A stretch of DNA of 64,000 bases. Origin: an uncultured Saprospiraceae bacterium (GTDB lineage: Bacteria; Bacteroidota; Bacteroidia; Chitinophagales; Saprospiraceae). Positions within the stretch are counted from its first letter, which is position 1. The number at the start of each line of letters is the position of its first letter. The DNA lies in assembly GCA_937942435.1 (NCBI GenBank), contig CALDEM010000041.1:62001-126000 (forward strand), read 5' to 3'. A program made the translations under genes and the position numbers. This document shows positions 1 through 64,000 of this stretch, piece by piece. The notes beneath the pieces are model-generated. The model was not told the DNA's origin. It searched no databases and saw only the letters and a program-made list of their open reading frames with translations.

Positions 1-520
1 CTTTATGGCTCTCGCAGAAATCTCCCAAATTATCAGAACCCACTTCTTCTTCTCCTTCTAACAAGAACTTGACATTACACGGTAACTCACCCTGAGCGAT
101 CATGGCTTCAACTGCTTTTACATGCATAAATGCTTGCCCCTTATCATCACAAGAGCCTCTTGCAAATATCGCTCCTTCTGGATGTATATCTGTTTTTTTT
201 ATGACCGGTTCAAATGGCGGCGAATCCCACAAATCCAAAGGATCAGGTGGCTGTACATCGTAGTGCCCATAGACTAAGATCGTTGGCAACGCAGGGTCAA
301 CCATCTTGGCCGCATAGACTATCGGATGACCTGGCGTCTCAAACTTTGTAACATGATCTAATCCGATCTTGAGCATGTCTGTCATGAGATGCTCTGCCGC
401 CTTGATCATATCACCATTGTGATTACTATCTGCACTTACTGAAGGTATACGAAGCAAGTCTAACAGCTCATCTAAAAACCTTTCCTTATTACTCGATATA
501 TATTCTTGTGTCTTTATCAT
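1..520 (-). CDS. M20 family dipeptidase (C-terminus cut by window edge)
   Basis: N-terminal 173 residues of a zinc dipeptidase of the M20 (CNDP/ArgE/DapE-like) family; the reading frame runs off the left edge. The start is the ATG at 520. Visible metal-binding motifs are GHYDVQPPD (His86, Asp88), ARGSCDDKG (bridging Asp125) and the catalytic EGEEEVGS (Glu156-Glu158 region), in the right order and spacing for the catalytic domain. No signal peptide is visible, so a cytoplasmic enzyme trimming di- or tripeptides is likely. It lies 62 bp downstream of the prolyl oligopeptidase gene on the same strand, so the two peptidases may be co-transcribed. The family is certain; the exact substrate is not. 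Confidence 0.92.
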   Translation of the reverse strand, partial: MIKTQEYISSNKERFLDELLDLLRIPSVSADSNHNGDMIKAAEHLMTDMLKIGLDHVTKFETPGHPIVYAAKMVDPALPTILVYGHYDVQPPDPLDLWDSPPFEPVIKKTDIHPEGAIFARGSCDDKGQAFMHVKAVEAMIAQGELPCNVKFLLEGEEEVGSDNLGDFCESHK

Positions 521-582
521 TCTAATTTTTCTAATTGTCTTTCCAATTTTTCACTTTCCAATTATCTTATTAGCAGATTATC

Positions 583-2721
583 TCACCCCTTGACTTCAAA
601 GCTCATCTCCTCACCCATATTAAAAAACATAAATGACATGATATCAGCTTGCTCTTCTATAATCTTAGAGGTAGGCTTTCCTGCTCCATGACCAGCGCTC
701 GTTTCTACTCTAATTACGACTGGCGTATCACCAGTATGTTTATGTTGCAACTCACTTGCAAACTTGAAAGAGTGCGCAGGCACTACTCTATCATCATGAT
801 CGGCGGTCGTCACCATTGTGGCTGGATAAGCCGCTGGTTTTACATTGTGGAGCGGGCTATACTCTATCAGATATTTAAAAGCTTCGGGATCATCGCTTCT
901 GCCGTAATCCGTAGCCCATGCCCATCCAATAGTAAACTCATGATAACGCAACATATCTAATACACCAACAGCTGGAAAAGCAACCGCATATAGATCAGGT
1001 CTTTGTGTGATCGAAGCACCAATCAATAAGCCCCCATTACTACCACCTCTAATTGCCAACTTCTCAGATGAAGTATATTTTTCTGCTATGAGATATTCCG
1101 CTGCAGCTTGAAAATCATCAAAGACATTTTGCTTTCTTTCCTTTGTACCTTCTTGATGCCACTCTTTACCAAACTCACCGCCACCTCTTATATTTGCGAC
1201 AGCATATATGCCACCGTTTTCTAAAAGTGGAAGATTAGAAATACTAAACCCAGGCGTCAATGAAATATTAAATCCTCCATACGCATAGAGCATCGTTGGA
1301 TTAGAACCGTCTCGCTCTAAGCCTTTCTTATAAGTCAAAAACATAGGCACCTTAGTACCATCCTTACTGGTAAACCAGACCTGCTCGGTCATATAGTTTT
1401 CAAAATCAAAATCTATCTCTGGTCGTTTGAACACCTCATACTTCAACGACTCCGTTTCTAAAGAATAAATAGAAGTTGGCATTGTATATGATGAGAAAGA
1501 AAAGAATGCTTCTGTATCATTTTTCTTTCCACTGATACCACTGACGCTTCCTATACCAGGCAATTCTAAATTAGAAAGATAATTGCCCTTCATATCAAAC
1601 ACTTTCACCTCACTGGAGGCGTTATGCAAGTACTCAGCGAATATCTTACCCCCAGCTACAGAGATAGATTGAAGTACATCTTCGGACTCTGGAATCAGGT
1701 CTTTCATTGGTGCACTAAGGTCCTTAGTATTGAGCGTGACGAGTTTTTGTTTAGGTGCATTGTCATTGGTTAAAAAGATCAATTGCTCTCCATCGCTATC
1801 TATCAAATTATAATCTGAGTCAAATCCCGGAATGATGGTTTTAATCGCAGATCCAGATTGGGTAAGGTTTTTAATCCTTAAGCTGTTACCACTTGTGGAT
1901 TCACTCTCCACTATAACCAACCAGTTTTCATCTTCTGTCGTACCTCCACCAACATTGCGCAATGGGAAATCAGGATTCTTATAGATGAGTTCGTCATCAG
2001 ATTGATCATCACCTATCTTATGATAATAGAGCGAGTGAAACTCATTCTTTCCTGAGAGCTCATCACCCTCTTGAGAGACTGGATATCGCGCATAGAAAAA
2101 TCCATCTCCTGCCCATGCGATGCCACTGAACTTGATCCAGTTCAACTCATCTTCAAGCTTCTTACCTGATTCGAGATCGAGGATATACCCTTTACGCCAA
2201 TCAGAACCACCTTCTGAGATATAGTAGGCAACATATTTACCATTTTTGCTAAAGCTAAGACCAGCTAAAGAAGTTGTACCATCATCGGAGAAGCCGTTAG
2301 GATCTATCACCACCTCATCAGGTCCGTCATCATTCATCCGATAGAGCACGCTTTGGTTTTGCAAACCATCATTCTTAAAATAGTAATACTTGCCTGCTTC
2401 CTTAAATGGTGATGAGAACTTCTCATAGTCCCATAGTTTGGACAACCGATCTACTACTTTTTGTCTGTAAGGTATCTGCGATAAGAAAGACTGTGTTACG
2501 TCATTCTGAGCATTGACCCATGCGCCAGTCTCTTCGCTATTGTCATCCTCTAACCATCGATAAGGGTCTGTGATCTTAGTGCCATGGTAGTCATCGACCA
2601 CTGAAGAATCACGCATCACTTCTGGGTAATCAAGTGCTGGTATCTCTATGTTTGATTGCTTGTCCATGCAGCCTATAAGTATGATTGATAATAATACTGT
2701 TGTAAATATGGTTTTATACAT
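583..2721 (-). CDS. prolyl oligopeptidase family (S9A) serine peptidase, lipoprotein
   Basis: About 712 aa from the ATG at 2721, which I prefer to an in-frame start at 2763 because it gives a clean lipoprotein signal (hydrophobic stretch ending in LIIGC-type lipobox LIGC). The N-terminal half is the seven-bladed propeller region (starts YPEVMRDSSVVDDYHG and has DPYRWLED, typical of S9A). The alpha/beta hydrolase domain carries the nucleophile GGSNGG (Ser about 561), an Asp in DHDDRV (about 643) and His in GHGAGK (about 678). It should hydrolyse post-proline bonds of oligopeptides at the periplasmic or outer membrane surface. Divergent from the secreted protein at 2776 with a 54-bp shared promoter region. 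Confidence 0.95.
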   Translation of the reverse strand: MYKTIFTTVLLSIILIGCMDKQSNIEIPALDYPEVMRDSSVVDDYHGTKITDPYRWLEDDNSEETGAWVNAQNDVTQSFLSQIPYRQKVVDRLSKLWDYEKFSSPFKEAGKYYYFKNDGLQNQSVLYRMNDDGPDEVVIDPNGFSDDGTTSLAGLSFSKNGKYVAYYISEGGSDWRKGYILDLESGKKLEDELNWIKFSGIAWAGDGFFYARYPVSQEGDELSGKNEFHSLYYHKIGDDQSDDELIYKNPDFPLRNVGGGTTEDENWLVIVESESTSGNSLRIKNLTQSGSAIKTIIPGFDSDYNLIDSDGEQLIFLTNDNAPKQKLVTLNTKDLSAPMKDLIPESEDVLQSISVAGGKIFAEYLHNASSEVKVFDMKGNYLSNLELPGIGSVSGISGKKNDTEAFFSFSSYTMPTSIYSLETESLKYEVFKRPEIDFDFENYMTEQVWFTSKDGTKVPMFLTYKKGLERDGSNPTMLYAYGGFNISLTPGFSISNLPLLENGGIYAVANIRGGGEFGKEWHQEGTKERKQNVFDDFQAAAEYLIAEKYTSSEKLAIRGGSNGGLLIGASITQRPDLYAVAFPAVGVLDMLRYHEFTIGWAWATDYGRSDDPEAFKYLIEYSPLHNVKPAAYPATMVTTADHDDRVVPAHSFKFASELQHKHTGDTPVVIRVETSAGHGAGKPTSKIIEEQADIMSFMFFNMGEEMSFEVKG

Positions 2722-2775
2722 ATATAAAAGTTTAATATTATTGCATTTTAAATACGAACTCAAAAGTCCAACAAT

Positions 2776-3387
2776 TTGACCAACTCAACAACTTTAAAAA
2801 CAAGTGCTCTCTGGATAACTTTTTCTTTGCTGATCTCATTGATCATTAACACCTCTATTGTAGGGCAAAATCTTCCTTGCGAAGTCATCAATGATGGTAT
2901 CGACTTGCAGACAAAGACCTACCGAATCGAGCTGGGCCCTGCTTTGCTGTTTAACCACACACCTCCTGAAGTTAAAAACGACCTTCAAGAAGATAACCTG
3001 ATGAAGTGTCAAGCACAAATAGTCAAAGTAGAAGATAAGACATCCCTGCATCTCAATCTAAGCATCAATAGCCTTAAGGCAAAGGATATCTATGGATCTA
3101 TCGACAAAGCAGGCATGATGAAGATAACCCTCATTGATGGCAAAGAGATCAAGCTCAATTGCTATGCAGGAAGCCCCGGCGTTCAGTCCCAAAACAAAAA
3201 AGGATATATCTATCCAGTGGGATATGAGCTGTCCAACCGCGATATAAAACAACTCTCCAAGAAGGAAATAGACAAAATCGGTATCCAATGGTCATCTGGT
3301 TACGAAGAATACCTTATCTATGAGATTGATTTCTTTATGAACCAACTTGAATGTCTAAATCGAGTAGCCAATCAAAAACCAAATTAG
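2776..3387 (+). CDS. secreted protein of unknown function
   Basis: 203 aa from a TTG start at 2776. There is a hydrophobic N-terminal segment (about residues 12-30) ending near VGQ, so a signal peptide cleaved after it is likely. The mature part has no motif I recognise; it is mixed alpha/beta in character with a few Cys. The 3' end overlaps the start of miaE by 37 bp, which suggests co-transcription. The TTG start is inferred from the absence of an upstream ATG in frame and is not certain. Function unknown. Confidence 0.6.
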   Translation: MTNSTTLKTSALWITFSLLISLIINTSIVGQNLPCEVINDGIDLQTKTYRIELGPALLFNHTPPEVKNDLQEDNLMKCQAQIVKVEDKTSLHLNLSINSLKAKDIYGSIDKAGMMKITLIDGKEIKLNCYAGSPGVQSQNKKGYIYPVGYELSNRDIKQLSKKEIDKIGIQWSSGYEEYLIYEIDFFMNQLECLNRVANQKPN

Positions 3388-3962
3388 GTCTAAACCTCCC
3401 AAGTGATCCCAGATGGGTCAATCTTGCAGAGAAGAGCTTAGAAGAGATACTAACTGATCATGCTTACTGTGAGCAGAAGGCAGCTACTTCTTGTATCACA
3501 CTGATCCAGAAGTTTCCTGACTATGAACGTCTAGTGGATGAGGTGTCACCAGTCGTGACAGAAGAATGGGGCCACTTTCGATTAGTTGTTGCTGAGCTCA
3601 AGAAGAGAGGTATGAAGCTCGGCTTCCAGCGAAAAGACTTGTACGTGCAAGAGTTACTGAAGTTTCAGAAAGGGGGCGGTGGCATCGAGCAACAACTACT
3701 TGAGCGGCTCCTTACTTTTGCCCTGATCGAAGCGCGAAGCTGTGAGCGCTTCAGGCTATTGTCTCTACACATATCTGAGCCATCGCTTAGAGACTTTTAT
3801 CATCACTTTATGGTTTCAGAGGCAGGTCACTATAAGATGTTCTTGGGCTTGGCTAAGCATTATATCGGAGAAGAGAAGACGATGGCTCGATGGCAAGAGT
3901 ACTTAACTTATGAAGCAGATATGCTATCGCGCATGGATCCGGATGGCACAAGGATGCATTGA
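3351..3962 (+). CDS. miaE: tRNA-(ms[2]io[6]A)-hydroxylase MiaE
   Basis: 203 aa, the usual length for MiaE, the non-haem di-iron monooxygenase that hydroxylates 2-methylthio-N6-isopentenyladenosine at position 37 of tRNAs reading UNN codons. Ferritin-like four-helix ligands are visible: Glu41, E72xxH75 (EEWGH), Glu126 (LIEARS) and E156xxH159 (EAGH), that is two ExxH pairs plus two single Glu. The start is the ATG at 3351, inside the 3' end of the preceding secreted-protein gene. miaA and miaB are not nearby. Confidence 0.92.
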   Translation: MSKSSSQSKTKLGLNLPSDPRWVNLAEKSLEEILTDHAYCEQKAATSCITLIQKFPDYERLVDEVSPVVTEEWGHFRLVVAELKKRGMKLGFQRKDLYVQELLKFQKGGGGIEQQLLERLLTFALIEARSCERFRLLSLHISEPSLRDFYHHFMVSEAGHYKMFLGLAKHYIGEEKTMARWQEYLTYEADMLSRMDPDGTRMH

Positions 3963-3994
3963 CCCTTGCTGACATCTAACACTTAACACAATCT

Positions 3995-4672
3995 ATGAGA
4001 AGAGAACTTTCTATATTAAAAAGACAGTTGATCAGAAAGAGTGATTTTCTCAGACATCCGATTAAGTTTTCAAAACGATTACAAAAAAGAATCCACGCCA
4101 AGCGACAGATCTACATCGATTGTGGTGCCAATACTGGTCAAGTCTTAACTTCTTACATTGAGAACAACCCTAATCTCGAATGTCACATCTTTGAACCGCA
4201 ACCAGAATTAGAAAATCGGCTTACAGCCTTAATAGAAAAACACAAGTCTACTTCTATCTCTTATTATAAAAAAGCCGTCTGGACTAAGGATGAAACACTC
4301 AACTTTTATCTCGCTACAGAATGGGATGAGAATCATAAAGGCGGTTCTACACTTTTGGATAACCATACCAATAACTTAAGCAAAGTGGACTATGATCATC
4401 CTGTTGAAGTTGAAGCAATCGACTTTGATCATTGGCTACAATATGAGCTACAACTCAACGAAGAAGACTACATCATCCTAAAGATGGATATAGAAGGTGC
4501 CGAGTATGATGTTTTAGAAAAATTGATAGAAAGCGGCAACATCAACTTTATCAGCGAACTCATTGTAGAGTTTCATCATCAAATGATTGAGAACATATCC
4601 GAAGAGCAACATAACGAGTTGATTAGCAAGCTCAATGAGCACGATGCTTTAAAACTTGTGATATGGCATTAA
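3995..4672 (+). CDS. FkbM family SAM-dependent methyltransferase
   Basis: 225 aa. The SAM-binding motif I is YIDCGANTGQ (residues about 40-50) and the acidic post-I loop is HIFEPQPEL. The FkbM hallmark MDIEGAEYDVL lies at about 165-175. FkbM enzymes are O-methyltransferases, often on sugars of polysaccharides or secondary metabolites; the substrate cannot be told here. The basic N-terminus (RRELSILKRQLIRK) precedes the domain and is not a signal peptide. Overlaps the next gene by 10 bp, so the pair is probably translationally coupled. Confidence 0.85.
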   Translation: MRRELSILKRQLIRKSDFLRHPIKFSKRLQKRIHAKRQIYIDCGANTGQVLTSYIENNPNLECHIFEPQPELENRLTALIEKHKSTSISYYKKAVWTKDETLNFYLATEWDENHKGGSTLLDNHTNNLSKVDYDHPVEVEAIDFDHWLQYELQLNEEDYIILKMDIEGAEYDVLEKLIESGNINFISELIVEFHHQMIENISEEQHNELISKLNEHDALKLVIWH

Positions 4673-5532
4673 ATCGTCTATTATCAACGTCATCATCAGA
4701 CAGTATAGCTACCTATGTTGTCAACGCATTTACAGATGAGGCTTTCAGAGGCAATCCTGCTGGCGTTTGTATGGTATTGAAAAAAGAGCTCTCACCTGAG
4801 CTAATGTTACAGATAGCTCAAGAGTTAGGATATTCTGAGACTGCATTTGTAAGCCTCATTCTATCAAATGAAAAAAAATTCAACTCATTCACCATTAGAT
4901 ACTTCTCACCAAAAATGGAGATCCCACTTTGTGGTCATGCCACTTTAGCTGCCGCCAAAGTCATCTTCGATTATTGGAATTTTGACGATGAAAGCGAACT
5001 TCACTTTTTCAATATTCAGATGCTTGACTTAGTGATCACAAAGAATGACGATATGATCAGCATGACCTTCCCGTCTTATCCAGTCATAAAAGCCTCTGTC
5101 CCAACTAAAACATTAGAGGCACTGGGTATCGATGAAGTGATCGATACTCGATATAACAAAGAGACAAAGATCCTCTTAATAGAAATATCCAGTAGCAAAC
5201 GATTGGCTCAACTCACTCCTGATTACACAGCACTCTTGCAGTCTATAGATACGATTAACGGTATCCTTGTGACTGCTGCTTCTGATGATGGTGAGTACGA
5301 CTTTCACTCAAGATACTTCTGGCCTTGGAGTGGCACAAACGAAGACCCTGTGACTGGCGGCACTCATACCTTTCTAACTCCCTATTGGGCTAAGAAGCTT
5401 GATAAAACGAGGTTGAAATCATTTCAATCTTCTAATCGTACTGGCTGGATGAACGTAGAACTTTTAAATGAAAAGCAAATACTTATCTCCAGTCAAGCGA
5501 AGATTGTTTTATCAGGACACTTGACATTATAA
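4663..5532 (+). CDS. PhzF family isomerase/epimerase-like protein
   Basis: 289 aa, typical PhzF length. The N-terminus VVNAFTDEAFRGNPAGVC is the family hallmark, followed by GYSETAFV, which contains the conserved catalytic Glu (about residue 54), PLCGHATLA (about 91-99) and, in the second half-domain, EDPVTGGTH (about 227). PhzF folds as two diaminopimelate-epimerase-like halves. Members include trans-2,3-dihydro-3-hydroxyanthranilate isomerase, but most are of unknown substrate. No phenazine genes are nearby, so no pathway is claimed. Starts within the 3' end of the FkbM gene. Confidence 0.88.
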   Translation: MALNRLLSTSSSDSIATYVVNAFTDEAFRGNPAGVCMVLKKELSPELMLQIAQELGYSETAFVSLILSNEKKFNSFTIRYFSPKMEIPLCGHATLAAAKVIFDYWNFDDESELHFFNIQMLDLVITKNDDMISMTFPSYPVIKASVPTKTLEALGIDEVIDTRYNKETKILLIEISSSKRLAQLTPDYTALLQSIDTINGILVTAASDDGEYDFHSRYFWPWSGTNEDPVTGGTHTFLTPYWAKKLDKTRLKSFQSSNRTGWMNVELLNEKQILISSQAKIVLSGHLTL

Positions 5533-5544
5533 AAAGTCTACTTT

Positions 5545-7119
5545 CTAATTATCAACGATCACTTTTGTTTGACCAATCACATCGCCATCATGATACAAGA
5601 CAACTATGTATTGGCCAGATCGGAGATTGGAAAAAGTGATACGTCCTATTCCTTGGTATTTATTTACGTAAGTGCCTGTGATTGTATATAGACGAGCAAC
5701 ATAATCTTCTTGACCAGCCCCCTCTATCCAAAACTGCCCATTGTTGGGATTAGGATATATAGAGAAACCGAGTGCAGAGATATCTACCGTGTTTGTAATT
5801 AAACTACAGTCATCTATAGATGCCTCTATCCCGTTCTGGATACCATCGTTACATGACCAATCACGTCGTATGATGGCCGCTTCCTCCTGGAGCATGTTCA
5901 TGATTGTTTCTTGCTCTGCTGTCAACCGATTAATCAAGTTATCCTCTTCCTTGATGTCCTCTATTATATCGTAAAACTCCTGATTGCCATCAGCTCCTTC
6001 TATTAATTTATAACGGTCAGTTCGAGTGGCCCAGACTAACACATCATCAATCTCATAGTCACTATAGTTTATCTCTCTCTGTGCATTGTTCTCACCTGCT
6101 AAAAGAGGAAGAAGACTAGCACTATTGAAGTCACCTCCGGGCAGATCTAAGCCCATCATCTCTAAGATCGTTGCATGAAGATCTGTTGACTGAACCAAGG
6201 CTGGCTCGATAGCTCCTTGTCTACTTATCCCTGCTCCAGACATCAGCAATGGGACGCGCAGTCCTCCTTCATAGATCGAGCCTTTGCCATGTCTATTAGG
6301 CCAGAAGTCAGTCACATTATTAGGCGTTCCGTTATCCCCTAAGAATATGAAAAGCGTATTGGCTCTTGCTTCTTCACTTAGACTATGGATCAACCTATTG
6401 ATCTCATGATCTATAGCTTCTATCATGGCAAAGTAGGTGCTTTGGCGATCCGTTGGTTCTGTAGTAAAGAGACCTACAGGTGGTGCTTGTATCGGCGCAT
6501 GTGGTGCAGCGTGCGCTAACCACAAAAACCACGGCTTTGTCTGCTCTTCGATCCAATCTATAGCTACATCTGTAAGATAAGATGTTGCATATTGAGTCTC
6601 TGTGCTTCTGACTCCATTAGTCACTTTGTCCCAGCCATAGTAGTCGTCAAATCCGGCTCCCAAGAAGCCATCAAAGTGATCGACATTATGTTGCTCTGGG
6701 TGGTTAACATTGTTATTGGTTCCAACATGCCATTTTCCTATCGCAGACATACTGTAGTTCAATCCGGCTGCTTTCACTTTCGTAAATATGGATTCATGCT
6801 CAAGGTCGAGTGGCCCAGGAGGTCTAAATACACCAGTTTTTATCCCAAACTTGCCACTCAGCAGTGCTGCTCTTGTAGGTGTACATTGAGGAGTAGCCCA
6901 GCAATTGGTGAACGCCATACCACTTGCTCGTAGAGAGTCTAGTGTAGGCGTCACCGGCTTGTCTCCCTCTATACCAAATCCATTAATAACATCAACACCT
7001 AAGTCATCAGCTATGATCAAGACAATGTTAGGTTTGTCTATCTGGGCTAGAACTGACCCACTGATGATCATACTAATGAGTATGCCCGAAAAGCGCATAA
7101 TGTATTGAGATTTTATCAT
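5545..7119 (-). CDS. secreted sulfatase with type IX secretion C-terminal domain
   Basis: About 524 aa from the ATG at 7119 (an upstream in-frame TTG at 7137 is less likely). Signal peptide: hydrophobic stretch ending in GSVLAQ. Type I sulfatase domain: metal site ADDLG near residue 38, then CTPTR, the C-x-P-x-R motif whose Cys (about 79) is converted to formylglycine. The last ~75 residues begin FSIYPNPNNGQF, the typical Por secretion system (T9SS) sorting domain, so it should be exported across the outer membrane and anchored or released. The substrate is probably a sulfated polysaccharide or glycoconjugate (inference). The C-terminal sorting domain is the strongest phylum marker in the window. 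Confidence 0.93.
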   Translation of the reverse strand: MIKSQYIMRFSGILISMIISGSVLAQIDKPNIVLIIADDLGVDVINGFGIEGDKPVTPTLDSLRASGMAFTNCWATPQCTPTRAALLSGKFGIKTGVFRPPGPLDLEHESIFTKVKAAGLNYSMSAIGKWHVGTNNNVNHPEQHNVDHFDGFLGAGFDDYYGWDKVTNGVRSTETQYATSYLTDVAIDWIEEQTKPWFLWLAHAAPHAPIQAPPVGLFTTEPTDRQSTYFAMIEAIDHEINRLIHSLSEEARANTLFIFLGDNGTPNNVTDFWPNRHGKGSIYEGGLRVPLLMSGAGISRQGAIEPALVQSTDLHATILEMMGLDLPGGDFNSASLLPLLAGENNAQREINYSDYEIDDVLVWATRTDRYKLIEGADGNQEFYDIIEDIKEEDNLINRLTAEQETIMNMLQEEAAIIRRDWSCNDGIQNGIEASIDDCSLITNTVDISALGFSIYPNPNNGQFWIEGAGQEDYVARLYTITGTYVNKYQGIGRITFSNLRSGQYIVVLYHDGDVIGQTKVIVDN

Positions 7120-7447
7120 AGCTAACAAGATCAACAAATCGCTTTCAATGATTAGAAGAAGGTAAACAGGAGATGTTCACAGTTTTCAGCTGAATGAATA
7201 GCAAATATTAGCCAAAGATAAGTGCTACAACACATAATAACAGCATCGATATTGATGACATTAGGTTTGTTCTATTCCAAAAATCACTTAAAGTTCAGTA
7301 GTTTATAAATATTGAAAATATATCATTCAATAAATTTTAACTCTGAGTCAAGTTTTTTTTAACAATTGATGTTACTTTTCCATATATATCGAGTCTCTAT
7401 AGAGTGTCGATCTATTATATTTTCCTTTAAAACAATTACAGAATAAA
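7120..7447. other. intergenic region between divergent transcripts
   Basis: 328 bp, AT-rich, between the sulfatase start and the OmpA gene start. No ORF or RNA gene is evident. It must hold both promoters. A 22-bp imperfect palindrome lies close to the OmpA start and is listed separately. No convincing full -33/-7 pair was found by eye. Confidence 0.6.
7389..7410. promoter_or_regulatory. 22-bp imperfect palindrome, possible operator
   Basis: The core CTCTATAGAG is a perfect 10-bp palindrome and the outer arms are TCGA on both sides, with a 2-bp mismatch between core and arms. It ends 37 bp before the ATG of the OmpA-operon, where an operator or a 5'UTR stem would sit. Short AT-rich palindromes arise by chance, so this is only a candidate. 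Confidence 0.25.
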
Positions 7448-8347
7448 ATGAGTAAATCAATTTGGTGGTGGATTTTTCTTTTGTCAGGAGTGTGTGCGCT
7501 TCTTGCATTTATCTGTTGTAGATTCATGTGCGGTGTAGCAGGTGGAGAGGATACAACTAAAGCTGTTATAGCACCTGTTACTAAGGCCGCAGCAGTTTGG
7601 AATGTCAGAGATGGAGCAACTTTTAATGATGGCGTCGATGAGCATTGGAGATTTGGCACTTCTAAGTTCAGTCACATGACTCCATTATCTCAAGATATGC
7701 AGACCTCTATGGCTGCAACTGCAGCATATCTTAAAGATAACCCAGAAAGATCGTTGACTATAACCGGTTATTACCAAGAAAACGAAACCAACAATAGTAT
7801 CCTTCCTAATCTTGGATTGGCGAGAGCAAATGATATAAACAAATTTATGAGAGGGCTTGGTGTACCAGCTAAGCAGCTGAACAATGCCGCAAGGATCGTA
7901 GGAGTTAATACGATCAAGTCTGGCGTCCTAACCAAAGGGGCTGAGTTTAGCTTTGACGCTTTAGCTTCTGGTGACGATCGTCTGGCGGCTATTAAGTCGA
8001 GATTGTTTGGCAAGCCGATCACTTTATATTTCGGTACCAACCAAGACAATATCAGCCTAACGGCTCAACAAAGAACAGATTTTTCTGACCTCATCTATTA
8101 TCTCGACAATGTGTCTACAAGCAAATTAGAAATCTCTGGACATACGGATGGTACTGGCAATAGAGATGCTAATGTCGCTCTATCGCAGAGTCGTGCAAAG
8201 TTTGTCGATGATTACTTAAGTCGAAATGGTGGAATCAACACCAGTAGAACAAGTACAATCGGCCATGGCCCAGACAAACCAATCGGCAGCAATAGCACCA
8301 ATGAAGGTCGTGCTAAAAATCGTAGAGTTGAAGTAACCCTACAGTAG
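7448..8347 (+). CDS. OmpA family protein, peptidoglycan-binding C-terminus
   Basis: 299 aa with one N-terminal membrane segment (residues about 5-28, WWWIFLLSG...). A degenerate OmpA-like module (about 60-140, with PERSLTITGYYQ) is followed by a canonical OmpA C-terminal domain (about 190-299): ITLYFGTNQ, LEISGHTDGTGN, LSQSRAKFV and GRAKNRRVEV. The domain binds the diaminopimelate of peptidoglycan. No beta-barrel is present, so it is a membrane-anchored peptidoglycan-binding protein rather than a porin. First gene of a three-gene operon (38-bp and 29-bp gaps) closed by the terminator at 11571. Confidence 0.88.
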   Translation: MSKSIWWWIFLLSGVCALLAFICCRFMCGVAGGEDTTKAVIAPVTKAAAVWNVRDGATFNDGVDEHWRFGTSKFSHMTPLSQDMQTSMAATAAYLKDNPERSLTITGYYQENETNNSILPNLGLARANDINKFMRGLGVPAKQLNNAARIVGVNTIKSGVLTKGAEFSFDALASGDDRLAAIKSRLFGKPITLYFGTNQDNISLTAQQRTDFSDLIYYLDNVSTSKLEISGHTDGTGNRDANVALSQSRAKFVDDYLSRNGGINTSRTSTIGHGPDKPIGSNSTNEGRAKNRRVEVTLQ

Positions 8348-8385
8348 TTCTAATCCAATTTTTAATATCAAGAAATCTATATATT

Positions 8386-10434
8386 ATGTTTTTATGTTTT
8401 TGGTTACCATTTTTATTATTCTTCGCACTAGGTCTCCTCAGTGGATTTATCGGCTGGTGGCTTAGAAGAAACCGTATCAGTGAGCTCGAAGGAGAAGTAA
8501 AAGATTATAATAGCAGATATCTCAATCTAAAAAGTGATCACGATAGTTTTTTAGGTAGATACAATACGCTCAACGCTAACTTTGATCAACTTACTTCTGA
8601 TCACAGTGCACTTAATGTGTCATTAGATGATTGGAAATCTAAATATACAGCAAGAGATACTGAGTACCAATCGCTTGACAGCAAATATGGTTTGCTCAAC
8701 ACTGATCACACTAAAGCAAAAGCTGAACTGACTGATTGGAGAAGCAAATATGAAAATAGAAACAAAGAGTATGTTTCTCTTAATTCTAAATACGAAGGTC
8801 TCGATACAGATTACAAAGCAGCGAAAAAAGAACGTGAAGATTGGAAAACTAAGTACAGTAATAGAGATTCTGAATATAGATCTTTAGAGAGCAATCATAA
8901 TAAACTCAAAAGTGATTATGATACTACAGTCGTTGCAAGAGATGATTGGAAAGCTCAGTATGAAGCTAAGAATACGGCTTATACTACTATGTCCGGAGAA
9001 TATGAAGAGCATAAAGTATCCGCTCAACAGAGAGAAGACAATCTCAACACCCGACTTACCGACAAGACTAATGAACACAATGCATTTGTAAAAGATCACC
9101 AGACTTGTGATGCAGATATCTCTGGATTACGTGCTGATATAGACGGTAAGAACAAGGTAATCGCAGAGTGGGAGTCTAAGTATAACGACTCACAAAACTC
9201 TTACAATAGCCTTGCTGCTGATTGGGAAGCAAAGAGCAGTAGCTGGGCAACAGAGCGCCAAGGATTTGTTTCATCTATAGAGTCATCTTCAGCTTGGGAA
9301 GGCAAGTACAATGGACTACAAGGAGAGTATGACCAGCTCAAGGCAAGCAGCGAGTCAACGATCAAGAGTAAAGATGAAGAGATAGCAGGATTGAATCAAT
9401 CTATCAACAACTGGGAGATCAACTTTAATTCATTAAAATCTGATCAAGCTGGAGATAGTGAAAAATCTCAAGCGCTCATCCTTCAATGGACGAATAAATA
9501 TAATGACCTCGTCGGCCAAGCCAATGCTAAAGACAAAGATATATCAGGACTCAATGGCCAACTATCAGATTGGAAATCAAAGTTCTCAAATCTTGATAAA
9601 GCACATCAAAACGCATTAGCTGAGTTAAAAGCTAAGCCGAAGGAAGTTGAAGTGATCAAGGAGGTAGAAGTTGAGAAGATCGTAGAAAAGATCGTTGAGA
9701 AAGAAGTACCCGTCGAAGTGATCAAAGAAGTGGAGGTTGAGAAGATTGTAGAGAAGATTGTCGAGAAAGAAGTGCCTGTAGAAGTAATCAAAGAAGTGGA
9801 GGTTGAAAAGATCGTCGAAAAGATCGTTGAGAAAGAAGTGCCTGTAGAAGTGATCAAAGAAGTAGAGGTTGAAAAGATTGTAGAGAAGATCGTTGAGAAA
9901 GAAGTGCCTGTAGAAGTAGTTAAGGAGATAGAAGTAGTTAGAGAAGTACCGATAGAGATCATCAAAGAAGTAGAAGTTGTCAAGTATCCTGACATGAACG
10001 AACTACTTGCTATGATGAAAGGTATGTCGACTTCTGAGGTATCCAGAACTGTTGTCGGTGAAACTAGAACAAAAGCAAAGACGACAACAAAGAAAGCTAC
10101 TAAAAAGACAAGCACTAAAAAAGCGAACACAAGTAAGACCGCTGGCAAGAAAACAACAAGCGCAAAGGTAAAGGCCAAGAAAGATGATCTTAAGAAGATC
10201 GAAGGTATAGGGCCAAAAATAGAGAAGCTCTTGCATACTGATGGCATCCTTACTTTTAAGCAATTAGCAGACGCAAAGACGGCAAGGGTTAGAAAGATAT
10301 TGGATGATGCAGGACCAAGATTTAGAATGCACGATCCTCAGTCATGGGCGAAGCAAGCTGGCTTAGCAGCTACTGGCAAATGGGATGCACTTAAAAAACT
10401 TCAAGACGCACTCGATGGCGGTCGCAAGAAATAA
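8386..10434 (+). CDS. membrane-anchored coiled-coil protein with valine-glutamate-lysine repeats and C-terminal helix-hairpin-helix
   Basis: 682 aa. One N-terminal transmembrane helix (about 3-25) is followed by RRNR. A long coiled coil (about 30-410) has a recurring ~35-residue pattern with DWK.KY and Y.SL...Y. Next come four exact-length 22-residue repeats (421-508, unit VEVIKEVEVEKIVEKIVEKE..), a Lys/Thr-rich basic stretch (about 560-595), and a C-terminal helix-hairpin-helix with KIEGIGPKIEKLL and an AGPRFRMHDPQSW tail. The same C-terminal module extends ribosomal protein L21 in this phylum. The architecture suggests a cytoplasmic rod tied to the membrane at one end and able to contact nucleic acid at the other (inference). 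No homologue of known function is recognised. Confidence 0.85.
   Translation: MFLCFWLPFLLFFALGLLSGFIGWWLRRNRISELEGEVKDYNSRYLNLKSDHDSFLGRYNTLNANFDQLTSDHSALNVSLDDWKSKYTARDTEYQSLDSKYGLLNTDHTKAKAELTDWRSKYENRNKEYVSLNSKYEGLDTDYKAAKKEREDWKTKYSNRDSEYRSLESNHNKLKSDYDTTVVARDDWKAQYEAKNTAYTTMSGEYEEHKVSAQQREDNLNTRLTDKTNEHNAFVKDHQTCDADISGLRADIDGKNKVIAEWESKYNDSQNSYNSLAADWEAKSSSWATERQGFVSSIESSSAWEGKYNGLQGEYDQLKASSESTIKSKDEEIAGLNQSINNWEINFNSLKSDQAGDSEKSQALILQWTNKYNDLVGQANAKDKDISGLNGQLSDWKSKFSNLDKAHQNALAELKAKPKEVEVIKEVEVEKIVEKIVEKEVPVEVIKEVEVEKIVEKIVEKEVPVEVIKEVEVEKIVEKIVEKEVPVEVIKEVEVEKIVEKIVEKEVPVEVVKEIEVVREVPIEIIKEVEVVKYPDMNELLAMMKGMSTSEVSRTVVGETRTKAKTTTKKATKKTSTKKANTSKTAGKKTTSAKVKAKKDDLKKIEGIGPKIEKLLHTDGILTFKQLADAKTARVRKILDDAGPRFRMHDPQSWAKQAGLAATGKWDALKKLQDALDGGRKK
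9646..9909 (+). repeat. four tandem 66-bp repeats inside the coiled-coil gene
   Basis: Four in-frame 66-bp units start at 9646, 9712, 9778 and 9844, each coding the same 22-residue unit (VEVIKEVEVEKIVEKIVEKEVP with no length change). A degenerate fifth unit follows. The units differ at synonymous sites (for example atcgtagaaaag versus attgtagagaag), so protein sequence has been kept while DNA diverged. Related KEVPVEV segments occur in the next gene. Confidence 0.95.
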
Positions 10435-10463
10435 AATGTCCAATTAAAATTAGAATCACATAG

Positions 10464-11546
10464 ATGAAAAAAAATCAAAAACTAATTAGCAAATCGGCCT
10501 TAATAGATCAGATAGCAAAAAAGGCAAAGATCACTGCTAATAAAGCACAGATAGCATACGAGACAGTCTTACTACAATCTCCAGCATTCAGACAGCAACT
10601 TGTAAAAACTGTAAAAGCCAAGGAGCAAGTTGCCGTAAAAGTGCCAGGCAAAACAACAGTAAAAAAAGTCAATCTCACAAAAGAGAAAACTGTTAAGACT
10701 GGAGGCAGCAAAGAGAAAATAAAAGTTGTAGAAGTAAAAGTACCTGTACCAGTTGTCCAGATCAAAGAAGTGATCAAAGAAGTACAAGTTGTCAAGGAAG
10801 TACCTGTAGTTGTTGAAAAGACCGTTATCAAAGAGGTTAAGGTGGTCAAAGAAGTACCTGTAGAGGTCCTTAAGGAGATAACATTGGTAAGAGAGGTAGA
10901 GAAGACGGTTGTCAAAGAAGTCAAAGTAAAAGACGAAGCAGGGTTGAAAAAGCTTAATGCAAAATTAATTGCATTAGAAAAGAGCTTAAAACTTGCTACC
11001 GCCAAAAACAAAGACTTATCAAAACGACTTGCAGCTAAGCCGAAGACGGTGATAAAAGAAGTACCTGTTGAAGTAATCCGTGAAGTAGAAGTTGTAAAGC
11101 AAATAGATTTTGCCAGCTTAGAGAAGATGATGAAAGGAATGAAGACGGTAGAGATCTCTAAAAAAGTTATTGGAGAGACACGTACCAAGAAGGAGGGAAA
11201 GGTTGTCGCAAGACGAGAGGTAAAGCCTGGCAGCATAAAAATGACCACAAAATCCACAGGTAAGAAGTCTACAGGGGCAAAATCAAAAAGCTCTGGCAAA
11301 GATGACTTAACGAAGATAGAAGGTATAGGGCCTAAGATCGCTGGCTTATTGAATAAGGATGGCATCCATACTTTTAAGCAATTAGCAGCAGCTAAAACGA
11401 CGCGCCTTCAAAAAATCCTGACTGATGCTGGCCCAAGGTATCAGATGCACAATCCTGGCTCTTGGCCCAAGCAGTCTGGCCTTGCCGCAGCAGGAAAATG
11501 GAAAGAGCTAGATAAACTCCAAGAAGAACTGGACGGAGGTAAGTAA
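10464..11546 (+). CDS. HU/IHF-like N-terminal protein with shared helix-hairpin-helix C-terminus
   Basis: 360 aa. Residues about 8-45 (KSALIDQIAKKAKITANKAQ) resemble the dimerisation helices of HU-family DNA-binding proteins; the beta-arm region is replaced by a long Val/Lys/Glu stretch (about 85-155, KEVKVVKEVPVEV type). Then comes a short coiled coil (about 160-190), a basic linker (about 235-275) and a C-terminal module (KIEGIGPKIAGLL ... AGPRYQMHNPGSW) paralogous to that of the upstream gene. No membrane segment. It is probably a DNA-binding or scaffold protein acting with its neighbour. Last gene of the operon. Confidence 0.82.
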   Translation: MKKNQKLISKSALIDQIAKKAKITANKAQIAYETVLLQSPAFRQQLVKTVKAKEQVAVKVPGKTTVKKVNLTKEKTVKTGGSKEKIKVVEVKVPVPVVQIKEVIKEVQVVKEVPVVVEKTVIKEVKVVKEVPVEVLKEITLVREVEKTVVKEVKVKDEAGLKKLNAKLIALEKSLKLATAKNKDLSKRLAAKPKTVIKEVPVEVIREVEVVKQIDFASLEKMMKGMKTVEISKKVIGETRTKKEGKVVARREVKPGSIKMTTKSTGKKSTGAKSKSSGKDDLTKIEGIGPKIAGLLNKDGIHTFKQLAAAKTTRLQKILTDAGPRYQMHNPGSWPKQSGLAAAGKWKELDKLQEELDGGK

Positions 11547-11570
11547 TAAATACCGAGCTACATAAAGCAT

Positions 11571-11601
11571 GGGTGATCAACAATCTTGATCACCCTTTTT
11601 T
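11571..11601 (+). terminator. Rho-independent terminator of the OmpA/coiled-coil operon
   Basis: Perfect 9-bp stem GGGTGATCA / TGATCACCC with a 7-nt loop, followed by six Ts. It lies 24 bp after the stop codon of the HU-like gene. Confidence 0.9.
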
Positions 11602-11636
11602 CATTATAATGAGGTCGCAACACACATCAAATCCCT

Positions 11637-12221
11637 ATGAACAATCCCGATGTAAAGAATATCCAAATAGAAATCTTATCAGACAACTGGTATACGCTTA
11701 AGAAAGCAACATTTGATTATAAAAATCCTGATGGTCAATGGGAATCACAACAGCGAGAAGCATATGATAGGGGAAACGGCGCTGGCATCTTATTGTACAA
11801 CAAGGACACAAGACACATCATCTTAACTAGACAATTTAGAATGCCTACCTATCTCAATGGCAACGAGGATGGTATGCTCATAGAAGTCTGTGCAGGCTTA
11901 TTGGATCAAGACAACCCAGAAGATTGTATCAAGCGAGAGACAGAAGAAGAGACTGGATACAAGGTGACTGATGTCAACAAGGTCATGGAAGCATACATGT
12001 CTCCTGGTTCAGTAACTGAGGTCCTCTACTTGTTTACAGCAGCCTATACAAAAGACATGAAAGTGAGCGAAGGTGGCGGGCATGTAGATGAGCAAGAAAA
12101 TATCGAAGTATTGGAATTGCCTTTTGATCAAGCTTTAAGCATGGTTCAATCGGGGGAGATCAAAGACGCCAAAACAATTATGCTTTTACAATATGCTCAG
12201 ATTAACAAGCTGCTTGATTAA
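11637..12221 (+). CDS. nudK: GDP-mannose pyrophosphatase NudK (Nudix hydrolase)
   Basis: 194 aa, the length of NudK. The Nudix box runs through AGLLDQDNPEDCI and KRETEEETGY (about 92-115). The downstream family-specific segments AYMSPGSVTE, GGGHVDEQENIEVLELPF and GEIKDAKTIMLLQY match NudK closely. The enzyme hydrolyses GDP-mannose and related nucleotide sugars to the sugar phosphate plus GMP, needing Mg2+. ATG start at 11637, right after the preceding terminator, so it has its own promoter. The next gene follows after 14 bp. Confidence 0.9.
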   Translation: MNNPDVKNIQIEILSDNWYTLKKATFDYKNPDGQWESQQREAYDRGNGAGILLYNKDTRHIILTRQFRMPTYLNGNEDGMLIEVCAGLLDQDNPEDCIKRETEEETGYKVTDVNKVMEAYMSPGSVTEVLYLFTAAYTKDMKVSEGGGHVDEQENIEVLELPFDQALSMVQSGEIKDAKTIMLLQYAQINKLLD

Positions 12222-12235
12222 ACGCTTCATTTAGC

Positions 12236-13033
12236 ATGATTGTCTCCAATCTAAAATTTAGAAACTTTCCAGAGGATGATACAGATAGCTTCCCATGGAC
12301 ATTGCCTATCGTTAAGAATTTTGAAGAGTTACAATTTGATAAGCCCATCAGTTTTTTTGTTGGAGAAAATGGAAGTGGCAAATCCACTTTTTTAGAAGCT
12401 ATCGCCGCTTACACAGAAGTTCCACTGGCGGGTAGTTTAAGATTAGAAGATGATGTATCTCTAGATGCAGCTTCTAGACTGGGCAGATACTTTTATATGA
12501 AGTATGCTGAGAAGACAAGGCATGGTTTTTTTATCAGGGCAGAAGACTTTATAGGATTCTCAAGAAACATAAAGAAACAAATCAAAGCCTTAGATGACGA
12601 GATCAAGGAGGTCAAAGAAAATTTTGATGGTGGAGACATCAACCTTACCATTGGTGCTATAGAAGGTGAGAAGCAAGCGTTTATAAAAAGATACACAAAG
12701 GATCTTGAGGCGATGTCACATGGAGAAGGGTTTATGAAGTTCTTTACATCGCGCATCACAGGTAGAGGCTTATATCTCATAGATGAGCCAGAAGCTGCGC
12801 TTTCTCCATCGCGGCAGCTAAGTTTACTTTCTATCATATTAGAAAAAGTAAGGAAAACAGGATCGCAGTTTATCATCGCTACACACTCCCCTATTATCAT
12901 GTCGGTACCTGAGTCAGAAGTATTCTTATTTGATGATGATCAGATATCTAAGGTTAATTATAAAGACACTGATCACTATAAAGTAACAAAAGGCATATTA
13001 GAAAACCCTGAGCCCATCATGAAGGAGCTTTAA
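12236..13033 (+). CDS. ABC/SMC-type predicted ATPase (AAA domain, stand-alone)
   Basis: 265 aa. Walker A GENGSGKST (about 42-50), signature-like SHGEG (about 161), Walker B LYLIDEPEAALSP (about 179-190) and H-loop ATHSPI (about 220-225). This is the compact ATP-binding family seen in OLD/SMC-like proteins without transmembrane partner genes. Its target is unknown; no nuclease domain is fused and no toxin or nuclease gene is adjacent, so a defence role is not supported. Follows nudK by 14 bp and meets the amidohydrolase gene tail to tail (4-bp gap). Confidence 0.82.
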   Translation: MIVSNLKFRNFPEDDTDSFPWTLPIVKNFEELQFDKPISFFVGENGSGKSTFLEAIAAYTEVPLAGSLRLEDDVSLDAASRLGRYFYMKYAEKTRHGFFIRAEDFIGFSRNIKKQIKALDDEIKEVKENFDGGDINLTIGAIEGEKQAFIKRYTKDLEAMSHGEGFMKFFTSRITGRGLYLIDEPEAALSPSRQLSLLSIILEKVRKTGSQFIIATHSPIIMSVPESEVFLFDDDQISKVNYKDTDHYKVTKGILENPEPIMKEL

Positions 13034-13037
13034 CAGT

Positions 13038-14732
13038 TCAATTAGAATAGATAGTCTGACCTTCCTTTATAGTTTCTACCACTCTGATATCTCTTATCGC
13101 ATCAGGATGGACGTCAAGAGGATTGTTATCGAGGATAACGAAGTCTGCTAACTTGCCAACTTCTATACTACCTTTTTCATCTTCAACTCTGTGTTGGTAT
13201 GCACTATTGATGGTGATAGCTTTTAATCCTTGCCAAGGGCTGATTCTTTCTTCTGGTCCTATGATAGAACCAGACCTCGTTGTCCTATTGACAGCAGTCC
13301 ATAGTAAAAACATCTGGTCTATAGGAGTGATGGTATAGTCCGTATGGTTCGTATAAGTGATCCCCATGTCACCGGCAGTCTTCATCGGACTCAAGAATGA
13401 TGCTCGCTCTTCGCCCAAGTTATCTAAGTGTACATCTCCCCAGAAAAATGCATGATTACTAAAGAATGACGGCACAAAGTTATATTTCACATACTTCTCT
13501 AATTGATCTTGTCCGACAAACTGAGAGTGAATGATAACTGTTCTTTGATCATCGGCTCTAATATCAAGACTATCAGTGACTTGCTCATGAGTGTCAAGAA
13601 CTAAGTCTATAGCCCCATCACCATTGGCATGAATGTATGTCTGTAATTTGTTTTTATAATTATCAGCTAAGACTTTCTTTAAGTTGTCAGGAGATATAGT
13701 GGGTACTCCGCGACACTCATGTACACACCCAGGCACATTGGTGAGATACGGTTTTCTAAAATAAGCGGTCTTCCCTTGAGGTGATCCATCTGAGACTATT
13801 TTCATCCCCGTTACTCTAAGACCATTCTTGTCATAGGTCAACAGGTTTTCTTTTTTATAAGCCTCAGCTTCTATGTAACTGGCCAAAACTTCTATGTCTA
13901 ACTTCAGTCCATCTTGCGTGGACAGTCCTTGCAAAAACTTGAATGTTTTAAAATCGCACAGTCCATCTTGAGCGGTCGTGATCCCAAAACTTGCATAATG
14001 ATCTTGAACCTTACCAAATAAACCAACCATATCCTCTATATCAGGTACAGGAAGCTGTGGTAAAATCATATACATGGCCTTCTCTTGAAGTAATCCAGTC
14101 GATTTTTTAGATAATTGATCTCTTACAATTACACCACCTTCAGGGTTTTCGGTTTCTCTAGTGATACCAGCTATATCCAACGCTTTTTGATTTACTGATA
14201 CCATATGACCCGATACGTGCAGAATCATAACAGGTTGATCCGGAAAAGCTGCTGACAATTCTGTCAATGATGGATGTCTGCGTTCTTCTAATTGATCAGG
14301 ATCATAGCCATGGCCTAACACCCATTGATCTTTATCTAATTCATTTTTGATTTTATACTCTTGCAGAGTAGAGATTAGTTGTTTTATATTTTTCACATTT
14401 CCGACAGGGGGAGCGTTAAGATCAGCCCAGCCGATCGTCCTCATGGCGATACCAACATGGCTATGGGCATCGACAAACCCTGGCAAAAGTGTCTGACCCT
14501 CAAGATCTTTGATCAAAGTCCGACTGCCTGTATATTTACTGAGCGAAACGCTATCACCTATAGCACTGATGACTCCATCTGTGACTGCTATACCATCAAC
14601 CATCTTATTATCATCTAACATGGTTAAGATGGGGCCATTATATATGATCATATCGGCGACAACTTCGTTATCTCTTCGCTCACAACTGAGCATGATAAGC
14701 ATAACTAAGATCAGAATCAGGATCATTCTCAT
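13038..14732 (-). CDS. YtcJ-like amidohydrolase, lipoprotein
   Basis: 564 aa with a lipoprotein signal (hydrophobic ILILVMLIML then SC, Cys at about 16). Amidohydrolase family 3: N-terminal beta-sandwich with LEGQTLLPGFVDAHSHVG giving the HxH metal motif (about 92-96), later HANGDGAIDLVLD and FFSNHAFFWGDVH, and C-terminal GSIEVGKLADFVILDNNPL. Likely a metal-dependent hydrolase of amide or imide bonds with a broad unknown substrate, anchored on the periplasmic side. ATG at 14732. Confidence 0.9.
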   Translation of the reverse strand: MRMILILILVMLIMLSCERRDNEVVADMIIYNGPILTMLDDNKMVDGIAVTDGVISAIGDSVSLSKYTGSRTLIKDLEGQTLLPGFVDAHSHVGIAMRTIGWADLNAPPVGNVKNIKQLISTLQEYKIKNELDKDQWVLGHGYDPDQLEERRHPSLTELSAAFPDQPVMILHVSGHMVSVNQKALDIAGITRETENPEGGVIVRDQLSKKSTGLLQEKAMYMILPQLPVPDIEDMVGLFGKVQDHYASFGITTAQDGLCDFKTFKFLQGLSTQDGLKLDIEVLASYIEAEAYKKENLLTYDKNGLRVTGMKIVSDGSPQGKTAYFRKPYLTNVPGCVHECRGVPTISPDNLKKVLADNYKNKLQTYIHANGDGAIDLVLDTHEQVTDSLDIRADDQRTVIIHSQFVGQDQLEKYVKYNFVPSFFSNHAFFWGDVHLDNLGEERASFLSPMKTAGDMGITYTNHTDYTITPIDQMFLLWTAVNRTTRSGSIIGPEERISPWQGLKAITINSAYQHRVEDEKGSIEVGKLADFVILDNNPLDVHPDAIRDIRVVETIKEGQTIYSN

Positions 14733-14765
14733 CTGTCTAATATAGAGAAAGTAGACAGATTATGG

Positions 14766-15146
14766 CTATTCTGTTTTATTAGCCTCTAACGCTTTAGGAT
14801 CATATGGTACATTGATATGTAACCACAGTGATCTTGATCCTCGTAACAACTTGAAATAAACCAATGCAGCTAAAAAAATAGCGAAAGAGATAGCGCTTGT
14901 AGGATTCCACTTGAAGTAAAAGACCAACAACAAGGTAGGAGCTAAAAGCAAGAATGCCGAGATTACGTACGATATGAACATAGCTCCATAATAAAAGCCG
15001 AGTTCTGGCTCTGTCCGCTGATTACAATAAGCACAACGCTTAGGCATGTCGAGTGGCTTGGCTATGTCAAATGGCTCCGTAAATATCTTAGTCTGTCGAC
15101 ATCTTGGACACTTGTATTGCCACATGGCTTTAAAAGAGAAGCTCAT
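14766..15146 (-). CDS. DUF983 family zinc-ribbon membrane protein
   Basis: 126 aa. Two CxxC pairs (CPRC at about 14 and CAYC at about 38) form a zinc ribbon, followed by GFYYGAMFISYVISA and two transmembrane helices (about 52-78 and 83-98). This is the DUF983 layout; function unknown. It sits 33 bp upstream of the amidohydrolase on the same strand and may be co-transcribed. Confidence 0.88.
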   Translation of the reverse strand: MSFSFKAMWQYKCPRCRQTKIFTEPFDIAKPLDMPKRCAYCNQRTEPELGFYYGAMFISYVISAFLLLAPTLLLVFYFKWNPTSAISFAIFLAALVYFKLLRGSRSLWLHINVPYDPKALEANKTE

Positions 15147-15310
15147 TATAGTCTTTGCTGAGCCACAAAAGTGGTGGATCTTTGTGAAGTAACCAAGGAA
15201 GAACGGTAAGGGATTATCATAGAGTTGCTTAAGACATCAAAATCATCAATAAATTACAAATCAAGCTTCTAAAGCAAGTTATCCAAGATTCTAACTAATA
15301 TTGCGCCCTA

Positions 15311-16468
15311 ATGAGTGAGGCCAGATTTGATGATATACGACCTTTTTATGATAAAGAGCTTCCTGTCGTACTGCAACGGCTCATCGATGACGACGAGTTC
15401 ATAAGAGCCATTGCGAGGCAAAGATTTGGTCGTATAGAGAGGTTTGTAGCCTTTGCAGCGCACCCATTCATCAGATATACACTCAAACCTCAAATCAAGC
15501 TACTCAAGTCTGTTAAGATCATACAAGGTAAGGTCAAGCGATATATCAGTCGCATGATCCGACATACGACTGATGGCTTCTCAGTCTCAGGTTTAGAAGA
15601 TCTTGATAAAGACGCGGCATATCTATTTATCAGCAATCATCGTGATATCGTACTCGATCCTGCCTTCTTAAACTATGCTTTATACAAAGATCAAAGAGAG
15701 ACACTTCGCATAGCTATAGGGGACAATCTCTTGGCTAAGCCATATGTCTCTGACCTTATGCGACTCAACAAGAGCTTTATAGTCAAACGATCAGTTACTG
15801 CTCCGCGAGAGATGCTTTCTAATTTCAAAACGCTCTCTAAGTATATCCAGCACTCATTGCTAGTAGACAACAATCCAATTTGGATCGCTCAAGCCGAAGG
15901 TCGCGCAAAAGACGGCAATGATAAAACCGCTCCTGCGATTATAAAAATGATCGCTATGTCTAAAAGTGATGAGGAGTCATTCTCAGACTTCATCAATAAG
16001 ATCAAACTAGTACCGGTCGCTATCTCTTATGAGCTTGACCCCAATGATCGTGCAAAAGCTAAAGAGTTATATATACTTGAGAAATATGAAAAGTATAACA
16101 AATCCAAAAACGAGGATGTTGACTCAATAACTAAGGGCATTAAAGAATACAAAGGGAGCATCCATCTTGCAATCGGGACACCTCTAAAAGGTGATTTTAA
16201 AAACGCAAAAGAAGTCGCCAAAGAGGTCGATCGACAGATCATCAGCAATTATAAACCACATCCTTCTAATCACTTCGCATACAGGATGTTACATGGGGAT
16301 TATGCAAGTAGTTTTGAAAAAACAAAAGAAGGCTTTCGCAAAGGCATTTTAGAAAAACGAGAAGCGGCCTTCACTAAAAGAATCAATGACATACCCGAAA
16401 AACATAGGCAGTTTGCTTTAAGTATGTATGCTAATATTATTGAGAATAAAGAGCAATTAGAATATTAA
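15311..16468 (+). CDS. PlsB/PlsC-type glycerol-3-phosphate acyltransferase-like protein
   Basis: 385 aa. The acyltransferase block I NHRDIVLD (H-x4-D, about 99-106) contains the catalytic His/Asp. Block II resembles GDNLLAKPYVSDLMRLNKSFIVKR read as two pieces, and block III is the QAEGRAKDG motif (about 195). The spacing fits a PlsB-like phospholipid acyltransferase, although shorter than PlsB. It lacks obvious membrane helices and is probably a peripheral inner-membrane enzyme of lipid synthesis. ATG at 15311. Confidence 0.85.
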   Translation: MSEARFDDIRPFYDKELPVVLQRLIDDDEFIRAIARQRFGRIERFVAFAAHPFIRYTLKPQIKLLKSVKIIQGKVKRYISRMIRHTTDGFSVSGLEDLDKDAAYLFISNHRDIVLDPAFLNYALYKDQRETLRIAIGDNLLAKPYVSDLMRLNKSFIVKRSVTAPREMLSNFKTLSKYIQHSLLVDNNPIWIAQAEGRAKDGNDKTAPAIIKMIAMSKSDEESFSDFINKIKLVPVAISYELDPNDRAKAKELYILEKYEKYNKSKNEDVDSITKGIKEYKGSIHLAIGTPLKGDFKNAKEVAKEVDRQIISNYKPHPSNHFAYRMLHGDYASSFEKTKEGFRKGILEKREAAFTKRINDIPEKHRQFALSMYANIIENKEQLEY

Positions 16469-16470
16469 CT

Positions 16471-16735
16471 GCGGCTTTTATACCCATCGAGTTATAACAA
16501 ACCGAATCGTTTCAAAAGAAACCTTAAACTAAAAAACCAATGCTTCCTTATTATTGACTACGTCGAGTTCCTGAGCGCCAAAAGATCAAAATTAAATATT
16601 TGTAAGCTTCGCTTTTACACCCACTGCTTACTAAACTAGAATAGTTTCAAAACTACTGCTGCCCACAAGGATTGACTTCGACGATCCCTTTAGCGCCCAA
16701 GGTCAAAACTAAATATTTGCGCGCTGCGCTTATTC
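16471..16735. repeat. two diverged tandem repeats of about 120-135 bp
   Basis: Unit A (16471 to about 16604) and unit B (about 16605 to 16735) share blocks in the same order: GCTTTTAyACCCA, then AAACnnGAATnGTTTCAAAA, then ATTGACT..CG.CGA, then AGCGCC.AA..TCAAAA.TAAATATTTG. No ORF is supported. An inverted copy of the AATTAAATATTTGTAgC block lies at 16801-16817 next to the tmRNA 3' end. They look like decayed copies of a genome-wide intergenic repeat (inference). Confidence 0.65.
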
Positions 16736-16743
16736 TTTTCATA

Positions 16744-16777
16744 AAGTCTTAGACTTGAGCGAGCTCAACTAAGACTT
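16744..16777. repeat. inverted repeat between tandem repeats and tmRNA terminator
   Basis: AAGTCTTAG ... CTAAGACTT outer stem (9 bp) continued by TTGAGC/GCTCAA around a GA loop, with a 2-nt bulge. It could be a second transcription stop for tmRNA or a DNA-level element. No T-run follows on either strand. Confidence 0.5.
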
Positions 16778-16779
16778 CA

Positions 16780-16803
16780 TAGAAAAGAAGCCTCTACGAG
16801 GCT
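16780..16803 (-). terminator. terminator of the tmRNA gene
   Basis: On the minus strand the stem AGCCTC-GTA-GAGGCT is followed by TTCTTTTCT. It lies 18 nt beyond the CCA end of tmRNA. Confidence 0.7.
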
Positions 16804-16820
16804 ACAAATATTTAATTCTC

Positions 16821-17187
16821 TGGTGGAGCCGGAGGGATTCGAACCCTCGTCCAGACAAAGCGCTTGTAAGCTTTCTACATGTTTATCTCTTACTTAAGTT
16901 TTCGACATCGGGAAGGTGTAAAAGCAACCACCCTCAGCTTAGCTTCATTAAGCTTCGTATCTACTGACTAAAGCGGATCAATAGAACTATTCTACCTTTG
17001 GTTAAGGTGACATCATGTGTAGTAGAAATCAACGATGCGACCTAAAAGCTTCTAATCCTAGATTAGGCAGCTAGTGCGAATTGTCTTTCGCCAAATAAAG
17101 TTTGATTACCATTTTTTGCGCAGTGAGCAACCTTACTGCGACATGCTTACTTACCAACATTCTTTCCTGTCAATTCCAGTCGGCCCC
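16821..17187 (-). ncRNA. ssrA: transfer-messenger RNA (tmRNA)
   Basis: 367 nt. The 5' end GGGGCCGACTGGAATTGACA and the 3' end ...GGTTCGAATCCCTCCGGCTCCACCA-type T-arm and CCA are both present, and GGGGCC pairs with GGCTCC (one G-U) to form the acceptor stem. The internal tag reading frame runs from 17110 to 17063 on the minus strand and reads GNQTLFGERQFALAA followed by TAA. The end ALAA is the protease-recognition signal. The RNA rescues stalled ribosomes with SmpB; smpB is not in the window. A palindrome at 17208-17224 (TGATCT-CGTAT-AGATCA) lies just upstream, in the promoter region. Confidence 0.96.
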
Positions 17188-17372
17188 ATAATTTCAAATA
17201 ACTGTTGTGATCTCGTATAGATCATATTTCGCGCAAAGCTAACGAAGTATTGTATAAAGCAATATATAATCAGAATAGTTCCGATCGTTCGAGCTTTCTT
17301 TAGACAAATCTATCTGTGCGTAGATCAATTTGATCGAGATGGACGTTAATGATAAAACTCACGCTTTAAACT

Positions 17373-18209
17373 GTGAAGAAAGAACTACTCAATCGCCTAC
17401 TTAGCGAACATCAACTATGCAACACCTGTCCATCGCTTGAAGAAGTAGATAAGTTTTTTAAAGAGTTGATGGGGCTGTTATACATGGATTATGCCAAGGC
17501 TCCATTGGACAAGCCTGAGCTCATATTAGCCGAAGAGGAGAGGCTTAAGGTTGTATTGGAGGACTTGCTTTCGCGAAATCCTATGAATGCAGGCCTCGGT
17601 GTAAACAAAATAACAGTTGCCTTTTTTGATGCCTTGTTGGTTTTACAAAAAAGGCTACTGAAAGACGTCATGGCCATTTACGAAGGTGACCCTGCCTGTA
17701 AAAGTAGGCGTGAAGTCATCCGAAGTTATCCAGGATTCTATGCCATAGCTGCTTATCGGATAGCACATCAACTACACATACTCGGCGTCGAAGATCTGCC
17801 ACGGATCATCACAGAGCATGCCCATAGTCAGACTGGTATCGACATCCATCCGGGAGCTGAGATAGGTGATTCTTTTTGTATAGATCATGGTACGGGTATC
17901 GTCATTGGCGAGACAACCATTATAAAGAAAAACGTCAAGATATATCAGGGTGTAACCCTCGGCGCACTAAGCGTTGATAAGTCTGATGCAGACAAAAAGA
18001 GGCACCCAACTATAGAAGAGGGATGTGTACTCTATGCAGGTGCTACCATATTAGGCGGAGAGACGATCATAGGAACCAACAGTATCATCGGAGGCAATAC
18101 TTGGATCACAAGATCAGTCCCGCCCCACTCTAAGATATACTATCAGGCCGTCATGAACACTGAAGATGGTGGTATAGACAAACTGGTATTTAAAGACTAC
18201 GCTAAATAA
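17373..18209 (+). CDS. cysE: serine O-acetyltransferase CysE
   Basis: 278 aa from a GTG at 17373. The N-terminal helical domain is typical of SAT. The C-terminal left-handed beta-helix carries hexapeptide repeats: DIHPGAEIGDSFCIDHGTG, VIGETTIIKKNVKIYQGVTLG and a later GGETIIGTNSIIGGN block. The IDHGTG His is catalytic. It makes O-acetylserine from serine and acetyl-CoA. First of four same-strand genes spaced 10, 17 and 28 bp, and the downstream cysM uses its product. Confidence 0.93.
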   Translation: MKKELLNRLLSEHQLCNTCPSLEEVDKFFKELMGLLYMDYAKAPLDKPELILAEEERLKVVLEDLLSRNPMNAGLGVNKITVAFFDALLVLQKRLLKDVMAIYEGDPACKSRREVIRSYPGFYAIAAYRIAHQLHILGVEDLPRIITEHAHSQTGIDIHPGAEIGDSFCIDHGTGIVIGETTIIKKNVKIYQGVTLGALSVDKSDADKKRHPTIEEGCVLYAGATILGGETIIGTNSIIGGNTWITRSVPPHSKIYYQAVMNTEDGGIDKLVFKDYAK

Positions 18210-18219
18210 ATAGAATCAT

Positions 18220-18831
18220 TTGAGCAGTAAGAAGACGATCATTTTTGACCTAGGAGGAGTTTTAATCAATTGGGATCCTAAGCATCTTTATCGAAAGATC
18301 TTTGACGATGAAACTAAGATTGATTGGTTTTTAACCAATATCTGTGATATGCACTGGAATGAACAGCAGGACGCGGGTAGATCGTTAGTAGAAGGAACCA
18401 TAGCTAAGATAAAAGAGCACCCAGAGCATGCCGAACACATTAAAGCTTATTATGAGAGATGGTCTGAGATGTTAGGAGGACCTGTCGAAGAAACCGTTGC
18501 GATCTTGAAGCAATTAAAAGAGAATGGAGACTACCATCTTTATGCTCTGACTAATTGGTCTGCAGAGACATTTCCTATAGCCTTAGAGCGCTATGACTTT
18601 CTACAATGGTTTGAAGGCATCGTTGTCTCAGGCACCGAAAAGATGAAAAAACCCGAAGCTCAGTTCTATCAACTCATCTTAGATAGATATGACATCGACC
18701 CCAGTCTATCTCTTTTTATAGATGATAATCTACGCAATGTCGAAGCAGCTATAGCACATGGTATCGATAGCATCCAGTATATCGGTAGTAAACAATTGAG
18801 CAAAGAGTTAAAACAAAGATCTATTCTATAA
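18220..18831 (+). CDS. HAD family hydrolase (YihX-like)
   Basis: 203 aa from a TTG at 18220, 10 bp after cysE. HAD motifs: I DLGGVLINWD with nucleophile Asp10, II ALTNWS (about 108), III KMKKPEAQFY Lys (about 142), IV FIDDN (about 165). The cap type and DLGGV form resemble YihX/haloacid-dehalogenase-like phosphatases acting on sugar phosphates. The position between cysE and cysM suggests co-expression but does not prove a role in cysteine synthesis. Confidence 0.85.
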   Translation: MSSKKTIIFDLGGVLINWDPKHLYRKIFDDETKIDWFLTNICDMHWNEQQDAGRSLVEGTIAKIKEHPEHAEHIKAYYERWSEMLGGPVEETVAILKQLKENGDYHLYALTNWSAETFPIALERYDFLQWFEGIVVSGTEKMKKPEAQFYQLILDRYDIDPSLSLFIDDNLRNVEAAIAHGIDSIQYIGSKQLSKELKQRSIL

Positions 18832-18848
18832 ATCCCACTATCCACAAT

Positions 18849-19736
18849 ATGTCTATGAATCAACTTTCTGACCTTATCGGAAATACACCTCTGATACAAC
18901 TGCAAAACATACCTACTAATAAAGGAGTCATCATCTGCGGAAAGCTTGAAGGGCATAATCCAGGAGGAAGTGTAAAAGATAGAGCAGCTTATGGGATGAT
19001 AACTGGCGCTCTAGAACGAGGCGAGATAAAAACGGGCGACAAGTTAGTCGAGGCCACTTCGGGCAATACAGGTATCGCGTTAGCTATGATTGCCCAACTA
19101 AAAGGGTTAAGCATGACCTTGATTATGCCAGACAATAGCACAAAAGAAAGAATACAAACCATGCAAGCCTATGGTGCTACCGTCATCTTGACCCCAGCTG
19201 AAAAGACGATGGAGCACTCAAGAGAGGTCGCTGCACAGATGGCTTCAGATGATGGCTATGTGATGCTTAACCAGTTTGCAAACCCAGATAATCCTGGTAT
19301 CCACTATAAAACAACTGGGCCAGAGATATGGGCAGATACCAAAGGTAAGGTTACTCACTTTGTATCATCCATGGGTACGACTGGTACGATCATGGGTACG
19401 TCACGATATCTCAAAGAACAAAGCGAAGATGTACAGATTGTAGGTGCTCAACCAAAAGAAGGAAGTAGAATTCCTGGTATCAGAAAGTGGTCACCGGCAT
19501 TCTTGCCCAAGTTTTATGAACCAAACCGAGTGGATAGGACCATAGATGTTAGTCAAGACAAAGCAAGAACTATGGCCCGCAGATTGGCTAAAGAAGAAGG
19601 GATATTCTCAGGGATGAGCTCAGGAGGAGCCTTGACTGTAGCCTTAAATGTCGCTGAAGAATTAGACGAAGGTCTCATCGTCTTTATCGTCTGCGATAGA
19701 GGGGATAGATATCTTAGTTCAGGATTATTTGATTAA
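18849..19736 (+). CDS. cysM: cysteine synthase B (O-acetylserine sulfhydrylase)
   Basis: 295 aa, the CysM length. PLP-binding Lys43 in GGSVKDRAA, phosphate-loop/substrate motif TSGNTG (about 71-76), GTTGTIMGT (about 175) and MSSGG near residue 257. The enzyme condenses O-acetylserine with sulfide or thiosulfate to form cysteine. The length and lack of a C-terminal extension favour CysM over CysK. It lies in the cysE operon, linking two successive steps. Confidence 0.9.
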   Translation: MSMNQLSDLIGNTPLIQLQNIPTNKGVIICGKLEGHNPGGSVKDRAAYGMITGALERGEIKTGDKLVEATSGNTGIALAMIAQLKGLSMTLIMPDNSTKERIQTMQAYGATVILTPAEKTMEHSREVAAQMASDDGYVMLNQFANPDNPGIHYKTTGPEIWADTKGKVTHFVSSMGTTGTIMGTSRYLKEQSEDVQIVGAQPKEGSRIPGIRKWSPAFLPKFYEPNRVDRTIDVSQDKARTMARRLAKEEGIFSGMSSGGALTVALNVAEELDEGLIVFIVCDRGDRYLSSGLFD

Positions 19737-19764
19737 TATTAATGCCTAATTGAAGCTCTGCCTT

Positions 19765-20271
19765 ATGATCCGATATGCACTCTTGATTGTGACTCTTTTA
19801 CTTGTGTCATGTAGCACGTCAAAAAATAAAGCTGACGCAGATATCACTCAGATATTTTTAGTAAGACATGCGGAGAAAGCGGATGATGGAACCAGGAATC
19901 CACCATTAACAGATATAGGTCATAAGCGCGCAGCATCACTATCTAATCTTCTACGAGATGAAGATATCAATCAAGTGTTTTCATCAGATTATAAAAGAAC
20001 GAAGCAAACTGCTTTACCCACAGCTAATAGACTTGGCTTAAGAGTCCAGATCTATGATCCACGAGATCCTGCTGCTCTCTCAGATCAACTCACTGCACTC
20101 AAAGGTCAAAATATCTTAGTCGTAGGGCATTCTAACTCTACGCCTACTCTTGCCAATACAATCTTGGGTGAAGACCGCTATATGCAGTACGATGAGTCAG
20201 CGTATAACAATCTAATCGTTATCACTGTAGATGGTTTAAAAAAGACCAGCGAGATGCGCTCTTTTCAATAG
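19765..20271 (+). CDS. SixA-like histidine phosphatase lipoprotein
   Basis: 168 aa from ATG at 19765 (an in-frame TTG at 19750 would add five residues). Lipoprotein signal LLLVSC. Histidine phosphatase superfamily: LVRHAEK with the phosphoacceptor His (about 35), SSDYKRTKQTA (about 74) and VVGHSNS with the second His (about 123). It is small, as in SixA. The lipid anchor places it outside the cytoplasm, unlike classical SixA, so a periplasmic phosphatase is likely. Last gene of the cysE operon. Confidence 0.82.
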   Translation: MIRYALLIVTLLLVSCSTSKNKADADITQIFLVRHAEKADDGTRNPPLTDIGHKRAASLSNLLRDEDINQVFSSDYKRTKQTALPTANRLGLRVQIYDPRDPAALSDQLTALKGQNILVVGHSNSTPTLANTILGEDRYMQYDESAYNNLIVITVDGLKKTSEMRSFQ

Positions 20272-20307
20272 TCCGACGAGTATCCTACTTCTTGCCTTAC
20301 TAAATAC

Positions 20308-20326
20308 TATGTGAGCCACTCACATA
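20308..20326. promoter_or_regulatory. 19-bp palindrome with Crp-like half sites
   Basis: TATGTGAG-CCA-CTCACATA is an exact 8-bp inverted repeat. The halves resemble TGTGA/TCACA of Crp/Fnr-family sites, but the spacer is 5 instead of 6. No T-run follows, so it is not a terminator for the SixA gene. It lies about 120 bp upstream of the channel gene. A Crp/Fnr-family gene exists at 59602, but no link is shown. Confidence 0.35.
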
Positions 20327-20354
20327 CTGTAAAAAAATATATAATAAAATAAGT

Positions 20355-20405
20355 GACTTCATGTGTTAAGGAAGTCTAAATACTATTGAGATCATGTTCT
20401 CAATA
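20355..20405. promoter_or_regulatory. two further inverted repeats in the channel-gene leader
   Basis: GACTTC...GAAGTC (20355-20376, 6-bp stem) and TATTGAGA-TCATGT-TCTCAATA (20384-20405, perfect 8-bp stem) follow the 20308 palindrome. They end 41 bp before the ATG at 20447 and could be 5'UTR stem-loops or operators. Confidence 0.35.
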
Positions 20406-20446
20406 TTATCAAATAATCAACTTCTTCTAAAAAACAGAATTATCAC

Positions 20447-21610
20447 ATGGAATATTTAAACAATGGCCTGGAAGTACTGTCATCACAGTTTGGCTCAACA
20501 TTACCAAGATTGATTGGAGCCTTAGTATTACTATTTGTAGGCTTATTTGTTGCCAGAATTATCAGAGGAATAGCAAGAAAAGGATTGGTAAAAGCAGGTG
20601 TAGACAAGTTCAGCTCTGCAGGATCAAACAATCTATCAACGATTGGGTCAAAATTGGTCTACTTCGTAGTTGTACTGCTTGTCCTCATGTTTGTTCTTGA
20701 CATGATGGGCTTGACAGCAGCTTTAGATCCGATTAAGGACATGCTATCTAAGTTCTTAGGATATATCCCTAACATTATAGCTGCAGGTATCATAGCATTC
20801 GTTGGTTACATGGTAGCCAATATTGGAAAAGAAGCTACTGGGATGGCTACTGGAGGCCTCAATGGCTTATTAGCTAATTATGGATTTAGCGAGATGAATG
20901 TATCAGGCATCTTAAAGCAGCTTGTATTTATCTTTATCTTGATCCCTATACTCTTAGTGGCTCTTGACACCCTTAACATTAGCATGATCTCTGACCCTGC
21001 AAAGCACATGTTAGAGAGCTTATTTGATTCTATACCTAATATCATCGCAGCAGGTATCATATTGACTGTATTCTTGTTTGGTGGTCGCTTTGTATCTCAG
21101 ATGATCGGAGACTTACTTAAGAATATGAACCTCGATAAGACAGCTCAAGGCTTAGGTATCTCTTCTATGATTGGAGAGGGTTATTCTCTTTCTAATATCA
21201 TCTCTAAGGTAGTATACTTCTTTATCGCCTTCTTTGGTGTGACTACTGCTATTGAGAAGTTAGAGTTTCATGGTTTGACTGAGATCTTGTTCTCTGTGAT
21301 GGGTCTTACTGGAAAGATCTTGTTAGGTATGGTCATCTTGGTCATCGGTAATAAGATCAGTGAGTTTGTAAGCAACTACTTCGCTAAGTCTGCTCCAGCA
21401 CTTAGTTCTATAGCGAGATTTGCAACACTTGGATTATTCTTAGCTATCTCACTAAGACACATGGGCTTAGCCGATGATATCGTCAACCTAGCATTTGGAT
21501 TGACATTAGGTGCTGTCGCTGTAGCTTTCGCATTGTCTTTTGGACTTGGAGGCAGAGAAGCAGCTGGCAAGCAGATGGAGCGTTTCTTCAACAAATTTGA
21601 CGGCAAGTAG
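20447..21610 (+). CDS. TM-helix repeat (mechanosensitive-like) membrane channel protein
   Basis: 387 aa with about ten hydrophobic segments. The conserved TM_helix repeat recurs with PNIIAAGII (about 109 and again about 196) and a related ILLGMVILVIGNKISEFV segment near 290. This is the small-conductance channel-related family (CmpX-like) found as repeat units without a full MscS beta domain. The C-terminus GLGGREAAGKQMERFF matches the MscS-like pore-lining end. It probably acts in the inner membrane under osmotic or envelope stress. Preceded by three inverted repeats and followed by a strong terminator, so it is monocistronic. Confidence 0.85.
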   Translation: MEYLNNGLEVLSSQFGSTLPRLIGALVLLFVGLFVARIIRGIARKGLVKAGVDKFSSAGSNNLSTIGSKLVYFVVVLLVLMFVLDMMGLTAALDPIKDMLSKFLGYIPNIIAAGIIAFVGYMVANIGKEATGMATGGLNGLLANYGFSEMNVSGILKQLVFIFILIPILLVALDTLNISMISDPAKHMLESLFDSIPNIIAAGIILTVFLFGGRFVSQMIGDLLKNMNLDKTAQGLGISSMIGEGYSLSNIISKVVYFFIAFFGVTTAIEKLEFHGLTEILFSVMGLTGKILLGMVILVIGNKISEFVSNYFAKSAPALSSIARFATLGLFLAISLRHMGLADDIVNLAFGLTLGAVAVAFALSFGLGGREAAGKQMERFFNKFDGK

Positions 21611-21640
21611 CCGAACAACAATATACTCTGTGAAATACAA

Positions 21641-21678
21641 AAAGGTCGGTGGATTAATATCCATCGACCTTTACTTTT
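21641..21678 (+). terminator. Rho-independent terminator after the channel gene
   Basis: 14-bp stem AAAGGTCGGTGGAT / ATCCATCGACCTTT (one G-U) with a TAAT loop, then ACTTTTGT. It starts 31 bp past the stop codon. Confidence 0.8.
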
Positions 21679-21781
21679 GTATGAAAAAACCTATGGTACG
21701 CTGTGCATACTTTTAAAGTGATCATAGTGGCATTATCAGCAACTATTAATCAGTATTTAGGCAAACAATTAATAGGGGGAT

Positions 21782-21907
21782 TTAAAATGATGTAATCTGA
21801 AAAGCTGCAAAAAAAGCAAGAGAATAAATAGCTGCATAAAACAACATCTTCTCAATTTCTACTTGACTTACAGACTTAGCTTCTAACATAGTTAAGATCC
21901 GTTTCAT
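21782..21907 (-). CDS. candidate 41-aa membrane micropeptide
   Basis: ATG at 21907 to TAA at 21782, 41 residues starting MKRILTMLEAKSVSQVE and ending in a hydrophobic helix (AAIYSLAFFAAFQI). It has the form of a small single-span protein with a basic N-terminus. No homologue is recognised. It is preceded on the same strand by a region with several inverted repeats (21908-22100), which would be its leader. The intergenic setting and plausible topology favour a real gene, but short ORFs also occur by chance. Confidence 0.35.
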   Translation of the reverse strand: MKRILTMLEAKSVSQVEIEKMLFYAAIYSLAFFAAFQITSF

Positions 21908-22100
21908 TAATATGGTTTGTTGGTTCCCGGTTGTGCTGGTGAGGCGGAGGGGACTATTGTCTCCAGCAACGTAGATGCTTTCACGTCTACTATTAAGAAG
22001 ACATCAAAGTGTGATCATACTCTTACTTCGACCGCTTCTTAAAATGTAAAGTAGCTGACAGTTTGATCATATTATAAAAATATATAATATATTGATAGTC
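21908..22100 (-). ncRNA. possible structured leader RNA
   Basis: Read on the minus strand this 190-nt stretch has nested complementary blocks: GTAGA...TCTAC, GTTGCTGG...CCAGCACAAC (8 bp with a 2-nt bulge), and inside it GGAGAC-AATA-GTCCCC. It is more GC-rich than its surroundings and directly precedes the 41-aa ORF. It could be a cis-regulatory RNA or an independent small RNA. No known riboswitch class is recognised, and folding was not computed. Confidence 0.3.
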
Positions 22101-22113
22101 AGCGTGTTATCCC

Positions 22114-22158
22114 CTACCCTGTCAAGTCAAGAGGGGCAATAGGAGAGATATAGGGTAG
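22114..22158. repeat. inverted repeat in the gene-poor interval
   Basis: CTACCCT (22114-22120) pairs with AGGGTAG (22152-22158), with an inner CCCC/GGGG pairing possible. Together with the 41-aa ORF and its leader this accounts for what can be seen in the 648-bp interval 21611-22258. The rest shows nothing I can name. Confidence 0.35.
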
Positions 22159-22258
22159 TCTTTAATCTTCATAACCGAGTTGATACCAATAAGCCCGTCA
22201 TAACTACCAAAAGAAACAATTAGTCCGTGGGCTTTACACCCGCTAGAAAAAGTCCATC

Positions 22259-23650
22259 CTATACTAACTTCATATTTATCGGATCCCAGTTGATGATCCT
22301 TCTTTCATTCATACTGTTGTTAGTGGCCAAAGCCGGACCCGCAGCACGAAGACCAAATGTTGTGTCTTCAACCAACTTAGTATCATGGCGAATAGCATCC
22401 GTAAAATTGGCCCAGTGGTCTACATGAGCACTGTATCCATCTGGTACTGTATAGATCATCTCTTTGGGCGATCGCATCTCAGGTTTTGGATCAGGATAAG
22501 TCTCTTTAAACCAAGTCTCAAACTTCTTTTGTTCGGCTGCAGAGAAGGTTGCAAACGAATCCCAGCCACCATAATACGGACGCTTACTTACTGGATTACG
22601 CTCTATGGTTATCTCATTCCACCCGAGGGTCATAACTCCTTCGCTTCCTATCATTCTGACTTGTGATCCTCCTCCACTTCCATCTACGAAGTTGACCCTC
22701 ATCTGAACATTGAATGCAGGATGTTGATCTGTTGCGGGATAATCATATAATCCCAATGTTATATCGGGGACGTCTCTTCCATCTTTCCAGAATCTCAAGC
22801 CGCCAGTCGCATAGATCCGCTCAGGCCCCTTAGATGAGGTGATGACATGTAGTGCAGTAAATAGATGCACAAATAAGTCACCAGCCACGGCCGTGCCATA
22901 GTCTTGATAATTACGCCATCTGAAAAAACGGGTAGCATCAAAATCCAGCTTTGGCGCATCTCCTTGAAACGCCGCCCAATCAATCGTGCTTGGGCTCGCA
23001 TCTGTCGGGATAGAATATTGCCAAGCACCATTAGAGTTATTGCGATCATATCTTATGTCCACAAGATTGAGTTCTCCTATCACGCCTTGCTCGAACAACT
23101 CTTTGGCTTTAAGGGTATCGATACCTGAAGCTCGCTGACTACCTATGATCACAGGCAGACCACTCTTCTTCTCAGCTTCTACCATACTCATACCCTCCTC
23201 TATATGATGCATCATCGGCTTCTCACAGTAAGCAGGTTTGCCTGCCGTTAGAGCCGCTTTGAGCATATGATCGTGCCAATGATCAGTCGTTGCTATACAC
23301 ACCGCATCGATATCCGACCAACCTAAAAGCTCTTCATAACGCTTAGTCGTTCTGATCTGGTCTCCGTAAACTTCTTTCATCCTTACTAATCGACCATCGT
23401 AGAGGTCACATGCAGCAGCTATCTCAACGCCAGGCACTTGAGCCGCAGCGCGAGCGTTACTAAAGCCTTGGATACCACACCCTATGATACCGATCCTGAT
23501 TTTATCATTGGCTGTGTAGGTCTGTTGTCTTTGGGGTGGTTTTGGTTGTAGCACCTCCGTTGATGAGTAGCCGCTCTTACTTCCTGCAATGATGATCCCT
23601 CCAAGGGAAATCTTTTTTACAAAGTCTCTTCTCTTCTGATTCTTAGCCAT
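22259..23650 (-). CDS. Gfo/Idh/MocA family oxidoreductase with Tat signal
   Basis: 463 aa. Twin-arginine motif KRRDFVKKISLGG at residues 6-18 followed by a hydrophobic stretch: export in folded form with its cofactor. Rossmann fold IGIIGCGIQG (about 53-62), CDLYDGRL, then the family signature YCEKPMMHHIEEG (about 140) and a C-terminal substrate domain with DWAAFQGDAP. NAD(P)-dependent oxidation of a sugar or sugar alcohol is likely. Such Tat-exported members are common in polysaccharide-degrading Bacteroidota. It has no operon partner on its strand. Confidence 0.9.
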   Translation of the reverse strand: MAKNQKRRDFVKKISLGGIIIAGSKSGYSSTEVLQPKPPQRQQTYTANDKIRIGIIGCGIQGFSNARAAAQVPGVEIAAACDLYDGRLVRMKEVYGDQIRTTKRYEELLGWSDIDAVCIATTDHWHDHMLKAALTAGKPAYCEKPMMHHIEEGMSMVEAEKKSGLPVIIGSQRASGIDTLKAKELFEQGVIGELNLVDIRYDRNNSNGAWQYSIPTDASPSTIDWAAFQGDAPKLDFDATRFFRWRNYQDYGTAVAGDLFVHLFTALHVITSSKGPERIYATGGLRFWKDGRDVPDITLGLYDYPATDQHPAFNVQMRVNFVDGSGGGSQVRMIGSEGVMTLGWNEITIERNPVSKRPYYGGWDSFATFSAAEQKKFETWFKETYPDPKPEMRSPKEMIYTVPDGYSAHVDHWANFTDAIRHDTKLVEDTTFGLRAAGPALATNNSMNERRIINWDPINMKLV

Positions 23651-23845
23651 GGATCGATGATTTTTCTACAATATAACCTTCAACATTGTAAAATAAAGAA
23701 GCCAACATTTATTCGGAAAAGAGATGTTCTAATTGGATTTTAAAAAGAAGAACGAAGACCGGTAAAATATAATTTAGAGAATTGGATATTTATAGAAGTG
23801 ACGTGATATATTAATCTGTAGAATCAAAAAGCACCTCCCTTTTAT

Positions 23846-23880
23846 TCGCTCACTATCCTGACAAAATGAGCGATTTTTTT
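23846..23880 (+). promoter_or_regulatory. terminator-like hairpin upstream of gap
   Basis: TCGCTCA...TGAGCGA (7-bp stem, 14-nt loop) followed by seven Ts. No plus-strand gene precedes it for over 2 kb, so it does not end an obvious transcript. It may be an attenuator in the gap leader if transcription begins further upstream, or a barrier against read-through. Confidence 0.4.
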
Positions 23881-23881
23881 A

Positions 23882-23889
23882 TAATTTTG
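23882..23889 (+). promoter_or_regulatory. candidate -7 promoter box of gap-pgk
   Basis: TAATTTTG matches the Bacteroidota -7 consensus TAnnTTTG exactly and lies 30 bp before the gap ATG. A matching -33 TTTG is not clear, so this is a partial promoter call. Confidence 0.4.
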
Positions 23890-23918
23890 AAGGCTTAATC
23901 GTCAATGAAAATATAATC

Positions 23919-24917
23919 ATGGGAAAGAAAATCGCTATTAACGGCTTTGGCCGAATTGGAAGACTAACATTTAGAAATCTCCTTAATCAATCAGGAGTAG
24001 AAGTTGTTGCTATCAATGACTTGACTGACAATAAGATGCTCGCGCACTTACTAAAGTTTGATACCGCTCATGGCAAATTTGACGGAACAGTTGAAGCCAC
24101 AGATGATGCTCTTATCGTCAACGGTAAAAGTATACAAGCGACAGCGGAACGCGATCCATCAAAGTTGAACTGGGCTGAACTTGGTATCGACTTAGTACTT
24201 GAGTGTACTGGATTTTTCAGAACAAAAGAAAAGGCTTCTTTACACCTACAGGCTGGTGCAAAAGACGTACTCATCTCTGCTCCAGCACAAGGAGAGGGTG
24301 TACAGACGATCGTACTGGGCGTTAATGATAAAGAGTTAGACAGAAGACACAATGTCTTTTCTAACGCTTCATGTACTACTAACTGCCTTGCTCCTGTTGT
24401 AAAGATCCTACATGATAACTATGGCATCATCAATGGTGCGATGACAACAACACATGCATATACAGCTGATCAGCGACTTCAAGATGCTCCGCATAAGGAT
24501 ATGCGAAGAGCACGTGCTGCAGCATGCAATATTGTCCCGACGACAACTGGCGCTGCTTCGGCGATCAAGGCAGTCATCCCTAATTTTGGAGATAGAATAT
24601 TTGCAATAGCGGTAAGAGTCCCTGTCATCACGGGATCACTAGTAGAACTTAATGTCAACTTAGAGAAAACACCAGATGTAGCAGGTGTCAATGCACTCTT
24701 CAAGCAACATGCAGAAGGTGATATGAAAGGTGTGTTAGAGTATTCGACAGATCCACTTGTATCATCAGATATCGTGCGTAACAAACACAGTTCGATCTTT
24801 GATGCTCCTATGACAGCTGTCAATGGCAACATGCTTAAGGTAGTAAGCTGGTATGATAACGAGGCTGGTTACTCTGCAAGATTATCAGACCTTGCGACGC
24901 GTATCGTCACAGGATAA
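23919..24917 (+). CDS. gap: glyceraldehyde-3-phosphate dehydrogenase
   Basis: 332 aa, standard GAPDH. NAD-binding INGFGRIGR at the N-terminus, Asp34 in AINDLTD (points to NAD+ rather than NADP+), catalytic SNASCTTN with Cys152, and HAYTADQRLQDAPH with the catalytic His (about 179). The C-terminal WYDNEAGYSARL is also typical. It converts glyceraldehyde-3-phosphate to 1,3-bisphosphoglycerate. pgk, which uses that product, begins 9 bp downstream, so the two glycolytic steps are co-transcribed. Confidence 0.97.
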   Translation: MGKKIAINGFGRIGRLTFRNLLNQSGVEVVAINDLTDNKMLAHLLKFDTAHGKFDGTVEATDDALIVNGKSIQATAERDPSKLNWAELGIDLVLECTGFFRTKEKASLHLQAGAKDVLISAPAQGEGVQTIVLGVNDKELDRRHNVFSNASCTTNCLAPVVKILHDNYGIINGAMTTTHAYTADQRLQDAPHKDMRRARAAACNIVPTTTGAASAIKAVIPNFGDRIFAIAVRVPVITGSLVELNVNLEKTPDVAGVNALFKQHAEGDMKGVLEYSTDPLVSSDIVRNKHSSIFDAPMTAVNGNMLKVVSWYDNEAGYSARLSDLATRIVTG

Positions 24918-24926
24918 TATCAACAG

Positions 24927-26129
24927 ATGAATATCGAAGTAGCAGGTAAGAAAGTCCTCGTAAGAGTAGACTTCAATGTACCTATAGACAAGCAAAAGCG
25001 TATCACAGATGATACTCGCATGCGTAAAGCGCTTCCAACATTGCAACACATATTGGACCAAGGTGGCGCCTTGATCTTGATGTCGCATCTGGGTCGTCCC
25101 CTTAAGAAACTAAAAGAGGATGGATCGATCAACGTTGACAAGTTCACATTGAGATTGATCATAAAGCACTTAAGTAATTTACTAGAGCGACCTGTAAAAT
25201 TCGCTTCTTCTTGTATCGGTGATGAAGCCAATCGCTTATCATCGAGCCTACAGCCAGGTGAGGTATTGTTATTAGAAAATACGAGATTTCACAAAGGTGA
25301 AGAAGCTGGAGATGAAGCTTTCGCGAAGGAGCTTTCTTCTATAGCTGACATCTATGTCAATGACGCATTTGGCACTGCACACAGAGCCCACGCGTCAACG
25401 ACAGTTGTTGCCCAGTTCTTTGATGCTTCGCAAAAGTCATTTGGCTTCTTGATGGATGCAGAAGTAAGCAATGCCAGCAAAGTGCTCAACGATCCTCAAA
25501 GACCACTTGTAGCCATCACTGGTGGCGCTAAGGTCTCAGACAAGTTATTGCTACTTGAGCGATTGATAGATTTTGCAGATACGGTTATCATCGGTGGCGG
25601 TATGGCTTACACGTTCTTTAAAGCGCAAGGAGGCAATATCGGCAAGAGTATCTGTGAGCATGACAAGTTAGATCTTGCTCTTGACCTTATGAAGAAGGCA
25701 AAAGAGAAGGGCACTACTCTACTCTTACCTGTTGACAATATCGCCGCTGATGGTTTTAGCAATGATGCTAATCGCCAGACCGTGGATAGTATGAATATAC
25801 CTGATGGTTGGGAAGGATTAGATATCGGACCAAAGAGTATCGTTGCTTTTAACGAAGCCATCAAAAGTGCCAAGACGATCATCTGGAATGGCCCTATGGG
25901 CGTGTTTGAGTTTGACAACTTTGCAATCGGTACAAACTCTGTTGCTCAAGCAGTAGCAGATGCCACTGCAGCAGGGGCATTTTCATTGATCGGTGGTGGC
26001 GACTCTGTTGCAGCTGTCAAGAAGAATGGCCTTGATGATGAAGTGAGCTTCGTCTCCACTGGCGGAGGTGCCATGTTAGAATACTTAGAAGGCAAAGACC
26101 TGCCAGGGATCAAAGCGATCACAGGCTAA
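24927..26129 (+). CDS. pgk: phosphoglycerate kinase
   Basis: 400 aa. N-terminal [10 protein letters not shown] with substrate-binding Asp/Asn, MSHLGRP (about 52-58), [13 protein letters not shown] (about 149-161), [14 protein letters not shown] (about 194) and the nucleotide end [18 protein letters not shown]. It transfers phosphate from 1,3-bisphosphoglycerate to ADP. A clear terminator follows at 26151, so gap-pgk forms a two-gene operon. Confidence 0.97.
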
Positions 26130-26150
26130 TCTCTTGATGATATAATTTAT

Positions 26151-26189
26151 AAAGGTGTATTTGTCTTTGCTGACAGATGCACCTTTTTT
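26151..26189 (+). terminator. Rho-independent terminator of gap-pgk
   Basis: 10-bp stem AAAGGTGTAT / ATGCACCTTT (one U-G pair) with a 16-nt loop and six Ts. It lies inside a longer in-frame extension of the next gene, which argues for that gene starting at 26233. Confidence 0.85.
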
Positions 26190-26232
26190 ATGTAACAATT
26201 ATCTACCTTACCTCTTGGGTAAATCATCAGCT

Positions 26233-28767
26233 ATGGCATTATCAAGCACTTACAGAACTCTGGGACTCATCTTTTTACTTCTTATAGGTTCATATCCAAT
26301 CACAGCCCAAGAATCCGTACGACCAAACTACGAGCTCGCAGCGCGGTTCTCATCAGACAATCTAAAGAAGATGGTCTTCTCAACTTCTGTAAGTCCGCAC
26401 TGGCTAAAGCATAGTGATCGATTCTGGTACGAGTATGAAACCTCAAAAGGTCAACAATGGTATCTCGTAGATCCAGCGAAGGGCAGTAAAGTCGTCCTGT
26501 TTGACAATGTATATATCGCTGCCGAGATGTCACGACTTACTGGTGATCCATATGATGCACAACATCTTGATATTAGCAAGTTAAAGTTTATCAATAACGA
26601 CCAAACGCTTCAATGGGAAGTAAAAAGTAAACTCGTCAAGGTAGATGAAGAAGATGACGACAATGAGGACGAGGAGGATGACATGGAACAAGAGGATGAC
26701 TCACAAGACAAAAAGAAGAAGAAAAAAAAGAAAGTGGCTAAGGTCTGGCATTTTGAGTATGACTTGGCTACAAAGGAGCTCACCTTAATCGATGATTATA
26801 AAAAAAAGGAAGAAGACAAAGACTGGGCGTCTATCTCGCCAGACTCAACATATGTTTTGTTTTCTCGAGATTATAATCTGTACTGGATGGACTGGGAAAA
26901 CTATCTAAAGGCTCAGAAGAAAGAAAAAGACTCGACCATCGTAGAACATCAATGGACATCTGATGGAGAAAAGGATTATGCATATGGCGGCAGAAACCGT
27001 GGCAAAGACAATGTAGACATTGAAAAAGAGAAAGACAAACGCAAATCGGTAAGCGTACTATGGAGTCAATCTGGTTCAAAGTTTTCTTTAGTAAGAGCTG
27101 ACAACCGAGAAGTGAAAGATCTATGGGTACTAAACAACACAGCTCAGCCGAGACCGACATTAGAAACTTATAAGTATCAGATGGCTGGCGAAAAAGAAGC
27201 GCCACAAATGGAGGCATATGTCTTTGACTTCCCAAGTAAAAATCAAGTAAAAATAGAGATCGATACTTTTACCGATCAGAGCATCTCAATCCTTAGAGCT
27301 CCTTTTGTAAAAGCTGATCGAGATGATGATATGAGATGGAGTCGATGGTTATCAGAGGATGATTCTAAATTATATTTTACAAGAACCAGCAGAGACTTGA
27401 AACGCATAGATATAGGATACGCTGATACAAAAACAGGAGAAGTCACAGTCTTGATAGAAGAACGTTTAAACACTTACATAGAAACCAGGGCGCTTGGCCT
27501 TGTCAACAATGGATCAGAATATATCCATTGGTCAGAGAGAGATGGTTGGGCACACTTCTATCTATATGACAATAATGGAAACTTGAAAAACCAAATTACT
27601 TCGGGGCCTTTTCATACTCAAAGTATAGAAGGCATAGATTCTAAAAACAGGGTCTTATACTTTACAGCAAATGGCAGAGAGGCTGGAGAAGACCCATACT
27701 ACTATCATCTTTATAAAGTAAACTTTGATGGATCAGGATTGCAATTATTGAATCCTGGCAACTTCGATCATCGATCTAATATTAATGACAACAACACTTA
27801 CTTTGTTAATAATCATAGTAGAGTAAATACAGCTCCTGTTTCGACACTGTTTGATGCAAGAGGCAGAAAGATCTTAGACCTTGAAACAACGGACCTGAGT
27901 AGGCTGCATGAAGCTGGCTATCAGTTTCCAGAACCATATACAGTTAAAGCTGACGACGGTATCACTGATCTATATGGTGTGATGTACAAGCCATTTGATT
28001 TTGATTCTACATTACAGTATCCTTTATTAGAATATGCATATCCAGGCCCGCAGACTGAGGCAGTAGGCAAATCATTCTCAACACGTATGGATAGGACTGA
28101 CAGAACGGCACAGTTAGGTTTTATAGTTGTCACAATTGGAAATCGAGGAGGCCACCCTGCTCGCTCTAAACGCTATCACAATTATGGATACGGCAACTTA
28201 AGAGATTATGGATTGGCAGATAAGAAATATGCGGCAGAGCAACTGGCAGATAGACATGATTTTATTGATATCAACAGAGTAGGTATATTTGGTCATTCTG
28301 GCGGCGGATTCATGTCGACAGCAGCGATGTTAGTTTATCCAGATTTTTTCAAAGTAGCAGTATCTTCCTCTGGCAACCATGAGAATGAGATATATAATCG
28401 TTGGTGGAGTGAAAAGCATCATGGCGTAACTGAAGAGGTAAATGACAAAGGAGAAGTCGTCTTCCAATACGCTATCGAAAACAATCCCAGTATTGCGAAA
28501 AACTTAAAAGGTAAACTCTTAATCACTACTGGTGATATAGATAACAATGTGCATCCTGCAGCAACAGTGCGCATGGCGCAAGCGCTGATCAAAGCGAATA
28601 AGAGATTTGATTATTTTGTATTCCCAGGTCAGCGACATGGCTACGGCAATATGAATGAGTACTTTTTCTGGCTACGAAGTGACTACTTCTGTGAGCACTT
28701 ATTGGGCAGCTCAGATACGTCTACAGATATCAAGTGGATGAACAATGCAAAGGCTAAAAAGAATTAG
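26233..28767 (+). CDS. DPP IV-like S9 family peptidase, secreted
   Basis: 844 aa from ATG 26233; longer in-frame starts would lie in the pgk terminator. Signal peptide with LGLIFLLLIG then TAQES. The propeller half precedes a C-terminal alpha/beta hydrolase: nucleophile GHSGGG (Ser689), Asp770 in DIDNNVH, His802 in QRHGYG, in the order and spacing of the DPP IV family. It should remove dipeptides (often Xaa-Pro) from secreted peptides. Residues about 137-172 form an unusual low-complexity insert, Asp/Glu-rich then eight Lys, within the propeller. Confidence 0.92.
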   Translation: MALSSTYRTLGLIFLLLIGSYPITAQESVRPNYELAARFSSDNLKKMVFSTSVSPHWLKHSDRFWYEYETSKGQQWYLVDPAKGSKVVLFDNVYIAAEMSRLTGDPYDAQHLDISKLKFINNDQTLQWEVKSKLVKVDEEDDDNEDEEDDMEQEDDSQDKKKKKKKKVAKVWHFEYDLATKELTLIDDYKKKEEDKDWASISPDSTYVLFSRDYNLYWMDWENYLKAQKKEKDSTIVEHQWTSDGEKDYAYGGRNRGKDNVDIEKEKDKRKSVSVLWSQSGSKFSLVRADNREVKDLWVLNNTAQPRPTLETYKYQMAGEKEAPQMEAYVFDFPSKNQVKIEIDTFTDQSISILRAPFVKADRDDDMRWSRWLSEDDSKLYFTRTSRDLKRIDIGYADTKTGEVTVLIEERLNTYIETRALGLVNNGSEYIHWSERDGWAHFYLYDNNGNLKNQITSGPFHTQSIEGIDSKNRVLYFTANGREAGEDPYYYHLYKVNFDGSGLQLLNPGNFDHRSNINDNNTYFVNNHSRVNTAPVSTLFDARGRKILDLETTDLSRLHEAGYQFPEPYTVKADDGITDLYGVMYKPFDFDSTLQYPLLEYAYPGPQTEAVGKSFSTRMDRTDRTAQLGFIVVTIGNRGGHPARSKRYHNYGYGNLRDYGLADKKYAAEQLADRHDFIDINRVGIFGHSGGGFMSTAAMLVYPDFFKVAVSSSGNHENEIYNRWWSEKHHGVTEEVNDKGEVVFQYAIENNPSIAKNLKGKLLITTGDIDNNVHPAATVRMAQALIKANKRFDYFVFPGQRHGYGNMNEYFFWLRSDYFCEHLLGSSDTSTDIKWMNNAKAKKN

Positions 28768-28902
28768 TGTTTTTGTTAATACAAATTTCTTCTACAGATT
28801 AAAATCAAAAATACTTTTAATTCCTCTTTTCCTTTTGTCGAAGGGTAAAGAAGATATTTTCTAATTATCAACTGCCTGCCCTTCATCCAATCATCTTCAC
28901 CT

Positions 28903-28921
28903 AATGCGAATCATTCTCAAT
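28903..28921. promoter_or_regulatory. Fur-box-like 19-bp palindrome
   Basis: AATGCGAATCATTCTCAAT matches the Fur-type pattern AATGAGAATNATTCTCATT at all but two scored positions. It lies about 90 bp upstream of the DUF1080 gene start. No iron-uptake gene is adjacent, so the match is suggestive only. Confidence 0.4.
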
Positions 28922-29009
28922 GGTTTAGATCCATCAAACATTCGTTATATTGGTTGCATCTAACAGAGCACTTTCTTTAATATCATAATCATTTACAACA
29001 GTGAGCATA

Positions 29010-30377
29010 ATGAGACGATTAATAGGCATTCTTACATTTATATCATTTGGCCTGACCGCCATAGGCCAGGATGGTTGGGAGCACCTCCTTACGGGAAATG
29101 ACTTATCCAACTTCCATCAACTCAATGGAGAAGCGATCTATAAGGCAGAAAATGGAGAGCTCATCGGCATCTCTAAGCTAAATACGCCTAACAGCTTTAT
29201 GGCGACAAAGAAGACTTACAGCGACTTTATATTGGAGTTTGAAGTATGGGTTGAGAATGGCTTAAACTCAGGTGTACAGTTTAGAAGTGAAAGCAAAGTC
29301 GACTATAACAATGGGCGTGTACATGGATATCAATGTGAGATAGAAACCAGCTCACGCAGATGGGCAGGCGGCATATATGATGAGGCACGCAGAGGATGGC
29401 TCTATCCGCTCTCTCGCAATAAGAAGGGCCAATATGCATTTGTATCTGGAGAGTGGAATCATTATCGCATAGAAGCTATCGGTCATGACCTCAGGACATG
29501 GATCAATGGCGTGCAGTGTGCTAACCTTGTGGACGATATGACTGCTGAAGGATTTATCGCATTTCAAGTGCATGGCATCGGCAACAAAGAGTTAGAAGGC
29601 AAAACGGTGCGCTGGCGCGATATCAAAATCAAAACAACAGATCTCACAGCTTCTAGAAAACCGGTCGCAAACTACGCCCCCCAGATCAGTTATATAAACA
29701 ACGAACTAACTCAAGAAGAACAACGCAAAGGATGGTACCTGCTGTGGGATGGATCATCTACCGATGGATGGCGCGGAGCCAAGCTTAAGGCATTTCCTGA
29801 TAAGGGATGGACGATGACAGATGGTGTCCTAACTGTCGAAGGATCAGATGGAGGCGAGTCAACTAATGGAGGTGATATCATAACAGAAGATGTGTTTAGC
29901 AACTTTGAACTTAGTGTAGATTTTAAAATAAGCAGAGGTGCCAATAGTGGCATCAAATACTTTGTCGATCCAGAACTCAACAAAGGATCTGGTTCCGCTA
30001 TTGGCTTAGAATATCAAATATTGGATGACTTCTCACATCCAGATGCTGACCATGGCAAAAATGGAAATCGGACTGTCGCCTCTCTGTACGACCTAATAAG
30101 GGCAGAGAACTCTGATAGTGCAAGAGGCAAAAACTTTAAAGGTCTTGGAAACTGGAATAATGCGCGCATCATCGTAAAAGGTGGCAAGGTAGAACATTGG
30201 CTCAATCATGTCAAGGTAGTCTCTTACGATAGATATAGTCAGACATTTAAGGCGTTAGTAGAGAAGAGCAAATATGAGAAATATGAGAATTTTGGAAGAT
30301 TGCCTAATGGACATATCTTACTGCAAGATCATGGCAACGAGGTGAGTTTTAGAAATATAAAGATCAGAGAGTTTTAA
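29010..30377 (+). CDS. secreted protein with two DUF1080 (3-keto-disaccharide hydrolase-like) domains
   Basis: 455 aa from ATG 29010 (GTG at 29001 is also in frame). Signal peptide ending GLTAIGQ. Two tandem DUF1080 jelly-roll domains: one starting WEHLLTGNDLSNF with SGVQFRSE and YQCEIE, the second starting WYLLWDGSSTDGW with SGIKYFV and LEYQILDD. DUF1080 proteins include 3-keto-glycoside hydrolases and carbohydrate-binding modules. Likely acts on oxidised sugars in the periplasm, possibly with the Gfo/Idh/MocA oxidoreductase (inference). A Fur-like palindrome lies upstream. Confidence 0.88.
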   Translation: MRRLIGILTFISFGLTAIGQDGWEHLLTGNDLSNFHQLNGEAIYKAENGELIGISKLNTPNSFMATKKTYSDFILEFEVWVENGLNSGVQFRSESKVDYNNGRVHGYQCEIETSSRRWAGGIYDEARRGWLYPLSRNKKGQYAFVSGEWNHYRIEAIGHDLRTWINGVQCANLVDDMTAEGFIAFQVHGIGNKELEGKTVRWRDIKIKTTDLTASRKPVANYAPQISYINNELTQEEQRKGWYLLWDGSSTDGWRGAKLKAFPDKGWTMTDGVLTVEGSDGGESTNGGDIITEDVFSNFELSVDFKISRGANSGIKYFVDPELNKGSGSAIGLEYQILDDFSHPDADHGKNGNRTVASLYDLIRAENSDSARGKNFKGLGNWNNARIIVKGGKVEHWLNHVKVVSYDRYSQTFKALVEKSKYEKYENFGRLPNGHILLQDHGNEVSFRNIKIREF

Positions 30378-30566
30378 TTTACTAATGGATTGATGGGTTG
30401 ATATGCTGGTGTCCTGATAGGATAATGGGATATGGGACAATGACCGTTGGCACTAGTGAATTTATAAATTAGAGAATGTGTGAATCAATAAAACTTAGAA
30501 TCGCGAATCTCTTATGTTGGAGCTGAAGGAGCTCTTTGGCGAATACAGAATTAGAAAATCACTTAT

Positions 30567-31373
30567 ATGTTTGAATTAGATGGGAAGGTTGCAGTGATCA
30601 CAGGTGGCGCTGGAGTACTCGGCAGTGTGATTGCAGAAGGGCTTGCAAAAGCAGGAGCAAAGGTAGCGCTCCTCGGGCGGACCAAGTCTAGCATAGATCG
30701 CAAGGTCAAAGAGATTAATTATGAAGGTGGCCATGCGCTTAGTCTGGTCTCGGATGTTCTTGATGCTGTACAATTAGAAAAAGCAAAAAAGAAGCTAATT
30801 AGAAAATGGGGGCGACTTGACATACTCATCAACTGTGCAGGTGGCAACATGAAAGGAGCAACCATCATGCCTGATCAAGACTTCTTTGATCTGGATATGG
30901 AAGACTTTGACAAGGTCGCAGATCTTAATCTGCAAGGCTCCGTCCTCCCTACTAAAATCATGGGCAGCGTCATGGCAAAGCAAAAGAAGGGATGCATCAT
31001 CAATATATCATCTATGGCATCCGAGCGAGCAATCACAAGAGTCGTCGGCTACTCTGCTGCTAAGGCAGGCATAGACAACTTTACAAAGTGGTTGGCAGTA
31101 GAGATGGCACATAAGTATGGAGAAGGCATCCGAGTTAATGCAATCGCTCCAGGATTCTATCTGGCGGAACAAAACAGACGATTACTGATGAATGAGGACG
31201 GAAGCTACACAGATAGAGGCCAGACAATTATAAATAATACACCAATGCAGAGACTAGGCAAACCAGAAGAGTTAATCAGCACCGCCCTATGGCTATGTAG
31301 TGAGGGGTCGAGTTTTATAACAGGTATCGTGGTACCCGTAGATGGTGGATTTTCGGCTTTTTCAGGTGTGTGA
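30567..31373 (+). CDS. SDR family oxidoreductase (D-mannonate oxidoreductase-like)
   Basis: 268 aa. TGGAGVLG cofactor loop (about 12-19), NCAGG (about 88-92), catalytic Ser in INISSMASE (about 148), Y161-x3-K165 in YSAAKAG, and C-terminal VDGGFSAFSGV. The extended NTPMQRLGKPEE region and long substrate loop (FYLAEQNRRLL) are like the SDR-type fructuronate/mannonate reductases of uronate catabolism, but that substrate is an inference. No other uronate genes are in the window. Confidence 0.88.
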   Translation: MFELDGKVAVITGGAGVLGSVIAEGLAKAGAKVALLGRTKSSIDRKVKEINYEGGHALSLVSDVLDAVQLEKAKKKLIRKWGRLDILINCAGGNMKGATIMPDQDFFDLDMEDFDKVADLNLQGSVLPTKIMGSVMAKQKKGCIINISSMASERAITRVVGYSAAKAGIDNFTKWLAVEMAHKYGEGIRVNAIAPGFYLAEQNRRLLMNEDGSYTDRGQTIINNTPMQRLGKPEELISTALWLCSEGSSFITGIVVPVDGGFSAFSGV

Positions 31374-31464
31374 TTGTAGCTTACACATAAGTAGGCGTTG
31401 AAGATATGGGATATAAGAAGAATTAAACTTGTTTGCAAACTTACAATTATCATAAAAACGGCTA

Positions 31465-32253
31465 TTACTCTTTGGACAGTGATATCATACGATCATAGAT
31501 AGCCATCGTTTTAGATCTCTTGAGATAAAGCTTTTGTAACGAGGGGTCGAAAACTTTTCTATTTAAAAGTGCTGGATCTATCACTTCTGTAAATGAAATC
31601 GGTCTGAGGTCGACGTGCCACCTTTGGCTTATGAGCTTATTAAGGCGGTTGATCTTGATGACGTCTTGTAGATCATCCGGTGCATGGATGACACAGCATC
31701 GCAATGGATGACGCTCCACAAATGAAAGTATGCATAAGTTAGTCTCATCCCATAAATTAAAATGTCTCGTGGATAAAAAAGGAAAAAATGATCTCCGGGC
31801 ATTGGTTCGAGTGCGATGATTAAGTGACCTAACACACTGCACGGGGTGCCTAACAACAAATACGTAATATGGGTCAGGTAAAATATCATGCCATCCTTCC
31901 AAAAAAAAAGCCGCACGTGGATCTTTCCAACCGATGATCATCCTCTCATCTGTACAATCAAAATGACGTTTTAGGACTGTTGCTGCTTCTGATTTAAATG
32001 ATTTTGTGGTTGAGAGATCACTTGCCTTGGCACGATTGATAAATGTAGACTTACTAGACAGACTGTGATCAGCTATCTGCTGTTTATGAAAATCCACAAT
32101 GGCTTGCGACTCAAAATGCCCATATGGGTTGGAGGCTGCAGCTGCGATAAGATCATCTCCAAGAAACAATCCTGCGTTATGAAAGGCATGTGCTACTAGA
32201 CTGGTGTGTGATCTATGCATACCCGCTATGATGACTGAAGAGCGATCTGACAT
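31465..32253 (-). CDS. sulfotransferase-like P-loop protein
   Basis: About 262 aa from ATG 32253 (an in-frame ATG at 32301 is less likely). The start VIIAGMHRSHTSLVAHAF is the 5'-phosphosulfate-binding loop. GWKDPRAAFFL and VVRHPVQCVRSL follow, the latter matching the 3'-phosphate-binding motif. Sulfotransferases move sulfate from PAPS to carbohydrates or other acceptors. The acceptor is unknown. It faces the SDR gene tail to tail. Confidence 0.75.
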   Translation of the reverse strand: MSDRSSVIIAGMHRSHTSLVAHAFHNAGLFLGDDLIAAAASNPYGHFESQAIVDFHKQQIADHSLSSKSTFINRAKASDLSTTKSFKSEAATVLKRHFDCTDERMIIGWKDPRAAFFLEGWHDILPDPYYVFVVRHPVQCVRSLNHRTRTNARRSFFPFLSTRHFNLWDETNLCILSFVERHPLRCCVIHAPDDLQDVIKINRLNKLISQRWHVDLRPISFTEVIDPALLNRKVFDPSLQKLYLKRSKTMAIYDRMISLSKE

Positions 32254-32602
32254 ATCAGTGCAAAATAAGGTATAACACATCATATGCCCAACTCTTAGCA
32301 CAACCTTAACGAGATCTCAGCCATATAAATCATGCTTAACAAACGAAAAATATCATCTGCAGAGATCTCTTGAGCTCACTTCTCAGTCCTTCTTTTCACA
32401 CTCTTGTTAGGGTAATTGTATATCATCAAAGCTCTCCAATAGAACCGGCTATCAGCTTTGCCTATAGCACACTTTCACTACTTAGATTTATCTCTATCTT
32501 TACTGTGAAGTATACATGGCACATAAAAACAGAGATAAGCCACTGCGCTCCGGTTACTCTTACAGACATCTGTAAGAACTATCAATATAAAATCAATTAT
32601 AC
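32254..32602. other. divergent intergenic region with operator-like palindrome
   Basis: 349 bp between the sulfotransferase-like gene and DUF2200. An open frame at 32370-32606 has no family signature and is not called. It holds the palindrome at 32558-32577, listed separately, and an 8-bp inverted repeat TTATCTCT (32488) / AGAGATAA (32531). Promoters for both flanking genes must lie here. Confidence 0.55.
32558..32577. promoter_or_regulatory. perfect 20-bp inverted repeat upstream of DUF2200
   Basis: TCTTACAGA-CA-TCTGTAAGA, 9-bp arms with a 2-bp centre, ending 25 bp before the ATG at 32603. That symmetry and position fit an operator for a dimeric repressor. No regulator gene is next to it. 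Confidence 0.5.
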
Positions 32603-32980
32603 ATGAAAGTTACAGTCGAGAAAAATGAAAAAGTTGCCAATATGGTATTTGGATCCATTTATCCACTCTACCTCAATAGATTAGAGAAAAATGGCAGAAC
32701 AAAAGAAGAGCTCGACCAGGTAATTAAGTGGTTTACTGGTTTTGATCAAGATACTTTACAAACACTTATAGATAAAAAGGCAACTTATAAAACACTTTTT
32801 GAAAAAGCTAAAATACATCCTAACGCACATATGATCAAAGGAGTCGTCTGTGGTTATCGGATAGAAGAGATAGAAGAAGAGTTTGAATTATATAAACAAT
32901 GCAGACAAATGGAAAAATTGATAGATGAATTAGCAAAGGGCCGCAAAATGGAAAAAATATTGCGCCAAGAAAAAAAGTAG
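32603..32980 (+). CDS. DUF2200 family protein
   Basis: 125 aa, typical length of DUF2200. It starts MKVTVEKNEKVANMVFGSIYP and contains YLNRLEKNGRTKEELDQVI, WFTGFD, NAHMIKGVVCGYRIEEIE and DELAKGRKMEKIL, which are the conserved blocks of this small cytoplasmic family. Function unknown. It meets the sulfatase gene tail to tail 17 bp away. Confidence 0.9.
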   Translation: MKVTVEKNEKVANMVFGSIYPLYLNRLEKNGRTKEELDQVIKWFTGFDQDTLQTLIDKKATYKTLFEKAKIHPNAHMIKGVVCGYRIEEIEEEFELYKQCRQMEKLIDELAKGRKMEKILRQEKK

Positions 32981-32997
32981 CGATCGACAAATAGAGA

Positions 32998-34557
32998 TCA
33001 CAATGGCAATGCTCTTCGCCATCCCCGCTCAAGCTGAGCAGACAGTTCTCGCCTGATATCAGTGCTACCTATGTCATCAGCGATACTCCTCGTCTCATGA
33101 GGGTCTTCAACCCGATCAAAGAGTTCCACATATTTGAGATCTCTTCGGGTTTTGAGTTCATCATCCCAGGTGTACCATTCTATATAGTGATACTTTTTTG
33201 TATTGATCGAATAGCCCATATAGCGCTTACCATCCGCAGATACTTTGGGACGACGATGAAACTGACTAAAAGCTGCAGTTTTCCAATCGGCTTCTGGGTT
33301 ATCTATTAATGGAGTCAAGCTAACCCCTTGCATATAGTCTGGGATGTTGATCCCCGCGAGATCACAGACAGTTGGAAACAAGTCCACAAGCTCTGTTAGA
33401 GCATGCGTTTGACTGCCTCTATTTTTTTGATCTGGAGCTCTAATTATAATCGGTACTTGAAGATCGATATTATAATTAGTCATTTTCCCCCAGCTGTTGT
33501 GATCGCCTAACTTCCATCCGTGATCACCCCAGATCACTATAATTGTGTTGTCATAGATATCGAGCTTTTTGAGATGATCAACGATATCTCCTATCAACGC
33601 ATCCACATAGCTCACACTTGCGTAATAACCTTGTCTCAATATTCTGGCTGTATCTTCTGACATTACAAAATCAGAGGTGGGATGACCGATGTGATTAAAA
33701 CCATCGTAGTGTCTTAACTCGTACATAGAGTTCATAGTATGAAGTGCAGCACCCTCTGGGATGTCAGGATTGTGAGCAAGGGGCATCTTCTCACGATCAT
33801 ACATATCCCAATATCTTTTAGGCACTGCAAACGGCAAGTGTGGCCTAAAGTATCCTAAACCCATATAGAATGGCTTGTCTGATTTAGCAAGACGAGTAAG
33901 TGTTTTCTTAGTCAACTCGTTTTGTGCACCATCGTAGTACATGGTATCATGGACATCGGCGGCCTCCCAAGCAGGGCCTGTGTTCCAACCATCTGCATAC
34001 CTGATTGGCCTTAGCTTGAGCAGAGAATCTCGCTTTATAACTTGGGACTTGTGCACCTCTTCACTGATATAGAAAGTCTCTCCATCTCTCTTGAGCCAAT
34101 CCTTTTTCAAATATCGCGATGGTCTCAGATCAGGCTCATCCCAAGATATCGAGTCAGGCATGTAGTTATGAAAGATCTTACCAAGATTGATCGTGTGATA
34201 ACCAAACTTAGAAAAGTACTGAGGCATCGTGACGGCATCAGGATTGATCTCTCTAAACTTATCACCGAGGTGCCAAACTCTTGTAGCGTCAGGTCTCACA
34301 CCAGTCATGAGGCTTGCTCTTGATGGTGCGCACACTGCTGACTGGCAAAAGGCATCTCTAAAGGTGATCCCCTCTGATGCTATCTTATCGATGTGAGGCG
34401 ATATCGCTATGGGATCATCATATACGCCAAGTGCTGTCCGAAGATCATCGATAGATATAAATAAGACATTAGGCCTTTTTATAATCGCATCCTGCTCATC
34501 ACAACCAAAGATAAGCGATGTGATAATAATCACCAACCAAAAGAATGGACGCTTCAT
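32998..34557 (-). CDS. iduronate-2-sulfatase-like sulfatase, lipoprotein
   Basis: 519 aa from ATG 34557 (the frame extends to 34587). Lipoprotein signal ending SLIFGC. Sulfatase type I: metal site ISIDDLR (about 34-40), formylglycine motif CAPSR with Cys76, LGYFRPHLPFAVP and WGDHGWKLGDHNSWGK (metal site). The arrangement resembles iduronate-2-sulfatase-like S1 enzymes acting on sulfated glycans. No glycan lyase is adjacent. Unlike the sulfatase at 5545 it is lipid-anchored and lacks a T9SS tail. Confidence 0.92.
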   Translation of the reverse strand: MKRPFFWLVIIITSLIFGCDEQDAIIKRPNVLFISIDDLRTALGVYDDPIAISPHIDKIASEGITFRDAFCQSAVCAPSRASLMTGVRPDATRVWHLGDKFREINPDAVTMPQYFSKFGYHTINLGKIFHNYMPDSISWDEPDLRPSRYLKKDWLKRDGETFYISEEVHKSQVIKRDSLLKLRPIRYADGWNTGPAWEAADVHDTMYYDGAQNELTKKTLTRLAKSDKPFYMGLGYFRPHLPFAVPKRYWDMYDREKMPLAHNPDIPEGAALHTMNSMYELRHYDGFNHIGHPTSDFVMSEDTARILRQGYYASVSYVDALIGDIVDHLKKLDIYDNTIIVIWGDHGWKLGDHNSWGKMTNYNIDLQVPIIIRAPDQKNRGSQTHALTELVDLFPTVCDLAGINIPDYMQGVSLTPLIDNPEADWKTAAFSQFHRRPKVSADGKRYMGYSINTKKYHYIEWYTWDDELKTRRDLKYVELFDRVEDPHETRSIADDIGSTDIRRELSAQLERGWRRALPL

Positions 34558-34719
34558 TGACAAAAATTTTATGATACATATCCTCAACCTTAACTAAGGA
34601 AACTCTAAGCTACTTCAACCACAATATCTAATGTGGTGAAACTAAAACAATCCACTCTACATAGTCAAGTAAAAGATACTCAAAAGATAGCTCAACAAAA
34701 TGAGTTAAAAAGTATAGAG

Positions 34720-35586
34720 CTAATGTGGCTGGGGCTTTTTCCTGAAGACTGATGTAACACTTCTCCAAAGACGTTTTGGAAAAGACGTTCTCTTTATTCC
34801 AAATGATGTCATAGCCTGATTATGATTCAATACCATAGTAATTAGGGTAAGATCTAAATCATTCTGTAGTTGATCTTTATGAACGGTAATCATAAGTCTC
34901 CCATAACCTAAAGATGAAGCAATAATTGAGACCTCGTTCTCTTCAGATAGATGCTCAGTAACGTCCAAGATAAAAGTGCCATCAATATCACTTATCGTTC
35001 CGATATCACTATCTTCTATGATGATGGTACCTCCAACGATGGGCTCTCCATACTCGTCAAGCAGCAAGCCTCGTAGAACATCAAGAGAATCTATAACAGC
35101 TGCTTGGCCTGGTTCTTTTTTTATAGACTGATTATCTTCAGATACAACATCTATGGGCTGCTGATCAACAATCTCTACGCGATCTTCTAATTGTACTCTT
35201 TCTTGTTGTGCAGTAAGCGATGAGTTTGCTAACAACATCCCAAATAAACTTGGTAGAAGCACTTTAGACTCTACTCGACTGGATATAGACGATTTGATGG
35301 TAGGTTCTTCTAATATTGATTTATCGTAGAGGCCACAAACTTTTGATTCGCTCTTGGCGTGCACAAGAGCTATATCCCATGCCAACATACCTCTAAAGTC
35401 ATGTATGACATGGTCGCATTTGGAACATTGACGTCCGCCATCACAAGCCTCCATCGTGTCCCATACTTGGCCACATTGTTTGATATTGGAGAAGTTGACT
35501 TTGGTATTCAAAAAAAATGCTTTGGTAAATAGAACGTACGTCGATAGATATATGTGACTAAACAGATTGGCATCCCCCAAACCCAC
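34720..35586 (-). CDS. CarboxypepD_reg-like protein with N-terminal Cys-rich motif
   Basis: Up to 288 aa. The longest frame starts at a GTG (35586); a TTG at 35511 gives a more usual start just before the conserved motif, so the true start is uncertain. N-terminal block CGQVWDTMEACDGGRQCSKC...VIHDF...VCG is the pattern seen before carboxypeptidase-regulatory-like domains in this phylum. Residues about 165-250 form that beta-sandwich (VLRGLLLDEYGEPIVGG, GTISDIDGTFILDV). There is a possible membrane stretch near 115. It is probably an envelope protein of unknown role. Confidence 0.75.
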   Translation of the reverse strand: MGLGDANLFSHIYLSTYVLFTKAFFLNTKVNFSNIKQCGQVWDTMEACDGGRQCSKCDHVIHDFRGMLAWDIALVHAKSESKVCGLYDKSILEEPTIKSSISSRVESKVLLPSLFGMLLANSSLTAQQERVQLEDRVEIVDQQPIDVVSEDNQSIKKEPGQAAVIDSLDVLRGLLLDEYGEPIVGGTIIIEDSDIGTISDIDGTFILDVTEHLSEENEVSIIASSLGYGRLMITVHKDQLQNDLDLTLITMVLNHNQAMTSFGIKRTSFPKRLWRSVTSVFRKKPQPH

Positions 35587-35588
35587 AT

Positions 35589-35650
35589 TTCATGACAATT
35601 GAAAACTAAGTTCACATTTCAATACATGATTCATACAGTTCATGACAATT
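35589..35650. repeat. 12-bp direct repeat with 50-bp period
   Basis: TTCATGACAATT at 35589 and again at 35639, exact copies. The 50-bp spacing is close to five helical turns, so two protein sites on one DNA face are possible. Confidence 0.45.
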
Positions 35651-35716
35651 CACTTTAAAATCAGATGTGTTTGCATTCATATTTGAGTCATCAAACAGTT
35701 ACAAAACGCTTTACCT

Positions 35717-35902
35717 ATGAAACGCCTTAGCATCCTTACCAAGAGATCCACTTACATCACTACTCTACTTTTATCTACAGGTTTTATCTACCTAAAAGAT
35801 CATGCGGATATATTGCTGTTGATGAAAGGTGGTATAAATCCACAGTTCACTACACTTATACTACAATTGAGTACATCTGACTTTTATATGGGGCTGTTTT
35901 AG
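35717..35902 (+). CDS. candidate small ORF (61 aa)
   Basis: ATG at 35717. A basic start (MKRLSILTKRSTY) is followed by a short hydrophobic segment (TTLLLSTGFIYL) and an unremarkable tail. It lies 39 bp upstream of the SDHY-repeat gene and on the same strand. No family is recognised. It may be a chance ORF in the leader. Confidence 0.2.
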   Translation: MKRLSILTKRSTYITTLLLSTGFIYLKDHADILLLMKGGINPQFTTLILQLSTSDFYMGLF

Positions 35903-35941
35903 TGCCATCTTTATATTATCAACTACGAAAAAACACACATC

Positions 35942-37381
35942 ATGTTTAAGATTTACTTTCTTTCAATCATTACAATCATCTCTTTCCTTCTATTTGCGGT
36001 AAGCGATACTCACGCACAAGGCTCCTATAGCCATAACGTCAACAATGGTAATCATAAGATCAAGGTAAAAACGCCCTTTACATCATTTGAGGTTGAGTAT
36101 GAGGGAGAGATCATCATATCAGATAACGACGAAGACATCGTTGGCATCACTGATGGTGGCTACTTTAAAGTAAAGAAGTCAGCTTTTGGGAGCAAGCGAC
36201 GCATAGAGATCGATGCTGATCGTAATGGCCGTCTTACTAAAAAATACTTTGTTGGAAGACGCGAGAAAACTTATGTGCCTGACGGCAAAGATTGGTTGGC
36301 AGAGATGCTGCCTGATGTATTTCGAACGACTACACTGGGTGCCGAGAGCCGATTAGATAGGATTTATGAAAAAGGAGGAGTAGATGGTGCCATCGATGAG
36401 ATCGAAGACCTCGATAGCGATCATGTTAAGACTCACTACTTTGACTTATTGTTAGATAAGAACCTGAGCCCCAATCAACTGGCTGAAGTCATAGAGGCGA
36501 TGGGTGATGAGATAGATTCTGATCACTATCTGTCCAATATCTTAAAAGATAATAGAAACGCTTTTTTAGCAACAGATCAGTCTATCAACGCATACATAGA
36601 GGCCGCCGAATCCATCAGTTCAGATCACTACTTGTCCGAAGTACTTAGAGATGCTATCGAGGACAACTCCATCTCAGAAGCACATGTGTCCAAGTTGCTC
36701 GATATATCAGACAGCATCAGTTCTGATCATTACCTTACTGAAGTATTCAATACATTATTATCTGATAGAAAGATCTCAGATGGAAACCTTAGAAAGGTGC
36801 TCGTATTGTCGGAGTCGATTAGCTCAGATCATTATAAGACGGAGTTATTGAAGGAAGCGATTAACACGCGACGTTCGCTTGATGATACATCGTTACAACT
36901 TGTACTGGATGCCTTAGATGATGTGGGCTCTGATCATTATGCGACTGAGGTTATAAAAGAGATTAAGAGGCAAGATTTGTCAGATCCTATGATCGCACAA
37001 GTGCTGTCTTATAGTGCAGACAACATCAGCTCAGATCACTATCTATCTGAATCCATCAGGGATATCATCAACAAATACGATATCGGCAACGACGGCTTAG
37101 AGGCCATCATAGAGGGATTAGAACAGATTAGCTCTGATCATTATGCCAGTGAGATCATCGAAGATCTATCAGATCAATCGAACCTAACAGAAGATCAGCT
37201 TATCAAGATATTAGCGTTTGTAGGTGACATCAACTCAGATCATTACCTCACAGAATCATTAAAAGAGTTAGCTCCTCATGTATCAGAATGCGGCAGTCGT
37301 GTTGCAGATGCATATAGAGATGCTGCACGTAACATCAGCTCAGAGACTTACTATGGCCGAGCACTTAAGGCGATAGACTAA
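35942..37381 (+). CDS. secreted protein with ten SDHY helical repeats
   Basis: 479 aa. Signal peptide (hydrophobic IITIISFLLFAV, cleavage near THAQ). Residues about 27-110 are a beta-rich region. From about 155 a repeat of 35-37 residues recurs ten times, each with a core like ISSDHYLSEVL (variants DSDHVKT, GSDHYAT, NSDHYLT, last SSETYYG). It resembles the I-x-SDYE-x3-VL helical repeats of proteins linked to sigma-factor and sensor loci, here with His in place of the usual Tyr. This predicts an alpha-solenoid for protein binding. It starts the LytS/sigma region and is probably a periplasmic sensor or scaffold (inference). Confidence 0.82.
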   Translation: MFKIYFLSIITIISFLLFAVSDTHAQGSYSHNVNNGNHKIKVKTPFTSFEVEYEGEIIISDNDEDIVGITDGGYFKVKKSAFGSKRRIEIDADRNGRLTKKYFVGRREKTYVPDGKDWLAEMLPDVFRTTTLGAESRLDRIYEKGGVDGAIDEIEDLDSDHVKTHYFDLLLDKNLSPNQLAEVIEAMGDEIDSDHYLSNILKDNRNAFLATDQSINAYIEAAESISSDHYLSEVLRDAIEDNSISEAHVSKLLDISDSISSDHYLTEVFNTLLSDRKISDGNLRKVLVLSESISSDHYKTELLKEAINTRRSLDDTSLQLVLDALDDVGSDHYATEVIKEIKRQDLSDPMIAQVLSYSADNISSDHYLSESIRDIINKYDIGNDGLEAIIEGLEQISSDHYASEIIEDLSDQSNLTEDQLIKILAFVGDINSDHYLTESLKELAPHVSECGSRVADAYRDAARNISSETYYGRALKAID

Positions 37382-37414
37382 GCACTGACATCAACTTGTA
37401 AAAGTCTTCATGAA

Positions 37415-37452
37415 AACTCGAAGTGATCATATCATTATGATTACTTTGAGTT
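37415..37452 (+). promoter_or_regulatory. 17-bp stem-loop immediately before the LytS start codon
   Basis: Arms 37415-37431 and 37436-37452 pair over 17 bp with two G-U wobbles around a TCAT loop. The stem ends one base before the ATG at 37454. There is no T-run, so it is not a classical terminator. It may hinder ribosome access or mark an mRNA processing site between the repeat-protein gene and lytS. If the later in-frame ATG at 37487 is used, it would lie in the 5'UTR. Confidence 0.55.
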
Positions 37453-37453
37453 C

Positions 37454-38503
37454 ATGAGACCTACATCATCAACTCAAAACTATCTCATGCCAAGGCAGAT
37501 CACCACTGTTTTGTTAGGTATGCTAACAGGACTCATCATACATCTTTATCTTCTACTAAGTGAGGAGTTTATCCTTTCGGAAATAAACGCTATAGGCATC
37601 ATCGGAGCCATGATAGTCGGCATCATGATAGCCTTTGCCATCCGCATGATATCAGAAAAACTTAGTGAGCTTATAAAATGGGAAAACAATGCTGGCGTAC
37701 GATTATTGGCTGGTATCGCAATCACTACTGCAATTGCAGGCCTCTGCTATTATACGTTTTATAAATTAATCTGGGCGCATGTTGTATCAGTACCACGGGA
37801 GGTTGTAGAGTTATCGATGATCACTTGTATCAAGCTGATGATTCTAATCTTTGTTTTAGCACTTATCTATGCCATATTTTCATATGTACACTACTCTTAT
37901 CAAGCAGTCGCTTTTGCTCAAGTACATCGGATACAATTAAAGAGAGAGATCATTGATATACAGATGGAGACGCTCAAGAGTCAACTGAGACCCCACTTCT
38001 TATTTAATAGTCTCAACACCATCTCATCACTGATCCATAACCATAAGGAAGATGCAGAACTTTTTATAAGAAGACTCGCTAAAACTTATAATTATACGCT
38101 TGAAAATTATAATAAAAAATCCATCACCCTGCAAGAAGAGATTGCGCTCGTTACTTCATATATAGAGATGATGAGAGCACGATTTGGAGAGAATGTCACT
38201 CTACGCAACAACATCCCAAGTGAGTTATTGAGCAAAGACATACTGCCTCTAAGTTTACAAACCTTAATCGAAAACGCGCTGAAGCACAACGTAATCAACG
38301 ATGAGCATCAACTCACTATATCTCTTGAAGCAACTGAGAAAGTCATAAGCATAGAAAACAATAAAACCAAAGCTCCCTCATCCGTTGTCTCTAACAATAT
38401 TGGTTTGGCCAATCTACAAAAGAGATACAGACTCTGGGACAATCAGAAGGTTAGCATTCATAATGACGAGCATTCATTTACTGTAAAAATCCCTATTAAT
38501 TGA
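37454..38503 (+). CDS. LytS-type sensor histidine kinase
   Basis: 349 aa. Four transmembrane helices (about 17-33, 47-64, 85-104, 124-146), then a coiled linker and a His_kinase domain: phosphoacceptor His181 in LRPHFLFNSLNT, N-box LIENALKHN (about 274), then NNIGLANLQKRY. No separate periplasmic sensor domain, so it probably senses within the membrane. The partner regulator is the LytTR protein at 39543. Its stop codon overlaps the start of the next gene (TTGA), so both are translationally coupled. Confidence 0.9.
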   Translation: MRPTSSTQNYLMPRQITTVLLGMLTGLIIHLYLLLSEEFILSEINAIGIIGAMIVGIMIAFAIRMISEKLSELIKWENNAGVRLLAGIAITTAIAGLCYYTFYKLIWAHVVSVPREVVELSMITCIKLMILIFVLALIYAIFSYVHYSYQAVAFAQVHRIQLKREIIDIQMETLKSQLRPHFLFNSLNTISSLIHNHKEDAELFIRRLAKTYNYTLENYNKKSITLQEEIALVTSYIEMMRARFGENVTLRNNIPSELLSKDILPLSLQTLIENALKHNVINDEHQLTISLEATEKVISIENNKTKAPSSVVSNNIGLANLQKRYRLWDNQKVSIHNDEHSFTVKIPIN

Positions 38504-39537
38504 GAGCTCGATTATTCACAGATTATTGGTCCTTTAGGATAGTCAGTCCAGTTGCTACTGGTACTATAGTTTACCTATTGATCCTGCTCATCAATAACAC
38601 TATCGAGGATGCCCTTGAGTCATTTATAAGTGATGAGTTTTTTGTATGTATCGCACTGGCCTTGATAGTATCAGAAACTACAAGGTTGATACTAAAGCAG
38701 TTCTCAAAGATAAACCTCAACATACCAGATGCTTGGAAGGTTGTTTCCATCATCTTGATTACTGTACTTTGCACATCGCTACTTGTTTGTATAGGCATAT
38801 CATCTTACTTCAGATATGCGCTCGGCTACCAACCCAATCTATCAGAGTTACAACCCTTTATTATACTGTATGCAGGACTGACTATTGCCTTGGCAGCTGT
38901 CTACCTAAGTAATTACTTTATTAAAAAAGCGTCATCCGAGATGATGCTAGTTGAGGAGCAACTCAAAGATCAGTCTGCAGCTAACTTTATAAAACTAACA
39001 CGAGGTATCAATCCTGATTTGTTATTTGAGAGTTTAGAAAGTTTGATCACTCATGTACAGGATAATGACGCCGACGAGGCTGACAACATGATAGATGACC
39101 TATCGATGGTCTACAGATATACACTTTCTAAAAACAGCAAAGAAATCATCTCTATCCAAGAAGAACTGCGTGCCTTGTCTTCTTTAGCACAGCTGATCAA
39201 TCGGCTCCCTTATAGAAAAACAAAAATCGTCAACAACCTAAGTGGTAGCGGCTATATCATCCCTGGTAGCTTACTTCACTTAATAGAAATAATTATAAAA
39301 AAGACAATCGTTAGTCAACACAAAACACTCACAATTACAATTACTAACGAAGAGAAAAACATCAGTGTAAGTTATATACCTCATGACAAGCTCAATAATA
39401 CCCTTAGCATAGAAGATCTGCAAGACATCAATCTAACTTACAGTATGTATAGCGAGCAACAAGTACAGATCAAAGAGCAAGACGAACAAAGAAGTATACT
39501 TCTTCCACTCCTCTCCTTTAAAACGGAATCAACTTAA
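38500..39537 (+). CDS. catalytically degenerate LytS paralogue (pseudokinase)
   Basis: 345 aa from a TTG overlapping the preceding stop. Same layout as the upstream kinase: four hydrophobic segments (about 17-32, 48-64, 81-101, 120-140) and a His_kinase-like domain. The phosphoacceptor block reads INPDLLFESLES with Asp173 where His is expected. The N-box equivalent is LIEIIIKKT, lacking the Asn that binds Mg-ATP, and the glycine loop is not recognisable. It probably has no kinase activity but could form heterodimers with, or allosterically control, its neighbour (inference). Confidence 0.82.
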   Translation: MRARLFTDYWSFRIVSPVATGTIVYLLILLINNTIEDALESFISDEFFVCIALALIVSETTRLILKQFSKINLNIPDAWKVVSIILITVLCTSLLVCIGISSYFRYALGYQPNLSELQPFIILYAGLTIALAAVYLSNYFIKKASSEMMLVEEQLKDQSAANFIKLTRGINPDLLFESLESLITHVQDNDADEADNMIDDLSMVYRYTLSKNSKEIISIQEELRALSSLAQLINRLPYRKTKIVNNLSGSGYIIPGSLLHLIEIIIKKTIVSQHKTLTITITNEEKNISVSYIPHDKLNNTLSIEDLQDINLTYSMYSEQQVQIKEQDEQRSILLPLLSFKTEST

Positions 39538-39542
39538 TCACT

Positions 39543-40304
39543 ATGAAAATCCTAATTGTCGAAGACGAGATACCCGCAGCAGAAAAACTGAAGAGATACC
39601 TCTTGAAGTACGATCCAAACATCGTAGTGATGGAGACCATCACTTCTGTATCTAAAGCTGCAGAATGGCTGTCGATAGATGAGCACCTACCAGATGTGAT
39701 CTTTATGGATATCCAACTGTCAGATGGTATCAGCTTTGAGATATTTGGTTTAGTGGAGGTGCGTTGTCCTGTTATATTTGCAACAGCACATGACGACTAT
39801 GCCTTAGATGCTTTTAAGGTTAATAGTATAGACTACATCATGAAGCCGATCACCTATATGGAAGTAAGCAATGCACTTAAGAAGCTAAGCTCCATGAGTA
39901 CTCAACTTATCAAACTCAATGCTATCTCAGGCCTCATCGCCAATGTCAAATCAAAGAAAACGAAAGATAGATTTGTAGTTAAGAAAGGTAACTTGATACA
40001 ATCTATAAAGACTTCTGACATCCAACTATTCTATGCAGAGGGGCGTACGGTATTCTTAGTAACAACAAACAATGATCGATACATCATCGACTTCAACTTA
40101 TCAGATCTGGAAGAGCTCGTACCCAATAAGTCCTTCTATAGAGTCAACAGATCTTTCATAGTGAATATCAACAGTATCCAGAAGATCAATAAATACTCTA
40201 ACAGCCGGCTCAAGCTCATCACAGCATATGAAGCTCCAACAGAGATCGTGGTCAGTCGTGAGCGTGTGTCAGAGTTTAAGGAATGGTTAGAGGGAGACTC
40301 TTAA
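39543..40304 (+). CDS. LytTR family response regulator
   Basis: 253 aa. REC domain with acidic pocket VEDE (about 6-9), phosphoacceptor Asp56 in IFMDIQLSDG, conserved Thr/Ala region ATAHDDYA and Lys in YIMKPI. The C-terminal LytTR DNA-binding domain (about 150-250) has FVVKKGN, DIQLFYAEGRTVFL, FYRVNRSFIVNI and a KLI..IVVSRERV end. It lies 5 bp after the pseudokinase gene, so the kinase pair and regulator form one operon. Confidence 0.94.
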   Translation: MKILIVEDEIPAAEKLKRYLLKYDPNIVVMETITSVSKAAEWLSIDEHLPDVIFMDIQLSDGISFEIFGLVEVRCPVIFATAHDDYALDAFKVNSIDYIMKPITYMEVSNALKKLSSMSTQLIKLNAISGLIANVKSKKTKDRFVVKKGNLIQSIKTSDIQLFYAEGRTVFLVTTNNDRYIIDFNLSDLEELVPNKSFYRVNRSFIVNINSIQKINKYSNSRLKLITAYEAPTEIVVSRERVSEFKEWLEGDS

Positions 40305-40345
40305 GACTTTAGATCCAACTTTTTCATATTTATTTTGTCAATCGA

Positions 40346-40373
40346 TGTAACCTTCGAGAAGGACAGTCGTATT
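40346..40373 (+). promoter_or_regulatory. candidate ECF sigma-type promoter of the sigma/anti-sigma operon
   Basis: A TGTAAC motif (40346-40351) and CGTATT (40368-40373) match the AAC -35 and CGT -10 signatures of ECF promoters with a 16-bp spacer. The ATG of the sigma factor is 31 bp downstream. This suggests autoregulation, as is common for ECF loci. Confidence 0.45.
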
Positions 40374-40404
40374 ACTCAATGAAAGCACTACTGAAACGCT
40401 TCAA

Positions 40405-40950
40405 ATGATCACCGACGAAGAACTCATGCTGCAAGCAAAAAGTGGAGATATGTCAAGCATCTCTGATCTCTTTGTGCGTTATCATAAGGAGCTGTATACT
40501 TTCTACTATCGTCAATCTAAAAACGATGCCCTGAGTAAAGACTTAGTGCAGAACTTGTTTGAACGGATCATCAAGAACAGGAACAAATACGATGCTAAAT
40601 ACCCTTTTAAGTCTTGGCTCTTTAAGTTGGCATGGAATGAGCAGAATGACTTTTATCGTAAACGGAAGTTAACCTTACCAGGTGATGAAAGAATGGCGCA
40701 CATCATACCTCAGACAGAAGAAAAAAGACAGGATATATCTACAGATTGTAAGCAAAGACTGAAGATTGCGATGGGACAATTGAATCAAGAGCAGCAACAG
40801 CTCTTACAATTGACACAGTTTCAAGGATTAAAATATGCAGAAGTAGCAGACATAATGGGATGCTCTCTTTCTGCAATCAAAGTAAGGGTCCACAGAACTA
40901 TGAAGTCTCTAAGGACTGCATATACAAATACGCCTAACCATGGATATTGA
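40405..40950 (+). CDS. ECF-type sigma-70 family RNA polymerase sigma factor
   Basis: 181 aa. Sigma region 2 (about 5-75: LFVRYHKELYTFYYRQSKND ... DLVQNLFERI ... YPFKSWLFKLAWNEQNDF) and region 4 (about 115-170: QLNQEQQQLLQLTQFQGLKYAEVADIMG, CSLSAIKVRVHRTMKSLR). No regions 1.1 or 3, the ECF layout. Overlaps the next gene, a membrane anti-sigma-like protein, by 11 bp. It likely controls the downstream DUF4097/S41 genes and itself. Confidence 0.93.
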   Translation: MITDEELMLQAKSGDMSSISDLFVRYHKELYTFYYRQSKNDALSKDLVQNLFERIIKNRNKYDAKYPFKSWLFKLAWNEQNDFYRKRKLTLPGDERMAHIIPQTEEKRQDISTDCKQRLKIAMGQLNQEQQQLLQLTQFQGLKYAEVADIMGCSLSAIKVRVHRTMKSLRTAYTNTPNHGY

Positions 40951-41737
40951 AGAAAAGATAATAGACTACATCAACAACGAGCTATCAACGGAAGAGCGTA
41001 AAGAAGTACGTCTCCTTATAGAATCAGATGATATGGCAAAATCAATTTATGAAGAGTACAGCGATCTGATGTCTGGTATCCAAGATGAACCACTAATCGC
41101 GCCGGATCAAGAGTGGGCGACTTCATTCAGTGAATCTTTGAAAAGTAGAAATGTCGAAGAACAAGGCTTAGAGGAGAACGAACCCAAGGGAGCAAAAGTC
41201 GTACCACTTCAGTCACGCTCAATCTTAACCAAAGTAGCAGCTGCGGCAGCGATCTTGATCATCAGCATCTTAGGATACAACAATATCAATCAAAGCATCC
41301 AAATCGATGAAGTAGGACAAGAGGTTTACGCCATGCGTCAGCTTTTAGAAGCTAATCTCAATAGTTCATCCGTGAGTTCAAGGATCAAAGCAGTGAGATA
41401 TTCAGAAGAAGTAGATACCCAAGATGAAGACTTCATTCGCATCTTAGAAAAAACGATGCGTGAAGATGAAAGTGCTCATGTCAGACTTGCAGCTACCGAA
41501 GCTCTAAAGAAGTGGGCAGATATTCCATTTGTACGAGAGTCGTTGTTGATGGCGCTACAAAATGAAGAAGATGCTCATGTAAAGATATTACTTATAGAAA
41601 CACTGTCATCGATCAATGACGTCAATGTGGGCCCACATCTGGACAACTTGATCAACGATATAGAATCGCCACAATACATTAAAGATGAGGCACATAAAGG
41701 AATCTTCAGATTAGAGAAAAATGCGAAGGTTCTTTAA
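40940..41737 (+). CDS. membrane anti-sigma-like protein with HEAT repeats
   Basis: 265 aa. N-terminal anti-sigma-like helices (IIDYINNELSTEERKEV, no zinc HxxxCxxC), one transmembrane helix (about 95-113, KVAAAAAILIISILGY), and an outer part with HEAT-type repeats (about 150-260: DESAHVRLAATEALKKWAD, EEDAHVKILLIETLSSIND). The coupled sigma gene and topology suggest that the N-terminus binds the sigma factor and the HEAT part senses a periplasmic partner. The SDHY-repeat protein or the DUF4097 proteins are possible partners (inference). Confidence 0.82.
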   Translation: MDIEEKIIDYINNELSTEERKEVRLLIESDDMAKSIYEEYSDLMSGIQDEPLIAPDQEWATSFSESLKSRNVEEQGLEENEPKGAKVVPLQSRSILTKVAAAAAILIISILGYNNINQSIQIDEVGQEVYAMRQLLEANLNSSSVSSRIKAVRYSEEVDTQDEDFIRILEKTMREDESAHVRLAATEALKKWADIPFVRESLLMALQNEEDAHVKILLIETLSSINDVNVGPHLDNLINDIESPQYIKDEAHKGIFRLEKNAKVL

Positions 41738-41769
41738 GCCTCAAAATTCAAATTACTAAAATTATCAAA

Positions 41770-42537
41770 ATGAAAAATACTTTACTTACCCTTATAGTTA
41801 GTCTTGCTTTCATCAGCTTGCAAGCCCAATCTAAAGAACACAAAATATCAAAGTCATCAGGCACCTTAGTTCTTGCAGGCCTTAATGAAGTCACTGTAGA
41901 ATCTTATAATGGTAGCGAGATCATCTTCACAACAGACAGCTACGATGAAGAAGTTGATGAAAGAGCGGCAGGCCTAAAATTGGTTAACTCGCTTGGCCTC
42001 AATGACAACACAGGACTTGGTCTAGCAGTGCAAGAAGAAAATGGCAACGTAGTAGTCTCTCAAGTATCCTCAACGTGTGATTCTGAGTTTATAATAAAAG
42101 TGCCATCCGGCATGAGCTTGGAGTATGAGCACACCAATAACTCAGGTGGAGATATTACAGTCATCGGTCTATCTAAAGAAGTGATTATATCTACAACCTA
42201 TGGAGATGTAGAGCTAATAGACATAACAGGGCCTATGGCTGTCAAATCTGTATATGGAAGCGTGGATGCTGCGTTTTCTTCTGTATCTCAATCTGGCTCC
42301 ATTACTATCGAATCTATCTATGATCTTGTAGACATCACACTTCCTTCTAATGCTAATGCAGATATCAGTATGCGTACACCTTATGGAGAGATCTATAGCA
42401 ATGTAGATATCGAAGTTGAAAAAACGGAAGGTCTGAGAAGAGTATCTTCTAAGACCATCAAAGGCACTATCAATGGTGGCGGTGTAGAATTTAGAGTAAA
42501 AGCAAGTTACGACAATATCTACCTTAGAAAGAAATAG
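41770..42537 (+). CDS. DUF4097 family secreted protein (1)
   Basis: 255 aa with a signal peptide (LTLIVSLAFISLQAQ). The rest is a right-handed beta-helix-like DUF4097 region with repeated VTVESYNGSEIIF, VIISTTYGDVELIDITG and MRTPYGEIYSNVDIEV. The last residues DNIYLRKK match the end of the second DUF4097 protein downstream. Such proteins are usually encoded with ECF sigma factors and are thought to be envelope components. Last residues before the S41 gene are 29 bp away. Confidence 0.85.
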   Translation: MKNTLLTLIVSLAFISLQAQSKEHKISKSSGTLVLAGLNEVTVESYNGSEIIFTTDSYDEEVDERAAGLKLVNSLGLNDNTGLGLAVQEENGNVVVSQVSSTCDSEFIIKVPSGMSLEYEHTNNSGGDITVIGLSKEVIISTTYGDVELIDITGPMAVKSVYGSVDAAFSSVSQSGSITIESIYDLVDITLPSNANADISMRTPYGEIYSNVDIEVEKTEGLRRVSSKTIKGTINGGGVEFRVKASYDNIYLRKK

Positions 42538-42566
42538 AAGTAGTACACTCCAAGAAAGGATAGAAT

Positions 42567-43577
42567 ATGAAAACTCATATAATTGGAATGATACTGCTCA
42601 TCACAGTCAACTCTTATGCTCAATCAAACAATGAAACGCAAAAGACCCTAAACGCGGTAGTCTCCCATGCCGAAGAAGCATCTCTTTATAGAAACAAAGT
42701 TAATTGGGATACGGTGAAGTCAAACATCTATAAACTAGCAAAAGATGCACAAACAATTGATCAATTAACTCCTGCATTCAAATATCTTCTAAAGTCGTTG
42801 GGTGATGAGCATGGACGAATATTCAATAAAAATAATATAATAGCCTACTATAATAGCACAGAGCCAAAAGAACATTTGAGAGATTTTGATTCTGACATAA
42901 ACTACAAAATACAAATGGGACAAACCTATAGCTTTCATGCTGAAATGTTAGAAGACAAAATCGGGTATATAAGAATAGTAGGACTCCCGATGGGAGACAA
43001 TCAAAAGATGGCATCTGACATACAATCAAAAGTCTGTTATCTGATCAATAAAGGAGCTGAAAATTGGGTCATTGATTTGAGATACAATGGAGGTGGCAAC
43101 ATAAATCCTATGGCCGAAGGAATTGCACTAATTTTCGGCAATGAAGTTTTAGGCGGCTCAAAAGGGTTGACAGAGTATGAAAGTTCAACTTGGAAAATAG
43201 AAAATAATCATTTCTACTATGATAGTTACTCTATTGAATTAGAAGATAGCTGCGAGCCAATAATCAGTCCTCACATAGCGGTCTTAACGAGTTTATATAC
43301 AGCAAGTTCTGGTGAAGCCGTCGCTGTCATGTTTAAAGGCAAGGAAAATACAAAATTCTTTGGTCAAAACACCGCAGGTATGATAACGGTTACGGACTGG
43401 GAAATAATAAACGAATCAACTACTATGGCGATATCTGTTAGTAATTATAAAGATAGAAATGGAAAAGTTTACCTCAACTATGTTGATGTTGATGAAGAAC
43501 ATCTATTTGTATCAGAGCCATTGAGCGAAGATGATACTGCTGTACACTCAGCGATTAATTGGATAAACGATAAATAA
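42567..43577 (+). CDS. S41 family (tail-specific) peptidase, secreted
   Basis: 336 aa with a signal peptide ending YAQSN. S41 hallmarks: KIGYIRIVGLP (about 131), WVIDLRYNGGGNINPM (about 167-182) and the catalytic Ser in SLYTASSGEAVAV (Ser248). The usual PDZ domain is absent or reduced. The catalytic Lys expected about 25 residues after the Ser is not clear. Sits between two DUF4097 genes, probably processing a periplasmic or membrane protein of this module (inference). Confidence 0.85.
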   Translation: MKTHIIGMILLITVNSYAQSNNETQKTLNAVVSHAEEASLYRNKVNWDTVKSNIYKLAKDAQTIDQLTPAFKYLLKSLGDEHGRIFNKNNIIAYYNSTEPKEHLRDFDSDINYKIQMGQTYSFHAEMLEDKIGYIRIVGLPMGDNQKMASDIQSKVCYLINKGAENWVIDLRYNGGGNINPMAEGIALIFGNEVLGGSKGLTEYESSTWKIENNHFYYDSYSIELEDSCEPIISPHIAVLTSLYTASSGEAVAVMFKGKENTKFFGQNTAGMITVTDWEIINESTTMAISVSNYKDRNGKVYLNYVDVDEEHLFVSEPLSEDDTAVHSAINWINDK

Positions 43578-43583
43578 CCTTTT

Positions 43584-44333
43584 ATGAAACAGGCTATCTA
43601 CACCACCCTGCTTATTTTCTGTTGCGCTATACTTCAAGCGCAAGACAGCTACTCCAAGAGTTATAAAACCAACGATATCGAAGTTGTCGACTTGAATTTT
43701 AAATGGGGTGATCTCAATGTAACCTTTGCAGATGTAGATGAAGTGAAAGTCTCGTACGATCTAATGATCAATGGAGAAAGCGCAACAGAAGCAATAGATC
43801 TCATTGATAAAAAGAGAAAAGGAGTTTTAATATTAGACGGGGATATGGATTTTGACAAAGTCGAAGAAAGGATCACACTTATATATCATGGTGACAGAAA
43901 GCTCACAATGACAAAAGATGAGTTTGAACAGCGAGAGGCATCACTTGAAGAATGGGATATGATGAATACCGGTTATAACTTTGATGGTCATATCAACATT
44001 ACAATTCCAAAAAACAAAATTGTGAAATTAGAAACAACATATGGTAACATAGAGATCATGTTTGATGGGAGTAAAAGAGAACATGATTTGTCTGTACACT
44101 CGACATATGGTCATGTGGACATGTCGATCCCTGCATCCATCTCTACAGACTTAGACATGTCAAGCTCTTATGGTGAGATCTACTCAGACATTGACTTCAG
44201 AGTCAAGTCTGACTATACTAAGAGATCAGATTGCCAGTTTGGTGATCACATCAAAGCGATCTTAAATACAAAGGACCAAGGCAACATCGCCCTTGAAGCT
44301 ACTTATGATAACATTTATTTGAGAAAAATTTAA
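43584..44333 (+). CDS. DUF4097 family secreted protein (2)
   Basis: 249 aa, signal peptide (LLIFCCAILQAQ), paralogue of the protein at 41770. Beta-rich repeats: IKLETTYGNIEIMF-like, STYGHVDMSIPASIS and MSSSYGEIYSDIDFRV. It ends DNIYLRKI, nearly as in the first. It has a central insert (about 95-130) not seen in the first copy. The gene follows the S41 gene after 6 bp and closes the sigma operon. Confidence 0.85.
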   Translation: MKQAIYTTLLIFCCAILQAQDSYSKSYKTNDIEVVDLNFKWGDLNVTFADVDEVKVSYDLMINGESATEAIDLIDKKRKGVLILDGDMDFDKVEERITLIYHGDRKLTMTKDEFEQREASLEEWDMMNTGYNFDGHINITIPKNKIVKLETTYGNIEIMFDGSKREHDLSVHSTYGHVDMSIPASISTDLDMSSSYGEIYSDIDFRVKSDYTKRSDCQFGDHIKAILNTKDQGNIALEATYDNIYLRKI

Positions 44334-44595
44334 GGGAACTGCAACCTTTGGATTCTTAGTCAGTCTTTACTACAACAACTACTCACTACAACATTTTCTG
44401 AGCATGATTACACCCAAAAGTGGGCTGGAATTGCTATGCCTTTAACAGGTAAAATAGCCATATCCGATTCATCCTATAATTCAACCAGTTGGTCTAATTA
44501 TATGATTTACAGATGCTTACAAAGCATAATTTTGAATCATGTTAACTGGCCACTTACTAATCATCAACCTTTAATAATTGTATTAATTAACTACT

Positions 44596-47025
44596 ATGAG
44601 ATTCCTTTTAACCATATTAATTGGCTTCCTTTTCACTCCTTCAACCAACGCTCAATTATCACTTCCTGCTAACCGGATAACTTCTGAGATCAAGATCGAT
44701 GGATCACTCAATGACGCAGCTTGGACAGATGCTAAGATTGCTACAGACTTCATCACATGGCAACCCAATCCAGGACTAAAAGCAAGCGAAAAAACTGAGG
44801 TCAAAATCGTATACGATGATGAGGCATTTTACATTTCAGCTAAGATGTACGTCCCCAGTAGAGACAGCATCATGACAGAGCTCACGCAGCGTGATGACGT
44901 TGGCAATACCGACTTTTTTGGATTATTCTTAGACACTTACGGCAACGGTACTGATGCTTTTGAGTTTATAGTCGGAGCGACTGGTGTACAATTTGATGCC
45001 AAATTAAGTGACAATGGAGAAGACAATAACTGGGATGCGGTTTGGTTTTCTGCAGTCGAACTTACTGATACGCACTGGGCTGTAGAATTAAAAATTCCAT
45101 ATTCTGCTATTAGATTTAGCAAAAGCAAAGTGCAAGAATGGAAAATGAACTTTATAAGAAGAAATGCCTCTACTGGAGAAAGAACATCTTGGGTAGCTCT
45201 TGATCCAGAAGCACCTGTATTTCTCGCACAGATGGGGGACATCACTGGCATCACTGATATCAAATCCCCACTTAGACTCTCTATATCTCCATACCTTTCT
45301 ACTTATGTACAAAACTTCAAGGACAACGCTAATGGTATCAATAGTACTGGCTTCTCTTACAATGGCGGTATGGACTTAAAATATGGCATCAATGATGCAT
45401 TTACAATGGACATGACATTGATACCTGACTTTGGTCAAGTACAATCTGACAACCTTGTTTTAAATCTAACGCCATTTGAAGTGAGGTATGATGAACGTCG
45501 ACAGTTCTTTACAGAGGGCACGGAGTTGTTTACAAAAGGCAATCTTTTTTATAGCAGAAGAGTTGGCGGAAGCCCCATCGGTCAGTACAGTGTTTATAAT
45601 CAACTAGGAGACAATGAAGAGCTAGTCTCTAATCCTTCAACTTCTCAATTAATCAATGCTACAAAAGTATCGGGAAGGACAAATAAGGGATTGGGCATCG
45701 GAGTATTCAACGCTGTTGCAAAAGAAACGAATGCGCTTGTGAAAAATAGTGAAACGGGAGAAGAAAGAATGGTAACCACAGCCCCACTAACCAATTATAA
45801 TGTACTCACACTTGATCAAAACTTAAAAAATAATTCTTCCATCTCCTTAGTCAACACCAATGTACTAAGAGCTGGATCAGCATACTATAACGCCAATGTG
45901 ACTTCTGGGTTATTTGATATCAATGTGGCAAATCAAAATATAGGCATTAGTGGCGGTGTGGCAGTATCACAAAAGTACTATGCAGAACAAGATGATGAGT
46001 TTGGATCGCGCATACAACTGAATGTCAGCAAGATCAAAGGCAACTTTAGATATGGACTAGGATTAGAGCAAATAGGAGAAACCTTTGATCCCAATGATAT
46101 TGGTTTTCAAAGTTATAATAACGAGCGCTCGCTAAGTGTATGGGCTAATTACCAGATTACAGAACCATATGGAGCATTTAACCGTGGACAGTTTTGGTTT
46201 AATTATAATTATAATCGACTAGTCAATCCTGACAAGTACTCCGAGATGCACTTCAATGGTGGCTTCTGGATGCAAACCAAAAGCTTTTTAAATATCAATC
46301 TATGGATGAACTATGAGCCAACGACTTACAACTTCTACGAGCCACGAGAATGGGGGCGCTTCTATGAAGAACCAGCTTGGGGCAATGCTGGATTTTGGAT
46401 GGGCACTGACAGTAGAAAGAAGTTTAGAGTAGATGGGTATGTTTTTTATCAAAAGACTGACCAAGAAGGAAGACATGGCTATGGTTACTCGGCTAACCCT
46501 CGATATAGATTTAGTGATAAGTTTAATGTGACATTTGAACATGAGTTTGATAAGGTTCATAACACTCCACGCTTTGTAGACAATACAAGTGACGGAGATA
46601 TCATATTTGGCTTGCGTAAGCAGACCACTATAGAAAACACTCTGAGATTAAACTATAGCTTTAATGATAAGATGGGTCTTGACTTCAGATTGAGGCACTA
46701 CTGGTCTAAGGTGAATTATGATGGCTACAATCTCCTCAATGAAGAAGGTGGGCTATCCAGTACAGGTTATGATTCATTTAATGATTTTGCCTTTAACTTA
46801 TTGAATATTGATCTAAACTTCAGATGGAGGTTCGCCTCCGGTAGTGACATCATCATCAACTGGAAGAACAACATATCCGGCTCAAGTCATAGTGAAGATA
46901 TCGACTTCAGGTCGCTCAACTACTTCAAAGGCATAAACCATCTCAATGATTTTCCTCAAGAGAACAACATCTCCTTAAGAGTAGTCTATTACTTGGATTA
47001 TCAGCAGTTGAAGAAGGTATTTTGA
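44596..47025 (+). CDS. DUF5916 domain protein with CBM9-like N-terminus, secreted
   Basis: 809 aa. Signal peptide (LLTILIGFLFTPSTNAQ). The N-terminal part (about 20-215) is a carbohydrate-binding-family-9-like domain (IKIDGSLNDAAWTDA, KIVYDDEAFYI). The rest (about 225-809) is DUF5916, rich in beta-strands and aromatic turns like an outer-membrane barrel (for example GQVQSDNLVLNLTPFEVRY, FTEGTELF). Proteins of this type are common in Bacteroidota and may bind or take up carbohydrate; function is not established. It begins 262 bp after the DUF4097 gene. Confidence 0.88.
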   Translation: MRFLLTILIGFLFTPSTNAQLSLPANRITSEIKIDGSLNDAAWTDAKIATDFITWQPNPGLKASEKTEVKIVYDDEAFYISAKMYVPSRDSIMTELTQRDDVGNTDFFGLFLDTYGNGTDAFEFIVGATGVQFDAKLSDNGEDNNWDAVWFSAVELTDTHWAVELKIPYSAIRFSKSKVQEWKMNFIRRNASTGERTSWVALDPEAPVFLAQMGDITGITDIKSPLRLSISPYLSTYVQNFKDNANGINSTGFSYNGGMDLKYGINDAFTMDMTLIPDFGQVQSDNLVLNLTPFEVRYDERRQFFTEGTELFTKGNLFYSRRVGGSPIGQYSVYNQLGDNEELVSNPSTSQLINATKVSGRTNKGLGIGVFNAVAKETNALVKNSETGEERMVTTAPLTNYNVLTLDQNLKNNSSISLVNTNVLRAGSAYYNANVTSGLFDINVANQNIGISGGVAVSQKYYAEQDDEFGSRIQLNVSKIKGNFRYGLGLEQIGETFDPNDIGFQSYNNERSLSVWANYQITEPYGAFNRGQFWFNYNYNRLVNPDKYSEMHFNGGFWMQTKSFLNINLWMNYEPTTYNFYEPREWGRFYEEPAWGNAGFWMGTDSRKKFRVDGYVFYQKTDQEGRHGYGYSANPRYRFSDKFNVTFEHEFDKVHNTPRFVDNTSDGDIIFGLRKQTTIENTLRLNYSFNDKMGLDFRLRHYWSKVNYDGYNLLNEEGGLSSTGYDSFNDFAFNLLNIDLNFRWRFASGSDIIINWKNNISGSSHSEDIDFRSLNYFKGINHLNDFPQENNISLRVVYYLDYQQLKKVF

Positions 47026-47132
47026 GTCAACAAGAAATAAAAGAGTGTAGTAAAAGTCGCCCTAAAAACTAGTTGCATCAACAATCTTTTTTGTCTGCTT
47101 CGTGTTATCATCCTTAGATCATATATTTGAGC

Positions 47133-48227
47133 ATGAGCACGAAGCAGACTTTAGAACTTAAAATAGCTGAAAGTCGCCAAAAAACAGCAGAGCTAGAAGC
47201 CGAGATCAAGGAAAAGTTGAAGAACTGGAAGTTGATCATCCAACAGTACCAGGTCCCTAACACCAAGAAAGCTATACTTCAGCTCATCACTACCTTCTTA
47301 CCATACATAGGTCTATGGACGCTGATGTACTTTAGTGTTAACTGGTCTATCTGGTTGACGATCGGTATCGGTATCATCAATGTCTTTTTCTTAGTAAGGA
47401 TATTTATCATCCAGCATGATTGCGGCCATCAGTCGTTTTTGGCTTCTAACAAGATGAACAACATCGTTGGTTATATCTGCAGCTTCTTCTCAACGATCCC
47501 ATTTAAGTACTGGGCGAAGGTGCACAACCATCATCATGGACATACGGGACAGCTGGAAGAAAGAAACATAGGAGATATCAACTTTATCACCGTAGAAGAA
47601 TTTAGAAATAGAGGCAAGTGGGGAAGATTTAAGTATAGAATGTTTCGCCATCCGCTGGTTATGTTCTTTGTAGTGCCATTCTTTTATTGGGCTATATCTA
47701 ATCGCATACCCAACTTCAACCTCAGAGGTTGGAACAAGATCAGAAGAACGCAAGTGATTAATAATCTCTTCATCGTATTGGTCTACGCAGGGTTAGCCTA
47801 CTTGATAGGATGGCAACGGTTTTTGTTGATCCAATTGCTCTTAGTCATGTCTTTCTTTTGTGTAGCATTTTGGTTTTTCTATGTACAACACCAGCATGAA
47901 GAGACCTATATGAGATGGAGACAGAACTGGGATTATCTATTGGCCTCTATAAGAGGTGCGAGCTATTATAAGCTGCCTAAGGTATTTCAATGGTTAACGG
48001 GCAACATTGGCTTACATCACATCCATCACTTGAGTGCACGTATCCCTAACTATAACTTAGAGAAGTGCATGAAAGAGAACCCGCTTTTCACCAAATACGC
48101 CAAGACATTAACCTTCGTAGATAGTATCAAGACGGTCACACTTAAGCTATATGATGAAGAGCGTGAGCGTATGATATCTTTTAAGGAATATTATATGATG
48201 GAGCGTATGCGTCTGGCTACTGCTTAA
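47133..48227 (+). CDS. membrane fatty acid desaturase
   Basis: 364 aa from ATG 47133 (TTG at 47127 is in frame). A basic, coiled N-terminus precedes several transmembrane helices. The three histidine boxes of membrane di-iron desaturases are HDCGH (about 95-99), HNHHHGH (about 131-137) and HHIHH near residue 305. It introduces a double bond into acyl chains of membrane lipids, with an unknown position. No adjacent ferredoxin or regulator gene. Confidence 0.92.
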   Translation: MSTKQTLELKIAESRQKTAELEAEIKEKLKNWKLIIQQYQVPNTKKAILQLITTFLPYIGLWTLMYFSVNWSIWLTIGIGIINVFFLVRIFIIQHDCGHQSFLASNKMNNIVGYICSFFSTIPFKYWAKVHNHHHGHTGQLEERNIGDINFITVEEFRNRGKWGRFKYRMFRHPLVMFFVVPFFYWAISNRIPNFNLRGWNKIRRTQVINNLFIVLVYAGLAYLIGWQRFLLIQLLLVMSFFCVAFWFFYVQHQHEETYMRWRQNWDYLLASIRGASYYKLPKVFQWLTGNIGLHHIHHLSARIPNYNLEKCMKENPLFTKYAKTLTFVDSIKTVTLKLYDEERERMISFKEYYMMERMRLATA

Positions 48228-48350
48228 GATGTCTCTCCTAATGTTATTCAAACTTACTGCCGTTTTAACGAGTACTTATTAAAGCAATCTCACAGTTCGT
48301 GATAATTACTTATTATTGATTACATATTTCAATCAATAAATACAAAAGGT

Positions 48351-48740
48351 ATGGAGTGGTACTTACAAGCGATGAGATCATGGAATAATTTTGAAGGCAG
48401 AGCGAGAAGAACAGAATACTGGATGTACGTTCTTTTCTACTGTTTGATGTGTTTCGTTAGCGCCATTTTGTCCACCATCATAGGAAGCTTGGGTTCAATT
48501 ATGTTTGGTATCGTCATCGTTATCCACATCATCCCAGGATTAGCGGTTGCAGTTAGAAGGCTTCATGACTCAGGCAATAGCGGCTGGTGGTTACTGATTA
48601 GTCTCGTCCCCCTTGTGGGAACAATCGTGCTCTTAGTCTTCTACTGTCAAGACAGCGTACCTGGAAACAAATGGGGTCCAAACCCAAAAAACGTAAGTTC
48701 ATATGGAGACCTCGAAGGAGTACTAGATGATATGACTTAG
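48351..48740 (+). CDS. DUF805 membrane protein
   Basis: 129 aa. Three to four transmembrane helices with the family pattern FEGRARRTEYWM (about 15-26), IHIIPGLAVAVRRLHDSGNSGWW (read in two parts), and QDSVPGNKWGPNP near the end. This DUF805 family is widespread and of unknown function. Monocistronic by spacing. Confidence 0.92.
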   Translation: MEWYLQAMRSWNNFEGRARRTEYWMYVLFYCLMCFVSAILSTIIGSLGSIMFGIVIVIHIIPGLAVAVRRLHDSGNSGWWLLISLVPLVGTIVLLVFYCQDSVPGNKWGPNPKNVSSYGDLEGVLDDMT

Positions 48741-48807
48741 TTTAGGCACATTCAACTTATCATTGGATATAAAAACAAGGAAGCACAATCAATTCCTCCT
48801 TTTTCAT

Positions 48808-48837
48808 TAGCTTTCGACTTAGTTCAAAAGAAAGCTA
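48808..48837 (+). promoter_or_regulatory. 8-bp stem-loop just before the propeller-protein start codon
   Basis: TAGCTTTC (48808-48815) and GAAAGCTA (48830-48837) are exact complements with a 14-nt loop, ending 5 bp before the ATG at 48843. A translational control stem is possible. Chance cannot be excluded. Confidence 0.35.
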
Positions 48838-48842
48838 GCAAC

Positions 48843-51800
48843 ATGAAAAGACTGATCATTACAACCCTATGTGCATTCTTAATGATATGTACAGATGGCA
48901 TCTCACAATCTACCGTTCCATCTCCAGCCGAAGACTACTACTCTTCCGTTGAGTGGAGATCTATAGGACCATACAGAGGTGGCCGCTCTTGCGCTGTAAC
49001 AGGCGTACCTGGCAAACCCAATCTGTTCTATTTTGGAGCTACTGGAGGCGGTGTATGGAAGACCTTAGATGGAGGAAGATCATGGGAGAATATCTCTGAT
49101 GGATTCTTCGGCGGATCGATCGGATCTATCGCTGTTGCCCCGTCAGATAACAATGTCATTTACGTAGGTGGCGGAGAAAAAACAGTGCGTGGTAATGTAT
49201 CTTCTGGATATGGTATGTGGAAGACCGTTGATGGCGGCAAGACTTGGATGTCTCTTGGTTTGGACAAGAGTAGGCATATCTCAAGGATCAGAATCCATCC
49301 AGACAATCCTGATGTGGTTTATGCTGCTGTGATGGGTAATCTTTATGCAGCCAACTCAGAAAGAGGCGTCTTCAAATCAACGGATGGCGGTAAGACTTGG
49401 CATAAGACACTATACATCAATGATGAAGTAGGTGTTGTGGATCTATGTCAAGACCCCAATAATGCTAGGATACTCTATGCAAGCTCTTGGCGCATCAAGC
49501 GTACGCCTTACTCTTTAGAAAGTGGAGGACCTGGTTCAGGATTATTTAAAAGTACTGATATGGGTGAGACTTGGACAGAGATCACTGGCAACGAGGGACT
49601 ACCAACCGGCGTCTGGGGGATCTCAGGTGTGGCAGTATCCCATACTACAAGTGATAGAGTCTACGCATTGATAGAAAATGATAAAGGTGGTATCTATAGA
49701 TCTGATGACGGTGGTAAGACTTGGGAGCAAGTCAATGAAAGCAGGTCGCTACGTCAGCGTGCTTGGTACTACACGAGGATCTATACGGATACTCATAACC
49801 CTGATGGTGTCTATGTGGTCAATGTCAACTATCACAAGTCTACAGACGGAGGTAAAACCTTTAAGTCAGGAAGAGCTCCCCATGGAGATCATCATGACTT
49901 ATGGATCGCACCAGAAGATCCATCACGCATGATCATGGGTGATGATGGGGGGGCTCAGGTTACTTATGATGGTGGTGAGACTTGGTCTACCTATCACAAC
50001 CAGCCTACATCACAGTTTTACAGAGTGACTACGGACAATGCATTCCCTTACCGCATATACGCAGCACAGCAAGACAACAGCACTGTTAGAATCGCTCACC
50101 GTACAGGAGGCAGAGTCATCGGTGAAGATGATTGGGAGTCAACAGCAGGTGGTGAGTCTGCTCACATAGCCGTTGATCCGACTAACCCAGACATAGTTTA
50201 TGGAGGAAGTTATGGTGGCTTCTTAACCAGAGTAGACCATAAGAACAACACCGTTAGAGCGATCAATGTATGGCCTGACAACCCAATGGGTTATGGTGCT
50301 GAGGGAATGAAGTATAGGTTCCAATGGAACTTCCCGATCTTCTTCTCACAACATGATCCTAAGAAGTTATATACTGGCTCCAACCACTTACATATGAGTA
50401 CGGATGAAGGTCATAGTTGGACGATCATCAGTCCTGACTTAACGCGGAATGAACTAGACAAATTAAAATCTTCAGGGGGCCCCATCACGCAAGACAACAC
50501 TGGAGTCGAATACTATTGTACCATTTTCGCAGCTGCAGAATCTCCTGTAACAGAAGGGCTCCTGTGGGTAGGTTCTGATGATGGCCTCATACATGTATCG
50601 CGAGATGGCGGTACTAACTGGACAGACGTAACACCTAAGAATGCGCCAAAGTACCTTATGATCAATAGTGTAGAGCCTGATCCGCGTGATCCAGCGACTT
50701 GTTACATAGCAGGCACGCTTTACAAAGACGGTGACTTTAAGCCATATATCTACAAGACGACTAACTACGGTACAAGTTGGGATAAGATCGTCAATGGCAT
50801 CCCCTCAGAACACTTTACGAGAGTGGTAAGAACGGATCCAGACAAAGACGATGTCTTATATGCAGGTACAGAAACTGGGATGTACATATCATTTAACGAT
50901 GGTGGACAGTGGCATCCGTTTCAATTGAATCTTCCAATTGTTCCAGTAACGGATCTGGCTATTAAAGAGAACAACTTGATTGCAGCAACCCAAGGCAGAG
51001 GGCTCTGGATCATCGATGATCTTTCAGCGATCCATCAAGCTGTCGCAAATACTTCTTCTTCAGGTAACCGCTTGTACAAGCCTGCTGATAGTTGGAGATA
51101 TGGATCTGGCCAAAGCAAAAATGCAAAAGGTGTAGGCATGAATCATCCTTCTGGTGTAATGGCGCATTACTACCTTGAAGAGTGGGATGAGAAAGACACT
51201 TTGAGTTTTAGCATCATGGATCAAAGCAACAATCTAATTAGAAAGTATAGCACACATGCCAAAGACAAGGCGGAGAAAATCACTGATGTGGAAGCTGGCT
51301 CTCAGATGTTTGTATGGGATATGAAGTACGCTGATGCCAAGCAGTTTGACGGTATGATATTATGGTGGGGCTCTATGGCTGGACCAACGGCTATACCAGG
51401 AGATTATAAATTAGAAATGTCGCACAATGGTTCTACCATGACGCAACCATTTACTATTAAAGGCAATCCGAATCTTGATGTCAGTGCGGCGGACTACAAG
51501 GCACAGTTTGACTTCATACAAAGTGTCAATAACAAAGTCACTGAAGCTCATGAGGCCATCATAGAGATGCGAGAGATTAAAAAACAACTATCCACTTATA
51601 AGAAGATTGTCTCTGATCATCAAGACATCGTAGATGGCATATCCGATATCGATAGTACGCTAAGTGTTATTGAAAAGGCACTCTATCAAACGAAGAATAA
51701 GAGTCGTCAAGATCCACTTAACTTTCCAATTAAGCTCACGAACAAGTTAGCACACCTCAACTCTCTAACACAGATAGGCACTTCACCTCCTACACAAGGA

Positions 51801-51947
51801 GCAATTGCCGTAAGAGATGAGCTGGTAGCCAAGATCGATGAATACTTAACCCAGTATGAAAACATTAAAAAACTTAGCATCCCAGGTATCAATCAGATGA
51901 TCAGGGACAAGCAAGTGGATTATATAATTATAAAAGAAAAAGAATAG
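48843..51947 (+). CDS. secreted VPS10/BNR-repeat beta-propeller protein
   Basis: 1034 aa with a signal peptide (ITTLCAFLMICTDGISQ). From about residue 30 to 740 there are at least ten Asp-box/BNR motifs of the type GVWKTLDGGRSW, GVFKSTDGGKTW, GIYRSDDGGKTW, STDEGHSW and SRDGGTNW, giving two seven-bladed propellers as in sortilin/VPS10-type proteins. A C-terminal ~280-residue region with a coiled segment (about 895-940) follows. It may be a glycan- or peptide-binding protein or a glycosidase; catalysis cannot be shown. Confidence 0.9.
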   Translation: MKRLIITTLCAFLMICTDGISQSTVPSPAEDYYSSVEWRSIGPYRGGRSCAVTGVPGKPNLFYFGATGGGVWKTLDGGRSWENISDGFFGGSIGSIAVAPSDNNVIYVGGGEKTVRGNVSSGYGMWKTVDGGKTWMSLGLDKSRHISRIRIHPDNPDVVYAAVMGNLYAANSERGVFKSTDGGKTWHKTLYINDEVGVVDLCQDPNNARILYASSWRIKRTPYSLESGGPGSGLFKSTDMGETWTEITGNEGLPTGVWGISGVAVSHTTSDRVYALIENDKGGIYRSDDGGKTWEQVNESRSLRQRAWYYTRIYTDTHNPDGVYVVNVNYHKSTDGGKTFKSGRAPHGDHHDLWIAPEDPSRMIMGDDGGAQVTYDGGETWSTYHNQPTSQFYRVTTDNAFPYRIYAAQQDNSTVRIAHRTGGRVIGEDDWESTAGGESAHIAVDPTNPDIVYGGSYGGFLTRVDHKNNTVRAINVWPDNPMGYGAEGMKYRFQWNFPIFFSQHDPKKLYTGSNHLHMSTDEGHSWTIISPDLTRNELDKLKSSGGPITQDNTGVEYYCTIFAAAESPVTEGLLWVGSDDGLIHVSRDGGTNWTDVTPKNAPKYLMINSVEPDPRDPATCYIAGTLYKDGDFKPYIYKTTNYGTSWDKIVNGIPSEHFTRVVRTDPDKDDVLYAGTETGMYISFNDGGQWHPFQLNLPIVPVTDLAIKENNLIAATQGRGLWIIDDLSAIHQAVANTSSSGNRLYKPADSWRYGSGQSKNAKGVGMNHPSGVMAHYYLEEWDEKDTLSFSIMDQSNNLIRKYSTHAKDKAEKITDVEAGSQMFVWDMKYADAKQFDGMILWWGSMAGPTAIPGDYKLEMSHNGSTMTQPFTIKGNPNLDVSAADYKAQFDFIQSVNNKVTEAHEAIIEMREIKKQLSTYKKIVSDHQDIVDGISDIDSTLSVIEKALYQTKNKSRQDPLNFPIKLTNKLAHLNSLTQIGTSPPTQGAIAVRDELVAKIDEYLTQYENIKKLSIPGINQMIRDKQVDYIIIKEKE

Positions 51948-52004
51948 AGGGACTCTATACTTTGTCTTTTTTAAAGACATATGCTTTTGTACTTATTCTC
52001 AACT

Positions 52005-52712
52005 TTAAGAAGATAAATATAAGAACGCTTCTCCAAATTTGTCAGTCACCATAATTCGGCTTCCTTCATTTATAATCTCCTTACCCCCTAATGATACTAA
52101 TCGTTTTATGACTTCGTCCAAGTTTTTAACTTTAAACTGAGTCACCCAATATTCATACTTCCCTTTAATATCATTATGGACTTCGAGCAAACTTCCTATT
52201 GGGTCATCATTGATATCTTTAATCGTATATTGAGCGTCACCTTGAAGTGTAATCTGCCAATTAAATAGATTTTCGTAAAAGCCAATGTTTACTTTAGCAT
52301 TTGACGTATGTAGTTTTCTGCTAATACCTAAACATGATTCTTCATTAGAGTTTTCCAACAGCGCTTTGCCTTCATAGACAGTAAATCCAGCACCCATAGG
52401 ATCTCGGATTAGCGCTATTTGCCCACCATAAAAAGAAACATCATTTAACTCAATTTTTGCAGCCAATTCAACGGCTCTTTTGGTCGTCTCCTTTAGGCTT
52501 TCGACACTAACATAATTCATCCAAAAATGAGGCATATTTATTTTCTGAAAGAACTCTGGGGTTTCATATATACCGACTGTGTAATTACCATTATCACCTC
52601 CCACATAGTAGCCGCGGTCGTTTGTAAACGTCCAACCCAATAAGGCTGAATAAAACTCTACACTTTCTTTCAGACTATATGTCGAAAGATCGGTCCAAAT
52701 GAATTTATTCAT
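52005..52712 (-). CDS. VOC family (glyoxalase/bleomycin-resistance fold) protein
   Basis: 235 aa with two vicinal-oxygen-chelate modules: KFIWTDLSTYSLKESVEFYSALLGW (read as pieces) and a second starting near residue 130 with KVNIGFYENLFNW. GAGFTVYEG ends the first module. The layout is like the CFP30/VOC stress-related proteins. The substrate is unknown. ATG at 52712. Confidence 0.85.
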   Translation of the reverse strand: MNKFIWTDLSTYSLKESVEFYSALLGWTFTNDRGYYVGGDNGNYTVGIYETPEFFQKINMPHFWMNYVSVESLKETTKRAVELAAKIELNDVSFYGGQIALIRDPMGAGFTVYEGKALLENSNEESCLGISRKLHTSNAKVNIGFYENLFNWQITLQGDAQYTIKDINDDPIGSLLEVHNDIKGKYEYWVTQFKVKNLDEVIKRLVSLGGKEIINEGSRIMVTDKFGEAFLYLSS

Positions 52713-52889
52713 TTAGGCTCTATTTTAATTACTCTAAAATAAGTGAATGGCTATGCATTCAGATCTATTCCGATAACAAGATATAAAGACCATTATAATC
52801 CTTAAAGACCACGCTCATCTACTCAGTGTGTTATCCGTTGGGAGTTGGCAAGGCAGTAAGAACCAATGAAGCCCAGTGCGGAGAAAATA

Positions 52890-52910
52890 GACAGTGGACT
52901 AAATGTCCAC
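52890..52910 (-). terminator. weak terminator-like hairpin after the M56-TonB gene
   Basis: GTGGAC-TAAAT-GTCCAC is a 6-bp stem 18 bp past the M56 stop codon. On the minus strand it is followed by TGTCTATTTTC, a poor T-run. Confidence 0.4.
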
Positions 52911-52927
52911 CGTCATTGTAACAACTT

Positions 52928-54451
52928 CTAATTCTTTACAACAACGTTGTTGTATCCGACAAAAGTTATTTCCAATTCTTGACTCTTGTCAGCTTCAACG
53001 CTAAATGTGCCGTCAAGATCAGAGACAACACCCTTATCAGAATTCAAAACATTAATACTAACGCCTGGCAACTCATCTCCTTCAGGTGTACGAACGATAC
53101 CTGACCACGATCCGTCTTTATACCCAATGTCTATATCGAGGTCTCCGTTGTTGACGGCAGCTTCTCCAGCGATGATCGAACCTTGTATGCTGTTATCTGG
53201 ATTCTTCCTATCTGGATTTAGCTTAAAGCTAATCGGCATAACCATAGCTACTCTCACTGTTCTGCCCCTTTGAGCTCCTGCTTTGAACCCAGTCGCTGCT
53301 TTGACTACCCTAACAGCTTCTTCATCACAACCAGCACCTATGCTATTCATTGCTGTAACATTGCTCAGAGATCCGTCTCTTTCTATAACGAAGTGGACAT
53401 CAACTGTTCCTTCTACGCCAGTGTTTCTTGCTGCAAGTGGATATCTAATCTCATTGATGACATGCTTATAGAACGCGTCCATCCCTCCTTCGTAAGAAGG
53501 CTGTTCCTCTACTACTTTAAAAATCTCTCTAACTTCTATAACCTCTTCACTGTTTGAAAGAGATTTAGAACTGTCATGAGCAATAGCTTCACCTTTCTCT
53601 TCACTACATGCGAAGATCACAAATAAGAATGCACATAATGTTGTGAGTAAGCCCATTTTCCAATTACTAACCTTTGTTGCTTGTTGTTTCATAGCTTTTA
53701 ATCTTTTAAATATTAAACCATCGTGAAATGAGCTGGCCATGCTTAGTCCATGTGATTGTAAAGTAGAGTTGATGAGTATCGAAGAATAAACCTCTAATTG
53801 TGTTGTTCTTAGCGCATACGAGTCGGCCTGATACTCGTGTAGCTTTCTAATCTCGGTATTAACGTACCATGAAGATGGCAGCCACCAAAAGAGAGCCTTA
53901 TAAATCTCAAAGAAAAGCAAGTCAAAGGAGTGCCCCAATCGAGCATGCGCTTCTTCATGTTTGATGATAGCGGAATAATCCTCTTGAGATTCATCTATAT
54001 CCTTGCTTAAGAATATCCAATTAAAGAAAGTGAAGCTCCCTTCTATCCCTTCAAGTCTTTTAATTCTAACACCATTAAAAGAAGCTTCTATGCTTCGTCG
54101 CGACATACTGAACAAAACAGCGATCCTCGATATAAGCTTGATTAATAAAATAGCACTCACAATCAATGAGAGCCATATCAGTAATCTATAATCAAAAGAG
54201 TAAGATTCTACAGCCGTGGTCACAACTGTCGCGTTTTCAATTATAAATTCTGGAGATAATTCTTGCATCGGCAGTTGTTGCACAGGAAAGATCTGAGGAA
54301 ATCTCAATAAAGGAATTACCAACGAAAGTACAGTCGACAAAATGAGAAAAAACCTCATCTTATTATACTGATGCTCCTTGCGTAAGAAGACCCAATATGC
54401 CAAAATTAACACAGTATGAGTTACCACTGATTCTATGATGTAAGTGCTCAT
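52928..54451 (-). CDS. M56 (BlaR1-like) membrane metallopeptidase with TonB C-terminal domain
   Basis: 507 aa. Transmembrane helices at about 7-25, 33-51 and 90-112, with a fourth near 270. Zinc protease motif HEEAH at 165-169 with a later Glu region. A periplasmic TonB-type domain follows (about 320-415, VEGTVDVHFVIERDG and AGAQRGRTVRVAMVMPISF). The last ~90 residues are a carboxypeptidase-regulatory-like module (SGIVRTPEGDELPGVSINVL ending in FVGYNNVVVKN). BlaR1-type proteins cleave the BlaI repressor on sensing a signal; the TonB domain suggests an envelope signal. Starts 2 bp after blaI. Confidence 0.92.
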   Translation of the reverse strand: MSTYIIESVVTHTVLILAYWVFLRKEHQYNKMRFFLILSTVLSLVIPLLRFPQIFPVQQLPMQELSPEFIIENATVVTTAVESYSFDYRLLIWLSLIVSAILLIKLISRIAVLFSMSRRSIEASFNGVRIKRLEGIEGSFTFFNWIFLSKDIDESQEDYSAIIKHEEAHARLGHSFDLLFFEIYKALFWWLPSSWYVNTEIRKLHEYQADSYALRTTQLEVYSSILINSTLQSHGLSMASSFHDGLIFKRLKAMKQQATKVSNWKMGLLTTLCAFLFVIFACSEEKGEAIAHDSSKSLSNSEEVIEVREIFKVVEEQPSYEGGMDAFYKHVINEIRYPLAARNTGVEGTVDVHFVIERDGSLSNVTAMNSIGAGCDEEAVRVVKAATGFKAGAQRGRTVRVAMVMPISFKLNPDRKNPDNSIQGSIIAGEAAVNNGDLDIDIGYKDGSWSGIVRTPEGDELPGVSINVLNSDKGVVSDLDGTFSVEADKSQELEITFVGYNNVVVKN

Positions 54452-54453
54452 TC

Positions 54454-54810
54454 TTATTTCTTTTTTAATTCTTTAATCAATTCTTCAAGGTCCGTCAAGC
54501 TCAGGTTTTCTTCTTTTGCAAAGAATGAAACCATCTGCTTATAAGAACCACCAAAATAGTTCTTGACGAGTCCAGTCATAAATGACTTCGTGTATGATTC
54601 TTTAGAAACGATTGGAAAGTACTTGTGCGACTTACCATGAGATTCATGGTCGACAAAACCCTTCTGTTGTAAGATCCGCACAAAGGTCGAGACTGTATTG
54701 TACGCTGGTTTTGGGTCAGGCATTTTTGCAATGATCTCTTTTACAAATGCAGCCTTCAAGTCCCAAATGACTTGCATGATCTCCTCCTCTGCTTTGGTTA
54801 GCTCCTTCAT
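54454..54810 (-). CDS. blaI: BlaI/MecI/CopY family transcriptional repressor
   Basis: 118 aa. Winged helix of the Penicillinase_R family: LTKAEEEIMQVIWDLKAAFVKEII, PDPKPAYNTVSTFVRILQQKGFVDHES and YFPIVSKESYTKSFM. It acts as a dimer and represses its own operon with the co-encoded M56 protease. Two 16-bp palindromes flanking its promoter are the expected binding sites. Confidence 0.94.
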   Translation of the reverse strand: MKELTKAEEEIMQVIWDLKAAFVKEIIAKMPDPKPAYNTVSTFVRILQQKGFVDHESHGKSHKYFPIVSKESYTKSFMTGLVKNYFGGSYKQMVSFFAKEENLSLTDLEELIKELKKK

Positions 54811-54822
54811 AAATTGCCCTAT

Positions 54823-54838
54823 AACTAAATTATTAGTT
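54823..54838. promoter_or_regulatory. BlaI operator 1 (over the transcription start)
   Basis: AACTAA-ATTA-TTAGTT, perfect 6-bp arms. It begins directly downstream (minus strand) of the -7 box and so covers the expected start of transcription. Confidence 0.7.
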
Positions 54839-54870
54839 CAAGGATACAGGCAATATCTGGTATGTCCAAA
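54839..54870 (-). promoter_or_regulatory. promoter of the blaI-M56 operon
   Basis: On the minus strand TTTG (54870-54867) and TATCCTTG (54846-54839) are separated by 20 bp. This fits the Bacteroidota -33 TTTG / -7 TAnnTTTG promoter, with one mismatch in the -7 box. Confidence 0.65.
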
Positions 54871-54877
54871 TATTTTG

Positions 54878-54893
54878 AACTAAATTTTTAGTT
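54878..54893. promoter_or_regulatory. BlaI operator 2 (upstream of the -33 box)
   Basis: AACTAA-ATTT-TTAGTT, the same 6-bp arms as operator 1. Centre-to-centre distance is 55 bp. It also lies between the divergent blaI and SMP-30-remnant genes, so it could affect both. Confidence 0.7.
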
Positions 54894-54963
54894 ATTGTTA
54901 ATATTATACTTACCAAACTGAAATATTCACAGACTAGAATAACTAAGCAGCGTTATAATCTCC

Positions 54964-55329
54964 ATGAGCATTCTTATTTATGCATTGATTATTTTGTACT
55001 GCATCATTTACTTTGCCGCTTGTAGAAAAAAGCCAATAGCCGGCATCTATCAACTATCATTTGATAAAGACCTTATCCCTGAAGGAATAGCCATCGATCC
55101 TGCGACACACAAGGTCTATCTCAACAGTTTAAAGAACAATAAAATTGTTCGTTCAAACTTGGAAGGATCTGAGAAGAGACTGTTGTCAACTCCCACCTTC
55201 TCTATAATTGATGATCATGTTGGTTTTGTCATGAATACACAGCTTGAAAACTTTGATGACACCAATAATGAAATCAAAGAACCAGATAGCCTTAGGGCTT
55301 ATATGCTGATGCTTCACCCTTTAGACTAA
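54964..55329 (+). pseudogene. internally deleted SMP-30/gluconolactonase-like gene
   Basis: Open frame of 121 codons. The start is a signal/lipobox-like segment (LIILYCIIYFAAC) then the blade-1 motif IPEGIAIDPATHKVYLNSLKNNKIVRS. After about residue 75 it jumps straight to IIDDHVGFVMNTQLENFD and a tail like the family's last residues. The 200 or so middle residues of a ~290-aa propeller are missing while the frame is kept, so an in-frame deletion is the simplest reading. A functional mini-protein cannot be excluded. Confidence 0.6.
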
Positions 55330-55371
55330 AAAAGATCTAGGTCAAGATTCACTATTTATTTTTACAATTGA

Positions 55372-55542
55372 CTACTCTTCATCTTTTGGCTTTGATCTTT
55401 TAGGTGCTCTCTTGTTATCTCTGAGTACTTTAGTAATCATCCACTCCAACTGTCCATTGACACTTCTAAATTCGTCGGCTGCCCACTTCTCTACAGAAGC
55501 CATTGTCTCTTCATCAATCCTTAGTACAAACTTTTTCTTCAT
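55372..55542 (-). CDS. Arc-like ribbon-helix-helix DNA-binding protein
   Basis: 56 aa, ATG at 55542 overlapping the stop of the upstream gene (ATGA). Starts MKKKFVLRIDEETMASVEKW with the RHH beta-strand and helix A, then EFRSVNGQLEWMITKVL helix B and a basic tail. This is the small Arc-family partner commonly encoded behind SPFH proteins. The palindrome at 56964 is a possible operator. Confidence 0.88.
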   Translation of the reverse strand: MKKKFVLRIDEETMASVEKWAADEFRSVNGQLEWMITKVLRDNKRAPKRSKPKDEE

Positions 55543-56066
55543 ACAGATTGATTTTTAAACTCTGAGATATAGCGCTTCCAGTCTTCTATCTTAGTGATCT
55601 GCACATGGAGTTCTTTCTTTTCTTTAAACTTAATCCTAAGGGTATGCCCTTTAGTATTCATAGTATAAGACGTCAATCCTCCAAGTTGTTTTTTCAATCC
55701 GACTCCTCCATACTTCATCATACTATCGTACTTTATAATCTCTAATGATTGTATATCTGACAGATTAGAGATACGATATGATCTCATAAATGGAAACATC
55801 CGAGCTTCTATCGCCGTAGCGTTGGCGTTGATCTCAACCTTCATCTTTAGAAACATGATAACGAGCCCACCCATCATGATAAGCAGCATCAAAAAGACGG
55901 TTAAAAGTACTTTATAATCCGAGCTACTTTCTGACCAACTCACAGTTGGGTCATACATATCTACAAGCAAATATCCCACTGGCAATACACCTATCAAAGA
56001 AGAAGCCACGACGAACATGATCATCGTGGTCGATACTTCTTCTACTTTATCTGAAATAAATCTCAT
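55539..56066 (-). CDS. membrane protein with PH-like domain
   Basis: 175 aa. Two transmembrane helices (about 14-36 and 51-72) followed by a beta-rich cytoplasmic region (about 75-175) resembling bacterial PH domains (KMKVEINANATAIEARMFPF, YRISNLSDIQSLEII). It lies between the SPFH gene (11 bp) and the RHH gene (4-bp overlap), so it is part of a three-gene operon and may be the membrane partner of the SPFH protein. Confidence 0.78.
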   Translation of the reverse strand: MRFISDKVEEVSTTMIMFVVASSLIGVLPVGYLLVDMYDPTVSWSESSSDYKVLLTVFLMLLIMMGGLVIMFLKMKVEINANATAIEARMFPFMRSYRISNLSDIQSLEIIKYDSMMKYGGVGLKKQLGGLTSYTMNTKGHTLRIKFKEKKELHVQITKIEDWKRYISEFKNQSV

Positions 56067-56077
56067 TCATTTCAATT

Positions 56078-56938
56078 TTAAGCGTTTAGGGTACCAGTGT
56101 TGAGTACAGGTGTTGCCTCTTTGTCAGAACATAAGACAACCATCAGATTGCTCACCATAGAAGCTTTCTTCTCTTCGTCAAGCTCTATGATGTTTTTCTC
56201 AGAGAGCATCTCGAGTGCACTGTCCACCATACCTACGGCACCTTCGACTATTTTAAATCTGGCTGCCACGATCGCCTCTGCCTGCTGTCTTTTTAGCATC
56301 GCACTTGCTATCTCAGGAGCATAAGCCAAGTAACCGATCCTTGCTTCTATCACTTCGAGTCCTGCTATCTCAAGGCGCTCACTTACTTCTTGCTCAAGTG
56401 CATCGTTGACATCTCCTACATCACTTCTTAAAGTCACTTCTTCTTGGTCATCATCAAAGTTGTCATAACTATACATACCTGCTAACTTCCTAACAGCGGC
56501 ATCCGTCTGCACACGAACAAAGCTCTCGTAATCATCTACTTCAAATGCTGCTTTGTATGTCTCTTGAACCCTCCATACCAAGATCACGCTGATCAAGATC
56601 GGGTTACCTCTCTTGTCATTGACCTTGACTCGCTCACTATCAAAGTTGCGGGCGCGAAGAGAGATCTTCTTCTTTTTATAAAATGGGTTGACCCACTGAA
56701 ATCCGTTTTCTCTTATAGTCCCCACATACTTACCAAATAAAGTAAGCACTCTAGACTGGTTAGGATTGACAATGACAAGTCCCATCAGTATAAAGATCCC
56801 TAAGAGCACTCCTATGATCAAGAATGGAGCCCCTGCTGTTCCTATCTTAAAACCGAATATCGGACCACCGACCAACAAGAGTAAGCCGATAAGTAAGAAT
56901 ATGAACCCGTTTTTTCCTTTTATTATTTTTTCTAACAT
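56078..56938 (-). CDS. SPFH/Band 7 domain protein
   Basis: 286 aa. Two hydrophobic segments (about 11-29 and 33-56) and a SPFH domain: VNPNQSRVLTLFGKYVGT, RARNFDSERVKVNDKRGNPI, AVRKLAGMYSYDN, a coiled region (about 180-205) and ending AEAIVAARFKIVEGAVGMVDSAL. It probably forms oligomeric rings at the inner membrane and organises membrane proteins. First gene of the SPFH-PH-RHH operon. Confidence 0.92.
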   Translation of the reverse strand: MLEKIIKGKNGFIFLLIGLLLLVGGPIFGFKIGTAGAPFLIIGVLLGIFILMGLVIVNPNQSRVLTLFGKYVGTIRENGFQWVNPFYKKKKISLRARNFDSERVKVNDKRGNPILISVILVWRVQETYKAAFEVDDYESFVRVQTDAAVRKLAGMYSYDNFDDDQEEVTLRSDVGDVNDALEQEVSERLEIAGLEVIEARIGYLAYAPEIASAMLKRQQAEAIVAARFKIVEGAVGMVDSALEMLSEKNIIELDEEKKASMVSNLMVVLCSDKEATPVLNTGTLNA

Positions 56939-56963
56939 GACTGCTGATTAAGATGTTAAAATA

Positions 56964-56978
56964 ATATCATTATGATAT
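56964..56978. promoter_or_regulatory. palindrome in the SPFH operon promoter region
   Basis: ATATCA-TTA-TGATAT, perfect 6-bp arms, 26-40 bp upstream of the SPFH start codon. It is a plausible site for the operon's own RHH protein. AT-rich sequence lowers confidence. Confidence 0.35.
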
Positions 56979-57165
56979 CAATATAGTGCTATTATCTCAA
57001 AACCAAATTATAGCATCGACTAAAAACATCGAAAACACGATAAACAGATCAATTAGACCCTACGCATCAACTCCTGCCTGATCTACAAACTTCTTAGGTA
57101 CGTGTGTTTATGATCTCTACTGCTCACAAGCATCAGAGGTAGAAAACGAGTTATATATTAGCATT

Positions 57166-58251
57166 GTGAAAGCTACTACGCATAGATATATCATCGGAGA
57201 TTCATTTAAGAAGTTGCAGATGGAAGATGATACCGTTGATCTAGTAATCACCTCTCCTCCCTACCCCATGATCGAGATGTGGGATCACATCTGGGAGTCA
57301 GAAGAGTCCTCTATCACCAAGCATATAGCGAACAATCGAGGCAAACAAGCTTGGCAAGCGATGCATGAGATCTTAGATCAATCATGGTCTGAAGCCTTTA
57401 GGGTATTGAAACCAGGAGGCTATGCATGCATCAATATTGGAGATGCTACTCGGACATTGGATGGCAGGTTTCAGATCTATCCTAATCACAGTCGGATCAT
57501 ACAGGGATGTCAGGACGTGGGATTTGACTTTTTGCCATCTATCATCTGGCGCAAACCGACCAACGCTCCCAACAAATATATGGGCTCCGGTATGCTACCT
57601 GCAGGGGCATATGTCACTCTAGAACATGAGCATATACTCATCATGAGAAAGGGCGAAAGAAGAGTATTTGCGAAAGCGGAAAAAGAAAGAAGGAGCGAAA
57701 GCGCATTGTTCTGGGAAGAACGCAACCTCTGGTACTCAGACTTATGGACAGGTATCCGGGGCACACAACAGAGGCTCAACATCTCCGCTCTGAGGAAGCG
57801 ATCAGCGTCTTATCCCATCGACCTTCCTTATCGGCTGATGATGATGTACAGCGTAGCAGGTGATATGGTCTTGGACCCATTCGGAGGAGTCGGGACAACA
57901 AGTCTTGCGGCATTAGCTACAGGTCGTAATAGCATATCAATCGATGTCGACGACAAACTAGTAAGTGCTTCTCAAAAGATCCCCACCAAGAGAGATACAA
58001 AAGACAAACTCAACCTACTCCTCACCAATCGGCTGAGAGATCATATGGCGTATGTCAATAAGAAGGATATGTTGTTTTTTAGATACCGCAATCAACCGTT
58101 AGGCATACCGGTTAAGACTATGCAAGAAAAGTATCTCAACATCTATATGATTAAGTCAATCTCAAGGGCAGATGAGACGGTCGCTGCCAAATACCGAAAA
58201 ATCAAACCTACGGAGATAAAGGAGTGCCTTTCAATCGATATAACTGAATAA
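57166..58251 (+). CDS. orphan DNA methyltransferase (beta class, probably N4-cytosine)
   Basis: 361 aa from GTG 57166. Catalytic motif IV TSPPYP at 29-34, motif I DPFGGVGTT at about 237 near the C-terminal half: the beta order (IV before I). SPPY is usual for N4-cytosine enzymes, though some N6-adenine enzymes have it. A recognition region lies between (about 95-215, RIIQGCQDVGFDFLPSIIW and ALRKRSASYPIDLPYRLM). No restriction endonuclease is adjacent. It may be a regulatory or a solitary protective methyltransferase. Confidence 0.85.
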   Translation: MKATTHRYIIGDSFKKLQMEDDTVDLVITSPPYPMIEMWDHIWESEESSITKHIANNRGKQAWQAMHEILDQSWSEAFRVLKPGGYACINIGDATRTLDGRFQIYPNHSRIIQGCQDVGFDFLPSIIWRKPTNAPNKYMGSGMLPAGAYVTLEHEHILIMRKGERRVFAKAEKERRSESALFWEERNLWYSDLWTGIRGTQQRLNISALRKRSASYPIDLPYRLMMMYSVAGDMVLDPFGGVGTTSLAALATGRNSISIDVDDKLVSASQKIPTKRDTKDKLNLLLTNRLRDHMAYVNKKDMLFFRYRNQPLGIPVKTMQEKYLNIYMIKSISRADETVAAKYRKIKPTEIKECLSIDITE

Positions 58252-58381
58252 CTAAGCCATAAGAGTCTACCGAATTAGTTATTGGTTGACTTCTGTTGGC
58301 GTTAAAGTTCAATTATTTTAAGCCTCGATACAATAGGGATAATCCTATCTAAGTATATTACGCATCGAATCACTGATTGTA

Positions 58382-59584
58382 ATGAATAGAGGCTGTTTCT
58401 TATCACTTATCGTGTTATCCATCGTCTTAGGAGGATGTGATTCGTCAACAAAGACACCCACAAGTTCTAGTATACAAACTACAGCTGCTGTAAGCAAAGC
58501 GGCCTTGGAAGTCTCAGAGCATGACATCCCGTTCTTAGTAGGTACCTATACAAGGAAGGAAGGTCATGTCAATGGTAAAGCCAAGGGCATACACCTCGCC
58601 TATCTCAATACACAAACAGGTACGATGCGCTACGGTGCAGCACATGATGAGGCGGGGATCAATCCCTCTTACCTCACCATTAATCCTTCTGGCAAGTTTG
58701 TCTACGTGGTCAATGAAACCGGTGGAAATGAGCAACAATGGGGATCAGTAACAGCACTGGCTGTAAATGAAGATATGAGCCTTACTGAGTTGAGTAAAAA
58801 ATCAACCTTAGGAGTTGCACCTTGTCATATATCATTGGACAAGCAGGGATTTCAAGTATTAGCTGCCAACTATGTGACGGGTAGTATCATATCGTTTCCT
58901 GTTGCGCTTACAGGCAAGCTTGGGCGGGGTCAAAACATCATCAGGTATACTGGTGAGGGACCAGATAGTAGACAAGAAGCGCCTCATGCACACTTCATAT
59001 CACAACTTAGAGATGGTACAGTAGTCACAGCAGATCTTGGTACTGACTCGATACGGTTTCACAATTTTGGTGCGGGACAATTAGAGCCAGCTTCAGGTAG
59101 TGTAGTTGTCCCCTCAGGCTCAGGGCCAAGACATATCGTTGAGCATCCTCTGCGTCCGATCCTCTATGTTGTCAATGAGCTAAGCGGTACAATCATATCT
59201 TTTAGACGCAATGCGGATAATCGATTTGTACAACTTCAATCCATATCTACATTACCAGAGGGAGATGAACGAGCAGGGAATTGTGCAGCTATTAAGATGA
59301 CTAAAAATGGTAAGTTTCTCTATGCCAGCAATCGCGGAGATCACAACAACATAGCTATCTATAAGGTGGATGATGAAGGTAGACTTAAGATGGTCAGCCA
59401 CCAATCTTCTTTAGGCAATGTGCCTCGAGACTTTGAGATAAGCCCAGACGACAAACACCTGATCGTTGCTAATCAAAACTCAGACAATCTTGTGTCATTT
59501 AAGATAGATCCATATAGCGGTCTACTCAGCGATCCTTTTGAGCTTAAGGACGTTGCTACACCTGTTTGTATAAAGTTCTTTTAG
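58382..59584 (+). CDS. lactonase family beta-propeller lipoprotein
   Basis: 400 aa. Lipoprotein signal LIVLSIVLGGC. The seven-bladed propeller of the 6-phosphogluconolactonase (YkgB/YbhE)-like family: VGTYTRKEGHVNG, NPSGKFVYVVNETGG, APCHISLDKQGFQVLAANY, SGPRHIVEHP and FEISPDDKHLIVANQNSDN. It may hydrolyse sugar lactones in the periplasm. It ends 18 bp upstream of the next gene's preferred start. Confidence 0.9.
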   Translation: MNRGCFLSLIVLSIVLGGCDSSTKTPTSSSIQTTAAVSKAALEVSEHDIPFLVGTYTRKEGHVNGKAKGIHLAYLNTQTGTMRYGAAHDEAGINPSYLTINPSGKFVYVVNETGGNEQQWGSVTALAVNEDMSLTELSKKSTLGVAPCHISLDKQGFQVLAANYVTGSIISFPVALTGKLGRGQNIIRYTGEGPDSRQEAPHAHFISQLRDGTVVTADLGTDSIRFHNFGAGQLEPASGSVVVPSGSGPRHIVEHPLRPILYVVNELSGTIISFRRNADNRFVQLQSISTLPEGDERAGNCAAIKMTKNGKFLYASNRGDHNNIAIYKVDDEGRLKMVSHQSSLGNVPRDFEISPDDKHLIVANQNSDNLVSFKIDPYSGLLSDPFELKDVATPVCIKFF

Positions 59585-59601
59585 ATGGTAGCAAGGACAC
59601 C

Positions 59602-60183
59602 GTGACATCCATACTAAAAGACATTTTCAAAAACATCTCATTTTCCAATGAGGAATCAAAATTGCTTCAGAGCAAGCTTAAGAAAAGTGATTTTCGCAAA
59701 GGAGATTTTCTGCTTCAACCTTCCGAGTATATAGATAAAATATACTACGTCTACTCTGGATGCTTGAGGAGTTATTTTATAGACAACGAAGGTAAAGAGC
59801 ATACTTTACAATTTGCAATTAAAGACTGGTGGATAAGTGATTACATCAGCTTATATGGCAACTCAACTTCTACTTCCGTCTCATATATCGAGTGTATTAA
59901 AAAAGCAACTGTATACGGTATTTCGAAAAAGGAGTTTGACATAATCTGTTACGATTATCCATCAATTGGGCAATTTTATATAAAAAAAATGGAAGCGGCA
60001 TTCGCTACTTTCCAAAAACGAATATTAGAAAATCTAACCTTGTCTGCCAAAGACAGATATCTCAATTTTATAAGCATGTATCCCGATATCGAAAGCAATG
60101 TTAAAAACTATCACATCGCTTCATTCTTAGGCATCACCACAGAAAGCCTAAGTAGAATCAGAAAAGAACTGGCCAACGACTGA
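59602..60183 (+). CDS. Crp/Fnr family transcriptional regulator
   Basis: About 193 aa from GTG 59602, which avoids overlap with the lactonase; a TTG at 59566 would extend it by 12 residues. cNMP-binding domain (about 20-130: KGDFLLQPSEYIDKIYYVYSGCLRSYF) and a C-terminal HTH (about 150-190: KDRYLNFISMYPDIE, IASFLGITTESLSRIRKEL). The arginine that binds cAMP in the phosphate cassette is not evident. It lies 72 bp before hchA, which it may control. Confidence 0.88.
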   Translation: MTSILKDIFKNISFSNEESKLLQSKLKKSDFRKGDFLLQPSEYIDKIYYVYSGCLRSYFIDNEGKEHTLQFAIKDWWISDYISLYGNSTSTSVSYIECIKKATVYGISKKEFDIICYDYPSIGQFYIKKMEAAFATFQKRILENLTLSAKDRYLNFISMYPDIESNVKNYHIASFLGITTESLSRIRKELAND

Positions 60184-60255
60184 TTTATTATCATAGATCA
60201 ATTTTTTAGATCTAATGGGATGTCATCTTTGCGATCTCAATAAACTGAGATCATA

Positions 60256-61113
60256 ATGTTGAAAAAACTACTAGGACTTGCTCCCAAACTAGAAAGAGAT
60301 GGTTCATATAGCCCTTCAAAAATAGCTTTAAAACTATCCACCTCATCGAAGACTGATTTTGAGGATATCCAGTACGAGCAATACCAAGGAAAGAAATCAA
60401 AGATCCTAGTTGTCTTCACGGAACAGAAGGACATGATCATGAAAAATGGCAAAAAGTTTTCTACAGGAAATCATCCCGTTGAAGCACTCGTCCCAATGCT
60501 ACACTTAAGAAATGCTGGATTTAAATTTGAAATAGCAACATCTTCTGGTAAACCAGCAGTGCTCGAAATGTGGGCATTCCCAAATGAAGATAAGCAAGTA
60601 CAATCCATATATAACGAGTATAAGCCACATCTTGAGCAACCTATGAGATTGAGGGATTTTGTAGAAAACTCAATGTCCGATGTAGGATCATATGCTGCAG
60701 TTTTTATACCTGGGGGACATGGCGCCATGCTGGGACTCCCTGAAGATGAACATCTCGGTAAAATATTAAACTGGGCACATGACAATGACTTATATACACT
60801 AAGTATCTGTCATGGGCCAAGTGCGTTTTTAGCCACAACCCTCAACAATCAAAAGTTCTTGTATACTGGATATGAGATGGCAGTATTTCCTGATTCTGTA
60901 GATAAGAATACACCAATGATAGGATACCTACCCGGGCACATGCCGTGGGGACTCAGTGAGCGATTAAAAAAATTAGGTGCAAAGCTCGCAAACAAAAAAG
61001 CAGATGCGACCGTTTGCTTGGATAGAAAGTTGATCACAGGTGCCAGCCCATCGGCATCTAATGCATTAGGTAAATTAGCAGCAAACACTTTATTAAAAGA
61101 ATTAAAACCATAG
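60256..61113 (+). CDS. hchA: HchA (Hsp31/DJ-1-like glyoxalase III, deglycase-like)
   Basis: 285 aa, the HchA length. Motifs: STGNHPVEALVPM, FIPGGHGAMLGLPED (about 153-167), SICHGPSAFLA with nucleophile Cys185, GYLPGHMPWGL. HchA converts methylglyoxal to lactate without glutathione and acts as a chaperone/deglycase. Followed by the nitroreductase gene after 1 bp. Confidence 0.92.
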   Translation: MLKKLLGLAPKLERDGSYSPSKIALKLSTSSKTDFEDIQYEQYQGKKSKILVVFTEQKDMIMKNGKKFSTGNHPVEALVPMLHLRNAGFKFEIATSSGKPAVLEMWAFPNEDKQVQSIYNEYKPHLEQPMRLRDFVENSMSDVGSYAAVFIPGGHGAMLGLPEDEHLGKILNWAHDNDLYTLSICHGPSAFLATTLNNQKFLYTGYEMAVFPDSVDKNTPMIGYLPGHMPWGLSERLKKLGAKLANKKADATVCLDRKLITGASPSASNALGKLAANTLLKELKP

Positions 61114-61114
61114 C

Positions 61115-61747
61115 ATGAGTTTTATAGATATACTTAATCAACGGTACGCTACCAAAGCGATGAATGGTGAAGTTGTACCAGAAGAGAAGATCAAAAGCAT
61201 ATTAGAAGCCATCAGATTGGCTCCAACTTCCAGTGGATTGCAACCTTTTGAAGTATTGGTGATCACCAATCCAGAGACAAAGGCTGAAATCAGAAAGATC
61301 GCTTGGAATCAGTCACCAGTCACAGATTGTTCTCACCTATTTGTCTTTGCTGCATGGGATCACTATACAGCCGATCGAATCAATCACATGTTTGATCTAA
61401 CCAATGAGATCCGAGGTTTTGAAAACGAAGGATGGGAAAACTACCGCAAGATGCTTCTCTCTTCATATCCGCAGCGCGATCCAGAGGTAAGCTTTCAGCA
61501 TGCAGCTCGACAGACGTACATAGCCTTTATGGCCGCGATAACACAAGCAGCATATGAAGGTGTGGATTGTACTCCTATGGAAGGATTTGATCCTGGTGCG
61601 TTGGATAAGATCTTAAAGCTTAAAGAAAAGAACCTACGCAGCACCCTCTTATTACCCATGGGCTATAGAGCTGCAGAAAAAGATTGGTTGGTTAATCTAG
61701 TTAAGGTCCGTAAGCCTATGGAGGAACTGGTTACGCTAGTTGATTGA
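61115..61747 (+). CDS. nitroreductase family (NfsB-like) oxidoreductase
   Basis: 210 aa. FMN-binding start RYATKAMNGEVVPEEKI, LAPTSSGLQPFEVLVI (about 35-51), SHLFVFAAWD, a central PQRDPEVSFQHAARQTYIAF stretch, and the C-terminal LLPMGYRAAEKDWL. An FMN-dependent NAD(P)H oxidoreductase that reduces nitro compounds or quinones. It starts 1 bp after hchA, so the two are co-transcribed, which fits an electrophile-detoxification unit. Confidence 0.93.
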   Translation: MSFIDILNQRYATKAMNGEVVPEEKIKSILEAIRLAPTSSGLQPFEVLVITNPETKAEIRKIAWNQSPVTDCSHLFVFAAWDHYTADRINHMFDLTNEIRGFENEGWENYRKMLLSSYPQRDPEVSFQHAARQTYIAFMAAITQAAYEGVDCTPMEGFDPGALDKILKLKEKNLRSTLLLPMGYRAAEKDWLVNLVKVRKPMEELVTLVD

Positions 61748-61858
61748 TAAGGAGATAATCGAACTCATATAGGCCCGAGTCAGATTGGTCAGAGCGATGT
61801 TATATTTGGACATATATGTTAAAATAATATATAATTCTTTTATGCATACTCTCTTCAC

Positions 61859-61866
61859 TACCTTTG
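61859..61866 (+). promoter_or_regulatory. candidate -7 box of the first IPTM-tail protein gene
   Basis: TACCTTTG is an exact match to TAnnTTTG, 24 bp before the ATG at 61891. The -33 element is not clear. Confidence 0.4.
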
Positions 61867-61890
61867 TAATGTGTGTGCCTTTACAAAGTT

Positions 61891-62604
61891 ATGAGTCAAA
61901 GATTGACACTTACTAAGTTAATCGTTTTAATAGTTTTCTCTATTACATCTATCTCTTCCTTATCAGGAAAGCCCAATATCAGTTGCCCTGTCAACTTCGC
62001 GTTTAGCTTTAGTGATCAGAGTTCTCTTGATGAGACATTTTCTGATTACATAAAAGCATTTATACTTACTGAAGATGGGTGTGCTATTACATCAGCAACT
62101 GACCTCACTTCTTTTGCTGCCCCCTCATATACTGGAGGAACTGTGACCATACTTTTTGAAGCAACAGACTGCAACGGAACGGCGAGTTGCACAGCGACAT
62201 TTACAGCGATAGATAATTGTGCAGGTACGCCACCAGCGATCCCACTCTGTCCCGCTAACATGACCTTAGGTAACTGTACAAGTGATGAAGAAGCGATGGC
62301 TGCTTTTAGGCTATGGCTTGAGGGATTTTCTTTTACAGGAGGGTGTGATGTCACAACAACAGACTTAAGTAATTATAGGCCTCCCGGATGTGGTGGGACT
62401 ACAGAGGTTCTTTACGAAGTGATCAGCCAAGGCTTTGCTGTAGGCTGCAGAGCCACCTTTGCGATACCTGCAGAAGTCGCTGCTCCAGATCCTATAGACC
62501 CCATCCCAACAATGGGGCAATGGAGCGTCATTTGCTTGTTTTTAATCTACATGATCATTGGTGTATTAGCACACGACAGCAACAGCTTGCTTGCTGTCGA
62601 TTAG
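61891..62604 (+). CDS. secreted Cys-rich protein with IPTL-CTERM-like tail (1)
   Basis: 237 aa from ATG 61891 (a GTG at 61873 is in frame). Signal peptide (LIVLIVFSITSISSLS). Two ~90-residue Cys-containing modules: ISCPVNFAFSFSDQ...TATFTA, HYR-like, and LCPANMTLGNC...CRATFAIPA. The C-terminus is PIPTMGQWSVICLFLIYMI, then HDS, like the IPTL-CTERM surface-sorting signal (IPTLSEWG plus a hydrophobic stretch). The basic tail is weak here. It has no known enzymatic motif and may be a surface or matrix protein. Confidence 0.78.
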   Translation: MSQRLTLTKLIVLIVFSITSISSLSGKPNISCPVNFAFSFSDQSSLDETFSDYIKAFILTEDGCAITSATDLTSFAAPSYTGGTVTILFEATDCNGTASCTATFTAIDNCAGTPPAIPLCPANMTLGNCTSDEEAMAAFRLWLEGFSFTGGCDVTTTDLSNYRPPGCGGTTEVLYEVISQGFAVGCRATFAIPAEVAAPDPIDPIPTMGQWSVICLFLIYMIIGVLAHDSNSLLAVD

Positions 62605-62863
62605 ATACAATGCTTATAAAATCTCACTCCCCTCGAATTTATACAACTTCTCTAGTGATACGCTATCAACGCTCGATATAATCAAAACAAGAGCTAACTA
62701 CACGTTGATAATCAAATAGATACAAGCTTTTGTTAATGTATAAGCTCCATGTTATCTGGGGCGCATACATACTAATAAGACATATTTGTTAAATGCATTT
62801 GTGAATCATTCTTGCTTTTGTTCTCTTGTCTATCTTACCACTCGATCCAGAGCAAACTGAGTT

Positions 62864-63580
62864 ATGATTCCAAGATTTTCATTCTACAAAATGAGCTGTA
62901 TAGCATTCTTTTTCATTGCTATGATAGCACACTCTAACGCCGCGCCCAATCTTTCCTGTCCTGGTAATTTTGCATTTACCTACACAGATCAAGCGAGTCT
63001 CGATGAATCTTTTGCTGATTACTTAAGAGCCTTTAGGACTTCGGAAGATGGATGTGCGATTACCTCAGTTACTGATTTATCAACATTAGATGCTCCTTCT
63101 TTTACAGGAGGGTGCATAACGATTAATTTTACAGCAACGGACTGCGAAGGTACAGACAGCTGCTCAGCGACATTTATTGCGAATGGTCCCACACTCAACA
63201 CTGAGGCAGCGTTAGACATTCCAGAAAATATGACTTTGGCTAATTGCATGGATGACGAGCAAGCGATGACTGCTTTTTTAGCTTGGATTGGAGAGTTTGG
63301 CTTTACTGGTGGATGTGGTGGCACCACTGCCACAGACCTAAGTACATTTAGCCCTCCAGGATGTGGTGGTACAACAACGGTAGCATACAACGTCACCAGC
63401 GCAGGTATAACAATAGGAGAAACTCGCACATTTTCTATACCCGCAGCTGTGATAGCTCCCGATCCAGCTGCTGCTGTGCCTACCATGGGACAATGGGGTA
63501 TCATCTGCCTACTCTTGATCATTATGATTGGCGGTGTGCTTGAGTTGAGAAGATCATCTTCATTACTTTCAACTAAGTAG
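62864..63580 (+). CDS. secreted Cys-rich protein with IPTL-CTERM-like tail (2)
   Basis: 238 aa, paralogue of the preceding gene. Signal peptide (CIAFFFIAMIAHSNA), two similar modules (LSCPGNFAFTYTDQ...TATDCEGTDSC and IPENMTLANC...GGCGGTTATDLS), and a C-terminus VPTMGQWGIICLLLI then MIGGVLELRRSSS. The tail fits IPTL-CTERM better than in copy 1 (motif, hydrophobic helix, basic end). The 259-bp gap between the copies shows no ORF or repeat. Confidence 0.8.
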   Translation: MIPRFSFYKMSCIAFFFIAMIAHSNAAPNLSCPGNFAFTYTDQASLDESFADYLRAFRTSEDGCAITSVTDLSTLDAPSFTGGCITINFTATDCEGTDSCSATFIANGPTLNTEAALDIPENMTLANCMDDEQAMTAFLAWIGEFGFTGGCGGTTATDLSTFSPPGCGGTTTVAYNVTSAGITIGETRTFSIPAAVIAPDPAAAVPTMGQWGIICLLLIIMIGGVLELRRSSSLLSTK

Positions 63581-63592
63581 ACTTAACGTTTA

Positions 63593-64000
63593 TCAAAGCT
63601 GATTGAGTACTTTATGAATCGGATGCAGTACGGATGCACCAAGACTCATAGATCGCTCAGGAGACCATCCATAATAAGGGTCTGGCCAATCATCATTGTC
63701 CTTAAACGGCATCTCTATCGTATAAGCAAGACAGTTAAATCGTTGCGCGATCTGATTAGAACAAACGGTCATGTTAGCACTACCTGGCTTATCAGGTCCA
63801 TAGTTGTGTTTGTCTTGAAAGTCTGGACAGATCTCTATCCAATGAGCCTTAAAGCTATCTTCTAATCCCTTGATTCTATCTGTATAGTTGGGTATCCCTT
63901 CTGCTCCAGCGACAAAGTTGTATGGGATCGCTTCGTCACCATGTACATCGAGCAACATATCCACTCCTATCTCATCCATCTTCTTGAGGGCATAGTAGAC
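63593..64000 (-). CDS. M14-type zinc carboxypeptidase (N-terminus beyond window)
   Basis: C-terminal part of a gene that begins beyond position 64000; 135 codons are visible. LLDVHGDEAIPYNFVAG carries the third zinc His, followed by GPDKPGSANMT and the catalytic Glu in YTIEMPFKDN, then GWSPERSMSLGA. This pattern is that of cytosolic carboxypeptidase/AGBL-like M14 enzymes, also present in bacteria. The 5' part with the HxxE pair is outside the window. Confidence 0.85.
   Translation of the reverse strand, partial: VYYALKKMDEIGVDMLLDVHGDEAIPYNFVAGAEGIPNYTDRIKGLEDSFKAHWIEICPDFQDKHNYGPDKPGSANMTVCSNQIAQRFNCLAYTIEMPFKDNDDWPDPYYGWSPERSMSLGASVLHPIHKVLNQL

Follow-up and report, generated by a model that had tools for sequence, protein, structure and literature searches.

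How the chromosome is placed relative to the cell wall in spindle-less bacteria is an open question, and an operon of an uncultured Saprospiraceae bacterium raises it in a concrete form, namely whether a wall-binding protein of the OmpA type and its neighbours could tie the wall to nucleic acid in the cytoplasm. The operon lies in the 64,000-nucleotide stretch of DNA analysed here (the window), which comes from a genome of 3.74 Mb in 110 contigs that is 76% complete. The features of the operon are as follows.

7448..8347, + strand: gene 1, OmpA-type protein of 299 aa with an N-terminal hydrophobic anchor (ORF list, Pfam)
7682..7891, + strand: gene 1, aa about 79-148, degenerate OmpA-like domain, Asp lost and Arg kept (domain residues)
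8027..8323, + strand: gene 1, aa 194-292, intact OmpA domain with Asp (GHTD), Arg (SRA) and NRR (Pfam 2.7e-22, residues)
8386..10434, + strand: gene 2, membrane coiled-coil HhH protein of 682 aa (ORF list, Pfam, hydropathy and charge)
8392..8460, + strand: gene 2, transmembrane helix, approximate limits, K/R on the C-terminal side (hydropathy, charge)
8473..9615, + strand: gene 2, coiled coil, aa 30-410 (3.5 period; weak SMC- and crescentin-type matches)
9628..10005, + strand: gene 2, V-E-V-I-K-E-type repeat (repeat finding, hydrophobic period)
10177..10431, + strand: gene 2, C-terminal HhH module (Pfam, alignments)
10464..11546, + strand: gene 3, basic soluble protein of 360 aa, pI 10.06 (ORF list, comparison with gene 2)
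10482..10583, + strand: gene 3, hairpin resembling HU alpha1-alpha2 (hhalign, PDB profile search, model)
11295..11543, + strand: gene 3, C-terminal HhH module (HHH_5 2.3e-7; model pLDDT 96.2)
11571..11601, + strand: intrinsic terminator (stem and T run)

The genes are separated by 38 bases (gene 1 to gene 2) and 29 bases (gene 2 to gene 3), and gene 3 is followed by a 10-pair stem and the run TTTTTT at 11571-11595. The region has seven terminator-like sites, where shuffled sequence has 3.3 on average; the one at 11571-11595 has the longest stem of the seven and its position fits the end of an operon, which bears out the co-directional, terminator-closed operon described in an earlier note on this DNA. 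No match to the Bacteroidetes-type promoter pattern was found within 7001-10500, and sigma-70-like sites occurred at chance level (12 found, 11.3 expected). According to Pfam, a divergent sulfatase gene lies upstream of the operon and a NUDIX gene downstream of the terminator. A viral origin was rejected, as scans of viral contigs with gene 2 and with the module profile returned no relative.

Gene 1 matched the Pfam OmpA family (PF00691) at 2.7e-22 (79.4 bits, cut-off 27.2), in agreement with the peptidoglycan-binding type of domain previously assigned to it. An aspartate and an arginine of OmpA domains bind diaminopimelate. These residues were compared in 59 OmpA-HhH pairs, which were defined by an OmpA-profile match of the upstream gene and made distinct by the last 60 residues (two of them, L040 and L047, have the degenerate domain only). 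The second OmpA domain was found in 57 of the 59 pairs, with Asp conserved in 55 of these and Arg in 56, while the first OmpA-like domain, found in 50 pairs, has Asp in three and Arg in all 50; one domain thus appears fit for wall binding and the other does not. On these residues, gene 1 is well supported as the predicted wall-binding end of the pair. By a pattern test, a lipobox-like match is absent from the first 40 aa of gene 1 and present in 5 of the 59 OmpA partners. The K/R flanking the anchor of the OmpA proteins (1.49 on the N side and 1.36 on the C side, 59 pairs) do not give its orientation. Every NCBIfam equivalog match of gene 1, among the matches listed, fell below its cut-off.

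Gene 2 has a single hydrophobic segment, which is N-terminal, followed by a region (aa 30-410) whose hydrophobic period is 3.5 residues, a value reached in 6 of 300 shuffles. At its C-terminus the HHH_5 family (PF14520) matched with 24.7 bits, just below the 27-bit cut-off. The architecture claimed in the earlier note, one N-terminal membrane helix, a coiled coil and a C-terminal HhH, therefore stands. The V-E-V-I-K-E repeat of gene 2 (66-nt unit, 4.1 copies, 9649-9917) has a hydrophobic period of 2.0-2.75, which is not that of a heptad, and a coiled-coil reading of the repeat was rejected for want of the heptad signal. Beside the membrane helix of the HhH partners, K/R averaged 0.12 on the N side and 2.85 on the C side over the 59 pairs, and the C side exceeded the N side in 57 of the 59. 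By the positive-inside rule, such an excess would place the HhH in the cytoplasm, and an N-out/C-in topology, as judged from the charges, is fairly well supported. Membrane helices in all loci were assigned by hydropathy only and reading frames were called by script.

The recurrence of the pair was assessed in two sets of loci. The phylum draw comprised 296 Bacteroidota genomes, the window's included, 33 of which carry the module at E 1e-10; the 55 loci that hold the 58 modules of the other 32 genomes were all taken in and scored in six frames, so that the count covers modules up to this E value. The 56 HhH frames obtained consisted of 30 with an N-terminal membrane helix and 26 others, and an OmpA gene lay directly upstream of 21 of the 30 but of none of the 26 (Fisher p 1.6e-8), the baseline being 0 of 252 for other ORFs in the phylum loci. 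These 21 pairs belong to 20 genomes of four families, out of the 295 drawn besides the window's, and their distribution over the phylum is therefore patchy. The named set holds the best 80 of at least 535 confirmed stretches matching the module and is biased to close relatives, a bias that is smaller in the phylum draw, and at least one place is common to both sets (L070 is the same as L186). In the best 80 named loci, 97 frames were found (31 membrane, 66 others); OmpA was upstream of 24 and downstream of 2 of the 31 membrane frames and beside none of the 66 others, five of which lie at a contig end where the upstream gene is invisible (Fisher p 7.6e-17). The downstream cases are L114 and L066, the latter an ActD protein counted as a membrane frame in the named set, and polytopic proteins (6 and 2 in the two sets) were counted among the other frames. 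Three exceptions (L080, L120 and L187) come from rows of the type OmpA-HhH-HhH, where each is the later of the two HhH genes.

Over the 59 pairs, the median gap between the OmpA gene and the HhH gene is 22 bases. Carriers include the cultured Siphonobacter aquaeclarae DSM 21668 (L120) and Portibacter lacus (L070) as well as uncultured Aquimarina and Lutibacter (L089, L134, L084), and the window's own genome holds a second OmpA-HhH pair (G000:C91, locus L035), whose HhH protein bears two copies of the module. Departures from the pair were also recorded. The membrane HhH gene stands without OmpA in L206, L209 and L218, with an anchor remnant left in L206 and L218; the OmpA partner is missing beside the HhH gene in L223, L230, L235, L238, L239, L124 and L135; and in L040, L047 and L062 the partner is a protein of 160-176 aa made up of the anchor and the degenerate domain only. 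The wall-binding domain can thus be lost while the rest stays.

What the HhH module binds is the point on which the possible readings part. The module comprises 83 aa and was modelled by AlphaFold2 with a mean pLDDT of 96.2. With VIA-align the model aligned to POLQ (Z 9.3), RadA (7.8), NusA AR2 (7.1), Hel308 (6.6) and pol iota (6.4); Z values of 7-9 are common for such models according to the program's own note, and they were relied on only jointly with the HHH_5 sequence match. Foldseek gave a best E of 0.18 and nothing below 1e-3. The hairpin G-x-G-P-K is kept in 52 of the 59 profile-found modules of the phylum loci, and its invariance in two module alignments is partly built in, as members were chosen by an EGIGPK-type pattern. 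The net charge of the module is about zero (mean +0.5, range -9 to +9, n=53).

The module is found on a wide range of hosts. Those confirmed by Pfam include ribosomal proteins of eight kinds (S1, S2, S6, S16, L16, L17, L21 and L27) and proteins with NrfD, ActD, AMPK1_CBM (carbohydrate-binding type) and P_proprotein (P-domain) domains. Its matches among PDB sequences were protein-O of a photosynthetic complex, at 3.1e-9, and a subunit of complex I, at 4.2e-6; the functions of the domains are called obscure in the description of protein-O (PMC12079452). With so many unrelated hosts, the module alone is no sign of a chromosome tether. In the phylum draw, 17 of the 32 genomes in which the module occurs, the window's not counted, have exactly one module at E 1e-10, carried by 10 membrane proteins, 6 ribosomal proteins (five of them named by N-terminal likeness to tested ones) and 1 other protein. 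Such genomes point to a ligand that is present in every cell, either nucleic acid or the module itself, and not to another HhH protein; docking between different HhH proteins was thus disfavoured as a general rule. Of the two ends of the proposed link, the putative binding of DNA by the HhH module is the weaker one and is moderately supported as a prediction, with DNA presumed rather than RNA.

The C-terminal half is common to genes 2 and 3 (61% identity over gene-3 residues 193-360), as the earlier note had stated, and gene 3 carries a similar repeat and the HhH found in gene 2 on a soluble protein. Its HHH_5 match (31.6 bits) is above the 27-bit cut-off, and its repeat has no standout hydrophobic period, the best one being reached by 138 of 300 shuffles. 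The HU-like N-terminus that had been claimed for gene 3 is upheld for two helices only. A comparison with HU by hhalign gave E 2.3e-7 over 33 columns, and when a profile of this N-terminus was searched against PDB sequences, the first 14 of the 16 rows up to E 10 were HU (best 6e-4, to HU-alpha). Structure prediction, confident for the HhH module, gave helices and no strands for the HU-like part at low confidence (mean pLDDT 65.5, pTM 0.35; about 80-88 in the first 30 residues). Single-sequence Pfam searches with 14 gene-3-type N-termini matched HU in 5 (best E 0.052; window gene 3 at 14.1 bits, below the cut-off of 22.4) and the unrelated family Ntox3 in 3 (best E 2.3e-4), where it scored above HU. 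The arm motifs GFGTF and GRNP of HU/IHF (PF00216) are absent from the alignment of gene-3 N-termini. Judged from alignment and model, the predicted likeness to HU is one of the first two helices only, and the beta sheet and the DNA-binding arm are without a counterpart.

Co-occurrence of the three genes held in part: beside the pairing rate of the membrane frames, 11 of 16 gene-3-like proteins (repeat and HhH, no membrane helix) are encoded just downstream of the pair, three of them (L040, L057, L062) with one P-domain-like HhH gene in between. Four of the 16 are located elsewhere (L043, L048, L099, L122) and one, L076, is at a contig end; the family of the window and one further family are those in which such proteins were observed. 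Two gene-3 relatives matched the histone-H1-like family HC2, L062 at 2e-24 and L045 at 9.4e-8, the latter below the cut-off. Unrelated module carriers also match HC2 weakly (L015 3.6e-4, L092 1.7e-6), and such matches can arise from Lys/Ala-rich composition. The strong HC2 match of L062 may be taken as the best single sign of nucleic-acid contact.

The combination of wall-binding residues, charge topology and recurrent pairing makes a link from the wall to the cytoplasm a reasonable proposal. We tentatively read the OmpA and membrane HhH pair as an envelope anchor for nucleic acid, mainly nucleoid DNA, a good possibility that falls somewhat short of likely. The OmpA-type protein would sit in the inner membrane by its single helix and grip the peptidoglycan with its second OmpA domain; the gene 2 protein would span the same membrane once, N-out/C-in, with coiled coil, spacer and HhH in the cytoplasm; and the two proteins may be in direct contact. 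The ligand of the HhH would be nucleic acid, with nucleoid DNA as the best candidate, and wall, membrane and nucleoid would in this way be tied together. Gene 3 would encode a basic, soluble protein that shares the spacer and HhH of gene 2, sometimes with a histone-H1-like tail, and would probably thicken the link on the nucleoid side. The HhH alignments to the DNA-repair proteins POLQ, RadA and Hel308 count for a nucleic-acid tether, whereas the NusA AR2 match, the near-zero charge of the module and the many hosts without an obvious role in DNA biology count against it. The wall-membrane-chromosome link put forward in the earlier note keeps its basis in the wall residues, the cytoplasmic charge pattern and the recurrent pair, and is weakened by the relatives that have no OmpA domain and by the presence of the module on many unrelated proteins.

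The pair could instead be a wall-anchored membrane dock whose HhH has as its ligand not DNA but a protein, the ribosome or another copy of itself, and which gathers module-tagged complexes at one place, and we regard this as possible, if on the doubtful side. The C-terminal position of the module on the eight ribosomal proteins and on NrfD-/ActD-type, AMPK-type carbohydrate-binding and P-domain proteins agrees with it, as do the relatives in solved structures, the complex I subunit and protein-O, the latter with domain functions given as obscure (PMC12079452), and the alignment to NusA AR2, a protein-binding HhH (SuhB complex 6ib8). However, the hairpin is kept in most modules, the histone-like match of L062 is strong, and the one-module genomes show that a dock between different HhH proteins is not general, although self-association remains compatible with them. 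A clearly unlikely reading is that of an envelope sensor or stiffener, where OmpA would report the state of the wall, the cytoplasmic coiled coil would act mechanically or in signalling and the HhH would be accessory. The long coiled coil of the window protein and the three relatives whose OmpA partner is cut down to anchor and degenerate domain would suit it, but the HhH partners range from 143 to 1173 aa in the best 80 named loci, so that the coiled coil is no fixed feature of them (selection of the loci was by their HhH, whose own constancy is not to be read from them), and Pfam found no signalling domain in genes 1-3.

ComEA is a membrane protein with a C-terminal HhH, and gene 2 might by analogy be a ComEA-like DNA receptor of a competence device with its HhH outside the membrane. 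The L035 pair of the window's genome does adjoin a Competence (ComEC-type) gene (1.9e-51) and a large helicase, but such a neighbour was noted at four places in the window's genus (L035, L051, L052 and L054, with Pfam applied to L035) and is missing next to the pair of the window itself, and the charge pattern indicates a cytoplasmic C-terminus in 57 of the 59 partners, which makes this reading very improbable. Flap endonucleases contain HhH modules, and on a further reading database names of the type 'predicted flap-endonuclease-like 5' nuclease' would be right. A nuclease is extremely improbable, given that the conserved unit has only about 83 aa and that Pfam found no nuclease domain in any of the three proteins.

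The statement in the earlier note that no system of this kind had been described was too strong. Proteins of Bacteroidota with the order HU-CCDC81, transmembrane helix and SPOR were reportedly predicted by Burroughs and co-workers (in Cell Cycle, 2017) to link wall, membrane and nucleoid, and this architecture was seen in relative L241, where Pfam found HU-CCDC81_bac_1, HU-CCDC81_bac_2 and SPOR together in one protein. Like the pair, this predicted linker has a cytoplasmic domain of DNA-binding type, a membrane helix and a periplasmic peptidoglycan-binding domain; unlike the pair, it is one polypeptide instead of two or three, with SPOR in place of OmpA and HU-CCDC81 in place of HhH. Up to E 1, Pfam reported neither HU-CCDC81 nor SPOR in genes 1-3. 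Of the 32 drawn genomes that bear the module, the window's aside, 27 also match HU-CCDC81_bac_2 at E 1e-6, and mutual exclusion of the linker and the module was rejected since these genomes hold both. No HU-CCDC81 score exceeded the Pfam cut-off in 6 genomes of the window's genus, of which three are less than 90% complete; among 14 other relatives, 10 had one above it. HU-CCDC81-SPOR is the nearest known system in idea, and the OmpA and HhH pair would be a variant of such linkers; no description of the pair was found in the literature searched.

Other known proteins share single parts with the operon. Pal, YiaD and OmpA C-terminal-domain proteins resemble gene 1 in having an OmpA domain with wall-binding residues, and gene 1 is set apart from them by its lack of a lipobox-like match, by the degenerate OmpA-like domain in front and by the HhH gene that accompanies it. 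The C-termini of genes 2 and 3 match the C-terminal HhH extensions of L21, S2, NuoE and phasin (PRK12278, PRK12311, PRK12373 and PhaH), where the HhH is on soluble or complex-bound hosts, whereas in the pair it is on an OmpA-paired membrane anchor. Protein-O of the Dinoroseobacter RC-LH1 complex (PDB 8yy9) has an N-terminal membrane part, a flexible linker and the module-like C-terminal domain, but differs from gene 2 in its two-helix membrane part and in being bound to the photosynthetic complex; its gene sits between NADH-quinone oxidoreductase genes, and an OmpA partner is not mentioned in the accessible portion of the report (PMC12079452).

A broader proposal is that the HhH module might be a general nucleoid tag of Bacteroidota, put by repeated separate fusions on at least eight ribosomal proteins, on respiratory and carbohydrate-binding proteins and, via the OmpA pair, on the wall. 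This we consider speculative and rather unlikely. If it were true, all tagged proteins would be tied to one DNA scaffold, with the window operon as the wall-side anchor and gene 3 as a dedicated linker on the nucleoid side. The pair is also an entry point to a module carried by numerous ribosomal and respiratory proteins and described in the protein-O study as obscure in its functions (PMC12079452). A two-gene unit present in several Bacteroidota families is predicted to be one that could tie the cell wall to the DNA or RNA of the cell, and a recurrent pair of an intact wall-binding domain and a putatively cytoplasmic HhH makes the question of how chromosome and wall are connected testable in cultured Bacteroidota.

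HU-CCDC81_bac_2, a Pfam domain of the predicted HU-CCDC81 - transmembrane - SPOR linker of Bacteroidota, did not exceed its cut-off in any of six congeneric genomes, the window's own among them. Fourteen further relatives were searched as well, and 10 of these had a match above the cut-off. The following two genes were also recorded in the window, and the first of these was identified by Rfam but not detected by ARAGORN:

16821-17187, minus strand, tmRNA gene (Rfam, 1e-46)
5545-7137, minus strand, sulfatase carrying a C-terminal secretion-system sorting domain (domain match)

In the genus to which the window belongs, the second OmpA-HhH pair (L035:6189-8001 in the window's own genome) was adjoined by a large helicase gene and was divergent from a ComEC-type competence gene; this arrangement was recorded at L035, L051, L052 and L054, among which the neighbours were analyzed by Pfam for L035 only. 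At four other loci, the pair was adjoined by genes combining proprotein-convertase P-domains with the HhH module, and inspection by eye revealed no obvious signal peptide in the L009 protein:

L009:441-1415, identified by Pfam
L057:6285-7280, by likeness
L062:5263-6249, by likeness
L104:6416-7387, by likeness

A membrane HhH gene with an OmpA gene downstream was present in L114, a contig labelled Methylotenera, which could be of Bacteroidota origin and have been misbinned.

The HhH module was also carried by two respiratory-type proteins, which were identified by Pfam:

L058:4486-6249, NrfD-type protein
L066:6262-7149, ActD subunit of alternative complex III

The same module as in the window genes was fused C-terminally to eight different ribosomal proteins from various genomes, namely S1, L27, L21 and L17 (loci L070, L063, L088 and L133) and S2, S6, S16 and L16 (loci L220, L060, L065 and L240), all according to Pfam.
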